NCBI GenBank assembly: GCA_947371755.1
Contig: CANBQT010000001.1
Coordinates: forward strand, 124,001 to 188,000
From: Chitinophagaceae bacterium
GTDB taxonomy: Bacteria > Bacteroidota > Bacteroidia > Chitinophagales > Chitinophagaceae
Direction: 5' to 3'
DNA: 64,000 bases
This document shows, piece by piece, positions 1-64,000 of the stretch (the stretch's first letter is position 1; the number at the start of each line of letters is the position of its first letter). A program made the translations under genes and the position numbers. The notes under the pieces are model-generated. The model saw nothing but the letters and a program-made list of their open reading frames with translations. It ran no database searches and was not told the origin of the DNA.

Positions 1-253
1 TTATGCTACAGCATACGCCAAAGGCGAACGTGCCAACGCCATTGGACACTATCTTGAAGCAGCAAAAAAAGCACATGAATTAGGTTTGGGAGTTAATGCC
101 GGTCATGACCTTGATCTTGAGAATCTCAAATTTTTCAAACATCATATTCCCTGGCTGGATGAGGTAAGTATTGGTCATGCATTAGTTTGTGATGCTCTTT
201 ATTTAGGTTATGAAAATGCCATTCAAATGTACCAACGACAACTGCAATACTAA
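1..253 (+). CDS. pdxJ: pyridoxine 5'-phosphate synthase, C-terminal fragment (truncated by window edge)
   Basis: Frame from base 2 reads YATAYAKGERANAIGHYLEAAKKAHELGLGVNAGHDLDLENLKFF...EVSIGHALVCDALYLGYENAI to TAA at 251-253; PdxJ C-terminal motif GVNAGHDL and SIGHAL. Confidence 0.9.
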   Translation, partial: YATAYAKGERANAIGHYLEAAKKAHELGLGVNAGHDLDLENLKFFKHHIPWLDEVSIGHALVCDALYLGYENAIQMYQRQLQY

Positions 254-256
254 GAT

Positions 257-1081
257 ATGACTGCCTTTAAACCCAGAATCAAAAAAATACTGGAAAAGAC
301 AGTTGGTTCCTCTTTGATTAAAAAGATACATTTCAGATTCGAAAGAAATGTGCATTTTTTTAAGAACAATCGTTATAAAAAAAGAAATCCTGATCTGGCA
401 ATTCCATCAGACGAATGGCTTTTTGAAACCTTTCAATTAGACTATCAGAAATATTTTGAAGATGGAGACCTGGCAGCAAAGGAAATATTGAATTGGACTA
501 CTGATCTATTACCAAAGGAAATGCCCACTATTTTAGATTGGGGTTGTGGTACAGGCAGAGTTATTCAAAACCTACATCATCATCATCCATATCTTCTATT
601 ATATGGTGCTGATATCAATGCAGACATGATTAACTGGAATCATCAAAATATCAAAGGAGTCCATTTTTCTCACATTACAATTAACCCTCCCACAAAATAT
701 CCAAAAAATTATTTTGATCTGATTTATGGTTTATCAGTTTTAACACACCTCCCTGGAAACTTGCAGAATGATTGGGTGAGAGAAATGAATCGTATTTCCA
801 AACCCTCAGGTATTTTTCTCGTTACAACAATGGGTAATTATTATTCAAATGAATTACTAAATGAAGAAAAAAATCAATTGCAGTCAACCGGGATCTTTGA
901 AAAAATATTTCTTGCTAAAACAAAAGTTACTGTTGGCGATAGAAATTTTTCTGTGTACGAAACGCCAGAATATTTCGAAAGAATTATTGCCGATTATTTT
1001 AATATAATTCAATATTTTGAGGGAAGAAAATATCCTGAAAAATTTGGGGGACAAGACCTTTGGATACTTCAAAAAAAATAG
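257..1081 (+). CDS. class I SAM-dependent methyltransferase
   Basis: Motif I ILDWGCGTGRV, then YGADIN, YFDLIYGLSVLTHL. Confidence 0.8.
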   Translation: MTAFKPRIKKILEKTVGSSLIKKIHFRFERNVHFFKNNRYKKRNPDLAIPSDEWLFETFQLDYQKYFEDGDLAAKEILNWTTDLLPKEMPTILDWGCGTGRVIQNLHHHHPYLLLYGADINADMINWNHQNIKGVHFSHITINPPTKYPKNYFDLIYGLSVLTHLPGNLQNDWVREMNRISKPSGIFLVTTMGNYYSNELLNEEKNQLQSTGIFEKIFLAKTKVTVGDRNFSVYETPEYFERIIADYFNIIQYFEGRKYPEKFGGQDLWILQKK

Positions 1082-1110
1082 CCTCTGAATTTTTCAGAGG
1101 CTATTTTTTA
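1073..1110. terminator. bidirectional intrinsic terminator between convergent genes
   Basis: aaaaaaatagcctctgaa-ttt-ttcagaggctatttttta hairpin with A and T tracts. Confidence 0.8.
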
Positions 1111-3645
1111 TTTATCAGCTTTTTCTATTTCAGCGAGTTTTTTATTTTTAAACTCAGCATCTTTCATCAATTTTTGTACTTCATCTAATTTTCCGATATA
1201 AATACTTCTTCCATGTGTACCTAGTAGAATCTCGTTTTCGCGAGCCTGAGTAACGATATCATGAACAGGCACAGCATAGGGCAACCCTTTATTCCATGCC
1301 ATAAAATTATCTCCGGCATCAATACTCACATACAATCCGCCGTCTGTTCCTACATAAAGCAACCCATCCACTAAATGATCCTCTTTAATTACATTGATAG
1401 GTTCATTAGGAAGTGTTTTACCGATCTGTTTCCAGGTATTTCCATAATCATCACTCACATACAGGTAAGGAAGAAAATTATCGTTTCGATACCCGTTTAA
1501 ACTTACATAAACTCTACTTTCCTGATAAGCACTTGCTATAACCCTGCTAACATATAAGCCTTTAGGTAATTTTTTACTGATCAGCGTCCAGCTATATCCC
1601 CCATCTTTACTAATTTGAACGTTGCCATCATCAGTACCCACATAGATCAATCCAAATTTCAAAGGGCTTTCACTAATAGTTGAAAGTGTTCCAAAGGGAA
1701 CATCGCCTTGGGCTGGATTAGTTGTTAGGTCTTCACTAATTGCAGGTAAGCTATCACCTCTGTTAAACGACCTATGAAACTTGTTGGAGCCATAATAAAG
1801 AATATCCTGATTATGTTTACTTAATAAAATAGGAGATTGCCAATTAAATCTAAACTGAGGTTCTCCCAGATCATTGGAAGGTTTGATATATTTATTTTCT
1901 TTGGTCATTAAATTCTGACGGGAATAAGATCCATACTGAGAACCACTATAAATAGTTTTATTATCGCGTAAATCAACTTGAACTTGCATACCATCCCCAC
2001 CGTTTATGGATTGAAATGGATTGTCGCCAGATGCATACCAATTATAATTTTCTTTTGTTGTACTAGACCCAAACCAAGTTCCATTATCCTGAAGGCCTCC
2101 ATACACATTATATGGTTTAGCATTGTCGACAGCAATATTGTAAAACTGACCAACTGCAGGAGTATTTGCTTTGAACCAATGGGCACCATCATCATAAGAA
2201 ATATTGCAGCCCCCATCATTTCCATTAATGATATGACTATCTTTTGCTGGATCTATCCAAATAGAATGATGGTCAGAATGCACGTGTTCTTTACTGATAT
2301 TTTGAAATGACTTTCCCCCGTCGGTGCTCATCATTACATTTAAACCAGTGATAAATACTTTGTTCTCATTAGTGGGGCTAACAAATATTTTTCCAAAATA
2401 ATATCCATAGGTACTGTAAAAAAAGCCCGGTATAGAATTATCATTTACTTTTTGCCAATTCAGTCCGTTGTTTTCACTTCTATACACTTCACAACCAGTG
2501 ATAGGTGTTTCTGTCATAGCAGTATTGGCATCAAACAAAAAGTCCCAGATACAGGAAGGTTTTAATTTATCATTCTTAATAAGGTCTTTTAAAACAGGTG
2601 CCGCATACTTTGAAGGAATTCCATTTCTTCTGGAACTTGTAAATGCACCTAATTTACGATCATCTAATGCCAGAAACTGTTCTTTGCTTAAGTTTTTAAA
2701 ATCCTGAATGGTATATTTTGAAGTATCATTATTCTTCTTAGCTGTATCAGGCAGATGATTTTGATTATCTAAAACAGCATACACTACATTTGGATTTTTG
2801 GGGGAAATTGCTAACCCGATTCTACCAACTGCATCCCCTGTAGGAAACCCACTTCCTTCGGTAGACAAAAGCGTCCAGTTGTTACCTCCATCAATACTTT
2901 TATAAATGCCACTTGTTTTTCCACCTTCCTCAAAATTCCAGGCAGTTCTAGTTCTATACCACATGGCTGCATAAAGTTCATTGGGATTCTTGGGATTGAT
3001 TTCAATATCAACAGCACCAGTTTTATCATCAATGGCTAATGTTTGTTGCCAGTTTTTACCCCCATCAGTTGTTTTGTAAACGCCTCTTTCTTTATTAAAA
3101 GAGAATAAATGACCTAAGGCGGCAACCCATACTGTATTGGGATCTGTGGGATGTAATTGAATTTTACCGATATGATGACTTTCAGGAAGTCCTACATAAT
3201 CCCAATGTTTTCCATTATCCATGGATTTATACATACCAATTCCAGCATATGAGGAACGGCTACTATTAACCTCACCGGTTCCCACCCAAATTATTTTGGA
3301 AGACCAGTTTACTGCTATATCACCAATGGTTAAGGTAGATTCTGAATCAAATATCGGAGTAAAACTTTGTCCGTTATTGTTGGTATACCAAACCCCGCCA
3401 GATGCATAAGCAACATAGAATTCTGTTGGATCAATTGGGTTAGCATCTATGTCCACTACCCTTCCACTCATTACAGAAGGCCCTATATTTCTAAAGGATA
3501 TTTGGTTAACCAAAGAGTTTTTTATTAGCACTTTTTTTTGGTCGCTAATTTTTAACCTTTCAGTCCCTGATGTGGACTTTATTTGAGCTTTGCTATTAAT
3601 TGTTAAAAAAATCAATAACACAAACGTTAATTTTCTCATGCACAT
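1108..3645 (-). CDS. exported sortilin/VPS10-like BNR (Asp-box) repeat beta-propeller protein
   Basis: Signal peptide; repeated Asp-box units such as SMDNGKHWDYVG, TTDGGKNWQQ, SIDGGNNWTLL, SENNGLNWQKV, SKDGGYSWTLI, SDDYGNTWKQI. Confidence 0.8.
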   Translation of the reverse strand: MCMRKLTFVLLIFLTINSKAQIKSTSGTERLKISDQKKVLIKNSLVNQISFRNIGPSVMSGRVVDIDANPIDPTEFYVAYASGGVWYTNNNGQSFTPIFDSESTLTIGDIAVNWSSKIIWVGTGEVNSSRSSYAGIGMYKSMDNGKHWDYVGLPESHHIGKIQLHPTDPNTVWVAALGHLFSFNKERGVYKTTDGGKNWQQTLAIDDKTGAVDIEINPKNPNELYAAMWYRTRTAWNFEEGGKTSGIYKSIDGGNNWTLLSTEGSGFPTGDAVGRIGLAISPKNPNVVYAVLDNQNHLPDTAKKNNDTSKYTIQDFKNLSKEQFLALDDRKLGAFTSSRRNGIPSKYAAPVLKDLIKNDKLKPSCIWDFLFDANTAMTETPITGCEVYRSENNGLNWQKVNDNSIPGFFYSTYGYYFGKIFVSPTNENKVFITGLNVMMSTDGGKSFQNISKEHVHSDHHSIWIDPAKDSHIINGNDGGCNISYDDGAHWFKANTPAVGQFYNIAVDNAKPYNVYGGLQDNGTWFGSSTTKENYNWYASGDNPFQSINGGDGMQVQVDLRDNKTIYSGSQYGSYSRQNLMTKENKYIKPSNDLGEPQFRFNWQSPILLSKHNQDILYYGSNKFHRSFNRGDSLPAISEDLTTNPAQGDVPFGTLSTISESPLKFGLIYVGTDDGNVQISKDGGYSWTLISKKLPKGLYVSRVIASAYQESRVYVSLNGYRNDNFLPYLYVSDDYGNTWKQIGKTLPNEPINVIKEDHLVDGLLYVGTDGGLYVSIDAGDNFMAWNKGLPYAVPVHDIVTQARENEILLGTHGRSIYIGKLDEVQKLMKDAEFKNKKLAEIEKADK

Positions 3646-3684
3646 TTTAATTTATGGTAAATTCGAGGGTCTAATTTAGTCATA

Positions 3685-4386
3685 ATGCGCCTGTTTTTAC
3701 TACCATTAATCCTATTAATTTACACAACCGGTTGGGGTCAGTGTAAAACTTATAAAATCAGCTCAAAAGGAGACACTTTGAATTGCACTGATATTTCAGG
3801 AATAAAACGTGGTCCATGGGTGGTTCGGGTAGAAGCATTAAGGGGGGCACCTGGATATGAAGAAGAAGGTGTATTTATTAACGATAAGAAGGAAGGCACC
3901 TGGCGTAGCTTTAATTTGATGGGTGATTTATTGGCAATTGAGAACTTTCGTTGGGGTAATAAAAATGGGAAATGCCAATATTATAATTTGATGGGCCTTG
4001 AACATGAAGAAAGTTGGAGAGCGTTTAATCCAGCTAAACCTATCGACACCATTGATGTGCAAGACCCCAAATATTTAGAAGGACATAAAGTAGATCGAGT
4101 TATCATCGTCAATGAAGGTCATTCTATAAAACATGGCACCTGGAAATATTTTAATCCGGCTTATGGAAACATCATCAAAGTTGAAAATTACTTATTAGAT
4201 CAGTTACAAGAAGAAAATGCTCAAATCAACGATGTCCTTACCGTATTTGACGATGTAGACAGCACCAAACTAACTAAAGCAAAACCAGTAGAAAAGCCCA
4301 AGGGCAAGCCAAAAGAAGTAGAGGATTTTGAAAAAAAGAACAAAAACAAGAAGAAAATCACTATTAGAGACGGGAAAACAGGCTAA
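3685..4386 (+). CDS. exported MORN/YwqK-like repeat protein
   Basis: Signal peptide plus repeats of type KKEGTWRSFNLMGDLLAIENFRWGNKNGKCQYYN and KHGTWKYFN. Confidence 0.55.
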   Translation: MRLFLLPLILLIYTTGWGQCKTYKISSKGDTLNCTDISGIKRGPWVVRVEALRGAPGYEEEGVFINDKKEGTWRSFNLMGDLLAIENFRWGNKNGKCQYYNLMGLEHEESWRAFNPAKPIDTIDVQDPKYLEGHKVDRVIIVNEGHSIKHGTWKYFNPAYGNIIKVENYLLDQLQEENAQINDVLTVFDDVDSTKLTKAKPVEKPKGKPKEVEDFEKKNKNKKKITIRDGKTG

Positions 4387-4452
4387 AATTGAATTTTTCA
4401 AAAGCAACCAAATATTTTATACACCCGTATTGCAATTTGAGAATAACCGTTT

Positions 4453-5073
4453 TTGGAAAACAAATTGCGTCATACCAGTTATTTAAGAACATTGCCCCAG
4501 GAACTACCCGAAATAACTAGCCTGATAAAGGGTTGTTGCCAAAACAACCGGAATAGCCAGAGGGATCTATACCAATGGTTGCATAGTTATGCCCTTAAAA
4601 TAAGCTTCAGATATATCAGTAATATGCATGAAGCTGAGGAATTGGTGAGTGAATCATTTGTAAAACTTTTCAAAAATATTCAGCAATTCAATTTCAATAT
4701 CCAGAGCGACCCCGAAGCCCTATTGAAAGGATGGTTTAAACGAATTATAGTGAATACCTGCATCGATCATTTGAGAAAAACACAACTAAAAGTGGTGAGC
4801 TATGATGTGAATCCTGAAAATGATTTCCAGGTTGATGCACAAGAATCAGGTCTTGACAAAATTTCATATCAGGAGATTATTGAATCGATACGGCAATTAT
4901 CACCGGTATATAGAACAGTTTTCAATCTCTTTGTAATTGAAGGATTCAGTCATGATGAAATTGCAGAACAACTGAAAATAAGTGTGGGAGCCTCCAAATC
5001 GAATTTGTCGAAAGCGAGACAAAATTTAAGAAAATTGATCAAAGACAAAAAAGAGTATAAACGTTATGCATAG
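4453..5073 (+). CDS. RNA polymerase sigma factor, sigma-70 ECF family
   Basis: EAEELVSESFVKLFKNI (region 2), VYRTVFNLFVIEGFSHDEIAEQLKISVGASKSNLSKARQNLRKLI (region 4). TTG start in ORF call. Confidence 0.85.
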   Translation: MENKLRHTSYLRTLPQELPEITSLIKGCCQNNRNSQRDLYQWLHSYALKISFRYISNMHEAEELVSESFVKLFKNIQQFNFNIQSDPEALLKGWFKRIIVNTCIDHLRKTQLKVVSYDVNPENDFQVDAQESGLDKISYQEIIESIRQLSPVYRTVFNLFVIEGFSHDEIAEQLKISVGASKSNLSKARQNLRKLIKDKKEYKRYA

Positions 5074-6319
5074 TTTTGACGACGATAAGGAGTTGGATCT
5101 ATTATCCAAAATAGCTGCCGAAGCAATTGAAGCTCCGAGTGCGGCGAATTGGGAAAAGATGCAACGTACCCTTGATAAGGAATTACCCCTTCAGAAAAAA
5201 AGAAGAGGTGGGTTCGTATGGTGGTTGTTTCCTGGCTTTTTGGTAGCTGGGCTTGGCTACTTTTGGCTAAACTCTGCTACAAATTCAACAAACAATGCTC
5301 AAACTTCAAAAGAAACCCTAAACAATCACACAACAAATAACAAATCAACCAATACAACAATAGTAGAATCAAATAAAACAATTGAATTAAACTCAGATAA
5401 AACAACTGAACAATTCAAAACAAATACAAAAAAACAAATTGCATTTTCTTCCAGTATTCAGATTAATCAAGCGGCTGTAAATAAGAAAATTACTGAAGTA
5501 CCTCATCAACAAGTGCAGGAATCATTGGTTGCAAAAGAATTAACAACTACAGAAAAAACTAACAAAGGCACTACAATTAAAGAGGCAGCTGAAAAAAATA
5601 GTCATACAGTAGTCCCTGAAATCAAAAGTGAAAATAAAGAAACCCAATCTGCAGAAAAAAATAGTTCTGAGCAAACTAATAATAGCAAAAACATAGTGAT
5701 TGTTAAGAAAGAATCCAATAAAAACAAAGGATTCTTTATTGGATTAACAGGTGGATTTGATGCAAGTACTGTAAAATTCAAATATTCCTCCAATGTAGGT
5801 TATAACATAGGTGGCACATTAGGGTATCGCTTCAATGATCATTTGTCGGTGCAAACAGGAGCTGTATATACCCAAAAGAATTATAAATTAAATGGCCAGG
5901 ATTTCCATGCTCCAAAAGGAAGTTGGGCAAGTTATCATGAAATTGAAACAGTTGATGGATATTGTAAAATGTGGGATGTTCCAATTATAGCAACTTATCA
6001 TTTTACTGGAAATAATAATGGAAATACATTTATAAGTATTGGCTCATCTTCTTACTTTATGAAGCGTGAGAATTATAATTACGTATATGATTATAACAAT
6101 CAATATTTTACTAGATATAGTAGTATCAATTCAAACAACCAGCACTTATTTGCATTGTTACATATTTCAGCCGGTATCGAAAGACCCATTAGTAAAAGCA
6201 TTACCAGCATCATTGAACCTTATGCAAAAATCCCATTGGCAGGGGTTGGATTTGGAAGTATTCAGATGAGCAGTTTTGGTTTAAATTTTTCTGTACAATA
6301 CAGGCAACCTAAAAAGTAA
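5066..6319 (+). CDS. putative envelope-spanning anti-sigma-like protein: cytosolic N-terminus, one TM helix, N/T/K-rich linker, C-terminal outer-membrane beta-barrel
   Basis: Overlaps the sigma gene by 8 nt; TM segment GGFVWWLFPGFLVAGLGYFWL; low-complexity linker; C-terminal GFFIGLTGGFDASTVKFKYSSNVGYNIGGTLGYRFNDHLSVQTGAVYTQKNY, typical beta-barrel strands ending FGLNFSVQYRQ. Confidence 0.7.
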   Translation: MHSFDDDKELDLLSKIAAEAIEAPSAANWEKMQRTLDKELPLQKKRRGGFVWWLFPGFLVAGLGYFWLNSATNSTNNAQTSKETLNNHTTNNKSTNTTIVESNKTIELNSDKTTEQFKTNTKKQIAFSSSIQINQAAVNKKITEVPHQQVQESLVAKELTTTEKTNKGTTIKEAAEKNSHTVVPEIKSENKETQSAEKNSSEQTNNSKNIVIVKKESNKNKGFFIGLTGGFDASTVKFKYSSNVGYNIGGTLGYRFNDHLSVQTGAVYTQKNYKLNGQDFHAPKGSWASYHEIETVDGYCKMWDVPIIATYHFTGNNNGNTFISIGSSSYFMKRENYNYVYDYNNQYFTRYSSINSNNQHLFALLHISAGIERPISKSITSIIEPYAKIPLAGVGFGSIQMSSFGLNFSVQYRQPKK

Positions 6320-6354
6320 ATATCTCGTTTTCATCAATAACCATAATTATATCG

Positions 6355-6975
6355 ATGAAAACTAAAAAACTAAAACTATTCATCAATGCAGCAGCTGTAT
6401 TGATTTCCATTTTTATATTGTTGAATGCATGTAGTAAAGGTGGTACATCCCCTTCTACCCCAACACCACCTACCCCACCAAGTACTGACCCCTGTGCGGG
6501 CAAAACCATCACCGTAACTGGGTCTGCAACTGTTGCAGATGCGTGTGGGGGCGGGAAGGTTTCTGTATCAGCATCAGGTAGTACTAGTTTTACGTATAGC
6601 ATTGATGGCGGTGCTTTCGGAGCATCGAGCGATTTCTCGGGTGTAACTGTGGGGGATCACACAATATCTGTAAAAGATGGCGCAGGCTGCACACAATCAG
6701 CAAAAGTAACCGTAACGCAAGTTGCTGCTGGACCATTTTTTTCAGCAGTAAAAACCTTAATCCAGGCGCAATGTGTTAGCTGCCATTCAGGTGCAGGAGC
6801 TAGTGCAGGAAGGGATTGGAGTAAAGATTGCCAAGTGATTGCTAACAAAGATCTAATTAAACAAAGAACTGTGGATGGCACGCCAAGTTTCATGCCTCAG
6901 GGCGGAAAATTAAGTGCAGCAGACATGAAGATAATAACCGACTGGGTTAATGCGGGTGGCAGATACAGCGATTAG
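6355..6975 (+). CDS. lipoprotein with SprB-type repeat and mono-heme cytochrome c-like domain
   Basis: Lipobox LLNAC; SprB-like TFTYSIDGGAF...VTVGDHTISVKDGAGC; CVSCH heme motif with downstream FMPQGG. Confidence 0.7.
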   Translation: MKTKKLKLFINAAAVLISIFILLNACSKGGTSPSTPTPPTPPSTDPCAGKTITVTGSATVADACGGGKVSVSASGSTSFTYSIDGGAFGASSDFSGVTVGDHTISVKDGAGCTQSAKVTVTQVAAGPFFSAVKTLIQAQCVSCHSGAGASAGRDWSKDCQVIANKDLIKQRTVDGTPSFMPQGGKLSAADMKIITDWVNAGGRYSD

Positions 6976-7007
6976 GGGCAATCGTTTTAGATCGGCCTGC
7001 ATTCTCA

Positions 7008-7034
7008 AAAAGCAACTCTTAATGGGTTGCTTTT
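7008..7034. terminator. hairpin between convergent genes
   Basis: aaaagcaac-tcttaatgg-gttgctttt, 9-bp stem followed by T-rich stretch. Confidence 0.65.
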
Positions 7035-7037
7035 ATT

Positions 7038-7841
7038 TTAGTTGCCATTATCAAAATATTTTTTGAAAAATAATAGCTGATAATCTATACTGTTTTTCCA
7101 ATATGGTGCATTATGAGCACCTGGTCTTTCTATATAATCATGATCGATTTTTAAAGCTTGCAACTTTTCATGAAGACTTCTATTCACTTTTAAAAAGAAA
7201 TCATCTAATCCACAATCGATTATTAATTTGAGTTGATTTTTCTTTAGCCCCTCTACTAAAGTCATTACAGTATTAGCATCCCACACTGATTGATTCTTTT
7301 CATACTCACCCAACGCTTTTTTAATCTCCCAGTTATTGGGGAAAGGTCGGATATCAACTCCCCCACTGGTACTTCCACCAGCTCCAAAAATATCGGAATG
7401 TCTAATAGAAAGATATAACCCACCATGTCCGCCCATACTTAGTCCAGTAATTGCACGTTTTGTTCTATCATTAATCGTGGGATAATATTGATCGACATAT
7501 GGAATCAATTCCTTCATCAGAAAAGATTCATATTGAATGGTTGAATCGATAGGGCTGTCATAATACCAGCTATTAGCTCCATCTGGACAAACAATATTTA
7601 ATTGTAGTTGATTTGCTTTCGCTTGTAATTGAGGGGCAATAGTAACCCAGGATGCATAATTTCCACTATAGCCATGTAATAAAAAAACAGTCGGTAATGG
7701 ATTTTTATTTTGATCTGGTTGAATAACTACAAATTTCACAGGCTTATGCAAAAAGGCACTATAGATATTAACTGTGTCAACTGACGCGTAGGTCTGATCA
7801 AAAGCAACAATAAAAATGACGATTAAAAGAAAACGTTTCAT
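7038..7841 (-). CDS. exported alpha/beta hydrolase, esterase D/S-formylglutathione hydrolase-like
   Basis: PTVFLLHGYSGNYASW, nucleophile elbow AITGLSMGGHGGL, terminal HNAPYW. Confidence 0.8.
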   Translation of the reverse strand: MKRFLLIVIFIVAFDQTYASVDTVNIYSAFLHKPVKFVVIQPDQNKNPLPTVFLLHGYSGNYASWVTIAPQLQAKANQLQLNIVCPDGANSWYYDSPIDSTIQYESFLMKELIPYVDQYYPTINDRTKRAITGLSMGGHGGLYLSIRHSDIFGAGGSTSGGVDIRPFPNNWEIKKALGEYEKNQSVWDANTVMTLVEGLKKNQLKLIIDCGLDDFFLKVNRSLHEKLQALKIDHDYIERPGAHNAPYWKNSIDYQLLFFKKYFDNGN

Positions 7842-7850
7842 GTATAAAAA

Positions 7851-7886
7851 ATTAAAGTCACTTGAAATTAATCAAGTGACTTTAAT
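7851..7886 (-). terminator. intrinsic terminator of the M1 peptidase gene
   Basis: 15-bp inverted repeat ATTAAAGTCACTTGA/TCAAGTGACTTTAAT, loop 6 nt, followed on the minus strand by TTTTTT. Confidence 0.75.
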
Positions 7887-7916
7887 ATTCAAGAAAATAT
7901 TCCTCTTAAAATCTAA

Positions 7917-10322
7917 TTATTTCTTGTTTTCCATTGCTTTTTGCATAGGGTTAATACCGGTACTTTGACCTCTTCCCGCAGCTGCTCTAGCTTTAAAGAT
8001 GGCAAATTTACTAGGCTCACTTGCCTCTAATTTAGGCCAGGTATTATTAGACTCGTCGATATCAGCTGTTTCACGATTCGGATCTAATTTAATACCAGTT
8101 GCTTTTTTAGTAGTCATGAAAAGCTTGGTTACTTTGTTTTCATTTAAGCGCCAAACCTGAGCTGGAATTCTTTCCAATTGTTTGCTTCCATCTTCAAATG
8201 TAAACTCTACAATTAAAGGCATTACCAATCCACCTTTATTAGAGAATGTAATTTCATATAAATTCACATTCGCATATTTCGCTTTAGTGGCATCATCTAA
8301 AGGTTCGGGAGTATTATTTGGAGGTGTTACTTTGTATTTGGTAGTATCATAAGGCTCTAAACCTCTTGTATACCTCCAGTAAAAATCCCTTAAAGTGGTA
8401 TCGGCATCTACTAAGAAAACAATATTCTTATCCGCTCTATTTCTTTGTTTTGACAGGTCGTCTGTAGTATATAATGGTTTAGCTAAAGCAACCATTCCAG
8501 TTGATGGAGCTGCTCCACCTCTACCGCCCATTTGCATAGCAGTAGCTGCTTGATTAGGATCGTATACACCATGTTTCACTGTATCAATCGCAATATCACA
8601 AGGATCTATTCCATAGAACCATCCTCTCCAAAACCAATCCAAATCTTCTGCGCTAGCATCTTCCATTGTGCGGAAAAGATCTGCTGGGGTTGGATGTTTA
8701 AATGCCCAACGACGTGCATACTCTTTAAAGCTATAGTCGAATAATTCGCGACCCATAATTGTTTCCCGTAAAATATTTAAACCGGTTGCTGGTTTGGTAT
8801 ATGCATTTGGTCCGAACAAGACAATGTTTTCACTATTGGTCATGATTGGTTCCAATTGCTCTTTTGGCAAACGCATATAATCTGCAATTTGATAAGCCGC
8901 ACCTTTACCTCTTGAAGGATATTTGTTATCATACAATTCCTCAGTCAAATACTCAACGAAAGAATTCAATCCTTCATCCATCCAACTCCACTGACGTTCA
9001 TCGCTATTAACAATCATTGGGAAGAAGTTATGACCTACTTCGTGAATGATAACACCTAACATACTCAACTTAGTTGATTCGCTATAGGAACCATCTTTTT
9101 CAGTACGTCCATTATTGAAACAGATCATAGGATATTCCATACCATTTGCAGCTTCAATACTTTGCGCTACTGGATAAGGATATGGAATAGAGAATTTTGA
9201 ATACGATTTAATAGTGTGTGCCACTACTTTTGTAGAAAACTTACGATATAAACCATACGCTTCTTTAGGATAACCACTCATACACATCACTTTCTTTCCT
9301 TCTACATATGCAGGCATGGCATCCCAGATCATTTTACGGGATGTAGTCCAGGCAAAGTCACGCACATTTTCGGCTTTAAAAATCCAGGTTTTCTTAGCGG
9401 TACTTTTATTTTTCTCGGCATTTTTTGCTTCTGCTAGTGTTACAATTTCTACAGGCTCTTTTGCACTATTTGCCTGATTCCAACGAGCTAATTGTGCTGG
9501 CGATAAAACCTGCGCATAGTTCTGACCTTCCCCAGTACTCAATATGGTATGGTCTGCGGGTACAGTCATTGCAACATTGTAATTCCCAAATGTTAATGCG
9601 AATTCTCCACGGCCTGTAAACTGATGGTTCTGCCATCCCTGAAAGTCGCTATACACACAAAGACGAGGATACCATTGAGCCATTGTAAAGAATGCATTTC
9701 CATCTTCAGGGAACATTTCATATCCACCTCTGCCACCTAACACCATTCTATTAGAAACCTTATAGTGCCAATCTACATTAAATACAAATTTTTGACCAGG
9801 CTTTAATACAGCTGGTAAATCCACACGCATCATTGTTTTGTTGATGGTGTATTTTAAAGCTTTTCCTGATACGTCTGTTAATTTGGTAATGATATCGCCA
9901 TAGCCATTATCCTTACTTGCATCAAGCATATTTTCAACTTGTGTTGTAGATAGTTGTTTACCTAATGTGGAAGATGTTTGATAGCCTGCATTATTTACAG
10001 TGCTGTGCTCATTCTCATCCAACTGTAACCACAAATAAGTTAAAACATCAGGCGAGTTGTTGAAATAAGTTACCGTTTCACTGCCTTTCAACATAAAATT
10101 TGGTTCGTCCAATTCACATTTGATGTTGTAATCGACCCTTTGTTGCCAGTATTTTGGACCAGGGGCGCCACTTGCAGTTCTATATTCATTTGGTGTAGGC
10201 AGAATAGTACCTAATTGTTCGAACTTGTTACCGTGGTTCGATGTTGGGTTGTTCTTGATGTCCTGTGCCTGCACATTGGAAACAAAGATCAAAATCAAAC
10301 CCAGAAATCCTAATTTTCTCAT
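7917..10322 (-). CDS. M1 family zinc metallopeptidase
   Basis: HEVGH-X18-E zinc site (HEVGHNFFPMIVNSDERQWSWMDE); signal peptide. Confidence 0.88.
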   Translation of the reverse strand: MRKLGFLGLILIFVSNVQAQDIKNNPTSNHGNKFEQLGTILPTPNEYRTASGAPGPKYWQQRVDYNIKCELDEPNFMLKGSETVTYFNNSPDVLTYLWLQLDENEHSTVNNAGYQTSSTLGKQLSTTQVENMLDASKDNGYGDIITKLTDVSGKALKYTINKTMMRVDLPAVLKPGQKFVFNVDWHYKVSNRMVLGGRGGYEMFPEDGNAFFTMAQWYPRLCVYSDFQGWQNHQFTGRGEFALTFGNYNVAMTVPADHTILSTGEGQNYAQVLSPAQLARWNQANSAKEPVEIVTLAEAKNAEKNKSTAKKTWIFKAENVRDFAWTTSRKMIWDAMPAYVEGKKVMCMSGYPKEAYGLYRKFSTKVVAHTIKSYSKFSIPYPYPVAQSIEAANGMEYPMICFNNGRTEKDGSYSESTKLSMLGVIIHEVGHNFFPMIVNSDERQWSWMDEGLNSFVEYLTEELYDNKYPSRGKGAAYQIADYMRLPKEQLEPIMTNSENIVLFGPNAYTKPATGLNILRETIMGRELFDYSFKEYARRWAFKHPTPADLFRTMEDASAEDLDWFWRGWFYGIDPCDIAIDTVKHGVYDPNQAATAMQMGGRGGAAPSTGMVALAKPLYTTDDLSKQRNRADKNIVFLVDADTTLRDFYWRYTRGLEPYDTTKYKVTPPNNTPEPLDDATKAKYANVNLYEITFSNKGGLVMPLIVEFTFEDGSKQLERIPAQVWRLNENKVTKLFMTTKKATGIKLDPNRETADIDESNNTWPKLEASEPSKFAIFKARAAAGRGQSTGINPMQKAMENKK

Positions 10323-10340
10323 AGCTGTATGGTTTAGAAA

Positions 10341-10964
10341 TTATAAACTGTGTACTCGATCTAATGCCATATTTAATGCAAATGCAAAAATAATGGCACT
10401 AATAAATAGCAAATATTCCCTTCTATTGATTTTTATTAGCCCTACTAATATAAATGATATAATTAAAATGATGAACACAATTAGAATTTGCCCCAATTCC
10501 AGACCAATATTAAAGGCTAAAAGTTGCGAAATAATGTTTTTATCCCTTCCTAAAATGCTCTTCAAATAGCTACTAAAACCTAATCCATGGATCAACCCAA
10601 AAAATAACGCCATAAAATAGATGGGAGGGAATTTGGTTTTAAAGACAAACTTTTTGACAAATAAATTGCTGAAAGCAGTGATCAAAATGGTTATTGGAAT
10701 TAAAAATTCTATCCAATTAACTGAATAATTAACAATCTGGAACACGCTTAAGGCAAGGGTAATACTATGCCCGATTGTGAAAGCAGTTACTAAAACCAAA
10801 ATTTTTTTCCAATCAGCAAATTGATATCGAATAGTAAGTGCCATGATAAAAAGGATATGATCACTTGTTGGGATACTGGCCAGTTGCTGCAGCAGGGAAG
10901 CATTACCCCTCCAATTTGCGATGTGTTGAAAGCCAGTTTCCAGATAAAGTCTAAAATCATTCAT
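10341..10964 (-). CDS. HupE/UreJ family membrane protein
   Basis: Multi-TM, SDHILFIMALTIRY, FTIGHSITLALSV, FGLIHGLGFSS motifs. Confidence 0.75.
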   Translation of the reverse strand: MNDFRLYLETGFQHIANWRGNASLLQQLASIPTSDHILFIMALTIRYQFADWKKILVLVTAFTIGHSITLALSVFQIVNYSVNWIEFLIPITILITAFSNLFVKKFVFKTKFPPIYFMALFFGLIHGLGFSSYLKSILGRDKNIISQLLAFNIGLELGQILIVFIILIISFILVGLIKINRREYLLFISAIIFAFALNMALDRVHSL

Positions 10965-11018
10965 ATCAGAAGTTTCAAATTAATGATGACATTTGTAGTG
11001 TAAAAAAAATAATGTTGA

Positions 11019-11507
11019 ATGGTAAATAGTATGGTTCAATGGCTTACGATTGCTCTTATAGCAGTTTTGCATCCATTTTATGTTTCTGTTATAGATATAA
11101 ATCATAATACCAAAGAGAGTTCCCTAGAACTGAGTGTTCGAATTTTCACTCCGGACTTGGAGCAGACTTTACAAAAATATAGTACCACAAAAGTAGACCT
11201 TGCGAATCCTAAGGACAATGCATTATTGGATAAACAAATCAGTAATTATCTCCATCAAAAACTTCAATTAAAGGTGAATGGCCAACCTGTAAACATCAAT
11301 TATATTGGTCATGAAATCCAGATGGAAAGTGTTTGGATCTTTGCAGATATCCCTAAAATTACTCAGCTAAAAAAACTAGAAATTAACTGCAATTTATTAT
11401 ACGATTATAAAGATCTACAGAGTAATATATTCCATGTTAAATCACAGGGAAATGAAAAAAGTTTTAAACTTGATTTTCCTAAAACAACCACCAGTTTTGA
11501 CTTTTAA
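11019..11507 (+). CDS. DUF6702-like exported protein
   Basis: HPFYVSVIDINHNTKESSLELSVRIFTPDLEQTL pattern; next to HupE/UreJ. Confidence 0.6.
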   Translation: MVNSMVQWLTIALIAVLHPFYVSVIDINHNTKESSLELSVRIFTPDLEQTLQKYSTTKVDLANPKDNALLDKQISNYLHQKLQLKVNGQPVNINYIGHEIQMESVWIFADIPKITQLKKLEINCNLLYDYKDLQSNIFHVKSQGNEKSFKLDFPKTTTSFDF

Positions 11508-11515
11508 TGGATGAT

Positions 11516-12814
11516 CTATTTTTCTTTAGGCTCAAGATCTGTTGTTACTAAAACCTTATCGATCCGGTGATTATCCATATCAACCACCTCGAATTTAAAA
11601 ATTTTCCAGGTTAATCTTTCGCCTGTTTGAGGGATCTTTTCAAGCTCATGAATGATGAAACCAGCAAGTGTATCAAATTCCTGATCTCCTTCTTTCATCC
11701 ATTCTGCTTTATCAAAATGTGAGAGAAAATCATAAAAAGGGATTTGTGCATCAATTAAAAAAGAACCATCGTCTCTGGTCACAATTTCATATGATTCATC
11801 CTCAGGTTGTGGAATATCTCCAACAATCGCTTCTAAAATATCATTCAAAGTGATCATACCAAGAACCGAACCATATTCGTCAACTATAAAACAATGGTGA
11901 ATTTTGGTCTGTTTAAATTTTTCCAACACCTGATAGGCCGTATTATTTTCAGGCACATACATAGCAGGCTTCATGATATCCTTTACTAAGGAACTATCAT
12001 CAGAAATAATAAAATCTTTAATGGAGATAACCCCTACTATTCTATCAATTTCACCATCGCAAACTGGATAAATAGAATGCACCACTTCATCCATGATCAA
12101 TTTGATCTCTGCCACTGTTTTACTGTTGTCGATCCAAACAATATCACTACGATGTGTCATCAAGGAAGTAATATTTCTATCCCCTAAATGAAACACGCGT
12201 TCAATAATTTCCTGTTCAGCTTCTTCGATTGCGCCATGTTCTGTTCCTTCACTGATGATTGCTTTTATCTCTTCCTCTGTAACTTGATTTTCGTTTGTTT
12301 GTACATTAAATAAACGAACAATTAAATTAGACGACCCCATCAAGAACCACACAAATGGATGTGTTATCCAAGAAATAATACTCATTGGACCAGCGGCTTT
12401 CTTTGCAATACCTTCGGGGTTACTCAGTCCGAGTCGTTTAGGAACCAGTTCTCCCAACACTAATGATAAATAGGTTATTATTATAAGAATAACAACGGTA
12501 GCAAGTGTTCCACTATAAGGTTTCAACAATTCTATATTTGACAACCAATCCTGCAAAGGTTTTTTAAAGCTATCACCAGAATAGATACCCGTTAAGATAC
12601 CGATTAGCGTAATGCCTATTTGTACCGTAGATAAGAATGAATCTGGGTTATTGGCTAGTTCTAGCGCTTTCTGAGCATCCAGGTCACCTTTTTGAGATTG
12701 TGCTTCCAGACGTGCTTTACGCGCAGAAACCAAGGCAATCTCAGCCATAGAGAACATGCCATTGAGTAATATAAGTCCTAAAATGATAAAAACTTCCGTC
12801 ATGGTATGCTTCAA
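11516..12814 (-). CDS. hemolysin-type CBS/CorC (CNNM) transporter protein
   Basis: N-terminal CNNM membrane region, CBS domain sequence MTHRSDIVWID...YPVCDGEIDRIVGVISIKDF, C-terminal CorC domain. Confidence 0.88.
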   Translation of the reverse strand: MKHTMTEVFIILGLILLNGMFSMAEIALVSARKARLEAQSQKGDLDAQKALELANNPDSFLSTVQIGITLIGILTGIYSGDSFKKPLQDWLSNIELLKPYSGTLATVVILIIITYLSLVLGELVPKRLGLSNPEGIAKKAAGPMSIISWITHPFVWFLMGSSNLIVRLFNVQTNENQVTEEEIKAIISEGTEHGAIEEAEQEIIERVFHLGDRNITSLMTHRSDIVWIDNSKTVAEIKLIMDEVVHSIYPVCDGEIDRIVGVISIKDFIISDDSSLVKDIMKPAMYVPENNTAYQVLEKFKQTKIHHCFIVDEYGSVLGMITLNDILEAIVGDIPQPEDESYEIVTRDDGSFLIDAQIPFYDFLSHFDKAEWMKEGDQEFDTLAGFIIHELEKIPQTGERLTWKIFKFEVVDMDNHRIDKVLVTTDLEPKEK

Positions 12815-12835
12815 ATCTAAGGAATTGCCATGAAT

Positions 12836-14512
12836 TTAAGGCTTCCCATCCAAATCTACAATGCTGTAATAATGCATTCCTTTGTCTCTTGTGGCGGGAT
12901 TTAAGAATTCCGGGGTTAACATACTCACAGAAAAATTAGGGCCCTGGTGTAAAAATTTCAAATCAGGAAATTTTAATTTTAATGCTGGAATACTATCGGA
13001 TGATGCGATTAAAATATCATTTGAAGTGGCAACAGAACTGGTGTATCTGTGTTCAAAAATATGTTGCCCATAAAAATGTAAGGCTCGACTATCTAGTGGA
13101 CCGTACACATAAATTTTATTTTTGGGCAGCCCTGATTGATTAATAAAATCAGCAGCCATATTACCCATCTGATATTTAAGCAGGTTGGGATAAAAATTGC
13201 TACTCAATAAAAAATTCACAGAAATAACTGTATAAAAACAAAGTACCAAAGTTGAAGGAACAGGAATCCATTTTCTTGCAAATACAAGTAATACGATATA
13301 AATCACTGCTCCGAATATGGATAGGATAAAAACGAAAATACTCACTTCTTTAAATGGCACATACATAGCAACGATTGCCAGCGCCCATAAAATTGTAAAA
13401 ATCAAAAGATGTATTGATTGCAGTACAGTTTTTATAATTCGAAAATCCTTTGTGAAAAATAGCCGGTGAAGAAATACGGCGGTAACAATAGCTGCTAAAG
13501 GAAATACAACGAATATATAATGAGGTAATTGAGCCTGACTTCTTGCCAGAACACAATAGGTTAATACAAATCCCCCCACACTGATCCATTCTTGATTTTG
13601 TCTCAGCCAGAATCTGCTTAAAATAATATCTCTGAAACGAAAAAGCAGGGCCACCAAGAAAAATAAGATCCATGGAAGAAAACTCCAGAGCATGTTCTCC
13701 AGCAGGAAAGTAAAATAGCTCATTTCATGAAAAACATTCTCACCAGTATATCTTCCGAAACTCTGTGTCCAATAATAAAAACGCAAGCCAGATTTGATGG
13801 GTACTCCATAAATGATCTTTCCCGGGTGCAGATCGTATTGTTGATATAATCCAATACTCATGGGAATTAATAAAATGGCTATAATCAATAACCCTATCAA
13901 ATATTCCCATCTGAAAAATTGTTTCCATTCCCTTCTTAACATAAAATGAGGAACAAATGCCAGTATTGGAACAATTAATGCAATTGGTCCTTTGGTCATC
14001 ATTCCTCCAGCTATTGCTGCAAAGGCAACGATAAAATATTTCGATTTATTCGTTTCAAACCAGGCTGCTAATTGCCAGATACTTAAAATAACCCATCCCA
14101 TTAACATGGTATCACAACGAACATCATGCGTAATTAAGAAAATGGCCTGAGATGAAGCAAGTACCATTGCACTGAGTTGTGCGATGGTTTTTTGATAATA
14201 CAATAAGGTGAATCGATAGGTGGCATATACAGAAAGTATTGCAAATAAAAATGATGGTAATCGATAAGCCCAATCATGAACACCAAAAAATTTTAAACTA
14301 ATAGCAGACAACCAAAAAAGCATGGGCGGTTTATCTAAATAGTCCTTCCCATTTTCAAATATTTGTAAAAAACTATTCCTTTCTAACATTTCGCGACTGA
14401 TCAATGCATATTGAGCGGCATCAATATCCATCAAAGGGATACATATCATCCCAGTTAGACATACTATCAAACTAAAAAAAAGAACCCCATAAAAAAAACG
14501 ATTGGGAATCAT
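12836..14512 (-). CDS. glycosyltransferase family 39 (ArnT-like) membrane protein
   Basis: MDIDAAQYALISREMLERNSFLQIFENGKDYLDKPPMLFWLSAISLKFFG. Start reset to internal ATG (MIPNRFFYG); the longer ORF (to 14608) overlaps the upstream PAP2 gene. Confidence 0.82.
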   Translation of the reverse strand: MIPNRFFYGVLFFSLIVCLTGMICIPLMDIDAAQYALISREMLERNSFLQIFENGKDYLDKPPMLFWLSAISLKFFGVHDWAYRLPSFLFAILSVYATYRFTLLYYQKTIAQLSAMVLASSQAIFLITHDVRCDTMLMGWVILSIWQLAAWFETNKSKYFIVAFAAIAGGMMTKGPIALIVPILAFVPHFMLRREWKQFFRWEYLIGLLIIAILLIPMSIGLYQQYDLHPGKIIYGVPIKSGLRFYYWTQSFGRYTGENVFHEMSYFTFLLENMLWSFLPWILFFLVALLFRFRDIILSRFWLRQNQEWISVGGFVLTYCVLARSQAQLPHYIFVVFPLAAIVTAVFLHRLFFTKDFRIIKTVLQSIHLLIFTILWALAIVAMYVPFKEVSIFVFILSIFGAVIYIVLLVFARKWIPVPSTLVLCFYTVISVNFLLSSNFYPNLLKYQMGNMAADFINQSGLPKNKIYVYGPLDSRALHFYGQHIFEHRYTSSVATSNDILIASSDSIPALKLKFPDLKFLHQGPNFSVSMLTPEFLNPATRDKGMHYYSIVDLDGKP

Positions 14513-14522
14513 ACTGATATAT

Positions 14523-15143
14523 TTATAATTCTGATATGATTGGCCCGACCTTGCGAATAAAGATTTGTGACGTGGCATAGCCAATCGTTGAACCAATAAT
14601 CGAGCCAAAGATCACATCCAATGGGTAATGTACGCCCACATAAACCTGAGCATAAGCAACCGTGGCAGCCCAAATAATGAATAAATAACTCCATTTTTTG
14701 AAAACAGATCGCACTGTAATAAATACGTACACAGCAAACCCAAAATGATTTGTGGCGTGAGAAGAAGTAAAACTATATCCCCCAGAACAGTGGTCTAATA
14801 ATAGGCGTACATGACCCATTAAAAAAGGATCATTACAGGGTCTTGGTCTTTCAAATAATGGTTTGATAACAGCACTGCTCAATTGATCTGTAATAACCAG
14901 GGTTAGAATAGCCCCGATGATCCAATAAAATGCCTTTTCCTTAAAATTTAATACTGTAAATACAATCAAAAAAACATAAAGAGGTAACCAGGTATTGGCA
15001 TTTCGCCAAATAGGTAATATTTTGTCGAATAGAGGATTCGTGAATACCGTATTGATCTGTAAAAATAAAGCAGTATCCCAGGCATTCAGCCATTGCCATA
15101 CTTGTTGTAAAAAACTATTTAACAATACCATATCAAGCATCAT
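14523..15143 (-). CDS. PAP2 family phosphatase
   Basis: KPLFERPRPC, GYSFTSSHATNHFGFA, VGVHYPLDVIFGSIIG motifs. Confidence 0.88.
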   Translation of the reverse strand: MMLDMVLLNSFLQQVWQWLNAWDTALFLQINTVFTNPLFDKILPIWRNANTWLPLYVFLIVFTVLNFKEKAFYWIIGAILTLVITDQLSSAVIKPLFERPRPCNDPFLMGHVRLLLDHCSGGYSFTSSHATNHFGFAVYVFITVRSVFKKWSYLFIIWAATVAYAQVYVGVHYPLDVIFGSIIGSTIGYATSQIFIRKVGPIISEL

Positions 15144-15213
15144 TGGGTAAAGATAAAGGTTGGTATTTATTAAGCGAAAGGTAGTATCATCAGTTTATCA
15201 ACAAATGGGCCTC

Positions 15214-15954
15214 CTACAATTTCTTTTGTGCAATAATGATAAGTCTGGGTGAATGCTGTAAATCATAACTTCCTAATTGATAGTCGCCAAAAACCTCTTT
15301 AATTTGAAGGTGTTGAAAAGCTAACATTTCAGTAAAATCACCCAAAGAAAATTTCGCAACCCTTTCGGTATAGAGGTGTTTAGGATTTTTATTTTTACTA
15401 TCCGTTATTTGAATCTGCTTAAAAAAATGGCCTTCATCATTCCATTTACTAATGTGAAAGTGAATATCCTCCACCGTTTTAATATGATTTGATTCTTGAG
15501 TCCTTACAGCATAATGAACGTTCAGATAATCAATAACCAAGGAACCACCAGGCTTAAGGCTCTGAGCCATTGTCCTAATGGCATTATCATGCTCTCTCCT
15601 AGTTTTGAAATAACCGAAACTTGTGAACATATTAAAAGCAAAATCGTAATAATTGATCCAGAATGGTAAACGCATATCATGCGTATAAAAATGAAGATTT
15701 TCTGATTCCTGAAGCATTGCTTCCTGAATAGACTCCTCAGAAAGGTCAATTCCCGTTACATCAAAGCCGTAATCTGCCAAAGCCTTACTATGTCTTCCCT
15801 TACCGCAGGCAATATCCAACATGGTTGAACCTGGTATAGGATGCAAATGAGCAATAAGCTTTTGAATAAAGTCAAGCGCCTCCTGATCATCTCTATTTTG
15901 ATATAATAAGTGATAATAATGCGAATTGAACCAATCTTTAAACCACGCCTGCAT
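15214..15954 (-). CDS. class I SAM-dependent methyltransferase
   Basis: MLDIACGKGRHSKALADYGFDVTGIDLSEESI. Confidence 0.85.
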   Translation of the reverse strand: MQAWFKDWFNSHYYHLLYQNRDDQEALDFIQKLIAHLHPIPGSTMLDIACGKGRHSKALADYGFDVTGIDLSEESIQEAMLQESENLHFYTHDMRLPFWINYYDFAFNMFTSFGYFKTRREHDNAIRTMAQSLKPGGSLVIDYLNVHYAVRTQESNHIKTVEDIHFHISKWNDEGHFFKQIQITDSKNKNPKHLYTERVAKFSLGDFTEMLAFQHLQIKEVFGDYQLGSYDLQHSPRLIIIAQKKL

Positions 15955-16038
15955 ATTCCTGCTTTAGGGCACAAAAATAGGATTCCGTATCAAAGAATAA
16001 ATTGAATTATGTTTGCAGTGAGCAAAACAATCGAATTA

Positions 16039-17436
16039 ATGGCATTAATAAAGAGTATTTCGGGTATTCGTGGAACTATCGGTGGCAAGCCTGGCAACAC
16101 TTTGAGCCCTTTAGATGTGGTTAGATTTACAGCCGCTTACGGAACCTGGCTTAAAAGTCAGAAAGTAGATAAACTACAAGATGGTAACCAAAAAGTAGTA
16201 ATTGGGCGTGATGGACGTATCAGTGGAGAGTTGGTTCAGAGGTTGGTAATAAGCACTTTAAATGCATTAGCAATTGATGTAATTGACCTTGGCCTTAGTA
16301 CCACTCCTACCGTTGAAATGTCTGTTGTATTTGAAAATGCATCAGGAGGAATTATTTTAACAGCCAGTCATAATCCTAAAGAATGGAATGCCTTAAAACT
16401 CCTTAATAATAAAGGAGAATTTATCAGTGCTGAAGATGGATCTAAAATATTACAAATTGCAGAAGCGGAAGATTTCAATTTTGCAGGCGTTGATGATTTG
16501 GGTACTTATATCGAAGATAAAGATGCTTTAGCAAAGCATATTGATGCCGTTGTAAATTATCCTTTAGTTGATAAGGATGCAATTAAAAACGCAAATTTTA
16601 AAATTGTTATCGATGCAATTAATAGTACCGGAGCAACCGCTGTGCCAGCTTTATTAAGAGCACTGGGACTTACTGATATCATTGTGTTGAATAGTGAGGT
16701 AAATGGACAATTTGCGCATAATCCTGAACCATTACCGGAGCATTTGAATGAGCTTTGTAACGAAGTAAATAAGATTGGGGCTGATCTTGGGATTGCCGTA
16801 GATCCAGATGTTGACAGGCTTTGTTTTGTATGTGAAGATGGTTCATTGTTCGGTGAAGAGTATACCTTAGTTGCGGTAGCTGATTATGTACTTAAAAACA
16901 GAAAAGGAAATACGGTAAGCAATTTATCTTCCACAAGAGCCCTGCGTGATGTTACTGAAAAACACGGTGGTATTTATTATCCAAGTGCAGTTGGCGAAGT
17001 TAATGTGGTGAATAAAATGAAGGAAGTAGATGCAGTTATAGGAGGTGAAGGGAATGGAGGTATCATAGTACCAGATTTACATTACGGCAGAGACGCCCTG
17101 ATTGGAATCGCATTGTTCTTAACACATTTAGCGAAAGAGAAAAAAACGATCAAACAATTACGCAATACCTATCCTGATTATTTTATCAGTAAAAACAAGA
17201 TTGAACTGAATGATGGCGTTGATCTAAAAGAGGTGTTTGCAAAAATTGAAGATAAATATAAGAAGCAACCCATCAATACAGTTGATGGATTGAAGATTGA
17301 ATTTGATAATGACTGGGTACATTTGAGACCTAGTAATACTGAGCCGATTATTCGTATATATGCTGAAAGTAATTTTCAAAATACTGCAGCTAATATTGCA
17401 AAACGATTAATGCAAGATATCAACGAAGCCCAGTAA
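16039..17436 (+). CDS. glmM: phosphoglucosamine mutase
   Basis: MALIKSISGIRGTIGG, GIILTASHNPKEWNALKLL, DPDVDRL, GGEGNGG, RPSNTEPIIRIY. ORF track begins upstream at 16009. Confidence 0.85.
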   Translation: MALIKSISGIRGTIGGKPGNTLSPLDVVRFTAAYGTWLKSQKVDKLQDGNQKVVIGRDGRISGELVQRLVISTLNALAIDVIDLGLSTTPTVEMSVVFENASGGIILTASHNPKEWNALKLLNNKGEFISAEDGSKILQIAEAEDFNFAGVDDLGTYIEDKDALAKHIDAVVNYPLVDKDAIKNANFKIVIDAINSTGATAVPALLRALGLTDIIVLNSEVNGQFAHNPEPLPEHLNELCNEVNKIGADLGIAVDPDVDRLCFVCEDGSLFGEEYTLVAVADYVLKNRKGNTVSNLSSTRALRDVTEKHGGIYYPSAVGEVNVVNKMKEVDAVIGGEGNGGIIVPDLHYGRDALIGIALFLTHLAKEKKTIKQLRNTYPDYFISKNKIELNDGVDLKEVFAKIEDKYKKQPINTVDGLKIEFDNDWVHLRPSNTEPIIRIYAESNFQNTAANIAKRLMQDINEAQ

Positions 17437-17472
17437 GGTTTTTATCGAATGATTTTGAAGAAGAATTGACCT

Positions 17473-17499
17473 AAGAGGTCCTGCCTTGCAGGATTTCTT
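17473..17499. terminator. strong hairpin between glmM and cysteine desulfurase
   Basis: aagaggtcctgc-ctt-gcaggatttctt: 12 bp (two G-U pairs), 3-nt loop, followed by aatttta. Confidence 0.5.
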
Positions 17500-17514
17500 A
17501 ATTTTATACCAACT

Positions 17515-18642
17515 ATGGAAAGAATTTATTTGGATAATGCAGCAACCACTTCTCTAGACCCTCAGGTACTGGAAGCAATGATGCCTTATCTTACTAATCG
17601 TTTTGGGAATCCCTCCTCTATATATAGTTATGGAAGGGAAAGCCGCATGGGAATTGAAAACTCAAGGAAATCTGTAGCTAAATTATTACAGGCACATCCT
17701 GCTGAAATATTCTTCACAAGCGGGGGAACAGAAAGCAGCAATACCGCCATTACAGCTGCAGTACGCGATCTTGGCTGCAAACATATTATCTCTTCGAGAA
17801 TTGAACATCACGCCACCTTACATACCATTGAATATTTGCAGCAAAAAGGAGAAGCGAGTTTGAGTTATGTACAAATTTTGGAAAATGGACACATTGATTT
17901 AGACCATTTAGAAAAATTGTTACAGAATAGCAATGAAAAGAGTTTGGTTACATTGATGCACGCCAACAATGAAATTGGCAATATCACAGATCTTCACACC
18001 GTGGGTGATCTTTGTAGAAAATACAATGCTATTTTTCATAGCGATACAGTTCAAACTGTTGGGCATTTCCCTTTCGACCTTCGTAATACGCCGGTAGATT
18101 TTATAACAGGCTCAGGCCATAAATTTCATGGCCCCAAAGGCGCGGGTATCCTATACATCAATGAAAATATTAAGATCAAACCTTTCATTAATGGTGGCAG
18201 CCAAGAAAGGAATATGCGTGCCGGCACAGAAAATTTATATGGGATTATTGGATTTGCAAAAGCATTAGAAATTGCATCAGAAAATCATATATCCGATAAG
18301 GAAAAAATACAAGGCCTTAAATTTTATATGATGGACTCCCTAGCAAAAAATATTGCTGGAACAAGTTTTAATGGCGACCCAACAGGTAGTTCTTTATATG
18401 CTGTATTAAGTACTAATTTCCCCAAGACTGAGAAAAGTGAAATGCTTTTATTCAATCTAGACATCCATAATATTTGTGCAAGTGGTGGTAGTGCCTGCAC
18501 TAGTGGCGCCGACCAAGGCTCTCATGTTATCAGAGCCTTAAGGAATGACAATAACTTTGTTACCGTTAGATTTTCGTTTAGCAAGTTCAACACAACTGAA
18601 GAAGTAGACCTGGTTATTGAGAAGTTAAAAGAAATGATTTAA
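17515..18642 (+). CDS. cysteine desulfurase (NifS/IscS-like)
   Basis: YLDNAATTSLDP, FTSGGTESSNTAI, GSGHKFHGPKGAGILY, CASGGSACTSG. Confidence 0.93.
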   Translation: MERIYLDNAATTSLDPQVLEAMMPYLTNRFGNPSSIYSYGRESRMGIENSRKSVAKLLQAHPAEIFFTSGGTESSNTAITAAVRDLGCKHIISSRIEHHATLHTIEYLQQKGEASLSYVQILENGHIDLDHLEKLLQNSNEKSLVTLMHANNEIGNITDLHTVGDLCRKYNAIFHSDTVQTVGHFPFDLRNTPVDFITGSGHKFHGPKGAGILYINENIKIKPFINGGSQERNMRAGTENLYGIIGFAKALEIASENHISDKEKIQGLKFYMMDSLAKNIAGTSFNGDPTGSSLYAVLSTNFPKTEKSEMLLFNLDIHNICASGGSACTSGADQGSHVIRALRNDNNFVTVRFSFSKFNTTEEVDLVIEKLKEMI

Positions 18643-18798
18643 TAAAATCTTTCAAAAAAAACAGCCATAAAATCCGCAGCTGGAAAAATGGGGCATCAAG
18701 CTTCGTAAATAATACAACCTGATTTTCGAATTACGATAAATGTCTACTATTTTAATAGGCAAATGATTGCAGCGTCAATCAAGTCTGTATTTTTAAGA

Positions 18799-19680
18799 AT
18801 GCAATTTATCCTTGATTTAGTAGGCAATACACCACTTGTTGCATTGAAAAATATTACGTTGAATAAGAACGTAACCATCTATGCAAAGTTGGAAGGTAAT
18901 AACCCAGGAGGAAGTGTAAAAGATCGTGCAGCCTACGGCATGATCAAAGGTGCCATTGATCGTGGTGAAATTAAAGATGGCATTACTTTGATTGAAGCAA
19001 CCAGTGGAAACACTGGAATTGCATTAGCAATGATTGCCAGTTTATTTAAAGTACCCATTGAACTTGTAATGCCAGAAGATTCCACAAGGGAAAGGGTTTT
19101 GACCATGCAGGCATTTGGAGCTAAAGTTATCCTTACTCCTAAAGCTGGATCCATGGAAGCTGCCATAGATTATGCCAACATGCAAGTTGCCAAAGGTGGC
19201 TACCTGATGTTAAATCAATTTGGGAACCCCGACAATCCTGGAATACATTATAAAACTACGGGTCCAGAGATCTGGAACGACACCCAACATCAGATCACAC
19301 ACTTCGTTTCATCAATGGGAACTACAGGAACTATCATGGGTGTTTCAAAATATTTAAAGGAACAGAATTCAGCCATTCAAATTGTGGGATGTCAGCCTAC
19401 AGATGGTTCAAGAATTCCGGGTATCCGAAAATGGCCTGAAGCATATTTACCCACTATTTTTGAAAAACAACGGGTGGATAGAGTGATAGAAATTGATGAA
19501 GCAGACGCACGGATCATGAGTAAAAGATTAGCTCGTGAAGAAGCTATTTTTAGTGGCATGAGCAGCGGTGGGGCAGTGCATGCTGCTATAGAACTTTCTA
19601 AAGAATTAAATGCTGGTGTAATTGTTTGTATTATTTGTGACAGAGGAGATCGTTATCTATCTTCTGACTTATTTGACTAA
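18799..19680 (+). CDS. cysM: cysteine synthase, CysM type
   Basis: VGNTPLVAL, GNNPGGSVKDRAAYGMI, EATSGNTGIALAM, SSMGTTGTIMGVSKYLKE. ORF track starts 36 nt upstream. Confidence 0.88.
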   Translation: MQFILDLVGNTPLVALKNITLNKNVTIYAKLEGNNPGGSVKDRAAYGMIKGAIDRGEIKDGITLIEATSGNTGIALAMIASLFKVPIELVMPEDSTRERVLTMQAFGAKVILTPKAGSMEAAIDYANMQVAKGGYLMLNQFGNPDNPGIHYKTTGPEIWNDTQHQITHFVSSMGTTGTIMGVSKYLKEQNSAIQIVGCQPTDGSRIPGIRKWPEAYLPTIFEKQRVDRVIEIDEADARIMSKRLAREEAIFSGMSSGGAVHAAIELSKELNAGVIVCIICDRGDRYLSSDLFD

Positions 19681-20537
19681 TTTTTTCTTGCAGCTTCTCC
19701 CAGCAACAATAAGCTATTCAATATAAATCTGTTTTGCATTTCTGAAGAAAAACTTGAAGAAAGGGTTTGATTGGTGCCACCATCGTAATCCATATCATTA
19801 TGCCCAATATTAAAATAAAGCATATGGTAATTCTTGTTTGTCCATGCAACTGGATAATCTCCAGAATGCCATATTTCATAGGGTTTCGGGCCTGTTCCCA
19901 GTGGGAAACTAGTACTGTCAATTGATAGCAATACTTCAATATTTGTATTCTTACTCAGGTCATTCTTCCAACTATACCATTCATTAGCAGCTGCACTAAA
20001 ATTAGCAGGGATATTTTTTGTAAATGGATGATTCTGCTGGGTTACTTTTAATTGTGCATTCGTTGACCTCCAGGTATTCCCTTTGTATTCACCTGAACCT
20101 AAAAACTCTTCGTGATACCAATTCCAATCCTGATTAAATGCGGAAGGTGTTAATGCAAAAGCTGAAAAATGAAAACCCATCCACCCCCCTCCCCGTTCCA
20201 TGTATTTTTGAAAAGCAATTCTTTGGTATAATGAATCTGGCCTGGTATCTAAGAAGATGACAACTTGGTATTCGGATAAGAATTTTTCGTTGAGATTATT
20301 CCAATTGTTTGTTGAATCGTATTTGAATTTTAAATGTTTCCCCTGAATCGAAAACCATTCATTGGCTTCATGCACAAAACTGATATGTGCAGGGTCTTCC
20401 TTGGCTGTATAAAAAGCAATGACTTTGAAATTCCACTCTTTGGTCTGAGCTTCTACCAAAAATATATTGACAAACACAACAATAATAAAACAAATGATAA
20501 TTTTGAAATCCTTCCTGTTGTGTTTAATTGAAATCAT
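19677..20537 (-). CDS. ThuA domain-containing exported protein
   Basis: KVIAFYTAKEDPAHISFVHEANEWF, YMERGGGWMGFHFSAF, PVAWTNKNYHMLYFNIGHN. Confidence 0.8.
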   Translation of the reverse strand: MISIKHNRKDFKIIICFIIVVFVNIFLVEAQTKEWNFKVIAFYTAKEDPAHISFVHEANEWFSIQGKHLKFKYDSTNNWNNLNEKFLSEYQVVIFLDTRPDSLYQRIAFQKYMERGGGWMGFHFSAFALTPSAFNQDWNWYHEEFLGSGEYKGNTWRSTNAQLKVTQQNHPFTKNIPANFSAAANEWYSWKNDLSKNTNIEVLLSIDSTSFPLGTGPKPYEIWHSGDYPVAWTNKNYHMLYFNIGHNDMDYDGGTNQTLSSSFSSEMQNRFILNSLLLLGEAARKN

Positions 20538-21049
20538 AAAAGTATTTTTTCAATCTCTTTCCAATGATTAACTCTATGATGTCTGCCAGACTCCTTTAAT
20601 ATATTGTGAGGTTGGGTAAATAAAATAGTCTTGCCAGGAAAATGATCCAAGTTTTTAAAGTGGTCATCAATCATAATATCTGCCGCTACAATTTTCTTTG
20701 AACCACAGAATACGATCTGTTGCCAACCTATAAATGGAAAATGCTGTTTGATCCATTCAACCTTTTGAGTTAAGCTCCAGGGGAATTCTAAAGCAGCAGA
20801 AACAAGGTATAACTCGTACTCCTGGTTGATTTGCTCTAACACATTGGCACACCCTTCAATTAATGGAGCCTCCCTGAAAAATCCATCTGTTTGAATATAT
20901 TTTCTACAATTCACAAACGCATCAGCTTCGGATTTACCATAAATAGATTCGATGGGGATGGTTTCTCCAAATTCATCATGGTGCATTCTAATAAATTGGC
21001 TATAAACATCAGCCAATACTCCGTCCATATCAATAGCAATCTTTTGCAT
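20534..21049 (-). CDS. HAD-type 5'(3')-deoxyribonucleotidase-like protein
   Basis: IAIDMDGVLADVYSQFI, DIMIDDHFKNL. Confidence 0.75.
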   Translation of the reverse strand: MQKIAIDMDGVLADVYSQFIRMHHDEFGETIPIESIYGKSEADAFVNCRKYIQTDGFFREAPLIEGCANVLEQINQEYELYLVSAALEFPWSLTQKVEWIKQHFPFIGWQQIVFCGSKKIVAADIMIDDHFKNLDHFPGKTILFTQPHNILKESGRHHRVNHWKEIEKILL

Positions 21050-21055
21050 TATTTA

Positions 21056-22594
21056 TTATTGATAGTCATTTTCATCTTCATCACCACTCAAATTGATCTG
21101 TCCCAAATTAAGCATACTTCCCATTAGATCTTTAAATTCAATTCTTCCCTCTAATGTTTTTTTACTAATCATTGAGAATGATGATAAACCATGCAACACG
21201 AATTCCATTAATAGAGCCGATTCGTTTTCACTGGCATGAGGGTAATGTTTTTTTACAAAACCATATAAACCATCCACCTGATACAATGCTGCGATCTTAT
21301 CCGCATCTTTCATATCAAGTAACAGATCTAAATGTTTGCCTCCATCGAACCAACGAATGATGGATTTATATGGATTTTCTAATTCTTTTTCATCTGCTGA
21401 TTTTTTACCTGTAGCTCTTTTCTTTTTTACCTGATCTGGATTGGGAAAATACTGTACAAACTGTGTACGTATAGATTTATCTAATAATTGAACGGCTACC
21501 TGATACGGCCCCTCCTGCTCTCCTTCATATACCAATTCGATCTTACCCGTAATTGCGGGTATGATACCTTGCAAGTCGCTTACCCAAACCTGTGTTTTAT
21601 CTTGATGATGGATGATGGCTCTTCTTTCTGCACTGCTTACAGCATTCTCAAATGCAGCAATAGTAAGCCTTGCACTTACCCCACTCTTTTTATCTACATA
21701 TTCGTTATTTCGGGCTTCAAATGCTACTTGTTCTACCAATCTTTTAATGAGATCACTCACACTCACTTTCTCTTTCTGAACCGTCAATAAATTCGATTCT
21801 TGTTCTGTGATAGACAGAGATGTTTCTAAATCCTTTGGATAATGTGTGAGAATTTGACTTTCGATTCTATCCTTCAACGGAGTTACGATACTACCACGAT
21901 TGGTATAGTCTTCTGGATTCGCAGTGAATACAAATAAAATATCCAACGGCATTCTCAATTTAAAACCTCGGATCTGAATATCCCCTTCTTGTAAAATATT
22001 AAAAAGAGCAACCTGGATACGAGCCTGAAGATCAGGTAATTCATTGATTACAAAAATACCTCGATTACTTCTTGGAATGATTCCATAATGAATTACTTCT
22101 TCGTCAGAAAAACTGAGTTTCAGATTTGCAGCTTTAATGGGATCAATATCGCCTATCAAATCAGCCACACTTACGTCTGGAGTAGCTAATTTCTCTCCAT
22201 ACCTTTCTTTTCTATGCACCCAATGAATCGGTGTTTCATCACCAAACTCAGCAATCTTGTCTTTTGCATATTTGCTCAATGGATTCAATGGGTCGTCATT
22301 TACCTCGCTTCCTGCAATGGTAGGAATATACTCGTCTAACAAATCCACCATCTGACGGGCCATTCTTGTCTTTGCCTGACCTCTTAAACCCAGAAACAAT
22401 ATATTATGTCTACTCAACAAAGCCCTTTCTGTATCTGGTATCACTGTATCTTCATAACCCAGAATACCTTCAAAAGGATTCTCTTTCTGCTGCATAGAAA
22501 CAATCAGATTGTCTCTGATCTCTTCTTTCACAGATTTTGTCTGATAACCACTCTTGATTAATTGTCCCAGTGTAAATATTTTCTCTTTATTCAT
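21056..22594 (-). CDS. MoxR/magnesium-chelatase-like AAA+ ATPase
   Basis: Walker A LGLRGQAKTR, RGIFVINELPDLQARIQVALFNILQEGDIQIRG, FVFTANPEDYTNRG. Confidence 0.82.
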   Translation of the reverse strand: MNKEKIFTLGQLIKSGYQTKSVKEEIRDNLIVSMQQKENPFEGILGYEDTVIPDTERALLSRHNILFLGLRGQAKTRMARQMVDLLDEYIPTIAGSEVNDDPLNPLSKYAKDKIAEFGDETPIHWVHRKERYGEKLATPDVSVADLIGDIDPIKAANLKLSFSDEEVIHYGIIPRSNRGIFVINELPDLQARIQVALFNILQEGDIQIRGFKLRMPLDILFVFTANPEDYTNRGSIVTPLKDRIESQILTHYPKDLETSLSITEQESNLLTVQKEKVSVSDLIKRLVEQVAFEARNNEYVDKKSGVSARLTIAAFENAVSSAERRAIIHHQDKTQVWVSDLQGIIPAITGKIELVYEGEQEGPYQVAVQLLDKSIRTQFVQYFPNPDQVKKKRATGKKSADEKELENPYKSIIRWFDGGKHLDLLLDMKDADKIAALYQVDGLYGFVKKHYPHASENESALLMEFVLHGLSSFSMISKKTLEGRIEFKDLMGSMLNLGQINLSGDEDENDYQ

Positions 22595-22615
22595 GGTTGC
22601 TCTAAATAACCTTCG

Positions 22616-23713
22616 TTAATAAACTGTTTTTCGTTTTCCGCTTTCAAAATCCTTGAAAATAAATGCCCCTAAATTATCCAGTGAGGCAAAGTATGCCTTA
22701 CCATGATTTGTTTCTGTAAATTCTTGCACAAAATTTTGAAGATAGGGATCTGATGCTATCATGAAAGTAGTGATCGAAATTTTTAATTTCTTGCATTGAG
22801 CAGCAAGATTAATACAACGATTAACCACTTTACGATCTAGTCCAAAACTATTTTTATAATACTTTTTTCCAATCTTTAAACAAGTTGGTTTACCATCAGT
22901 GATCATAAAGATCTGCTTGTTGGGGTTTTTTCTTTTCCTTAGTAATTCCATTGCAAGTTCTAACCCAGCCACTGTATTTGTGTGATAAGGACCCACTTGC
23001 AGATAAGGAAGATCTTTGATTTCTATACTCCATGCATCATTTCCAAAAACTACAATATCGAGTGTGTCTTTTGGGTAGCGTGTTGTAATCAGCTCACTCA
23101 ATGCCATTGCTACTTTCTTTGCGGGAGTAATTCTATCTTCTCCATATAAGATCATAGAATGTGAAATATCAATCATCAATACGGTGGAAGTCTGTGTTTT
23201 AAAATCGTTTTCCCGAATATGCAAATCTTCTTCCCGCATTTGAAAACTCTCAACCCCATGATTGATCTGGGCATTTCGGATGCTTTCAGTAAAGTCAATT
23301 TGCTCCAGCATATCTCCAAACTGAAAAGGTCGGGTATCTGGATTGATCTCATCCCCCTGCCCTAACTTAAATGTTTGATGATTCCCTTGTTTAGATTTTT
23401 TAAGCTTACCAAATATTTCTTCCAGACTTTTTTTGCGAATGGTCTGTTCCGATTTACTGGTAATTTTAAAACTTCCATCCTGCTCATTTTCCTTGATATA
23501 ATTATTTTCTTTTAGCTCGTCTATGAAATCTCCCATTCCATAATCATCATTGGTTAAATGATACTGTTTGTCCAATTCATTTAACCATGAAAGCGCCTCT
23601 GCGGCATCCCCATTCGTGTAGGTAAGCAGTTGCGTAAAAATATCGAGGAGTTGTTCGAATTTCGATTTCGCATCCTCATTCGGGTCAAAATGTATGAAAC
23701 GGTGTCCTAACAT
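22616..23713 (-). CDS. VWA domain protein, partner of the AAA+ ATPase
   Basis: MIDISHSMILYGEDRITPAKKVAMALSELI (MIDAS DxSxS), MITDGKPT. Confidence 0.82.
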   Translation of the reverse strand: MLGHRFIHFDPNEDAKSKFEQLLDIFTQLLTYTNGDAAEALSWLNELDKQYHLTNDDYGMGDFIDELKENNYIKENEQDGSFKITSKSEQTIRKKSLEEIFGKLKKSKQGNHQTFKLGQGDEINPDTRPFQFGDMLEQIDFTESIRNAQINHGVESFQMREEDLHIRENDFKTQTSTVLMIDISHSMILYGEDRITPAKKVAMALSELITTRYPKDTLDIVVFGNDAWSIEIKDLPYLQVGPYHTNTVAGLELAMELLRKRKNPNKQIFMITDGKPTCLKIGKKYYKNSFGLDRKVVNRCINLAAQCKKLKISITTFMIASDPYLQNFVQEFTETNHGKAYFASLDNLGAFIFKDFESGKRKTVY

Positions 23714-23785
23714 AATTGGAATCTACAAAAGAATTTGAAGTTATATAGGCTAATAACAAGTATTCTAGGAATTAGTTCTAAAAAA

Positions 23786-23811
23786 GATGCCCGGACTTTG
23801 ATCCGGGCATC
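23786..23811 (-). terminator. intrinsic terminator downstream of the DUF2723 gene
   Basis: gatgcccgga-ctttga-tccgggcatc 10-bp stem, T tract on minus strand. Confidence 0.8.
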
Positions 23812-23829
23812 TAAAAATTCGATTTATCT

Positions 23830-23863
23830 TCTTTTACTTTTTAATTTTTAAATTTTACTTTTT
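23830..23863 (-). repeat. degenerate 7-nt tandem repeat at the 3' end of the DUF2723 gene
   Basis: Minus strand AAAAAGT|AAAATTT|AAAAATT|AAAAAGT|AAAAG; TAA stop lies inside it. Confidence 0.65.
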
Positions 23864-26800
23864 CCCAGAATCAGCAGCCATCATTTTTCCTGGAATTTGA
23901 ATTCTTGGATTATACATCGCTTCTATCTGTTCTAATCCTTTCAAATAGCTTTCTGCCATTCTCTTCTCATCCGCCATCTGATCAGCCTTATCTCCGGTTA
24001 ATGAATTACAGAATTTCACTTGTTGCTGTAAATCCTTCTTAACTGAAGCCGAAACTTTTTCAGCTAAGGCTTTGTTATCTGCCATCAAACAAGCTTCTAA
24101 GAATAATAAAGAATTCTTATTGTGCATATTTCCTCTACTTGCCATTGCATAAGGAAAATTTTCCTGCAACATCATTTCGTCTACCTTATCCAAAACCTTA
24201 CGTGCATCTTCTTTCCTGTTTTTCGCAGAAAGATCAATGGCAAGTTCAGCATAGGCATTTCTAATAGTATTTAAATGACGGCGGTTTTCTTCATCAAAAT
24301 ATACACCTTTTACATTGGCATTACCAGAAGCAAACACGTTGAGTGATTTTGCCAACATCCAATCGGTGTTAACCCTACTGTTTGCAACCGGCACTAAACG
24401 ATGACTTAATCCATCTCTACGCAAATATTGATCAAACCCTAAGTTAAGATCAGGTGTAGTAAAGTAAATAGGTCTAACCCATTTATTGGCTGCAATGATA
24501 TTCAATACGGCTAAGTCGTTCTTCATCAATGAAGATTTTGGAACATCAAAACGCAATTCCTTCATCACACTGTCATTCGCATTTACCACTTTGTTCTTCA
24601 ACACATAATCAACGTCTACAGGAACTGCAAACTTGCGAACTGGGAAACTATTCAATGGTTCAGAACCACGGGTATTATCTAACTTATCAGCATCATCACT
24701 ACCTACATAATTTTTCATCACATCGTACAGATCATAATAACGATCTTCAGGAATATTCGGTCTAGGGCTGTACACCACATAATCTCTCTTACCTGCTTCT
24801 ATTTGATCAGCTCTCCAGATCACGTCGATAGAATCACTTTGGTTTACTTTGTAGCGCAATTCATTGATATACCAATCAATTCCCAATAAGCTGTAGTTAA
24901 CCACTCGAATATCCGGGCGAATTCCTTCCACTTCCTGTGCATACCATAAAGGATAAGTATCATTATCCCCAAATGAAAAAAGGATCGCATTTGGAGCACA
25001 ACTTTCTAAATAGTCTTTTGCAAGATCACGGGACAATACTTTCTTGCTTCTATCATGATCATCCCATTCTTGTTGAGCCATCAGCGTTGGTACTGCTAAT
25101 ACACAGAGTAAAGAAGCTAATACGGCAGCAAGGTTCTTAGAAACCGCTTTGCTGAACCATTCACTTACTTTCAACACCCCTAGTCCAATCCAAACAGCAA
25201 AGGCATAGAAAGATCCAACATAGGCATAGTCACGTTCACGTGGTTGATAACCCGCTTGATTTAAGTAGATCACAATAGCGAAACCTGTGAAAAAGAACAT
25301 TAAGAAATTAACTACACCATCATCGCTTCTATTTTTGAATTGATAAAACAAACCAATCAACCCCAAAATAAAAGGCAACAAGAATAATTTGTTGTTGGCT
25401 TTATTATTCTTAAGACTATCTGGCATGGCACTTTGATCGCCAAGAAAAATGCTATCAATGAAAGGAATACCAGTAATCCAGTTACCATCACGCACATTAC
25501 CATTGAACATTCCCTGCACATCATTTTGCTTACCTGAGAAATTCCACATAAAGTATCGGAAATACATCCAATAAGATTGATACCCTATAAAGAATTTTAT
25601 ATTATCTAACTGATTTGGAGAACGTTCATAACCACCATCTTTCAGTCGGTTGATGTTTAAAAAATAGGCATAATAATCAGCGTGATTTTGATCGTTACTT
25701 GCATCCCACACACGAGGAAAAACCATTTTATCTTCAGGCTGATATAAGTATCTGCGATCTGCTCCTACTTCAATATACTTATCGCGTGCTTTCTCATATT
25801 TCATAGCACCAGATTTCAGATCAACGGGTTGCGCATTGAATTTCTGACCATACAATAATGGGAAATCACCATATTGTTCACGACCTAAATAACCAACTAA
25901 GCTCATCGGATTGTCTACATTATACATATCCACAGAAGGGTTCGCATTACTACGAATCATGGTAGTGATATAAGTACTATAACCTAAAAGCATAAATGTT
26001 AAAGACCATAATCCCAGACGCATGTAAGCCCAACCTTTCTTAGCTGCAAAATTTAACCCATACCAGATAGCGATTGCTAGCAATACGAAAAATGTAGCAA
26101 AGCCACTGAAGAATGGCAAACCAAATCCATTTACAAACCAACGATCAAAACTTCCTGCCCCCTTAATAGTATATTGGATCACACCCACTTGTACTAAACC
26201 AGTAATGACACATCCAATCACAAAGAATATATAGATACCACCGTTGTGCTCTTTTTTATCCTTATTCCATTTTTCAACGATAAATAAAAGTCCAATTGCC
26301 ACTATTGTACCAAGGATCATCAATCCACCCATTGTTGGATCAAGAGATAATCCACGTTCATCATTTACTTCACCATTTGCCATGATCAAAGCACCAACAA
26401 AAGCAAGTGCTCCACCCACCGCTATAATTCTTATGAACCAACTGCGAATTAATGAATAGTTGAAAGAATCCTTTCTTTTAAAATAATAGACCATCACAAT
26501 CGCAGGAATCGTAAGCAAGTTCAATAAGTGAACACCGATTGAAAGACCCATCATAAAGAAAATGAAAACAATCCATTTATCTGCTCCAGGTTCATCTGCA
26601 TGATTTTCCCATTTCAATATTGCCCAAAAAACAATTGCTGTAAAGAAAGAAGACATTGCATATACTTCGCCTTCTACTGCACTATACCAAAATGAATCAG
26701 AGAATGTATAAGCTAGGGCACCAATAACACCAGCACCCATGATAGACCAGATCTGATAACTATTCAAAGCATCTGTAGTTTTAACAGACATGAGCTTACG

Positions 26801-27103
26801 CGCAAAATGTGTGATGGTCCAAAACAAAAACAGGATAGTAAACCCACTAGCCAGTGCACTCATCACATTCACTGCTTTTGCAGCATTCATCGGATTATCG
26901 CCGAATAAAATAATAAAGAAACGGCCCAGAATTACGAATAAGGGTGCTCCTGGAGGGTGCGGAATCTGTAACTTAAAGCAGCTACTTACAAACTCTCCAC
27001 AATCCCAGAAACTACCACCGGCTTCTGCGGTTAAGACATACACGGTACAAGCAATCAAAGCAACTGCCCATCCAACAATATTGTTAATCCGATTAAACTG
27101 CAT
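23855..27103 (-). CDS. DUF2723 family large membrane protein
   Basis: AGGSFWDCGEFVSSCFKLQIPHPPGAPLFVILGRFF, multiple TM, NQAGYQPRERDYAYVGSFYAFAVWIGLG, FSFGDNDTYPLWYAQEVEGIRPDIRVVNYSLL. Confidence 0.9.
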   Translation of the reverse strand: MQFNRINNIVGWAVALIACTVYVLTAEAGGSFWDCGEFVSSCFKLQIPHPPGAPLFVILGRFFIILFGDNPMNAAKAVNVMSALASGFTILFLFWTITHFARKLMSVKTTDALNSYQIWSIMGAGVIGALAYTFSDSFWYSAVEGEVYAMSSFFTAIVFWAILKWENHADEPGADKWIVFIFFMMGLSIGVHLLNLLTIPAIVMVYYFKRKDSFNYSLIRSWFIRIIAVGGALAFVGALIMANGEVNDERGLSLDPTMGGLMILGTIVAIGLLFIVEKWNKDKKEHNGGIYIFFVIGCVITGLVQVGVIQYTIKGAGSFDRWFVNGFGLPFFSGFATFFVLLAIAIWYGLNFAAKKGWAYMRLGLWSLTFMLLGYSTYITTMIRSNANPSVDMYNVDNPMSLVGYLGREQYGDFPLLYGQKFNAQPVDLKSGAMKYEKARDKYIEVGADRRYLYQPEDKMVFPRVWDASNDQNHADYYAYFLNINRLKDGGYERSPNQLDNIKFFIGYQSYWMYFRYFMWNFSGKQNDVQGMFNGNVRDGNWITGIPFIDSIFLGDQSAMPDSLKNNKANNKLFLLPFILGLIGLFYQFKNRSDDGVVNFLMFFFTGFAIVIYLNQAGYQPRERDYAYVGSFYAFAVWIGLGVLKVSEWFSKAVSKNLAAVLASLLCVLAVPTLMAQQEWDDHDRSKKVLSRDLAKDYLESCAPNAILFSFGDNDTYPLWYAQEVEGIRPDIRVVNYSLLGIDWYINELRYKVNQSDSIDVIWRADQIEAGKRDYVVYSPRPNIPEDRYYDLYDVMKNYVGSDDADKLDNTRGSEPLNSFPVRKFAVPVDVDYVLKNKVVNANDSVMKELRFDVPKSSLMKNDLAVLNIIAANKWVRPIYFTTPDLNLGFDQYLRRDGLSHRLVPVANSRVNTDWMLAKSLNVFASGNANVKGVYFDEENRRHLNTIRNAYAELAIDLSAKNRKEDARKVLDKVDEMMLQENFPYAMASRGNMHNKNSLLFLEACLMADNKALAEKVSASVKKDLQQQVKFCNSLTGDKADQMADEKRMAESYLKGLEQIEAMYNPRIQIPGKMMAADSGKK

Positions 27104-27266
27104 ATTGGTTTTGGTTTTTTAAGACTGGCAAACATACCTTAATAATCCTAAAATCGAAAAAACAGCTTGCCATTTTATAAGATTTAAGAAAACCTTTAAG
27201 GTTATTAACTTACCATAACGTTAATGTTGGGGAAAACGCTGATTATCAATCCCCTTTAAAATGAAC

Positions 27267-27713
27267 TTATTTACAATCACAAGCCCACTCAACCCCTAAA
27301 TCGATACAGGTAACTACAGTGATTTCATTACCACAGGGCGCAAATATGATCCTTAGTTTTTGTCCGTCTTTGGATAACCCCTCCACGGCATATTTTTTCC
27401 GACAAGGATCACCCTGCAGTTCACTTTTACGGTAGTTGATGGTACCCCGCTCCAGGATGTCTTTTATTTCAGATTCGTTGATATGCCTACATTCCATTCT
27501 ACACTTAGCATGTTTAGAATAATGGATGCTCAAGGGGTGCCTATTTAGCCCCCTCGCAGGCTGATCTACATGATTGGAGAATACCGTATCAACTATCTTA
27601 TTGACCCTTAGTGTAGGTTGAGACCTTGAAGTTTGTCTGCAATTTTTGAGTGATAGCACTAGAAGCGCTAACACAAAGAGCAGAATAAATGGGAGTGCTT
27701 TCTTGGTATTCAT
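27267..27713 (-). CDS. membrane-anchored/exported DUF4258 protein
   Basis: N-terminal hydrophobic MNTKKALPFILLFVLALLVLSLKNC; IHYSKHAKCRMECRHINESEIKDILERG...YAVEGLSKDGQKLRIIFAPCGNEITVVTCIDLG. Start trimmed from 27773. Confidence 0.7.
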   Translation of the reverse strand: MNTKKALPFILLFVLALLVLSLKNCRQTSRSQPTLRVNKIVDTVFSNHVDQPARGLNRHPLSIHYSKHAKCRMECRHINESEIKDILERGTINYRKSELQGDPCRKKYAVEGLSKDGQKLRIIFAPCGNEITVVTCIDLGVEWACDCK

Positions 27714-27796
27714 GGCGATGCTTAGCCACAAGTTTACGCTTTTCGATAAAAAAAGCCCAATTAATTCGTTCAAGGAAACAATTAGTTGCTAGTCAT

Positions 27797-27804
27797 TATC
27801 TTTG
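27797..27804 (+). promoter_or_regulatory. candidate Bacteroidetes -7 element (TATCTTTG) for mtaB
   Basis: Exact TAnnTTTG match, 7 nt before ATG at 27812; no clear -33 TTTG. Confidence 0.4.
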
Positions 27805-27811
27805 CGCACTT

Positions 27812-29086
27812 ATGGAAAAGAAGCGTTCGGTAGCCTTTCATACATTGGGTTGTAAATTAAATTTCTCTGAGACCTCTACACTTTCCAGAATGATGGAAGA
27901 AAAGGGTTTTGAGAAAAGAGAATTTGACGACTTGGCCGACGTTTATGTAATCAACACTTGTTCAGTTACTGAGAATGCAGATAAAGAATGCCGGCAATTG
28001 GTTCGCCGGATACAACGTAAATCTCCAGAAAGTTTTGTAGTGATTACAGGTTGCTATGCGCAACTTAAGCCGGAGGAAATTGTTCAAATTCCTGGGGTTG
28101 ATCTGGTATTGGGGGCATCTGAGAAGTTTAATATCATGGAACATATCTCTCAATTAACTAAAGGAGATGCTGGAAAGATCTGCAGTTGTGAAATTGAAGA
28201 TGTAACTGGATTTCATGCATCTTATTCCATGAATGATCGTACCAGAAGCTTTTTAAAAGTGCAGGATGGGTGTGATTATAATTGTTCGTTTTGTACTATT
28301 CCGATGGCACGTGGCAAAAGCAGAAGTGACAATGTGGCCAATGTATTAGTTCATGCTACAAATTTGGCTGCCGACGGTGTAAAAGAAATTGTGCTAACGG
28401 GAGTTAACCTGGGAGATTTCGGCAAAGGTCCGGATGGCGATTTAAAATATGAAGAGAATTTCTTCGATTTGATACAAGCTTTGGATGATGTAGATGGCAT
28501 TGAACGTTATCGCATCTCATCCATAGAGCCAAATTTATTAACTCCTGAAATAGTAGAATGGGTTTCGAAAAGCAAGAAGTTCATGCCTCATTTTCATATC
28601 CCTTTACAAAGTGGCAGCAACGATATTTTAAAACTCATGCGTAGACGGTATAAAAAAGAATTATACCAAGAACGTGTTGCACTGATCAAAAGTTTGATGC
28701 CACATTGCAGTATCGGAGTGGATGTAATTGTAGGCTTCCCCGGTGAAACAAATGACCATTTCCAGGAAACCTTTCAGTTCCTTCACGAATTGGATGTTTC
28801 GTACTTACATGTGTTTACTTATTCAGAAAGGCCAGATACAAAAGCCTTAGAAATAAAACCTGTAGTTCCCATTCACATTCGCAATGAACGCAATAAAATC
28901 TTAAGAAATCTTTCCTATCAGAAGCTACAATATTTTACTGCCCAACATAGTGGAGAAACAAGAAAAGTGTTATTTGAAAATTTCGAAAAAAACGGCATGA
29001 TGGAAGGTTATACAGATAATTATATTCGTGTATCTGCTTCTTATAAAAACGATTGGGCAAATCAGATTCTGGATTGGAAATTATAA
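27812..29086 (+). CDS. mtaB: tRNA t6A37 methylthiotransferase
   Basis: MEKKRSVAFHTLGCKLNFSET, radical SAM CDYNCSFC, IPLQSGSNDILKLMRRRY, IGVDVIVGFPGET. Start reset from 27689. Confidence 0.9.
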   Translation: MEKKRSVAFHTLGCKLNFSETSTLSRMMEEKGFEKREFDDLADVYVINTCSVTENADKECRQLVRRIQRKSPESFVVITGCYAQLKPEEIVQIPGVDLVLGASEKFNIMEHISQLTKGDAGKICSCEIEDVTGFHASYSMNDRTRSFLKVQDGCDYNCSFCTIPMARGKSRSDNVANVLVHATNLAADGVKEIVLTGVNLGDFGKGPDGDLKYEENFFDLIQALDDVDGIERYRISSIEPNLLTPEIVEWVSKSKKFMPHFHIPLQSGSNDILKLMRRRYKKELYQERVALIKSLMPHCSIGVDVIVGFPGETNDHFQETFQFLHELDVSYLHVFTYSERPDTKALEIKPVVPIHIRNERNKILRNLSYQKLQYFTAQHSGETRKVLFENFEKNGMMEGYTDNYIRVSASYKNDWANQILDWKL

Positions 29087-29092
29087 ATCTAC

Positions 29093-29599
29093 TCAGTCCA
29101 GATGAGAAAGATATTCTACTGGAAATTCCACTACCATCACCTGTCCCAAGCTCTCTAGTTTAACGAAGATCTTCTTTTTCATATTCCTCAATACAGTGCC
29201 TTCCTTTCCCATGAAAACGCCATGATTCACACGTATTTTGGTTGATTCGGCATAACCTTCTTTGCTGATTAAAGAAATCCGTACATCTTTTTCAAGTAAA
29301 TACTGCTTAATCAGACTAATCTCTTCGTCTTTAATTACTGCAGGTTTTCCGAGATAGTGCACGAAATTTAATATGCCATCTGTTTGAAGCACTTTTACTT
29401 TTTGGTTCATATCGATACGAACAAAAATGTAAGATTTAAACAAGGGTTCTTCCACAATTTTTTTCCGATCGCTCCATTGCCTTTCAATCTTTTGCAAAGG
29501 ACACCATGACTCAATATTTTTCCTTATCAAGTTTGCATCGATCTTTTTCTCCCAGCGTGGCTTGGTATAAAGCGCATACCATTTCTTTTCCTCTTCCAT
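29093..29599 (-). CDS. UpxY-family NusG-like transcription antiterminator
   Basis: KKWYALYTKPRWEKKI...PLFKSYIFVRIDMNQKVKVLQTDGILNFVHYLGKPAVI...RVNHGVFMGKEGTVL (KOW-like). Confidence 0.82.
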   Translation of the reverse strand: MEEEKKWYALYTKPRWEKKIDANLIRKNIESWCPLQKIERQWSDRKKIVEEPLFKSYIFVRIDMNQKVKVLQTDGILNFVHYLGKPAVIKDEEISLIKQYLLEKDVRISLISKEGYAESTKIRVNHGVFMGKEGTVLRNMKKKIFVKLESLGQVMVVEFPVEYLSHLD

Positions 29600-29631
29600 G
29601 GTTCAATCTTACTTAGCGAACAAAAAGCAAC

Positions 29632-31788
29632 TTATTTTAAAACAGTCTGGGGCTGAGGATGAATCATATCAGAAACCATCTTTACAGTTTCTTCCAGATG
29701 CATATCTGTTTTAATAGCTTTCAACCAGGATAAATATCTATCTCCTTTAGGTTTATCAGGATTATTATAAAATTTATCGTGGTCAACTGTCATTGCTTCT
29801 ATATTCATTTCCTTATCCAATTTCAACAAGGCATTATTTTGATTCACAGTTGTTCTGATTTGCTTCTGCATTTCCTTGTATTTTTCAATATTCAGATTGA
29901 TGGGCAACTCTGCATTTTTCGACAACCATACTAAATTGCTCTTTAATAAATTCAAAGATTTATTCTCAGCGATCTTAGTATTTTCTTTTTGAACCACTGC
30001 ACTAAAATCAGCGTTATTCCAGGTGTCATAAGGAACTTTAGAGATCTCATCCCATGGTAAAGCTGATGCATTATCCCTTTCCCTTAATTTATAAAACTCC
30101 AACGCATCCGGCAAAATAACATCTGGAGTTACACCTTTCAATTGAACGGAACCTCCATTGATACGATAATACTTTTGGAAGGTTAATTTCACGGCCCCAT
30201 ATTCGGTTCTTCCGCTTGAAAAATCAATTGGCTTACCAAAAGGAATGGTTTTCTGAACTGTTCCTTTTCCATAAGTAGAAGTACTTCCAATAATAATACC
30301 ACGCTTATAATCCTGAATTGCTGCAGCAAAGATTTCGCTAGCAGAAGCGCTAAATTCATTGACCATTACAGCTAATGGTCCATCATAGATAGCACCAGCG
30401 CGTCTATCATTGATGGCACTAGATTTACCATCTTTATCACGTACTTGAACAACAGGTCCCTGATTAATAAACAATCCTACCATTTGCACAACTTCATACA
30501 AAGATCCTCCCCCATTGGTACGAATGTCTAATACAATGCCCTTGACATTTTCTTTCTTTAATTTTTCAATTTCTTTCGCAACGTCATCTGAACAACGACT
30601 ACCAGATTCTCTTTCAAAATCAGCATAGAATTCAGGTAAATAAATATATCCGATTTTATCATCTCCATTTTGGATAACAGCACCTCTTACCAAACCTTCA
30701 TCCAAAGAAACTTCTTCACGAATCATGGTCACCACTTTAATGGTACCATCTAACTTTTTCAATGTAAGGCGAACCTCTGATCCTTTATTACCTCTAATCA
30801 ATTTAACAGCATCTGTAGTAGTATAACCAGTTACATCAACTGGTTCATCTTTACCTTGTGCTACTTTTAAAATAATATCATTCGCAGCAACTTCACCCGA
30901 TTTCCAGGCAGCTCCTCCAGGTTGCACACTCGCAATTTTCACTTCCCCATTTTCAGTTTCAGTTAATTGTGCACCAATTCCATAAAACCTTCTACTCATT
31001 TCTTCATCAAACGCCCTTTTTTCAACCGGAGGAAAATAATCAGTATGCGGATCCATTAAATTCGTGATCACATTTAGATAGGCATTAAATCTTTCGTCCT
31101 CATTGAAAGTACTTTTCAAACGATCATATCTTTTATCCATGATCTTCAACACCTTCATTCTTGCCTCACGTTCTAATGTTGAATCTGCTTTTACGACGAA
31201 ATCTTTAGTGCCTTTATTTTTTTCACGTTGGTCCTGAAATTCCACAAATTTTTCCAGTGCATAAAACTTCAACTCTTTTCTGAAACGATCTTTTCTTTCT
31301 GCATCATTGGCAGCAAAGGCTAATTTATCTCCTTCAGTAAAAAATGTTTCATCTTTATTAAATTCAAAAGGCTTTGATAAGATTTCTTTGTACATAGCAA
31401 TCGTTTCTGGCAACCTTTTATCATAAATAGCACTTACCGCTGGAGCAAATGCAATGGGCTGTCCATGAATTTCATCATCAAGTGCTGTTTCAAACTTTTT
31501 TAAACCATTGATATCTGCTTGGGTAAATAGAATTTTGTCGCCATCCAACTCATTCAGATATTTCTTATACACTTCTTTTGAAAAAGCATCATTAATGGCC
31601 TTAGGGCTATAATGTCCTTCTTCCAGTAACGATCCAATGGCATTTAATAAACGCTGTTTGGTGGTTATATTAATAGTCTCATTGCCTGAATCGATTACCT
31701 TAAATGCAAAGAACAATGCGCCAAATAGTACAATGGCGGTTAGAACTAACCCTTTTTTTGATTTCATAAATTCCTTAAATTTTTGCAT
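29632..31788 (-). CDS. C-terminal processing (tail-specific) peptidase, S41, PDZ-containing
   Basis: YFPPVEKRAFDEEMSRRFYGIGAQL, GIVLDIRTNGGGSLYEVV, VNEFSASASEIFAAAIQDYKRGIIIGSTSTYGKGTVQ. Confidence 0.9.
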   Translation of the reverse strand: MQKFKEFMKSKKGLVLTAIVLFGALFFAFKVIDSGNETINITTKQRLLNAIGSLLEEGHYSPKAINDAFSKEVYKKYLNELDGDKILFTQADINGLKKFETALDDEIHGQPIAFAPAVSAIYDKRLPETIAMYKEILSKPFEFNKDETFFTEGDKLAFAANDAERKDRFRKELKFYALEKFVEFQDQREKNKGTKDFVVKADSTLEREARMKVLKIMDKRYDRLKSTFNEDERFNAYLNVITNLMDPHTDYFPPVEKRAFDEEMSRRFYGIGAQLTETENGEVKIASVQPGGAAWKSGEVAANDIILKVAQGKDEPVDVTGYTTTDAVKLIRGNKGSEVRLTLKKLDGTIKVVTMIREEVSLDEGLVRGAVIQNGDDKIGYIYLPEFYADFERESGSRCSDDVAKEIEKLKKENVKGIVLDIRTNGGGSLYEVVQMVGLFINQGPVVQVRDKDGKSSAINDRRAGAIYDGPLAVMVNEFSASASEIFAAAIQDYKRGIIIGSTSTYGKGTVQKTIPFGKPIDFSSGRTEYGAVKLTFQKYYRINGGSVQLKGVTPDVILPDALEFYKLRERDNASALPWDEISKVPYDTWNNADFSAVVQKENTKIAENKSLNLLKSNLVWLSKNAELPINLNIEKYKEMQKQIRTTVNQNNALLKLDKEMNIEAMTVDHDKFYNNPDKPKGDRYLSWLKAIKTDMHLEETVKMVSDMIHPQPQTVLK

Positions 31789-31889
31789 GACAGTACCAAA
31801 AATAGCTGAAAAACCCTTTTAGCCCTTACCTTTTATCTCAATTAACAAAGGATTTTGGAAAGAGTTTTGAAAAAGATTCAAAATTCAAT

Positions 31890-31919
31890 TTTGAGAAATG
31901 ACTAATTACCCTATTTTTG
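31890..31919 (+). promoter_or_regulatory. candidate Bacteroidetes promoter for tRNA-His (TTTG-N18-TATTTTTG)
   Basis: TTTG at 31890-31893 and TATTTTTG at 31912-31919, about 40 nt before the tRNA. Confidence 0.55.
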
Positions 31920-31960
31920 CAATCCTTTAGAAAATTAATTTTTCTTAAAGTGTTGAATAC

Positions 31961-32035
31961 GGAGGGCATAGCTCAGTAGGTTAGAGCGACAGTTTGTGGC
32001 ACTGTAGGTCGTGGGTTCGAGACCCATTGTTCTCC
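31961..32035 (+). tRNA. tRNA-His (anticodon GTG)
   Basis: G(-1) GAGGGCA ... GCTC/GAGC D arm, ACAGT-TTGTGGC-ACTGT anticodon arm, GTGGG-TTCGAGA-CCCAT T arm, TGTTCTC C73; the G-1:C73 pair is typical of tRNA-His. CCA not encoded. Confidence 0.96.
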
Positions 32036-32040
32036 CAACC

Positions 32041-32071
32041 AAAACCCTATAAGCATTCTTATAGGGTTTTT
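32041..32071 (+). terminator. intrinsic terminator of tRNA-His
   Basis: aaaaccctataag-catt-cttatagggttttt. Confidence 0.8.
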
Positions 32072-32082
32072 AATTTACTAAC

Positions 32083-32685
32083 ATGAAGATTACCCTCATT
32101 CTAATTCCTATTATTTCTGCATTTATTGGATGGTTCACCAATTGGATCGCCATCAAAATGCTTTTTCATCCAAAACTTCCTACAAAAATATTAGGAATTA
32201 CTTTTCACGGCATATTTCCAAAAAGGCAAAAACAATTCGCTGAAAAACTCGGCAAACTAGTTAGCCAGGAGCTCCTTTCTTTTTCTGATATTGAAAAAAA
32301 GATCTCAAATCCTGAGAATATTGAAAAATTAATGCCCTTTGTAGAAACACATATCGATCATTTCCTAAGGGTAAAACTGGCAGAAGAAATGCCCATGATC
32401 AGCATGTTTATTGGCGACAAGACCATTAACCAGATGAAAGCAGTATTTATCAAGGAATTACAAACCCTCTTTCCATCCATGATGGAAAACTATATGGGGC
32501 AACTCGAAAAAGACTTAGACCTGGAGAAGATTGTCGTAGACAAAGTGAGCGGTTTTTCTTCCGACAAACTCGAAGAAATACTTCAGGCAATCATGTCAAA
32601 AGAGTTCCGATTTGTTGAAATTATCGGCGGTGTTTTGGGTTTTATCATCGGATTGTTACAGATCTTTTTGACCATTTTGAGCTAG
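32083..32685 (+). CDS. DUF445 family membrane protein
   Basis: IGWFTNWIAIKMLFHP, GIFPKRQKQFAEKLGKLVSQELLS; C-terminal TM. Confidence 0.85.
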   Translation: MKITLILIPIISAFIGWFTNWIAIKMLFHPKLPTKILGITFHGIFPKRQKQFAEKLGKLVSQELLSFSDIEKKISNPENIEKLMPFVETHIDHFLRVKLAEEMPMISMFIGDKTINQMKAVFIKELQTLFPSMMENYMGQLEKDLDLEKIVVDKVSGFSSDKLEEILQAIMSKEFRFVEIIGGVLGFIIGLLQIFLTILS

Positions 32686-32825
32686 TCACCGATTATTTTC
32701 AGCTTTCAGCCTAGTGTTTTACAACTTTATCCATTCAAAATTGTCATATTACCGCTTGTGTAAACAAACGGTTTATCCCCCCCTACTGAGCGACCTTTAC
32801 ATCCTACATTTACTTACAATTATAT

Positions 32826-35498
32826 ATGAGAAAACTACTATTTGCTTTTATTTTAATCAGTTTCAGTGTTACAATACAAGCCCAAATGCCTACGGGTATG
32901 ATGGGTGGAAATCGCGGCGGTGGTGGTGCGGCTATGAACGTGGGTCATTTTTATGGAAAGATCGTTGATAGTAAAACCAATAAAGCCGTCGAAGGGGTTT
33001 CCGTTCAATTAACCGGCAATAAGTTCGATACAGTTACTAAAAAAATGAAAGAAGCCATTCTTTCCACTCAGATCACTCAGTCAAACGGAGAATTCAGCAT
33101 TGAAGGACTATCCGTTATGGGTCGTTTCAATCTAAAATTGTCTTCAATTGGTTATAAAAGTGTCGTAACCCCTATCAGTTTTGGCCTCAAAATGCCACAG
33201 GGTGGCGGAGCCCCAACAGCAGCTTCCATGCAGCAGATGTTAGCACAGGCTGACAAGGATCTGGGGAATATCAAATTAGAAGCAAATGCAACAGACCTTG
33301 GTAATGTAACCGTTACCTCTACTGCAAAGCCTCAGTTTGAAATGGGTATTGATAGAAAAATATTTAATGTTGATAAAAATATCATGGCATCCGGTCAAAC
33401 CGCAACTGAGATCATGAAAAATATTCCTTCTCTAAATGTGGACATTGATGGCAATGTAACGATGCGTAATGCAACCCCTACTATTTTCATTGATAATAGA
33501 CCCACTACCCTCACATTAGATCAAATTCCAGCAGATATCATTGATAAAGTTGAGTTGATTACCAATCCTTCAGCCAAATATGATGCATCAGGAGGTAATG
33601 CAGGTATTTTGAATATTGTTTTAAAGAAAAACAAAAAGACTGGTTATAATGGTGGTATCAGGGCAGGTGTAGACTCAAGAGGTAAATTTAATGGAGGCGG
33701 AGATATTAGTTTAAGACAAAACAAAACCAATATTTCCTTGAGTGGAAACTTGATGCAAAGAAAATCGATTTCTGAAGGTGAAGCAGATAGAAATAATTTA
33801 TTAACTGAGCCTAGTAATATTCATCAAACTACAAACGGTACAAGTTATAATAACTTTGGATTTTTCAGGGGAAGTATCGATTGGTTTGTAAGCAATAGAA
33901 GTACTATCACATTTGGTGGAAATTTTATGAAAGGCACTTCTACCAATGATCAGGATCAGAGAGTTGATTCTACCATTAAAGGTTTACAAACTTCTTATAA
34001 CCTCATCAATAGCCAAAGCACTGGGATGTTCAAAAACTGGGGCACTCAAATGAGTTATAAATACAATTTTGTAAAAACAGGTAGAAACCTTTCTGCCGAC
34101 TTTAACCTAAATACCAGCAACAACGACAATACGAACAATATCATTACCCAAACTTATTATGTAGATAATTCTTTAAAGGGGAATTCTTTAAAACAAAGAA
34201 CCCTGGGTGGTGGTGATTCTAAAAATTATACATTCCAGACTGACTATGAAGATCAGTTGACAGATGATTCTAAATTCGAAACAGGTGCCAGAGCAGCTAT
34301 CAGAGACTTTGTAAATTCAAGTGATCAATACCGTTATATATTAACCGATTATTTCTTGATTCCTAGCATTAGTAGTAAATATAAGTTCAATGATCAGGTG
34401 TATGCTGCTTATGCAAACTATTCTTTTAAAAAGAAGAAGTTTAGTTATCAATTGGGCTTCCGTGTAGAAAGTTCAAATTATACAGGTACACTCTTAAAAC
34501 AAAACGGATCTGATTCTGCTTCGTTTAATGTAAAATATCCTTTGAGTCTTTTTCCAAGTGCATTTATGACTTATAAAATGAATGACAAGGAAGATTTACA
34601 GGTAAACTATTCAAGAAGAGTAAATCGTCCGAACTTTTTTCAACTAATGCCTTTCCCTGATTATTCTGATCCTCAGAACATTAATATTGGTAATGCTAAT
34701 TTGAAACCAGAATTTACGAATTCATTTGAATTGTCGTATAATAACGCTTATAAAAAAGGGGCTAACTTTTTAGCCACTGCTTATTTTAAATACAGTACCA
34801 ATTTAATCACCAGATATGTGTATCGTGATAAAAACGGTCTATCACCTTTAGACAGCGCCTATTTTAATACTTATATCAATGCAGATAATAGCATTACTTA
34901 TGGTTTAGAATTATCTAATAAAGTTCCTGTAACCAAGTGGTGGGATTTGACATTGAGTTTTAATTTGTTTGATTCTAAAATCAATGCTACTATTCCCAAT
35001 CAAACCGTGGATAATTCTTTATTAAGCTGGTTTTCAAAAATGAACAACAATTTCAAAATTGCTAAAGGTTTGACGGTTCAATTTAGCGGTGATTACCAAG
35101 CTAAAACTATCCTGCCTCCAGGTGGCAGTAGCAATGGCGGCGGCTTCGGTGGCAGAGGCGGTGGAATGGGTATGATGTTTGGAGGTGGCCCGCAATCAAC
35201 TTCTCAAGGATATAACTTCCCACGTTATGGATTTGACCTGGCTATTCGTAAAGAATGGACCTGGAAAAATGGGAAGTCTGGTTCTCTGAGTTTGAGCATG
35301 AACGATATTTTCAGAACACAGGAATTTAAAACCTATTCAGAGAGTGTTTACTTTAATCAGATCAGCTCTAGAAGAAGAGATCCTCAAGTGCTTCGTTTAA
35401 ACTTTAGCTACCGCTTTGGTAAGTTTGATGCAAACTTATTCAAACGTAAAAATACAAAAGCTGATTCAGGTGGCGGCATGGAGATGATGCAGCAATAA
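32826..35498 (+). CDS. TonB-dependent receptor-type outer membrane protein with carboxypeptidase-regulatory-like N-terminal domain
   Basis: Signal peptide; GKIVDSKTNKAVEGVSVQL; plug GQTATEIMKNIPSLNVDIDGNVTMRNATPTIFIDNRPTTLTLDQIPADIIDKVELITNPSAKYDASGGNAGILNIVLK; C-terminal beta-barrel. Confidence 0.88.
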   Translation: MRKLLFAFILISFSVTIQAQMPTGMMGGNRGGGGAAMNVGHFYGKIVDSKTNKAVEGVSVQLTGNKFDTVTKKMKEAILSTQITQSNGEFSIEGLSVMGRFNLKLSSIGYKSVVTPISFGLKMPQGGGAPTAASMQQMLAQADKDLGNIKLEANATDLGNVTVTSTAKPQFEMGIDRKIFNVDKNIMASGQTATEIMKNIPSLNVDIDGNVTMRNATPTIFIDNRPTTLTLDQIPADIIDKVELITNPSAKYDASGGNAGILNIVLKKNKKTGYNGGIRAGVDSRGKFNGGGDISLRQNKTNISLSGNLMQRKSISEGEADRNNLLTEPSNIHQTTNGTSYNNFGFFRGSIDWFVSNRSTITFGGNFMKGTSTNDQDQRVDSTIKGLQTSYNLINSQSTGMFKNWGTQMSYKYNFVKTGRNLSADFNLNTSNNDNTNNIITQTYYVDNSLKGNSLKQRTLGGGDSKNYTFQTDYEDQLTDDSKFETGARAAIRDFVNSSDQYRYILTDYFLIPSISSKYKFNDQVYAAYANYSFKKKKFSYQLGFRVESSNYTGTLLKQNGSDSASFNVKYPLSLFPSAFMTYKMNDKEDLQVNYSRRVNRPNFFQLMPFPDYSDPQNINIGNANLKPEFTNSFELSYNNAYKKGANFLATAYFKYSTNLITRYVYRDKNGLSPLDSAYFNTYINADNSITYGLELSNKVPVTKWWDLTLSFNLFDSKINATIPNQTVDNSLLSWFSKMNNNFKIAKGLTVQFSGDYQAKTILPPGGSSNGGGFGGRGGGMGMMFGGGPQSTSQGYNFPRYGFDLAIRKEWTWKNGKSGSLSLSMNDIFRTQEFKTYSESVYFNQISSRRRDPQVLRLNFSYRFGKFDANLFKRKNTKADSGGGMEMMQQ

Positions 35499-35526
35499 GT
35501 CAAAAGTAAAAATTCAAAAGTCAAAA
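35499..35526 (+). repeat. degenerate 7-nt tandem repeat immediately after the TonB receptor stop
   Basis: GTCAAAA|GTAAAAA|TTCAAAA|GTCAAAA directly after TAA 35496-35498. Confidence 0.65.
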
Positions 35527-35548
35527 CTTTTGAACAGGTAAATAAAGT

Positions 35549-35576
35549 AAAAAGCCGCTCTAATAAAGCGGCTTTT
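35549..35576. terminator. intrinsic terminator between convergent genes
   Basis: aaaaagccgct-ctaataa-agcggctttt hairpin. Confidence 0.8.
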
Positions 35577-35619
35577 CTTTTTTCTTTTTACTTTTTAATT
35601 TTTTCTTTTTACTTTTTAC
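35577..35619 (-). repeat. degenerate 7-nt tandem repeat at the 3' end of pcm
   Basis: Minus strand GTAAAAA|GTAAAAA|GAAAAAA|TTAAAAA|GTAAAAA|GAAAAAA; the pcm stop TAA lies in the first unit. Confidence 0.75.
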
Positions 35620-36272
35620 GAGTTCTTCCCAGTAAGCATCGGCACAAAAGAAAACTCTTCGAATGATTCTTCTTTCAAACTGCCATCTTCATTTTTAGTA
35701 ATCCGCAACATCCTTTGTACCTCTCCTTCGTCTAGTGGAATTACCATCATGCCGCCAGGTTTTAACTGCTCGATTAATTTAGGTGGAATGAATGGTGCAG
35801 CAGCTGTAATGATTATTTTATCGAAAGGCATAAAAGCAGTGAGCCCTTCAAAACCATCTCCATAAAAGAATTTGATATTGGGATATTTACTCCTGAAAAC
35901 AAAATCCTTTTGGGCATCATATAAAATTTTTTGACGCTCAATGGTATATACCCTAGCGCCCAATTCAGCTAGTACGCTCGATTGATAGATGCTTCCTGTA
36001 CCAATTTCCAAAACTTTATCTCCCTTTTTAACTTGTAATAATTGCGTTTGATAGGCTACAGTATAAGGTTGTGAGATGGTTTGTTCAGCTAAAATTTGAA
36101 ATGCTTTATCCTCATAGGCTCTGGTGTCAAAAGCAGAATCCAGAAAGAAATGTCTGGGTATGGCATTCATGGCCTCCAGAACCCTTTCGTCTGTAATCCC
36201 TTTAGAACGAAGTAAGTCAACTAATCTTTTTCGAAGCCCCTTGTGTTGGTAGCTATCCACATATTGTTTCAT
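35616..36272 (-). CDS. pcm: protein-L-isoaspartate O-methyltransferase
   Basis: MNAIPRHFFLDSAF, AYEDKAFQILAEQTISQPYTVAYQTQLL, VLEIGTGSIYQSSVLAEL. Confidence 0.9.
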   Translation of the reverse strand: MKQYVDSYQHKGLRKRLVDLLRSKGITDERVLEAMNAIPRHFFLDSAFDTRAYEDKAFQILAEQTISQPYTVAYQTQLLQVKKGDKVLEIGTGSIYQSSVLAELGARVYTIERQKILYDAQKDFVFRSKYPNIKFFYGDGFEGLTAFMPFDKIIITAAAPFIPPKLIEQLKPGGMMVIPLDEGEVQRMLRITKNEDGSLKEESFEEFSFVPMLTGKNS

Positions 36273-36333
36273 AAGCCCTACGAATATAAGGCATGAAAAG
36301 ATTCTGAAAGAGGGAATGGGCAGGATGTGAAAA

Positions 36334-36370
36334 GAAAACTGCCATGAATTATTTCTTCACAGCAGTTTTC
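36334..36370 (-). terminator. candidate terminator of the phosphohexomutase gene
   Basis: gaaaactgc / gcagttttc 9-bp stem with 19-nt loop. Confidence 0.4.
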
Positions 36371-36394
36371 CTCAATTGTTATTTTAATGAGTAC

Positions 36395-38122
36395 TTATTG
36401 TAAATGCATATCAGCAATAATCCTTTTGATCTTATTTTCTAAAACTGCAAAGGTTTCGTCAAATGCGGCTTTACTGGCCAATTCGGTTTTTACACTAAAA
36501 TAAAACTTGATCTTAGGCTCGGTACCAGATGGCCTTGCCGAGATCTTACTGCCATCTTCTGTAATAAACTGCAATACATTACTCTTAGGAAGTGTGATCG
36601 GCCAGGTTTCACCGGTGGATGGATTAGTTCCTTTTGACAATTCATAATCTAACAACTGCAATACTTTTGATCCATCAATGGTTAATGGAGGGTTCTTTCG
36701 ATAACCATCCATCATGTCTGCGATCTCTTTTTGTCCGTTCATTCCCTTCTTAGTAATACTAATCAGGTTCTCGTAATAGAAACCATATTGCTGATAGAGT
36801 TCAATCATTTTATCGAACAAGGTCAATCCTTGATCTTTTGCATATGCCGCCATTTCGCACATCAATGCCACAGCGCTGATGGCATCTTTATCTCTTACCT
36901 GATCGCCAATCATTAAACCGAAGCTTTCCTCACCACCAATCACATAATTCTCTTTACCAGCTTTTGCTTTGATCAATTCTGCAATCCATTTAAATCCAGT
37001 CAATACATTATAACAAGCTACACCATATCCAGCAGCCAGATCATTGATCATTTGTGTAGTTACAATAGTAGTAATCACCATATCATTTGGCTGCGCTATT
37101 CCTTTGGCTTTGCGTGCTTCCATCATATAGTTACATGCTAATACAGCAGTTTGGTTTCCATTCATCAAAACCCATTCACCATGATGGTTCTTCACCCCTA
37201 TAGCTACGCGGTCTGCATCAGGATCAGTACCTAATAAAATATCTGCATCCAATTCTTTAGCTAGTTTTAAACCAATCCCCATAGTTGCAGCTTCTTCTGG
37301 ATTAGGATAGGCAACAGTAGGAAAATTGCCATCGGGTGTTGCTTGTTCATCCACGATAGTAATATTGGTAAATCCAAAGGATTTTAAAACTTCAGGAACC
37401 AAGGTAATACCTGTACCATGTATGGGTGTGTACACAATTTTAAGATCATGTTGACGTGCAATCATGTCTGGATAAACACTGAGGCCTTTCACCATTTTGA
37501 TGTATTCAGCATCCATGTCTTTCCCAAGTATGGTAATATTTGCTTCCCCTCCATTCCATTTTACTTCATCAATCCCGGAAACAGCCTCAACTTCTGTAAT
37601 TACATTTTTATCATGAGGAGGAACTAATTGCCCGCCATCGTTCCAATAGGCTTTATACCCATTGTATTCTTTTGGATTGTGGGATGCAGTGCAAACAACG
37701 CCTCCATTGCAACCAAGCTGACGAATAGCAAAACTCAATTCTGGCGTAGGGCGAAGTGCTTCAAACAAAAACACTTTGATACCATTAGCTGCAAAAACGT
37801 TCGCAGTGGTTTCAGCAAAGAATCTACTATTATTTCTGCTATCGTGTGCAATAGCCACTTTAATTTCAGCAGTTCCGTAAGTTTTTTTGAGGTAATTGGC
37901 AAATCCCTGAGTAGCCATTCCAATAGTATATTTATTGATACGATTGGTACCAACGCCCATGATACCTCTTAGTCCACCTGTACCAAACTCAAGGTTTCTA
38001 TAAAAAGAATCCGCTAATTCATCTGCGTTATTTGACTGCAATTGGCTGATTGCATCTTTGGTAGTTTGGTCGTAATTCCCATTTACCCAAACATTTACTC
38101 TTTCTTGTATAGAAGCATCCAT
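36395..38122 (-). CDS. phospho-sugar mutase (phosphoglucomutase/phosphomannomutase family)
   Basis: GTGGLRGIMGVGTNRIN, CTASHNPKEYNGYKAYWNDGGQ, GTDPDADRV, GGEESFG, RPSGTEPKIKFY. Confidence 0.92.
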   Translation of the reverse strand: MDASIQERVNVWVNGNYDQTTKDAISQLQSNNADELADSFYRNLEFGTGGLRGIMGVGTNRINKYTIGMATQGFANYLKKTYGTAEIKVAIAHDSRNNSRFFAETTANVFAANGIKVFLFEALRPTPELSFAIRQLGCNGGVVCTASHNPKEYNGYKAYWNDGGQLVPPHDKNVITEVEAVSGIDEVKWNGGEANITILGKDMDAEYIKMVKGLSVYPDMIARQHDLKIVYTPIHGTGITLVPEVLKSFGFTNITIVDEQATPDGNFPTVAYPNPEEAATMGIGLKLAKELDADILLGTDPDADRVAIGVKNHHGEWVLMNGNQTAVLACNYMMEARKAKGIAQPNDMVITTIVTTQMINDLAAGYGVACYNVLTGFKWIAELIKAKAGKENYVIGGEESFGLMIGDQVRDKDAISAVALMCEMAAYAKDQGLTLFDKMIELYQQYGFYYENLISITKKGMNGQKEIADMMDGYRKNPPLTIDGSKVLQLLDYELSKGTNPSTGETWPITLPKSNVLQFITEDGSKISARPSGTEPKIKFYFSVKTELASKAAFDETFAVLENKIKRIIADMHLQ

Positions 38123-38215
38123 TGTTTGAAATTTTGATATTTATAACGAATATAATCAATGTAACTATTTCTTCATTGACTAAAACAGGCTAATTAAATT
38201 TTGGGGTTATTTTAT

Positions 38216-38725
38216 TTAGACCATCAATAAAATGATGGTTAATACGATTCCTGCCAATGTAAAATAGAGCCCTTTCTTAAAAATACTCGACTTAGGTAAA
38301 AACATCCAAAATGAAGAAAGCACAAAGAAGAACAAAGAAACACCGAAAAATATATTCAAATAAAACAAAGGATCCTTGGTATTCGCCTTATGAAGTTTCG
38401 TCAATTTTTCAATAGCACGAGGTAATTGTTTTACAGTATAATTTGCAACCCCCGTTTCTTTATTATAGATACCTTGCTTAAAACTGATGGTAGTACTATC
38501 TTCTTTATCAGCTTTCAAGTCTCTCATCTTCAATTCTTTTCCTAATTCATCTATCTTAAGATTGGGTTTTAATTTTTTCTCAACCTTATTTTCATTTTTT
38601 AAAAAATCTGTATCCCTAAATATCAATACGATTCCACTTAAAGAATAAACTGTCATAATTCCAGCTAAGAAATATCCTAAATACCTGTGATAAACCCTCA
38701 TGTTAGTTTGAACGCTAGTGCTCAT
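38216..38725 (-). CDS. PepSY-like membrane protein
   Basis: N-terminal YHRYLGYFLAGIMTVYSLSGIVLIFRDT TM pattern plus two C-terminal TM segments. Confidence 0.6.
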   Translation of the reverse strand: MSTSVQTNMRVYHRYLGYFLAGIMTVYSLSGIVLIFRDTDFLKNENKVEKKLKPNLKIDELGKELKMRDLKADKEDSTTISFKQGIYNKETGVANYTVKQLPRAIEKLTKLHKANTKDPLFYLNIFFGVSLFFFVLSSFWMFLPKSSIFKKGLYFTLAGIVLTIILLMV

Positions 38726-38733
38726 AATTTTCC

Positions 38734-38776
38734 CTTTTAAATTTTTATTTTTTAATTTTTACTTTTTACTTTTTTA
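38734..38776 (-). repeat. degenerate 7-nt tandem repeat between the phosphoribosyltransferase stop and PepSY-like gene
   Basis: Minus strand TAAAAAAGTAAAAAGTAAAAATTAAAAAATAAAAATTTAAAAGGG; units AAAAAGT|AAAAAGT|AAAAATT|AAAAAAT|AAAAATT. Confidence 0.75.
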
Positions 38777-39277
38777 TCTGTGTGTAATGTAAGCTCCAAT
38801 TACTTCATCATTGGTAACTTCTAATTGAATATGGTCTTCTAGGGTTGTAGCTACAGATAGTCCCACATAATCGGGTTTTACGGGATATAATTTGTGCATC
38901 CTTTCAACCATCACCATTGTTTGCACTGTTCGGGGATAATAATCCAGAAAGGGCTTCAATCCATATAATAATGTTTTGCCGCTATTGGCCACATCATCAA
39001 TTAAAACCACATTTAAATCGTTCAGATTCATATTTTCGCTTAAAATTACATCTTTGGGCATATCCTTATTTAGACTCACAGATATAATCTTGATCTCGTT
39101 TTTGATATAAGGACGAATCAACACTGCAATTTTTTGCGCAATTACCAAACCACTGTCTTTTACTCCTACTAGAATAAGTGCTGCGTCACTCCCACTTAGG
39201 TTCTCAGCCAATTCCAGGGCCATTCTATGTAATTTCTGACTGGCGGCCTCCTGATTTAGGATATATTTCTTTTCCAA
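38774..39277 (-). CDS. phosphoribosyltransferase family protein (PyrR-like)
   Basis: PRPP loop NVVLIDDVANSGKTLLYGL. Confidence 0.8.
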   Translation of the reverse strand: MEKKYILNQEAASQKLHRMALELAENLSGSDAALILVGVKDSGLVIAQKIAVLIRPYIKNEIKIISVSLNKDMPKDVILSENMNLNDLNVVLIDDVANSGKTLLYGLKPFLDYYPRTVQTMVMVERMHKLYPVKPDYVGLSVATTLEDHIQLEVTNDEVIGAYITHR

Positions 39278-39378
39278 GCGTTACAATTTTATGAATCAAA
39301 AATAAGCACAATAAAACCATTCCCCAATCCAATTTACAACAATACAAAACTGTTAACTTAGCGTATAATTATTTTTCT

Positions 39379-40689
39379 ATGAACATCCTTCAGCAAATTC
39401 TATTCTTGGTTCTAACAGGGGTTTCGGTATGGGTATTCAGCAAAAAAGCTGGTGAAATAAAAAGGAATATTTCTCTCGGATTACCTGAAGATTTGAACGA
39501 CAACAGATCTGCTCGATGGAAAAACCTGGTTTTATTGGCTTTAGGCCAGAAGAAAATGTTTAAAAATCCATTGGTAGCTGTGATGCATTTGATTGTATAT
39601 GGAGGCTTTATAATTATCAACTTAGAGGTTTTAGAAATAGTTTTGGATGGTTTATTGGGAACGCACAGATTGTTTGTTCCTTTCTTAGGCTCATTATATA
39701 ACTGGCTTTTGAATGCATTTGAATTCTTAGCGGTACTCGTGATCATTGTTTGTGTTATTTTCTTGATACGAAGAAATATCATTCAGTTAAAACGCTTTAT
39801 GAGTAAGGATCTGAACGGATGGCCCAGATCGGATGCTAACTATATTCTATTGACTGAGATTGTTTTGATGAGTTTATTTCTCACTATGAATGCCTGCGAC
39901 TTAACCCTTCAATCACATGGCAGTGAACATTATCATCAAACCGGGACATTCTTTTTCTCGGGCTTGTTCAGTCCTCTGTTTGCTGGGTTAACCGATAATA
40001 CCTTAATTGCTATTGAACGTACCTGTTGGTGGTTGCATATTGTTGGAATATTTACTTTCTTAAATTATCTGCCTTATTCCAAACATTTACATATCATTCT
40101 TGCTTTCCCAAATGCCTATTATGCCCGCCTGGAACCTATTGGAAAAATGAAGAATATGCCATTGGTACAAAACGAAGTGCTCTATGCTATGCAACCAGAA
40201 TTAGCACCCACTGATGCACCTCCTCCTGCCAGATTTGGTGCAAAAGATGTATTTGACCTGAGTTGGAAAAGTTTGTTAGATGCATACAGTTGTACAGAAT
40301 GCGGAAGATGTACTGCTGCATGTCCCGCAAACATTACCGGGAAAATGTTGAGCCCCAGGAAGATCATGATGAGTACGAGGGATAGATTAGAAGAAGTAGG
40401 AAAGAATATTAACCTCCATAAATCATTTGTTGACGATCAGAGATCATTATTAAACGATTATATTTCTGTAGAAGAGCTAAGAGCCTGCACTACTTGTAAT
40501 GCTTGTGTTGAGGCTTGTCCGGTTAGTATCTCTCCATTGAACATTATCGCCGAACTAAGACGTTCCTTAATTATGGAAGAAAGCAATGCACCACAAGAAT
40601 GGAATGGCACTTTCAGTAATATTGAAAACAATTTTGCACCTTGGAAATTTTCTCCTGATGACAGAGATCTGTGGACCGCAGAAATGTAA
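39379..40689 (+). CDS. membrane Fe-S protein: NarI-like TM region plus 2x[4Fe-4S] HdrC-like domain
   Basis: Five or so TM segments; CTECGRCTAACPANITG and CTTCNACVEACPVSISP ferredoxin motifs. Confidence 0.85.
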   Translation: MNILQQILFLVLTGVSVWVFSKKAGEIKRNISLGLPEDLNDNRSARWKNLVLLALGQKKMFKNPLVAVMHLIVYGGFIIINLEVLEIVLDGLLGTHRLFVPFLGSLYNWLLNAFEFLAVLVIIVCVIFLIRRNIIQLKRFMSKDLNGWPRSDANYILLTEIVLMSLFLTMNACDLTLQSHGSEHYHQTGTFFFSGLFSPLFAGLTDNTLIAIERTCWWLHIVGIFTFLNYLPYSKHLHIILAFPNAYYARLEPIGKMKNMPLVQNEVLYAMQPELAPTDAPPPARFGAKDVFDLSWKSLLDAYSCTECGRCTAACPANITGKMLSPRKIMMSTRDRLEEVGKNINLHKSFVDDQRSLLNDYISVEELRACTTCNACVEACPVSISPLNIIAELRRSLIMEESNAPQEWNGTFSNIENNFAPWKFSPDDRDLWTAEM

Positions 40690-41337
40690 TTAAATAAAAG
40701 GCTTATACAGGATTCGGTATAATTGCAACAAGGCGGTTAGAAGGAATATAATTCCCATCACCATATTCAGGGTTTTATTACTGGTTTTTAATTTATTCAC
40801 TAGCCAGTTCCCGCCATGAATATAAACTGCTAAACCAGCAATAGTTCCCGTACCAGCTCCGATTGTAAATAAATTATACGCCAGTGTATTCACTGCAAGC
40901 ATTTTTGCCTGTATTAAAGTGGAAGTCCACAAAAACCAGAAAGGTATTTGTACAGGGTTCAATGCACTCATCATCATTCCCAATAAAAAGCGGTGAATTT
41001 TATTGTTCAAAACCAGTGCCTTCTTTTCTGTTTGTTGTTTTCTCGCAGTAATAAATGCCATTACCCCTAATACCAAAAACAAAACAACCGTTAACCAACC
41101 TAAACCTAAAAAAATCATTCTGTGCTGCACAACCCAATCCATACCAATCAATGCAAAGCGCAGATATACCATTTCAATAATGGCCACACCGATTGCAAAT
41201 TGCCATGCCTTTTTAAATCCTTCCTGTAAACCAACTTGTGTGGCAGTAAAACTCATATTACCCAAAGGCAATTGGCCAAGAAAACTGACAAGGAAACCAA
41301 AAAACAAAGTTGTAAGCATATCATCAATATTAAACAA
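40690..41337 (-). CDS. LysE family transporter
   Basis: FLGQLPLGNMSFTATQVGLQEGFKKAWQFAIGVAIIEMVY; multi-TM. Confidence 0.8.
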   Translation of the reverse strand: MFNIDDMLTTLFFGFLVSFLGQLPLGNMSFTATQVGLQEGFKKAWQFAIGVAIIEMVYLRFALIGMDWVVQHRMIFLGLGWLTVVLFLVLGVMAFITARKQQTEKKALVLNNKIHRFLLGMMMSALNPVQIPFWFLWTSTLIQAKMLAVNTLAYNLFTIGAGTGTIAGLAVYIHGGNWLVNKLKTSNKTLNMVMGIIFLLTALLQLYRILYKPFI

Positions 41338-41476
41338 TCTATGGCATTAATCAACCATACCAAAAACATCCATTAAAATATCAAAATAAGTTACAAGCTT
41401 TTCAACATTCATACGGCACGAATTTTGATAATGATTGATTGTAACCTTTTGCTATATTACATCTAAACTTAACTGA

Positions 41477-43981
41477 ATGAGCAATAAAAAAATCGTTGCT
41501 ATTTTTCTTGCAGTAACTATGCTACATTCGGCAATAAAAGCACAGAATATTGATTCGGCACTAACAAATTTCTACCAACAATCTTCCTTTGAAAAAGCCT
41601 ATGTGCATTTTGATAATAGTAAATATGTAGCCGGACAAACCATCTGGTTTAAGGCATATCTTCTAAATGGTTTTGAACCATCATTGATCTCAAAAAATTT
41701 TTATATTGACTGGTACGATGATCATGGCAAATTAATTAGTTCTACCATTTCGCCCATCAGCTTTTATTTGTCTTCAGGAAGTTTTTTAATTCCTAAACAG
41801 TATAGTGGGAAATATATTCAGGCTATCGCATACACCAAATGGATGCGCAATTTTGATTCTTCCTATTTTTTTAAACAAAGATTTCAAATAATTGACTCAT
41901 CCCGACAGGAAAATTTAGTTTCTCACCCCCCTCATACCAGCATTCAGTTTTTACCGGAGTCTGGCAATCTTATTGCAAATAAGCAAAACATCATCGCTTT
42001 TAAGGCTGTAGATCAGGACGGCCTTCCAATTTCTATTAATGGTACCATTGAAAATAAAAAAGGCGATTCCATCACTAGTTTCAAAACAATGCACGATGGG
42101 ATGGGAAAATTTGTTTTGACCCCTCTTAGTAACGAAACCTACACGGCAAACTGGAAGGGCAAGATGGCACCTCAGCACCAAAGTGAATTGCCCGACCCTA
42201 TTGCCGACATCATGGCGAGCAACCATGAAATCAAATTACCAGAAGTTAATACAGACGGAGTCAATTTAATTGTAGAAGCTGGCACTAATAACAGAATATT
42301 TCATATTCAAAGAACGAATACCGTTCCCGAATCAATGAAAAACTTATTATTGGTTGCACAAATGAATGGCAAAATAATTTTCAAAGCAAATATCAATTTA
42401 ACTGAAAAAGAATCCATCTCATCAACGCTGCCTACCAGTAAGATTCCTTCTGGAATATTACAACTTACTGTTTTTGATGCTAACAAACAACCTGTATGTG
42501 AACGCATCATTTTTATAAAGAATAAAGATTACCTGATTAATGCATCCATAAATATAGACAGCATCAGCACTATTAAACGAGGTAAAAACGTCATTGAAAT
42601 TGAACTGGCAGATAGCAGTTATGCGAATTTTTCTCTTGCTATCACTGATGCAGACCTGAATAGTGCCCCAGAAAATAGCATTGCATCACAATTATTACTG
42701 CAAGGAGATCTAACAGGCCATATTTATAATCCTGCTTATTATTTTAGTTCAAACGCAGATAGTGTATCCAATCATTTAGACTTGGTGATGTTAACCAACG
42801 GTTGGAGAAGGTTTAAATGGAACAATATTTTAAATAATCCTTTTTCAAAAATGCCCTTTGCAAAAGATTCGGCTTATCAAACGCTTATTGGGAAAGTTGA
42901 AAATCTTTCCAATAAAAAAAATAGTAGTACCCCATCAATCAACTTGATTATAGCAGCAAAGGATTCAAGTGAATTTATGTTAACGCCTCCTCTTCAAAAC
43001 GATGGAAGTTTCACAGCTAAAAATGTAGTGCTTTATGATACCAGTAAGATCTTTTATAGCCTAAATAATGCTAAACTTACGTTAGCTTCAAAAGTTCGGA
43101 TCGACAATGATTTTTTCAAAGTTGATGCAAATAAAATCATACACTCTGAAGAAATCAATTTAGACACAACTGGACTTACCAAATTTCAGGGATTGATTGA
43201 AGAACAAAAAAGAGTAGACCTATTAAAACAAAAAACTACGCTCAAAGAAGTAACTGTTTATGCTAAAGAGCGCACAAGAATAAAACAATTAGATGTAAAA
43301 TATACTTCTGGTTTTTTTTCAAATGACACTAAGCATTCTTTTGATATGGGTACTATACAGAATGCAAGTCATACTCAATCGATTTATGATTATCTAACAG
43401 GCAAAGTGCCTGGCTTGGATATTGGAAACTCAATGGGAGGTATTGCAACAGAAAATGTTGTACATTTTAGAGGCGGGGAAGTGTCTTTTTATTTAAACGA
43501 AGTCTTTATTCCAACATCTGATCTTCCAAATATTGACATGAGCAGTATCGCCTATATCAAAGTTTTTGACCCACCATTTGCAGGAGCACAAACCGCAATT
43601 GCAGCAACTGGCCCAGGCTCACAACTTACCTTGCCACTTATCTCATCCAGTGCGGCTATTGCCATATACACCAAAATAGGTGGCGACCTGAACAGTGAAA
43701 AACCAAAATATAACACCAGCGGAATGGATTTCCAGACGCTTGCTGGCTATACTTCTGTGAAAGAATTTTACACGCCTAATTATGCAGAAAGTAAGCAAGC
43801 TAATACAACTACTGACATAAGATCTACATTGCTATGGAATCCATGGATTAACTTAGATAAAAATAACAGTAAAGCTGTCATACGTTTTTACAACAATGAT
43901 ATCACACATTCTTTTCGAATCATTTTAGAAGGCATGGATAGTAAAGGCAAATTGATCCATATCAGTAAATTAATGAATTAG
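41477..43981 (+). CDS. exported MG2-like protein with TonB-receptor plug domain, no beta-barrel
   Basis: FEKAYVHFDNSKYVAGQTIWFKAYLLNG (MG2-like); LKEVTVYAKERTR...SIYDYLTGKVPGLDIGNSMGGIATENVVHFRGGEVSFYLNEVFI plug-like. Confidence 0.65.
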   Translation: MSNKKIVAIFLAVTMLHSAIKAQNIDSALTNFYQQSSFEKAYVHFDNSKYVAGQTIWFKAYLLNGFEPSLISKNFYIDWYDDHGKLISSTISPISFYLSSGSFLIPKQYSGKYIQAIAYTKWMRNFDSSYFFKQRFQIIDSSRQENLVSHPPHTSIQFLPESGNLIANKQNIIAFKAVDQDGLPISINGTIENKKGDSITSFKTMHDGMGKFVLTPLSNETYTANWKGKMAPQHQSELPDPIADIMASNHEIKLPEVNTDGVNLIVEAGTNNRIFHIQRTNTVPESMKNLLLVAQMNGKIIFKANINLTEKESISSTLPTSKIPSGILQLTVFDANKQPVCERIIFIKNKDYLINASINIDSISTIKRGKNVIEIELADSSYANFSLAITDADLNSAPENSIASQLLLQGDLTGHIYNPAYYFSSNADSVSNHLDLVMLTNGWRRFKWNNILNNPFSKMPFAKDSAYQTLIGKVENLSNKKNSSTPSINLIIAAKDSSEFMLTPPLQNDGSFTAKNVVLYDTSKIFYSLNNAKLTLASKVRIDNDFFKVDANKIIHSEEINLDTTGLTKFQGLIEEQKRVDLLKQKTTLKEVTVYAKERTRIKQLDVKYTSGFFSNDTKHSFDMGTIQNASHTQSIYDYLTGKVPGLDIGNSMGGIATENVVHFRGGEVSFYLNEVFIPTSDLPNIDMSSIAYIKVFDPPFAGAQTAIAATGPGSQLTLPLISSSAAIAIYTKIGGDLNSEKPKYNTSGMDFQTLAGYTSVKEFYTPNYAESKQANTTTDIRSTLLWNPWINLDKNNSKAVIRFYNNDITHSFRIILEGMDSKGKLIHISKLMN

Positions 43982-43992
43982 TTTTAAAAGCG

Positions 43993-45228
43993 TTGACAAT
44001 GAAATTCAGGTTTGTTTTAGTTTTATGTTTCATTTCTTTTCTATCAAATGCCCAATTTCTAATTGCAGGTACAGTGATAGATAGTGCAACAGCTCAACCT
44101 TTAAATGATGTAAATATTTTTTTAAGTCATACTACCATTGGTACCAACAGTAATAAAAAGGGCGAATTTCAATTAGTCAATCTGAAACAAGGGAAGTATG
44201 AAATGGTCGTTTCCTCTTTGAATTATGAAGACTATATTATCCCAATACAGATCAATCAAAAGAATGAACCCTTTATCATTAAACTAAAACCATCTGCCCA
44301 TATTTTAAAAGAAGTGGTGGTAGAATCTTATGACCCAAATGGCTGGGAAAAATGGGGTGAGCAATTCAGTCTAAATTTTATAGGTGCTACCCAAATGGCC
44401 AGGAATTGCAATTTATTGAACCCAGAAGTAGTTAAGTTCAAGTTTAATAGCAAAACAAAACGGCTGCGTGTTTTCTCTACAGAAAAATTAGTTTTTGAAA
44501 ATAAAACTTTAGGATATAAAATTTATTATTTGCTCACTAAATTCGAGCTTGATTTTAATACCAAATCATTTTCATTTAAAGGGTATCCTCTCTTCGAAGA
44601 ATTAAAGCCTAAAAAAACTAAGGAAATTACTAAATGGGCTGAAGCAAGAAATGAAACTTTCAGGGGATCCATCCGGCATTTCATCAGGAGTTTATATGCC
44701 GATCAATTAGATCAGGATGGATTTGAAGTCAGAGAAGTTAGAATTGTTAATAGCATAGAAAGAAACAGGGTGAAGGAATTGCTTCAACAACTTTATGAGA
44801 AAGCAGCCAATGGAGATAGTGCTTTATATAGGGTTAAAAATGACTCACTAGACTACTATCTAAAAGTAAACAACCTAAATGATGGAGATACAAAAGTTAC
44901 ATTAAACAAACTTGTTCCAATTGAAAATTTCGTTTTTAATCCGAATAGTACCATGGATACGAGTTCAAAAGCTGTTTTTTTTGAGGGCACAATGCAAATA
45001 ATGTATCTCAACAAAAAAATGCCCTATGAATACTTAAGGGCAGTACCTAACTTAACCGGAAATGATAATATAAGAACAGATATTTATTTGAGACCCGGTA
45101 TACCCATTTTAATTTATCCAAATGGAACTTATTTTAATGGGCTGGACTTGTTTACGGATGGATATTGGTCATGGTCGGAAAAAGTGGCAACTATGATGCC
45201 AAGCGATTATGTATTAACTGGAAAATGA
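43993..45228 (+). CDS. exported protein with carboxypeptidase-regulatory-like domain
   Basis: AGTVIDSATAQPLNDVNIFLSHTTIGTNSNKKGEFQLVNLKQGKYEMVVSSLNYE. Confidence 0.7.
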   Translation: MTMKFRFVLVLCFISFLSNAQFLIAGTVIDSATAQPLNDVNIFLSHTTIGTNSNKKGEFQLVNLKQGKYEMVVSSLNYEDYIIPIQINQKNEPFIIKLKPSAHILKEVVVESYDPNGWEKWGEQFSLNFIGATQMARNCNLLNPEVVKFKFNSKTKRLRVFSTEKLVFENKTLGYKIYYLLTKFELDFNTKSFSFKGYPLFEELKPKKTKEITKWAEARNETFRGSIRHFIRSLYADQLDQDGFEVREVRIVNSIERNRVKELLQQLYEKAANGDSALYRVKNDSLDYYLKVNNLNDGDTKVTLNKLVPIENFVFNPNSTMDTSSKAVFFEGTMQIMYLNKKMPYEYLRAVPNLTGNDNIRTDIYLRPGIPILIYPNGTYFNGLDLFTDGYWSWSEKVATMMPSDYVLTGK

Positions 45229-45243
45229 TCTCTCGAAAATTTT

Positions 45244-46422
45244 TTATCTCCAAAAACTTGGCTTTACATTGGTTCCAGTTAAGGTGCAATCAATACATTC
45301 TAATGTTGAATAATAAGTTGATCCAGGAAAGCCAAATGGTGGTGGCCCCAAAATTGGATCTTTCGCTTTAGTTGTAGGAAAAAAACCTTGTGCTTTTGCA
45401 AAAGTGATTGTATCCAATAAATCTTCAAATTCTCTTTGCAAACAAGATGTTTTAAAATTCCAATTTGGAAGTTGTTTATTATCAATAAAAATTCTTGTAT
45501 CCTGAATTTGACAAATATCGATATACCCTATTACTGGATCTTGGCGATTTGAAACACAATGGATATTACCTTTTAGTTCAGAAGGTTGTGAATCAAAAAC
45601 AGTGCCTGTAGACTCTGTATTTTTTTTCATTTTTTGTAAGTATTGATACTTTCCTTCACTCAAACTATATTGCCTTGTCATTAAACTAAATAAAACTGCC
45701 AGTTTAATTGAACCCGTTGGAACAAAATGTAACGGCAGGTATATTTTATTATTAGAAAGACTAACTGTTGATCCTATTATTATACTCTTAGAATTATCTT
45801 CCTGCCAACATTTGATAATAGTAGTGTCGAATGATACCAAAATCGGATCCTTGAAAGTAAAGTTATACTTTAACCCATTAAAGGTATTAACTGGTACGTA
45901 TTTATAATAGGATATATATGGCGAATGATATTCCCATGTTTCTGTAAAATCCCATTGATAATATTTTGTTGTATTGGCGGGATCTTGGGTATTTACAAAT
46001 AAATGAACACCTAAAGAATCTTGCTTCCAACTAACACTATCTATGGGTGGAGTAGTTTGAACAGGAACAAAATCAGATTGATAAAATTTCCCATCTGATG
46101 TATTGATGTTTAACCGATATTTTATAGCAGTATTCAGGTTTAGCCGCGAAATATTATAATTTCCAATGGCATTCTCTATCAAATTGAATTGAGTATTATT
46201 TTCCCCTTCTACAATTACCTTTGCACCTCTTTCATATACTAATGCAGTACTATCCAGCTGCATGGTTCTTTTTAAAATTATATTGGTTGCACCGTTCCCT
46301 GCATTTATCACCCCCTCCACTACTAAATAACCAGTAGGAGATGTTTTTGCAGGTGAAACATATTTTTCCTTGCAGGTTCCAAAAAGGACAATTACCAATA
46401 TTGAAAATGCAACATTTTTCAT
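45244..46422 (-). CDS. DUF4249 family lipoprotein
   Basis: VLFGTCKEKYVSPAKTSPTGYLVVEGVINAGNGATNIILKRTMQLD and C-terminal CIDCTLTGTNVKPSFW. Confidence 0.75.
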   Translation of the reverse strand: MKNVAFSILVIVLFGTCKEKYVSPAKTSPTGYLVVEGVINAGNGATNIILKRTMQLDSTALVYERGAKVIVEGENNTQFNLIENAIGNYNISRLNLNTAIKYRLNINTSDGKFYQSDFVPVQTTPPIDSVSWKQDSLGVHLFVNTQDPANTTKYYQWDFTETWEYHSPYISYYKYVPVNTFNGLKYNFTFKDPILVSFDTTIIKCWQEDNSKSIIIGSTVSLSNNKIYLPLHFVPTGSIKLAVLFSLMTRQYSLSEGKYQYLQKMKKNTESTGTVFDSQPSELKGNIHCVSNRQDPVIGYIDICQIQDTRIFIDNKQLPNWNFKTSCLQREFEDLLDTITFAKAQGFFPTTKAKDPILGPPPFGFPGSTYYSTLECIDCTLTGTNVKPSFWR

Positions 46423-46511
46423 ATTATAAATTTAATGAAATTAAGTTCTCGGACAACTTAGTTCCTTCTTTCATTATTCGATTTTGAGTTACATTCGTAG
46501 AAACTTTTTGT

Positions 46512-47291
46512 ATGAAGGTGAATACCATGGCCCAAATGATGATGAATGGAGAAACCCCCGAAGTGTTGTTTTGGGTGGGTTGTGCAGGAAGTTTTGATCA
46601 GAGAGCACAAAAGATCACCAAAGCATTTGCAACTATCCTAGATAAAGTAGGCGTTAAGTTTGCCATTTTGGGAAAGGAAGAAGCCTGTACCGGCGACCCT
46701 GCCAGAAGAGCCGGTAATGAATTTCTCTTTCAAATGATGGCCTATCAAAATATTCAGATCCTGAATGGATATGGCATCAAAAAAATAGTGACTACCTGTC
46801 CGCATTGCTTCAATACCCTTAAAAACGAGTACCCTGAACTGGGAGGTAGCTATGATGTAATTCATCACACGACTTTTTTACAGGAATTGATTGATCAGGG
46901 AAAAATAAAATTGAAAGAAGGCGGAACCTATAAAGGCAAAAAGATTTCTTACCATGATAGTTGCTACTTAGGACGTTCAAATGATATTTACGAAGCCCCT
47001 CGCAAGGTTTTAGAGGCATTGGAAGGAGAGCTGATAGAAATGAAACGCTGCCGCAGCAATGGCCTTTGTTGTGGCGCTGGTGGGGCCCAAATGTTCAAAG
47101 AAGATGAACCAGGAGATAAACGCATCAATATCGAAAGAGCAGATGAAGCCTTGGAAACCGGCGCTTCTATAATAGCGGCAGCTTGCCCCTTCTGTAACAC
47201 TATGATGACAGATGGTGTCAAGAACCGCGAAAAGGAAGGATCAGTGGCCGTTTTAGATATTGCAGAAATGATTGCGGAATCTATGGAATAG
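46512..47291 (+). CDS. HdrB-like (CCG-domain) Fe-S protein
   Basis: CCG-type motifs VTTCPHCFNTLKNEYPELGG, SYHDSCYLGR, GLCCGAGGAQMF, AACPFCNTMM. Confidence 0.88.
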   Translation: MKVNTMAQMMMNGETPEVLFWVGCAGSFDQRAQKITKAFATILDKVGVKFAILGKEEACTGDPARRAGNEFLFQMMAYQNIQILNGYGIKKIVTTCPHCFNTLKNEYPELGGSYDVIHHTTFLQELIDQGKIKLKEGGTYKGKKISYHDSCYLGRSNDIYEAPRKVLEALEGELIEMKRCRSNGLCCGAGGAQMFKEDEPGDKRINIERADEALETGASIIAAACPFCNTMMTDGVKNREKEGSVAVLDIAEMIAESME

Positions 47292-47296
47292 TAGTT

Positions 47297-47304
47297 TATT
47301 TTTG
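47297..47304 (+). promoter_or_regulatory. candidate Bacteroidetes -7 element TATTTTTG
   Basis: Exact TAnnTTTG match 5 nt before the ATG at 47309; -33 not clear. Confidence 0.35.
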
Positions 47305-47308
47305 CACT

Positions 47309-47824
47309 ATGAATTTCGAATACGCACACCTCATCCCAGAAGACTTTCATCCCAGCTCTCGTGTTTGGATCTATCAAAGTAGTCGCTTATTCTTTATCAG
47401 TGAAGCTTTGGAAATTGAAGAGATTCTCAACAGTTTTGTAGATACCTGGAAAAGTCATGGTGCCCCAGTAAAGGGATATGCCAATTTATTATTTGGCCAG
47501 TTTGTAGTTTTAATTGCTGACGAAACTACTATCCCGGTAGGCGGATGTAGTGCAGATTCTTCTGTTCATATGATTCAGGATATTGAGAAACGATTTAAAG
47601 TAGATATGTTCAATCGCCAGAATCTGGCATTTGTGGTCAAAGACAAAATTCAGACATTACCACTTGCTCAGTTAAAATATGGATTTGAAAATGGTTTTCT
47701 TCATGCTGAAACACCGTATTTCAATAATCTGGTCGCTACTAAACATGAACTATTACACAATTGGATTACTCCAGTGAAAGATAGTTGGCTTTCAGCAAGA
47801 ATTCCAGTTGTGAAGATGGATTAG
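47309..47824 (+). CDS. conserved Bacteroidetes protein of unknown function (commonly labelled 'ABC transporter ATPase')
   Basis: NFEYAHLIPEDFHPSSRVWIYQSSRLF, VDTWKSHGAPVKGYANLLFGQFVVLIADE; no Walker A/B or ABC signature. Confidence 0.65.
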   Translation: MNFEYAHLIPEDFHPSSRVWIYQSSRLFFISEALEIEEILNSFVDTWKSHGAPVKGYANLLFGQFVVLIADETTIPVGGCSADSSVHMIQDIEKRFKVDMFNRQNLAFVVKDKIQTLPLAQLKYGFENGFLHAETPYFNNLVATKHELLHNWITPVKDSWLSARIPVVKMD

Positions 47825-50298
47825 TGCTTTTTCAATTTATCTAAAACTGCTTGTTTCTGCCTGTCACTTAATACATTTTTCTGCACTAATTTATTAAGCT
47901 GATAGGAAAAAGTAATTCTACAATTGCGGGTATTGCTACTACTATAACTTTCTATACTAAAGTTGGTTCCTGATGTATTAGCATAATAGGTTTGGGAATG
48001 AATGGGATCGGCAATATTCAAACCCACTATTAACCTCTTATCATAGAATTTATATTGAAACCCTATGTTCATGGTAAGGTTACTTCTACTTGCTCCCTGA
48101 GGGTCTGCAAAACTGCTAAACCTTGCAGAGCCATCCATCATAAATACATTACTGGGTGTGAAATTATATTGAATAGTACCATAAAAGCTACCTCCGTTTT
48201 GATACTTATATAATATTTTTTCGGCTTCAGCATATTGATTAAAAGTGTAGCCCATACTGGCATTCATACGAAAAGACCTACTAAAAGTATACCCACCCCA
48301 GGCGCTATATCCATATTCATTTCTGTCTGCAATGTTGATATAAGTAATCAGTGTTTTACCACCCCCTATTAATGTTCGAAAATTATTGATCACCTGCTTC
48401 ACTTTATTATAACTTAATGAAGTATTGATATAAAACTTGTTTTTGACCAGACTGATGTTCCAATCATAATTATCAGATAAACTAGGAGACAAAAAAGGGT
48501 TCCCGAATCGTAAATTATAAGGATCACTATAATCGATATTTGGATTTAACTCCCCTAACCCAGGTCTTCGTATACTCGCCCGATACACCAATGCAGTACT
48601 AAATGTTCTATCGAACTCATGCCGCATAGAAATGTTGGGCAATAGATTCCAATAACTGTTCGACACATTACTGGAGTTCCCCTTGATGAAATCGAAATGC
48701 ATGGTAGTTTGCTCTGCCTGTGCGCCAAAATTGAGATACCAATGATCATTGAAATTAAAACCGAAACCTGCTCTTGCAGTAAATACCCCTTGATCGAAAT
48801 AGAAATCATTGCTCAATAATGTATTAGGTACAAATTGACTATCCACTTTACTCAGAAAACTTGTATTGAGCATATTGTGATAATTGTAAGCCGAATAGGA
48901 TGTTCCTGAAGAAAAATTACCCTTGAATATTTTCAATGGCTTGAAATAATCAAGCCTAAGAGAATAGCTTTTGTTATAAGTATCAAAGTATTGAGTTTGT
49001 GAACTGTCAATCCCGGTTGGCAGATACCCCGGATCTAAAAACTGCTGATAAAAATCGCGATTGTTATCATTTTTACCCCAACTATAAGACCCAATCAACC
49101 GAATGTTTTCTATCAAATCTTTTCCCTTGAAAGTATAGGAACCTGATAAAGCATGACTATAGCCCACACCCTTACTTGCATTGGATCGGGTGCTAATCTT
49201 AAATATCGAATCAAACCGATTGATGTTGTTGTATTCGGTATTACTGATATTATCAAAGTAGTTGACATTTCCTTGATACGTAATATTCAATAAACTTCTT
49301 GGATTAAAAGAATAATCAGTTTGTAATCTTAAGCTTGGTCTCAGGTTTTTATTCCGGTAATTACTATAACTATTCAATCGATTAGACGAATCAGGATAAA
49401 TATTCTGTTGCTTGGAATAACTATCTCCTGTTAAATCACTAGCTCCAACGCCAACATTGGATGCAATAGATAAGTTCTTATTTCTATAACTAAGGTTTGA
49501 ATAGAAATTCCCCTCTCCTTTTGTACCTGCGCTGACACTGGTTTTACCAATCCATCCGATTCTATTTTTCTTAGTGATGATATTGATCACCCCACCTGTT
49601 TCTGTAGCATATTGTGGGGGCGGGTTGGTCATCACCTCAATTTTTTCAATACTACTTCCTGGCAAGCTCTCCAGTAGATCCTGTAATTGTTGCGAAGTAA
49701 GATCAGTTGGTTTATCATCAATAAGGATTTTAGGTTCCTTTCCTTTCAATAATATTTTACCACTTGCATCATTGTTTATCAGTGGCATATTTTTCAACAG
49801 CTCTGCAGTAGATGCACCATTATTGGATGCCGATTCACCTACATTATAGATCATCTTACCATCCACATTCTGAATTAAGGGTTTCTCAGAATATACTACC
49901 ACTTCGTTCAAATTATTGATTGACTCTTTCAACTTAATATCACCTAAGTTGAAATCATAGCGCTCCATTCTTAAAAAAATACTATCCAGATTTATTTGAG
50001 AATACCCTTCATTTTTAACGGAAAGGCGATAATAACCGAATGAGAGATTTTGAAATGCAAAAGCACCATTTTTATCAGACATCGCTGTAGCAGCTACCAA
50101 TGTATCTCCTTGCACAAGTAGTCGTATACTAGCAAAAGGAATCGGCTTGCCGGATTTCAATTCTATGATATTTCCAATAATAATACCAAGTTGCTTTTTC
50201 TCCTTGTCTGCACGCACTTGTCCCTGCGATGAAAACACTGCAAATGCACCCAGAAAAAATAGTGCCGCCCGTAGTAAAGAAAAATTGAATCTTTGCAA
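47821..50298 (-). CDS. TonB-dependent receptor-type outer membrane beta-barrel protein
   Basis: IGNIIELKSGKPIPFASIRLL; plug GASTAELLKNMPLINNDASGKILLKGKEPKILIDDKPTDLTSQQLQDLLESLPGSSIEKIEVMTNPPPQYATETGGVINIITKK. Confidence 0.87.
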   Translation of the reverse strand: MQRFNFSLLRAALFFLGAFAVFSSQGQVRADKEKKQLGIIIGNIIELKSGKPIPFASIRLLVQGDTLVAATAMSDKNGAFAFQNLSFGYYRLSVKNEGYSQINLDSIFLRMERYDFNLGDIKLKESINNLNEVVVYSEKPLIQNVDGKMIYNVGESASNNGASTAELLKNMPLINNDASGKILLKGKEPKILIDDKPTDLTSQQLQDLLESLPGSSIEKIEVMTNPPPQYATETGGVINIITKKNRIGWIGKTSVSAGTKGEGNFYSNLSYRNKNLSIASNVGVGASDLTGDSYSKQQNIYPDSSNRLNSYSNYRNKNLRPSLRLQTDYSFNPRSLLNITYQGNVNYFDNISNTEYNNINRFDSIFKISTRSNASKGVGYSHALSGSYTFKGKDLIENIRLIGSYSWGKNDNNRDFYQQFLDPGYLPTGIDSSQTQYFDTYNKSYSLRLDYFKPLKIFKGNFSSGTSYSAYNYHNMLNTSFLSKVDSQFVPNTLLSNDFYFDQGVFTARAGFGFNFNDHWYLNFGAQAEQTTMHFDFIKGNSSNVSNSYWNLLPNISMRHEFDRTFSTALVYRASIRRPGLGELNPNIDYSDPYNLRFGNPFLSPSLSDNYDWNISLVKNKFYINTSLSYNKVKQVINNFRTLIGGGKTLITYINIADRNEYGYSAWGGYTFSRSFRMNASMGYTFNQYAEAEKILYKYQNGGSFYGTIQYNFTPSNVFMMDGSARFSSFADPQGASRSNLTMNIGFQYKFYDKRLIVGLNIADPIHSQTYYANTSGTNFSIESYSSSNTRNCRITFSYQLNKLVQKNVLSDRQKQAVLDKLKKH

Positions 50299-50369
50299 GG
50301 GTGCAATTTAAATATAATCGGTTCATCCCGGAAATTTATGGGATGATTGGATAAACAAACAAAAACGCT

Positions 50370-50723
50370 ATGTATCAGGTTTACGGAATAAGAAACTGCA
50401 ATACCATTAAATCTACTTTAGACTGGTTAAAGACAAATCAGATTGATTTTGTATTTCACGATTATAAAAAAGAGGGAGTAACCGAAGAAAAATTGCTCGA
50501 CTGGTGCAAACAAAAAGGCTGGGAGGTCTTACTCAATAAAAAAGGCAGCACCTGGAAAGCATACGACATCAATCATCAACGAAAGATCGTTAACGAAAAA
50601 ACGGCTGTTGCTTTCTTACTGGATAAGAATAGTGCCATTAAAAGGCCCATCATAGAAAAAGATGGCAAAATCGTTGCCATCGGATTCGATGAAACAGGTT
50701 ATACCTTGTTATTCGGAAAATAA
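50370..50723 (+). CDS. ArsC/Spx family protein
   Basis: YQVYGIRNCNTIKSTLDWLKTNQIDFVFHDYKKEGVTEEKLLDWCKQKGWEVLLNKKGSTWK. Confidence 0.85.
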   Translation: MYQVYGIRNCNTIKSTLDWLKTNQIDFVFHDYKKEGVTEEKLLDWCKQKGWEVLLNKKGSTWKAYDINHQRKIVNEKTAVAFLLDKNSAIKRPIIEKDGKIVAIGFDETGYTLLFGK

Positions 50724-50727
50724 TACC

Positions 50728-51813
50728 CTACTTAAAGATCGATTTTAGCATTTCATCTAACTCAGCGCCTCTTAAATTCTTTCCAACAATTCTGCCTGTG
50801 GGATCGATGAGCATATTGGCTGGAATTGATTGGATCTTATAGATCTGAGCGACTGAATTGTTCCAGTATTTCAAATCGCTTAATTGAGTCCAGGCAAGGC
50901 CATCCGCTTTAATGGCTTCTACCCATCTCGATTTTTCCTGGTCTAATGAAATGCCTAATACTGTAAAGTTCTTTGCCTTATATCTATTATATGCCTTAAC
51001 AACATTGGGGTTTTCTTGTCTGCATGGACCACACCAACTTGCCCAGAAATCGAGTAATACATATTTTCCTTTGAAAGAAGATAAGGATACCGGTTTCCCA
51101 TTTACATCTTTTTGAGTAAAGTCAATAGCCATAGAACCAACTGCACCTAATTTAGCTTCATTGATGGCTTTATCTAAAGCTGTCGCATATGGCCCCTTTA
51201 AAGCATTTCCTGAAAATTTAGAAAAGTAAGGCTCTAATTGTGGAGCACCCCCTTCCATTAAAGGACTAATTGCATACAAAACAAAAGGAGAAACAGAAGA
51301 ACTTGATTTTTTATCCATGAACGTTGAAGCTGAATTAATAACCTGTTGTTTCAATTCAGTAAATTCTTTCATCATAGATGCACGAAGATTAGGATCTTTC
51401 TCCTGATTGATTTTACCCGCTAATCCATTCAATTTTTCTTTATAAGGATCCAATACGGTTTTAAACTCGAGATAATCAGCTTCGGTTTCTGAACCTGTAA
51501 ATTGAAGCCCCTTTAAATTGCCGGCATCACCAGTAATAGTTAAAGATTCATTACTCATAAACAGATCGGCAATCTCAGTATATCCTGAAAATGATAAAAT
51601 ACATAACTCAGCATTTTCTAATTTTCCACTCAATAAGAATTCTCCATTTATTGATATAGAACTGGCTAAGACTTTCCCGTCACTACCCGACTTTAAAGAA
51701 AGTTTTGTACTGTCTTTAAGCCCACTAATCCTGGCTTTTATTTCAAATCCATTTGATTTTTGTGCAAATGATAATACAGGTAACAACAATAAAGAAAATA
51801 AAAACTTTTGCAT
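50728..51813 (-). CDS. TlpA-like thioredoxin-fold protein with N-terminal DUF4369-type domain
   Basis: FKGKYVLLDFWASWCGPCRQENPNV; N-terminal FEIKARISGLKDSTKLSL. Confidence 0.87.
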   Translation of the reverse strand: MQKFLFSLLLLPVLSFAQKSNGFEIKARISGLKDSTKLSLKSGSDGKVLASSISINGEFLLSGKLENAELCILSFSGYTEIADLFMSNESLTITGDAGNLKGLQFTGSETEADYLEFKTVLDPYKEKLNGLAGKINQEKDPNLRASMMKEFTELKQQVINSASTFMDKKSSSSVSPFVLYAISPLMEGGAPQLEPYFSKFSGNALKGPYATALDKAINEAKLGAVGSMAIDFTQKDVNGKPVSLSSFKGKYVLLDFWASWCGPCRQENPNVVKAYNRYKAKNFTVLGISLDQEKSRWVEAIKADGLAWTQLSDLKYWNNSVAQIYKIQSIPANMLIDPTGRIVGKNLRGAELDEMLKSIFK

Positions 51814-51815
51814 AA

Positions 51816-52418
51816 TTATTTAGAATGACGACTTTTTAAAATTTCAATAACATGATTCAATTTATACCCTTTTGCATTTAGCAACAACAAATAATGAAAC
51901 ATCAGATCGGCTGCTTCATTCAAAAATAGTTCTTCGTTATCATCTTTTGCTTCAATGACCAATTCAACAGCCTCCTCTCCCACTTTCTGTGCTACTTTAT
52001 TAATCCCTTTAGAAAACAACCTCGCAACATAAGATTCATCAACAGAGGCTTTTTTTCTCAAATCGATGATATCTTCTAAATAATTTAAAAAATTACTGCT
52101 ATGGTTTTTCTCCATCCAACAGGTGTCTGCACCGGTATGACACACTGGACCTTTAGGATGTACTTTAATCAATAAAGTATCATTGTCACAATCAACAGCC
52201 ATCGTTTTTAACTCTAAAAAGTTACCACTCTCCTCACCTTTGGTCCAAAGTCGCTGTTTACTTCTACTAAAAAAAGTAACGCGTCCCAGTTCTTCCGTTT
52301 TTTGTAATGCTGCTTCATTCATAAATCCAAGCATTAGCACTTTCTCCGTATCATAATCCTGCACAATTGCTGGCACTAAACCGTCGGTATATTTTGTAAA
52401 ATCAACTTTCATACACAA
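51816..52418 (-). CDS. hisIE: bifunctional phosphoribosyl-AMP cyclohydrolase/phosphoribosyl-ATP pyrophosphatase
   Basis: VLMLGFMNEAALQKT, FFSRSKQRLWTKGEESGN, CHTGADTCW; C-terminal AQKVGEEAVELVIEAK. Confidence 0.95.
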   Translation of the reverse strand: MCMKVDFTKYTDGLVPAIVQDYDTEKVLMLGFMNEAALQKTEELGRVTFFSRSKQRLWTKGEESGNFLELKTMAVDCDNDTLLIKVHPKGPVCHTGADTCWMEKNHSSNFLNYLEDIIDLRKKASVDESYVARLFSKGINKVAQKVGEEAVELVIEAKDDNEELFLNEAADLMFHYLLLLNAKGYKLNHVIEILKSRHSK

Positions 52419-52421
52419 TCA

Positions 52422-53180
52422 TTATATTCTAACAATAATTCCCTTTTCGTTTAAATAATGTTTCAGTTCAGGTATCCCTATTTCTTTAAAATGAAAGATA
52501 CTTGCAGCTAATGCGGCATCGGCTTTAGCTATTTCAAAAACATCTACAAAATGTTCCATCGTTCCTCCACCACCAGATGCAATCACTGGCACTGGTAATT
52601 GTTCGGCCAATGTTGCAGTAATATCCAATGCAAAACCTTGCTTCGTACCATCATGATTCATGGAGGTAAGCAAAATCTCACCAGCACCCAAATCTACAGC
52701 CTGTTTTGCCCAATCCACACATTTTGTGTCCGTTTTAACTCTTCCGCCATTCAAATATACATACCACTCACCATCTGACTCCTGTTTGGTATCAATTGCT
52801 AATACAACACATTGACTCCCAAACTCCTTTGCTAATTGATGGATGAGTTGTGCATTTTTAAAAGCAGATGTGTTCACAGAAATCTTATCGGCACCATTCT
52901 GCAATAGTATACTCACGTCATCTACACTACTGATGCCTCCCCCCACCGTAAAAGGGATATTGATATGGTGCGATATTCTATTGACTAATTCACTTAATGT
53001 TTTTCTTTTTTCGACAGTAGCAGTAATATCTAAAAACACTAATTCATCAGCTCCTTGGGCTGCATATAGCGCTCCCAGTTCTACAGGATCTCCCGCATCG
53101 CGGATATTTTCGAAATTTACCCCCTTTACTGTTCTTCCATCACGAATGTCTAAACAAGGGATGATTCTTTTTGTAAGCAT
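52422..53180 (-). CDS. hisF: imidazole glycerol phosphate synthase cyclase subunit
   Basis: [48 protein letters not shown]. Confidence 0.96.
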
Positions 53181-53199
53181 CGATTTGTTCCTTTAAAAA

Positions 53200-53916
53200 C
53201 TATAACAAGTACTTTAATTCGTTCAGTTGGATCCTACCTTCATAAATTGCTTTACCAACAATTGCGCCAGAACAACCAATTTCCTTTAAAGCATATAGAT
53301 CATCCATAGAGCTAACTCCACCACTTGCTATAAACCAAAGTGAGGGAAATTTTTCGATAATCTTTTTATATAAATCATTGGATGGCCCTTCTAGTTTGCC
53401 ATCTTTACTTACGTCCGTACAGAAAACTTGTTGTATTCCATGATTTACATAATCATTCAAAAAATCATAGATATCAATATCAGTAGTTTCTAACCAACCT
53501 GCCACAGCAATTTTCTCTGATCTAACATCCGCGCCTAATAAAAACTTGTCTGCCCCATATTCTTCTAACCAACTAACAAAAACCTCAGGTTGTTTCACTG
53601 CTAAACTTCCAATGGTTGCATATGCGGCACCTGATTCGAACACAATTTTCAAATCCTTATCTTGTTTGATACCTCCCCCAAAATCTATGCTTAAATTTGT
53701 ACTAGCTGCGATTTGCTGTAATACTACCCAATTTTTTACTGCACCTTCTTTTGCGCCATCCAGATCCACCAAATGCAATCTTTTTAATCCAGCCCCTTCA
53801 AAGGCTTTCGCCACTTCTAAGGGGTTTTCGTTATAAATGGTTTTTTGTTCATAATCACCCTGAGTGAGACGAACACATTTACCATCAATGATATCTATAG
53901 CAGGAATTATTTCCAT
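53200..53916 (-). CDS. hisA: ProFAR isomerase
   Basis: MEIIPAIDIIDGKCVRLTQGDYEQKTIYNENPLEVAKAFE, IDFGGGIK, IASGGVSSMDDL. Confidence 0.95.
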   Translation of the reverse strand: MEIIPAIDIIDGKCVRLTQGDYEQKTIYNENPLEVAKAFEGAGLKRLHLVDLDGAKEGAVKNWVVLQQIAASTNLSIDFGGGIKQDKDLKIVFESGAAYATIGSLAVKQPEVFVSWLEEYGADKFLLGADVRSEKIAVAGWLETTDIDIYDFLNDYVNHGIQQVFCTDVSKDGKLEGPSNDLYKKIIEKFPSLWFIASGGVSSMDDLYALKEIGCSGAIVGKAIYEGRIQLNELKYLL

Positions 53917-53927
53917 AAATTTTCTTT

Positions 53928-54527
53928 CTAGAGTTTAATAAAATTTTTAAGAATCTGCTCACCCACTGCAGCACTTTTCTCGGGATGAAATTGCACTCCA
54001 TAAAAATTATTTTTATGCAATGCCGCACTATAAGGTAACACATAATCAGTTGTAGCGATGGTATGCTCACCTTTGGCAGCATAATAGCCATGTACAAAAT
54101 AACAGTAACTATTTTCTTTCAGGTCAAAAAACAGAGGTGATTTGAGTTCACCAATCGTATTCCAACCAATTTGAGGTACTTTTAAATGTTGTTGAATTTG
54201 TGCGTCAGGATTAAACTTCTTGACATTCTCATCAAATATTCCTAAACATGGGGTATCGTTCTCTTCACTATTGGCACACATCAGTTGCATACCTAAACAA
54301 ATTCCCAATACCGGCTGAGTTAAACTTCTGATTAAAACATCCAATCCTCTCTCTTTCAAATAATTCATAGCGGTACTTGCTTCTCCCACTCCCGGAAATA
54401 TCACTTTATCTGCAGATCTGATCAAAGCTTCATCGTCTGTTACAATGGCCTCCACTCCTATTCGTTCCAATGCATATAATACTGATTGAATATTACCCGC
54501 ATTATATTTAATGATAACTAATTTCAT
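53928..54527 (-). CDS. hisH: imidazole glycerol phosphate synthase glutamine amidotransferase subunit
   Basis: IKYNAGNIQSV, VLGICLGMQLM, FYGVQFHPEKS. Confidence 0.95.
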   Translation of the reverse strand: MKLVIIKYNAGNIQSVLYALERIGVEAIVTDDEALIRSADKVIFPGVGEASTAMNYLKERGLDVLIRSLTQPVLGICLGMQLMCANSEENDTPCLGIFDENVKKFNPDAQIQQHLKVPQIGWNTIGELKSPLFFDLKENSYCYFVHGYYAAKGEHTIATTDYVLPYSAALHKNNFYGVQFHPEKSAAVGEQILKNFIKL

Positions 54528-54545
54528 TGTTTCAATTTATTGGGG

Positions 54546-55313
54546 CTAGAGTATGTCTCCAAGAAATTGCTTTACAGATAATGCAAGATCCTTTGATTGC
54601 TCCAATGCTTTAATAAAAGCTGTTCCAATAATGGCACCATTAGAATACTTTGAGGCAGATTCAAATGTTTCTCTATCCTTTATTCCAAATCCAACCAAAA
54701 CAGGATTCGATAAGTTCATTTCTTGTAATCTAAGCAGGTATTTTTCAACCGCATTAAAATCTTTGTCGCTACCTGTTGTAGCCGATGAACTTACAGCATA
54801 AAGAAAACCTGTACTCAATGTGTCTAATTTTCTTAGACGTTCATCAGAGGTTTCTGGGGTAACTAGAAATATAAAATCTAAACCATACTTTTTAATGATA
54901 GCACCAAATTCAGTTTCGTATTCGTGTTCTGGCAGATCAGGAAGTATTAAACCATCCACTCCAACCGCAGCAGCTTCTCTACAAAAATTTTCAAATCCAT
55001 ATTGTAATACAGGATTCATATACCCCATTAAAATTACTGGAACAGATACTGTTTTACGTAAGTCATGCAATTGTTCAAATAGAACTTTAATGGTCATACC
55101 ATTTGCCAAAGCAATATTTCCACTGGCTTGAATCACAGGTCCGTCTGCAAGAGGATCGCTATAGGGCATCCCCAGTTCAATAATATTTGCTCCATTGGCT
55201 TCCAAAGCCTGCATCACAGAAATGGTACTATTCAATTCCGGGAAACCTGCAGTACAGTAAACATTTAAAACCCTTTTATTTTTACGGGCAAATAATTCCT
55301 TTAAACGACTCAT
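54546..55313 (-). CDS. trpA: tryptophan synthase alpha subunit
   Basis: IIELGMPYSDPLADGPVIQASGNIAL, GFGIKDRETF. Confidence 0.96.
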   Translation of the reverse strand: MSRLKELFARKNKRVLNVYCTAGFPELNSTISVMQALEANGANIIELGMPYSDPLADGPVIQASGNIALANGMTIKVLFEQLHDLRKTVSVPVILMGYMNPVLQYGFENFCREAAAVGVDGLILPDLPEHEYETEFGAIIKKYGLDFIFLVTPETSDERLRKLDTLSTGFLYAVSSSATTGSDKDFNAVEKYLLRLQEMNLSNPVLVGFGIKDRETFESASKYSNGAIIGTAFIKALEQSKDLALSVKQFLGDIL

Positions 55314-55339
55314 GTAATTATAATTAATCTTTCAAACTA

Positions 55340-56542
55340 TTAATCAACCAATTTTAATTCTTTGATATAAGTAGCCAGATCTTTATCACCCCTTCCACTC
55401 AAACACAAGACCACTCTATCAGTTGGTTTCAAATTCATGCGGCCTAACACTGCAAAAGCATGTGCTGTTTCCAATGCTGGGATAATCCCTTCGGTTTTAC
55501 TTACGTGTAATGCTGCCTGCAAAGCCTCTTCATCGGTGGCACTCAAAAACACCCCTCTTCCTGAAGTAAATAAATTGGCGTGTAACGGTCCAACACCCGG
55601 ATAATCTAAGCCAGCAGAAATGCTATGCGGTTCAACTACTTGCCCATCTTCTGTTTGCATCAACAAACTCTTACTACCATGTAAAATACCCGGCTTGCCT
55701 AACTGGGTAGTTGCAGCACTCATACCACTATACACACCATGACCTGCCGCTTCCACAGCTACTAATTGAACAGACAATTCATCTAAAAAATGATAAAAAG
55801 CCCCAGCTGCATTACTACCTCCACCTACGCAGGCAACTACATGTGTTGGTAATTCAAACCCGGTTTTATCTTTTAACTGCCAACGGATTTCTTTGCTGAT
55901 CACACTTTGAAAACGGGCAACCATATCCGGGTAGGGATGAGGACCAACCACGCTTCCGATAATATAATGTGTATCATTGGGATTATTGATCCAATCGCGT
56001 ATCGCTTCATTGGTAGCATCTTTCAAGGTTTTACTACCACTGATCGCTGGGATTACTTTTGCACCTAACATCCTCATTCTGGCAACATTGGGCGCCTGAC
56101 GTTCAATGTCTTTCTCCCCCATATAAACAATGCACTCCATTCCTTTCAATGCACATACTGTAGCAGTTGCAACACCATGCTGACCAGCACCTGTTTCGGC
56201 AATGATTCTTTTTTTACCAAGCCTGATGGCCAAAAGAATCTGACCAATAGTATTATTGATTTTATGTGCACCAGTATGACAAAGATCTTCGCGTTTCAAA
56301 TAAATGGAAGCACCAAATTCTTTACTTAAACGTTCAGCAAAGAATAAAGGAGTGGGCCTGCCTACATAGTCTTTCAATAATTGCTGAAATTCTTCCTGAA
56401 AAGAATTTTCATGCATGATCTCTAAGTACTTTGCCTTTAATTCTGCTACATTTCGGTGCAACATTTCAGGAATGTAAGCACCGCCAAAATCTCCATAATA
56501 ACCTTGTTGATCCGGGCTTTGGTAGGTTTCTGTTTTCATCAT
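55340..56542 (-). CDS. trpB: tryptophan synthase beta subunit
   Basis: [48 protein letters not shown]. Confidence 0.97.
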
Positions 56543-56561
56543 TTTATTTCAAATTTGTAAA

Positions 56562-57200
56562 TCAGGCTTTCAAAGTATTTACAAAGGCCTTGATTGTGTC
56601 CATATTCTTCAAACCTGGGGCTACTTCAAATTTGCTATTGATATCTATGGCAAATAAATCTTTTGATACAGACTCTTTAGCAAATTCTTTTAAAAGTTCA
56701 TTGTCATCCGGTTGAATACCCCCACTTAAAAAAAAGGGTTTTCTAACATTTTCTCCTTTCAGAATATTCCAATTGAATTTTTTTCCCGTACCCCCGTATC
56801 CTGCACCTTCAGTGTCGAACAAAAACATATCACATACATCCTGATAATCCTTTGCTCTCCACAAAATATTTTCACCTTCTCTCATACGAAACGCTTTTAC
56901 AACTGTAACATAGTTGGAAATTTTTTCGCAATACCTGGGTGATTCATCCCCGTGTAATTGCACCAGGTACAACCCGCAGGCATCCACCATCTGCAGCACT
57001 TCATCAGCTGGTGTATTTACAAACACACCCACTTTATTAATGTGCTGCCCTTTTAGTTTTTTCAATTGTTCTTTACTCATATGAGAAAAAACATAACGGG
57101 GCGATTTGGGGTAAAAAATGAACCCAGCGAACTCAACACCCATTTCGTCGAGTTGCATTACTTGTTCAGGCCTAGTCATACCGCAAACCTTAATACGCAT
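56562..57200 (-). CDS. trpF: phosphoribosylanthranilate isomerase
   Basis: IKVCGMTRPEQV, FAGFIFYPKSPRYV, LVQLHGDE, FLSGGIQPDN-like motif. Confidence 0.95.
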   Translation of the reverse strand: MRIKVCGMTRPEQVMQLDEMGVEFAGFIFYPKSPRYVFSHMSKEQLKKLKGQHINKVGVFVNTPADEVLQMVDACGLYLVQLHGDESPRYCEKISNYVTVVKAFRMREGENILWRAKDYQDVCDMFLFDTEGAGYGGTGKKFNWNILKGENVRKPFFLSGGIQPDDNELLKEFAKESVSKDLFAIDINSKFEVAPGLKNMDTIKAFVNTLKA

Positions 57201-57201
57201 A

Positions 57202-57984
57202 TTATTTTGCTTTTAGTTGATTTACAAAATCAGCAAAAGCAATCGAAGGATCGGCTTCTTTCATAAAATTCTCACCGATCAAAAAACCTTTAAAACCGGC
57301 ATTTCGCAAAGTTACAATTGTATTTACATCACTGATGCCACTTTCTGCAATTGCCAGCTTATTAGATGGTATTTTGTTAATAAGGTTGAGAGAAGTTTGA
57401 ATACTCACTTCAAAATTCTTCAAATTCCGGTTATTCACCCCTACCAGATCTACTTCCTCACAGATATGTTCCAATTCAGAATCATCATGTATCTCTAACA
57501 ATACTTCCATGCCAAGGCTTTTTGCCAAAATAGCTAATGACTGAACTTCCACTTTGCTTAAACATGCGGCAATTAACAAGATCAAATCAGCACCCATGGC
57601 TTTGGCTTCATACACTTGATAAGGATCTATCATGAAGTCCTTCCGTAAGATTGGAATGGCGTGCACTCTTGCTGCCATCAGATCAGCTGGTTCACCACCA
57701 AAAAAATCCTGATCTGTTAATACCGAAACCGCACTTGCGTGTTGGGCATATGCACCAGTTACATGCACTACATCCGCAGTACCATTGATCACACCCTTAG
57801 AAGGAGACTTTCTTTTAAATTCAGCGATGATTCCAGTTCGATTAGGATCATTTAGAAAGTCTGTTACTGAATAAGTACCTCGAGTAAAAAATGGTTCAGC
57901 ACTAAGTGCGTCAATAGATTTTATTCGCTTGCGCGCTATCACTTCCAATTTCTTCTGAGCAACTATTTTATCTAAAATATTCAT
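57202..57984 (-). CDS. trpC: indole-3-glycerol phosphate synthase
   Basis: IIAEFKRKSPSKGVIN, ILRKDFMIDPYQVYEAKAMGADLILLI, VGVNNRNLKNFEV. Confidence 0.97.
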   Translation of the reverse strand: MNILDKIVAQKKLEVIARKRIKSIDALSAEPFFTRGTYSVTDFLNDPNRTGIIAEFKRKSPSKGVINGTADVVHVTGAYAQHASAVSVLTDQDFFGGEPADLMAARVHAIPILRKDFMIDPYQVYEAKAMGADLILLIAACLSKVEVQSLAILAKSLGMEVLLEIHDDSELEHICEEVDLVGVNNRNLKNFEVSIQTSLNLINKIPSNKLAIAESGISDVNTIVTLRNAGFKGFLIGENFMKEADPSIAFADFVNQLKAK

Positions 57985-58977
57985 CTATTGTAATGCGATT
58001 AAATTTTGTAATGAATGATAAGCTTTTCCGCTATCTAAACTATCTACTGCAGCGTTATAAGCTTCCTCATAGGTTGCAAATTTTCCAGTACAATGCAATG
58101 CCATGGCTGAATTAGCCAATACCACTGCATTTTGTGCCCAGGTACCTTCTCCCTTAATGATCTTTGTAAATATTTTGCAGGCCTCTTCTACGGTATTCCC
58201 TCCATGTATATCTTCTGCACTTACCATGCGCTTGCCCAACTGCTCAGGTGTAAATATTTTTTCGCCTTTGTTGGTAATAACTTTTGTATCGTTAGTTAAT
58301 GAGATTTCGTCATACCCGTCCAAACTATGAATAATAGTAAAAGCTTTTCCAGTTTGTTGTAACAAATAATTATAGATCCGGGCCATTTCTAAATTGTATA
58401 CTCCTACCAGTTGAAAAGCTGGCGAAGCAGGATTTACCATTGGTCCAAGCATGTTGAAAAAGTTACGGAGACCCAGGTTTTTGCGAATGGGCCCAACCGC
58501 TTTTAAAGCAGGATGGAATAATGGTGCATGCAAGAAACAAATATTTGCACCATCTAACTCTTTTAATAATTGCTCATTATTGTTCTTGTGTTTATAGCCC
58601 AACTGCTCCATAACATTCGAAGCACCACTGATAGAACTTGCTCCATAGTTTCCGTGTTTGGCTACTTTCTGCCCTGCTCCCGCTACAATGAAACAAGATA
58701 GTGTAGAGATATTAAAAGTATTTTTTCCATCGCCTCCTGTACCTACAATATCTAAAACTTCCTGTCCTCTTACATCAACTTTTATACACAATTCCAATAA
58801 GGCATCGCAAAATCCTTGCAATTCTTCAATGGTAATACTGCGCATTAGAAAAACTGTGATAAAGGCCGCTACTTCTGTTTCGTTATATTGGCTATTTGAA
58901 ATATTAATCAAAACTTCTCTCGCTTTTTCGCGACTGAGTGTTTTGTGTTCGAATAAATATTGTAATAGTTTTTTCAT
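57985..58977 (-). CDS. trpD: anthranilate phosphoribosyltransferase
   Basis: DIVGTGGDGKNTFNISTLSCFIVAGAGQKVAKHGNYGASS, NMLGPMVNPASPAFQLVGVYN. Confidence 0.97.
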   Translation of the reverse strand: MKKLLQYLFEHKTLSREKAREVLINISNSQYNETEVAAFITVFLMRSITIEELQGFCDALLELCIKVDVRGQEVLDIVGTGGDGKNTFNISTLSCFIVAGAGQKVAKHGNYGASSISGASNVMEQLGYKHKNNNEQLLKELDGANICFLHAPLFHPALKAVGPIRKNLGLRNFFNMLGPMVNPASPAFQLVGVYNLEMARIYNYLLQQTGKAFTIIHSLDGYDEISLTNDTKVITNKGEKIFTPEQLGKRMVSAEDIHGGNTVEEACKIFTKIIKGEGTWAQNAVVLANSAMALHCTGKFATYEEAYNAAVDSLDSGKAYHSLQNLIALQ

Positions 58978-58981
58978 AAGT

Positions 58982-59569
58982 TTATTTCTTTAACCAGTTC
59001 TTTAAAATGGTTTCTCCTGTGGGTGTTAATACACTTTCAGGATGAAACTGTACTCCCTGTACATCATATTTTTTATGTTCCAATGCCATAATAAAACCAT
59101 TTGCTTCAGTAGCAGTTATGGACAATTCTGTTGGAAAATTCTGATCACTCACCACCCAACTATGATACCTACCTACAATAAATTCAGAAGGCATTCCCTC
59201 AAACAAATAATTGACCTGTTCATTAGCATTTGATTGATCTACTATTTGAATAGGTGTGGCTATACCATGAAAAGGAGATGACAAATTCGTTAACGTTCCG
59301 CCAAATGCTTCACCAATAGCCTGATGCCCTAAACATACACCGAGTATGGATTTGCTTGGTGCATACTCTTTAATTAAGGGCAACAATAATCCAGCTTCTG
59401 AAGGTATACCCGGACCAGGTGACAAAATAATTTTATCATAATCTTTTACCCTTTCTAATGGAAGCTCATCATTACGAAACACGTCTACTTTTTGCTTCGT
59501 AATCTTCTCCACCATGTGTACGAGATTATAAGTAAACGAATCGTAATTATCAAACACTAAAATCTTCAT
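58982..59569 (-). CDS. trpG: anthranilate synthase glutamine amidotransferase component
   Basis: FDNYDSFTYNLVHMVE, ILSPGPGIPSEAG, ILGVCLGHQAIGEAFGG, GVQFHPESVLT. Confidence 0.95.
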   Translation of the reverse strand: MKILVFDNYDSFTYNLVHMVEKITKQKVDVFRNDELPLERVKDYDKIILSPGPGIPSEAGLLLPLIKEYAPSKSILGVCLGHQAIGEAFGGTLTNLSSPFHGIATPIQIVDQSNANEQVNYLFEGMPSEFIVGRYHSWVVSDQNFPTELSITATEANGFIMALEHKKYDVQGVQFHPESVLTPTGETILKNWLKK

Positions 59570-59595
59570 ATTCTATTATTAGTACAACTGATTGA

Positions 59596-61011
59596 TTAAA
59601 TTTCTTCTGCAATGCTGATGGCTTTTTTCAAGGCATTCAGTTTATTATTCACTTCCTGTAATTCGTTTTCCGGAACACTTGCTGCCACCACTCCTGCGCC
59701 TGCTTGATAGGTAAGCGTATTATTCCTACTCATAAAAGTTCTGATCATAATTGCATGATTGCAGCTTCCGTCAAATCCCATGAATCCAATCCCTCCGCCA
59801 TAGTATCCTCTTGGTGTTGGCTCATATTGGTCGATTAATTCCATGGCCTTGAATTTTGGTGCACCACTTAAGGTACCGGCCGGAAAAGTTTTAGCCAATA
59901 ATTCAAAGGGATTTTGATGAGCCCTCACTTTACCTGTTACTTCACTTACTAAGTGTATAACGTGACTATAATAATGAACCTGCCGATATTGGCTTACCGT
60001 TACTTCATCACAAGAACGACTCAGATCATTTCTTGCCAGGTCAACCAGCATTACATGTTCTGCATTTTCCTTGGGGTCGTTTAATAGCTTTTCAGCCATC
60101 GCTTTATCCGTATCATCATCACCGCTTCTTTTAAAAGTTCCTGCAATTGGATGCACCACAGCTAACCCATTCTTAATGATCAATTGTGCTTCAGGTGAAG
60201 AACCCATGAGTTTGTAATCGCCATAATCGAAGAAAAACAAATAGGGTGAAGGATTCACACTTCTCAATGCCCGATACACATTAAATTCGTCACCTATAAA
60301 ACCCTGTTCAAAACGCCTGCTTAATACAATCTGAAAAACATCACCACGCATACAACTTTGAATACCTTTTCGCACGATTGCTCGATAGTCTTCATCTGCC
60401 ATATTACTCAACTCCTCACCTTTCTTTCGGAAAGGATACACAGGAACATCCTTGCTTTTGATAATTGATTCAAGCATTGGAAGTTCGCTTTCTACTCCTG
60501 CTATTTTATTTTCACAGATATACAATTCATCCTTAAAATGATTGAATGCTATTACATATTGATAGAGGCGATAACGCATGAGAGGAATATTCGGAATGCG
60601 CTGCTTTTCAGCTGCAAAACGAATGGTATCGAAAAACTGTACCGAATCAAAACTGCTATATCCATATAGACCTTGTGCAAAGGCTGCTTCTTTTTGAGAA
60701 GATGGTTTGATATCAAAATGTTGCATGAAATTCCATAATTCCTGAGGCGCATCAGCAGGTTTTTTAAGGGGTGCGCGTTCAGGTTTCTCATTTGGAAATT
60801 TGAACTCCATGCTATTTACAGAACTTACTTCAATTCCTGCAATGGCATTAATTCCAATAAAAGAATAACTGTTTTCAGCAACATGGTGATCTGTACTCTC
60901 CAATAAAACGGTGTCTCGGAATCTATCGCGTAAACGCAAATAAATTCCAACTGGTGTAAATACATCAGCCAACATCCTTTTACAACTAGTTTCAACTACA
61001 ATTTTCTTCAT
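59596..61011 (-). CDS. trpE: anthranilate synthase component I
   Basis: LLES-X10-S Trp-binding motif (LLESTDHHVAENSYS), FQIVLSRRF, SPEAQLIIKNGLAVVHPIAGTFKRS, AGTLSGAPKFKAMELID, AGAGVVAASVPENE. Start reset to ATG at 61011; the TTG-initiated extension to 61053 starts inside the terminator hairpin. Confidence 0.95.
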   Translation of the reverse strand: MKKIVVETSCKRMLADVFTPVGIYLRLRDRFRDTVLLESTDHHVAENSYSFIGINAIAGIEVSSVNSMEFKFPNEKPERAPLKKPADAPQELWNFMQHFDIKPSSQKEAAFAQGLYGYSSFDSVQFFDTIRFAAEKQRIPNIPLMRYRLYQYVIAFNHFKDELYICENKIAGVESELPMLESIIKSKDVPVYPFRKKGEELSNMADEDYRAIVRKGIQSCMRGDVFQIVLSRRFEQGFIGDEFNVYRALRSVNPSPYLFFFDYGDYKLMGSSPEAQLIIKNGLAVVHPIAGTFKRSGDDDTDKAMAEKLLNDPKENAEHVMLVDLARNDLSRSCDEVTVSQYRQVHYYSHVIHLVSEVTGKVRAHQNPFELLAKTFPAGTLSGAPKFKAMELIDQYEPTPRGYYGGGIGFMGFDGSCNHAIMIRTFMSRNNTLTYQAGAGVVAASVPENELQEVNNKLNALKKAISIAEEI

Positions 61012-61035
61012 GATTTCTTTTTCTATGCTTATCAA

Positions 61036-61069
61036 AACAAAAAGCCCCGGCAAAATTGTCGGGGCTTTG
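61036..61069 (-). terminator. trp operon attenuator terminator
   Basis: Minus strand AAAGCCCCG-A-CAA-TT-TTG-C-CGGGGCTTTTTGTTTT: GC-rich hairpin with U tract about 25 nt upstream of trpE ATG. Confidence 0.88.
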
Positions 61070-61110
61070 AATATATTTCAAAATAGTATTGGCTATGCCG
61101 CTACAATCCC
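61052..61110 (-). promoter_or_regulatory. candidate antiterminator (competes with attenuator terminator)
   Basis: Minus-strand GGGAUUGUAGCGGC (61097-61110, spanning the leader stop codon) can pair with GCCCCGACAAUUUU (61052-61065, 5' arm of the terminator): 12 of 14 positions, including 3 G-U. Confidence 0.6.
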
Positions 61111-61160
61111 CTTTTAGAGTTTGTATGCCACCACCAATATTTATTTGCTATTCTGTTCAT
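61101..61160 (-). CDS. trpL: tryptophan leader peptide MNRIANKYWWWHTNSKRGL
   Basis: ATG AAC AGA ATA GCA AAT AAA TAT TGG TGG TGG CAT ACA AAC TCT AAA AGG GGA TTG TAG; three tandem Trp codons just upstream of the terminator preceding trpE. Below the size cutoff of the supplied ORF track. Confidence 0.88.
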   Translation of the reverse strand: MNRIANKYWWWHTNSKRGL

Positions 61161-61167
61161 TGCATTG

Positions 61168-61199
61168 CAAATATGAGAGAGATTTTAAATTTTTCCAAA
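61168..61199 (-). promoter_or_regulatory. Bacteroidetes-type promoter for trp leader/operon
   Basis: Minus strand TTTG-N20-CATATTTG (consensus TTTG-N19..21-TAnnTTTG, one mismatch), ending 7 nt before trpL ATG. Confidence 0.6.
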
Positions 61200-61214
61200 T
61201 ATTTTCTCCAACTC

Positions 61215-62354
61215 CTATAAAACCCCTTTTGTAGATGGTAAGTGATTCGAAAATGGGTCCCTTTTCACAGCCATACGAATCGCTTTTGCAAAAGCTTTGA
61301 AAATAGCTTCAATTTTGTGGTGCTCATTTTCTCCCTTACATGAAATATTCAGATTACATTTTGCTGCATCACTGAATGACTTAAAGAAATGGAAGAACAT
61401 TTCTGTTGGCATCTCTCCAATTTTTTCACGTTTAAATTCGGCATCCCAAACCAACCAGTTCCTTCCTCCAAAATCGATTAAGACTTGAGCAGAGGCTTCA
61501 TCCATTGGCAAAGCAAATCCATACCTTTCCATCCCTCTTTTATCAGCAAGCCCTAAGGCAAATGCCTCCCCCAGAGCAAGTCCAGTATCTTCGATCGTAT
61601 GGTGCTCATCTATATGCAGATCACCTTTTGTTTGAATGGTAAGATCCAACTTACCATGCCTTGCAATCTGATCAAGCATATGATCAAAAAAACCAATGCC
61701 CGTATCAATCTTTGAAACACCTGACCCATCCAGGTTTAATGCTACATGTATCTTCGTTTCATTTGTATTTCTATCGTGCGATACCTGTCTTAATCCTAAT
61801 TTCAAATATCGATAGATCTCAGACCAATCAACCGTTTCCAATGCCACAGTAGAGGCAAGAGCTTGAAAAGAATCTTCAATTTCTGCTCCACCTAATGCTG
61901 CATCTACTTTTATCCAAATGGCTTTGCATCCAAGATTCTTTGCCAATTGTACATCAGTGATCCGATCCCCAATTACAAAGGAATTTTCTATATCGTAATC
62001 CGGGTTGTTAATAAATTTTGTCAACATCCCAGTTGCAGGCTTCCTGGTGGGAGCATTATCTGAAGGGAAGCTTTTATCAATATGAACAGAACTGAAGTGA
62101 ATCCCTTCATTAGCCAAAGTTTCCATCACAAAATCCTGAACAGGCCAAAACGTTTTTTCTGGATAAATATCAGTTCCCAAACCATCTTGGTTTGTCACCA
62201 TCACTAACTCATAATCCATCTCTTTTGCAATCAATCCCAGGTACTGAAACACATTTGAATAGAAACTCAATTTCGAAAAATCGTCGATCTGATAGGTTGG
62301 AGGAACCTCATTTATAATGGTACCATCTCTATCGATAAATAATACTCTCTTCAT
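61215..62354 (-). CDS. hisB: bifunctional histidinol-phosphatase/imidazoleglycerol-phosphate dehydratase
   Basis: N-terminal [22 protein letters not shown]-terminal [49 protein letters not shown]. Confidence 0.96.
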
Positions 62355-62355
62355 G

Positions 62356-62790
62356 TTATTTCAATTTTGCTCTTACAGTTTTCACTTCCGCCACTGTAAC
62401 CTGAGAAGCCTTGTTGGACCAGGCATTTCTCACATAAGTTAAAATGTCTGCTATTTGCTGATCGGTTAACTCTTTATGGGGAGCCATTACATTGCTGTAG
62501 TTCTCACCTTCAATCTCTTCACCCTTCAAACCATTTAAAACAATTTTTATCAACTTAGCCTTATCGATGCCCTTCACATTGGCACTACCATCCAGAGGAG
62601 CATTCAAATGTGGAACACCTCCCCCGTCAACCTGATGGCAAGCTAAACATTGTACTAGATACAATTCTTTACCTCTGGCAATGGATGCTTTCAAGCTTGA
62701 TTGAGCTGGCTGTTCACCAGCAACGCTATTTTGACTATTGATCAGTAAGAAGGCAGTTAATACTACAACTCCAAATTTGATTGCCTTCAT
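62356..62790 (-). CDS. exported mono-heme c-type cytochrome
   Basis: Signal peptide; [47 protein letters not shown]. Confidence 0.88.
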
Positions 62791-64000
62791 TTATTTAGTC
62801 TCTTTATTATAAACAATACGGTAAATAGTTCCTTTTACATCATCCGACACATATAAAGAGCCATCAGGACCTTGTGCCAATCCGCATGGGCGATGAGCCG
62901 CTCCGCGTGTTCCTGTTACCACTTCCATACCAGAGAAACCATCAGCAAATACTTCCCATTTACCAGTTGGTTTTCCATTTTCAAATGGAACAAATACTAC
63001 AAAATAACCTGCCTGAGGTAAAGGGGCTCTATTCCAAGAACCATGAAACGCAATGAATGCGCCATTCTTATATTTTGCAGGAAACTGATTTCCAGTATAA
63101 AATAGTAAACCGTTTGGTGCCAAATGAGCTGGAAATGCAATAGCAGGATTGCTGAAAGCAGGATCTGTTGATTCTTTTTTTCCATCACCACCATATTCTG
63201 GAGCAACTATTTTTTTATTCATTTCAGGGTCATAATAAATATATGGCCAACCCGCGTTGGTTCCTTTTTTAATCGCATACATCGTTTCTGCAGGTTTCTC
63301 TGCACTAGCCTTTTCGTCATATAAATCAGGAAACAAATCATGTAATTGGTCGCGGCCATGTTGCATCACAAATAATTGATTCAACTGCGAATTCCAATCC
63401 AAACCCACCACATTACGAAGTCCGGTTGCATATCGAACTCCCTGTGCATATGTCTGGTTTGGTACATTTACTTTAAACTGCCAGATGCCACCTGCAGAAT
63501 CCAAAATCGGACAAGGCATTCTACCTAATGAACCTTTCGAACGGTCTTCAATCTGACAAGAATTTGAATAAGCTCCAATATTCACATAGATATTTCCTTC
63601 ATTATCCAAAGCGATGGACTTTGTTTCGTGTTGATTCCCTTTTTTTAATCCAGTTATGATTTTTTCAGGCTGTTTGGTATCTATTACATCACCTTTATCA
63701 TCTAATTTATAACGAAACACTTCCTCATCTGAAGAAGCATATAAATAACCATTTTTAATTGCAATACCTGTTCCACCGTAATTACCAAAGTTGGAAATTG
63801 ACTCTGCTTTACCATCTCCATTGGTATCGCGAAGTTTAATAATACCCTTATCTCCGGTTACTCTTCCCTGAACTTTAATGTAGACATCTCCCTGTGCTGA
63901 AACTACTAAATGTCTGGTACGACCTAAGTTATCAGCCACTTTTAAGGCGCCAAAGCCAGCTGGAAGTTTAAGTCCGGCATTATCTGCATCCGGTTTTACA
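62791..64000 (-). CDS. PQQ-type glucose/sorbosone dehydrogenase-like beta-propeller (N-terminus outside the window)
   Basis: VRYATGLRNVVGLDWNSQLNQLFVMQHGRDQLHDLFPDLY, FIAFHGSWNRAP; frame stays open upstream (...KPDADNAGLKLPAGFGALKVADNLGRTRH), so the listed start at 63939 is internal. Confidence 0.82.
   Translation of the reverse strand, partial: VKPDADNAGLKLPAGFGALKVADNLGRTRHLVVSAQGDVYIKVQGRVTGDKGIIKLRDTNGDGKAESISNFGNYGGTGIAIKNGYLYASSDEEVFRYKLDDKGDVIDTKQPEKIITGLKKGNQHETKSIALDNEGNIYVNIGAYSNSCQIEDRSKGSLGRMPCPILDSAGGIWQFKVNVPNQTYAQGVRYATGLRNVVGLDWNSQLNQLFVMQHGRDQLHDLFPDLYDEKASAEKPAETMYAIKKGTNAGWPYIYYDPEMNKKIVAPEYGGDGKKESTDPAFSNPAIAFPAHLAPNGLLFYTGNQFPAKYKNGAFIAFHGSWNRAPLPQAGYFVVFVPFENGKPTGKWEVFADGFSGMEVVTGTRGAAHRPCGLAQGPDGSLYVSDDVKGTIYRIVYNKETK

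Follow-up and report, generated by a model that had tools for sequence, protein, structure and literature searches.

A predicted tryptophan attenuator that may also sense histidine ahead of the trp-his operons of Chitinophagaceae

The trp-his operon and its putative promoter

The window, meaning the whole stretch of 64,000 nucleotides of Chitinophagaceae DNA that was analysed, carries on its minus strand trpE (59596..61011; best NCBIfam model TIGR00564, with a score below the TIGR00564 cut-off), followed by trpG, trpD, trpC, trpF, trpB and trpA in that order (54546..59569) and, after a gap of 18 nt, by hisH, hisA, hisF and hisIE (51816..54527), of which hisH was identified by NCBIfam and the rest by reading and conserved order. 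By position and shared strand, these genes are assigned to one operon, trpEGDCFBA-hisHAFIE. The trp-his gene order recurs in nine of ten further Chitinophagaceae genomes, the first set compared, and operons with hisHAFIE right behind trpA are common across the family. A gene for a TlpA-like (thioredoxin-like) protein (50728-51813) follows hisIE; where the operon is without his genes, such a gene is often located directly after trpA.

The putative promoter (61168..61199, minus strand) consists of a -33 box TTTG (61199-61196) and a -7 box CATATTTG (61175-61168); the published consensus is TTTG/TAnnTTTG, with transcription starting 4-5 nt past the -7 box (PMC6847099). The boxes are phased in the family: of 76 leaders, 34 have a TTTG that ends 7 nt ahead of the start codon ATG and 33 have one that ends 35 nt ahead of it, where 0.6 per position would be expected. 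The box spacing of PMC6847099 suggests a transcription start near 61163 and a 5′ untranslated region of 2-3 nt, which would make the mRNA nearly leaderless; 5′ untranslated regions this short are rare in the phylum (3.7-5.5%; PMC7366714, PMC9723704).

Leader ORF, terminator and alternative pairings

Ahead of trpE on the minus strand lies an ORF of 19 codons, MNRIANKYWWWHTNSKRGL (61101..61160; stop codon TAG at 61103-61101), which is conserved in relatives. It contains three consecutive Trp codons, UGG UGG UGG (61128..61136), read from the sequence as the regulatory codons; WWW is present in 89 of 98 leaders. Immediately 3′ of the Trp run is a His codon, CAU (61125..61127), a candidate second regulatory codon; the codon that comes next to the final Trp on its 3′ side is one for His in 89 of 98 leaders. 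Between the ORF and trpE is a strong intrinsic terminator (61033..61068, minus strand) made up of the hairpin AAAGCCCCGACAATTTTGCCGGGGCTTT (61068-61041, -15.6 kcal/mol) and a U tract (61040-61033). Translation and folding bear out the positions given in an earlier note on this DNA, which had described a 19-codon leader ORF, a GC-rich hairpin with a U tract and a trpE start codon ATG at 61011, all on the minus strand.

Folding and RNAalifold place the Trp codons and the RNA past the stop codon in a 1:2 hairpin (61087..61139, minus strand), the inner stem of which masks a G-run at the end of the ORF; the pairing of UAUUGG (61139-61134) with CCAAUA (61092-61087), which had been proposed from the letters alone, sits in the minimum-energy fold of 61011-61200. 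The antiterminator strand GGGGAUUGU (61103..61111, minus strand) is the ORF end itself, and the 5′ arm of the terminator doubles as its partner. The core pairing, GGGG (61111-61108) with CCCC (61064-61061), is only 4 bp in the window, among the shortest of 44 divergent leaders; it is favoured together with nested hairpins (P 0.8-0.9), and this type of pairing is conserved. The longer duplex that the earlier note had put forward as the antiterminator, pairing 12 of 14 positions of GGGAUUGU and ACAAUUUU, does exist (-9.2 kcal/mol), though as a minor alternative (P 0.07-0.15) to the preferred GGGG:CCCC.

The fold of the leader region is better than that of most of 200 shuffled sequences (z -2.6; three shuffles equally good). 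Among 1783 short ATG ORFs in the window, the leader ORF is the sole one to encode a WWW peptide (shuffled windows average 0.01), and it is the sole short ORF of the window in which a regulatory-type codon run is followed by a terminator; TGGTGGTGGCATNC is found once in the entire genome.

Conservation of the leader in the family

Conservation of the leader ORF and its Trp codons in relatives had been named as a check on the attenuator, and a leader with Trp codons is indeed present upstream of trpE in 83 of 84 Chitinophagaceae genomes, starting with ATG in 82 and with GTG in one (L222/G127). The sample, drawn across the family from genomes with trpE, was assembled independently of leader presence; in its one leaderless genome, trpE is only 53% identical. 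A WWW leader precedes all 22 same-genus trpE loci that have enough upstream DNA, and the named loci of the family with a leader include those of Niastella, Terrimonas, Flavihumibacter, Niabella and Chitinophaga. When R1, a covariance model built on the leader, was run class-wide, it proved unspecific (matches in 108 of 242 genomes, most of them terminator-like at 37-45 bits), and trpE-anchored upstream regions were therefore used for the survey instead. On these comparisons of sequence, the leader is not a chance ORF.

The family has kept both pairings of the leader RNA, the 1:2 hairpin and that of the ORF end with the terminator 5′ arm; the earlier note had suggested looking for covarying stems. 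RNAalifold of the 44 divergent leaders independently yields two hairpins, the terminator and 1:2, the latter with its inner stem at the ORF end. Over these 44 sequences, 93.8% of cells in the two helices are paired (91.6% in the 1:2 helix alone) versus 39-53% in slid controls, double-sided changes occupy 58 cells versus 19.8 in shuffles, and the partner of the invariant UGG codons switches mostly between compatible bases.

The duplex of the ORF end with the terminator 5′ arm averages -12.4 kcal/mol when each sequence is paired with its own arm and -10.7 kcal/mol when sequences are re-paired among species; none of 5000 permutations was as good, nor any of 5000 in a thinned set of 47. Permutation controls gave z-scores of -1.3 to -2.0 for the ORF start and -3 to -5 for the reversed arm, so part of the permutation signal is due to base composition; a run-length test free of register gave 2/5000. 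Such register-free tests were used in place of a fixed-column test, which was weak, since the position of the G-run differs by one base from lineage to lineage. Compensatory types of ORF end and 5′ arm, AGGG:CCCU and GAGG:CCUC, also occur. In the AGGG lineages, the 5′ arm is CCCU and the 3′ arm is still GGGG, indicating that the 5′ arm follows the ORF and not its partner in the terminator. The antiterminator begins 12-16 nt past the last Trp codon in 83 of 99 cases.

Predicted attenuation mechanism

The effect of a stalled ribosome was computed by masking its footprint, with its 3′ edge set 9-13 nt past the codon in the A site, and folding the masked RNA at equilibrium, transcription speed being outside the model. 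In the window, the antiterminator is predicted to be free (P 0.8-0.9) when the A site is at any codon from Tyr8 to His12, but no longer so from Asn14 onward; at the edges, Thr13 frees it only with the smallest footprint and Lys7 only with the largest. Across 94 leaders, the antiterminator forms with the ribosome at the last Trp codon (97%) and at the next codon (94-97%), then declines over the following two codons. For a ribosome at the stop codon, release of the antiterminator is blocked by the construction of the scan. Two points speak against the model: in some relatives the antiterminator forms even without a ribosome, and the core pairing in the window is short.

The locus thus presents a tandem-Trp ORF before the first trp gene, an intrinsic terminator between this ORF and trpE, and, in computation only, an antiterminator that excludes the terminator and is freed when a ribosome occupies the Trp codons. 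If charged tRNA-Trp were scarce, the ribosome would stall on WWW, opening the 1:2 hairpin and leaving the G-run at the ORF end free to capture the terminator 5′ arm by pairing, and transcription would continue into trpE. If Trp were plentiful, the ribosome would reach the stop codon and cover the G-run, and the terminator would form; if there were no translation, the 1:2 hairpin would mask the G-run and the terminator would form likewise. The proposal of the earlier note that stalling at UGG frees the antiterminator and that a ribosome at the stop codon covers it gains support from the conservation of the leader, the maintained pairing and the stall scan. Ribosome-mediated trp attenuation is very probable on this anatomy, conservation, pairing and modelled stalling, and a ribosome-mediated attenuator of trpEGDCFBA-hisHAFIE is, with good confidence, the best explanation of the whole. 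We infer the promoter position, translation, stalling, termination and the amino-acid response.

The histidine codon and linkage to his genes

No codon beyond the His codon is well within the stall window, and a shortage of His should therefore also switch the operon on: the ribosome would stall at CAU. Neither this conserved codon nor the his genes at the end of the operon had figured in the earlier note. The hypothesis that this codon goes with his genes in the operon was set down before the operon data were analysed. In the family sample, His adjoins the Trp run in all 51 operons with linked his genes (WWWH, WWH, GWH, WWWQH or HWWWQ), and among the 21 operons without linked his genes, 10 have no His beside the run and 11 keep it (Fisher test, 6.6e-7, which ignores relatedness). 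The genome with the GTG start was counted as unlinked because trpA there is directly followed by a tlpA-like gene (L280). In a set of 30 loci that overlaps the family sample, His is beside the Trp run in all 21 loci with his genes.

Alternatively, the attenuator might respond to Trp only, His being held in place by the RNA stem of the 1:2 helix that contains CAU, and the association with his genes reflecting shared ancestry. Of 44 sequences, 42 have the C column of CAU paired and 40 the U column, as this explanation predicts, and the 11 unlinked operons that retain His are compatible with it. Against it, linked operons that lack His directly after the last Trp have it elsewhere by the run, either one position further (WWWQH in G118) or just before the run (HWWWQ in G059 and G157), and the linked set of 51 includes a one-Trp leader, MKLNQTNNGWHIIPFQG (L247/G093, NGWH), that retains His. 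Mapped on a tree of trpE, the presence of His switches about seven times, and the rows without His are all unlinked operons (rough p 6e-4, on a tree that is weakly resolved, which favours the alternative); in a tree-based pair test of His and his linkage, resolved independent pairs were too few for significance and none was in the wrong direction. A response to Trp only is accordingly regarded as possible and rather doubtful. An additional response to His, making the leader a dual Trp-His sensor, appears to be the likelier reading of these sequences. We lean slightly toward the full form of this proposal, a family-wide dual-input attenuator in which a WWWH leader on a nearly leaderless mRNA would read Trp and His for trpEGDCFBA-hisHAFIE, its His codon being kept, moved or lost as the his genes stay or leave.

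Two other explanations were weighed. The leader peptide could act in trans, besides or instead of attenuation, like the reported peTrpL of Sinorhizobium (PMC7298713), and N..WWWHTNS is conserved as a peptide; its C-terminal residues, however, vary with the RNA pairing (RGL, GVL, RVL; WWWQSIF with UGUGUC and GGCACA), which points to the RNA as the object of selection and makes a trans-acting peptide improbable. Also improbably, the hairpin could be merely the terminator of a hisB transcript, hisB ending just upstream of the leader on the same strand in the window, with trp having its own constitutive start; but leader and hairpin accompany trpE where the upstream gene does not resemble hisB (L015, L019-L021), the leader is preceded at a constant distance by boxes like those of a promoter, and changes at the ORF end go with changes in the terminator arm.

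Relation to known attenuators

The proposed ribosome-mediated attenuator has precedent in its phylum. Trp leaders had been thought little studied in Bacteroidetes, yet the Bacteroid-trp RNA (Rfam RF01692) was described there in 2010 (PMC2864571), a Bacteroid-trp element has been noted ahead of the Flavobacterium psychrophilum trp operon (PMC6414381), and a wider use of leader-peptide attenuation by flavobacteria is suspected (PMC9723704). A literature search, with most subscription journals outside its scope, found no paper on trp leaders of Chitinophagaceae or on a leader for Trp and His.

The leader of these freshwater Chitinophagaceae is a clade-wide, previously uncatalogued relative of RF01692, the closest family known and probably a homologue. 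The two share a phylum, a short ORF with NN-x-WWW directly before the trp genes, and a long stem containing the Trp codons followed by a terminator. The RF01692 model aligns to 61180-61058 with 30.3 bits, below its cut-off of 49, and at that cut-off it has no match in 18 relatives or in any of 198 family genomes. Conversely, model R1 matches at the leader in 12 of 13 RF01692 loci, with 25-44 bits, a range in which R1 also matches ordinary terminators. The layouts differ: in RF01692 members (27 loci), the terminator loop and 3′ arm seem to be the partners of the ORF end GUCGUGA (6/5000 permutations as good) and the 5′ arm gives no signal (1792/5000), whereas the Chitinophagaceae leader uses the 5′ arm. 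In RF01692 leaders, WWW is mostly followed by N, K or S, with no His directly after the run, in contrast to His in Chitinophagaceae, and none of ten RF01692-type operons tested has his genes downstream of trp. One phylum holds two layouts of the same leader.

The anatomy resembles that of the E. coli trp attenuator in its tandem Trp codons, short leader, 1:2, 2:3 and 3:4 pairings and intrinsic terminator before trpE. It differs from E. coli trpL in having three Trp codons plus His and in that the antiterminator strand is inside the ORF end; in trpL this strand comes after the stop codon. The model of the E. coli leader (RF00513, Trp_leader) reaches a non-significant 16.4 bits in the window (cut-off 41), and in a search of the window for T-box, TRAP and other Rfam families at gathering cut-off, nothing except a tRNA was found. 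Enterobacteria also have multivalent leaders, each holding codons for two or three amino acids, such as thrL (Thr, Ile) and ilvL (Ile, Val, Leu), and we know of no leader that pairs Trp with His.

Chitinophagaceae thereby gain an amino-acid attenuator that is clear and open to testing and that RNA libraries have so far overlooked, and the tie between codon content of the leader peptide and gene content of the operon over dozens of genera amounts to a natural experiment on attenuator sensing. Natural leaders with four, three, two or one Trp codons occur in the family. Lineages with a single Trp codon (L121, L123, L126, L127, L129, L138, L247; mostly NGWH) retain the leader, the terminator and the G-run at the ORF end. 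Three divergent trpE genes, L258-L260 (in G102, G041 and G143), have a different leader, YWWLSRWQ.VNS.
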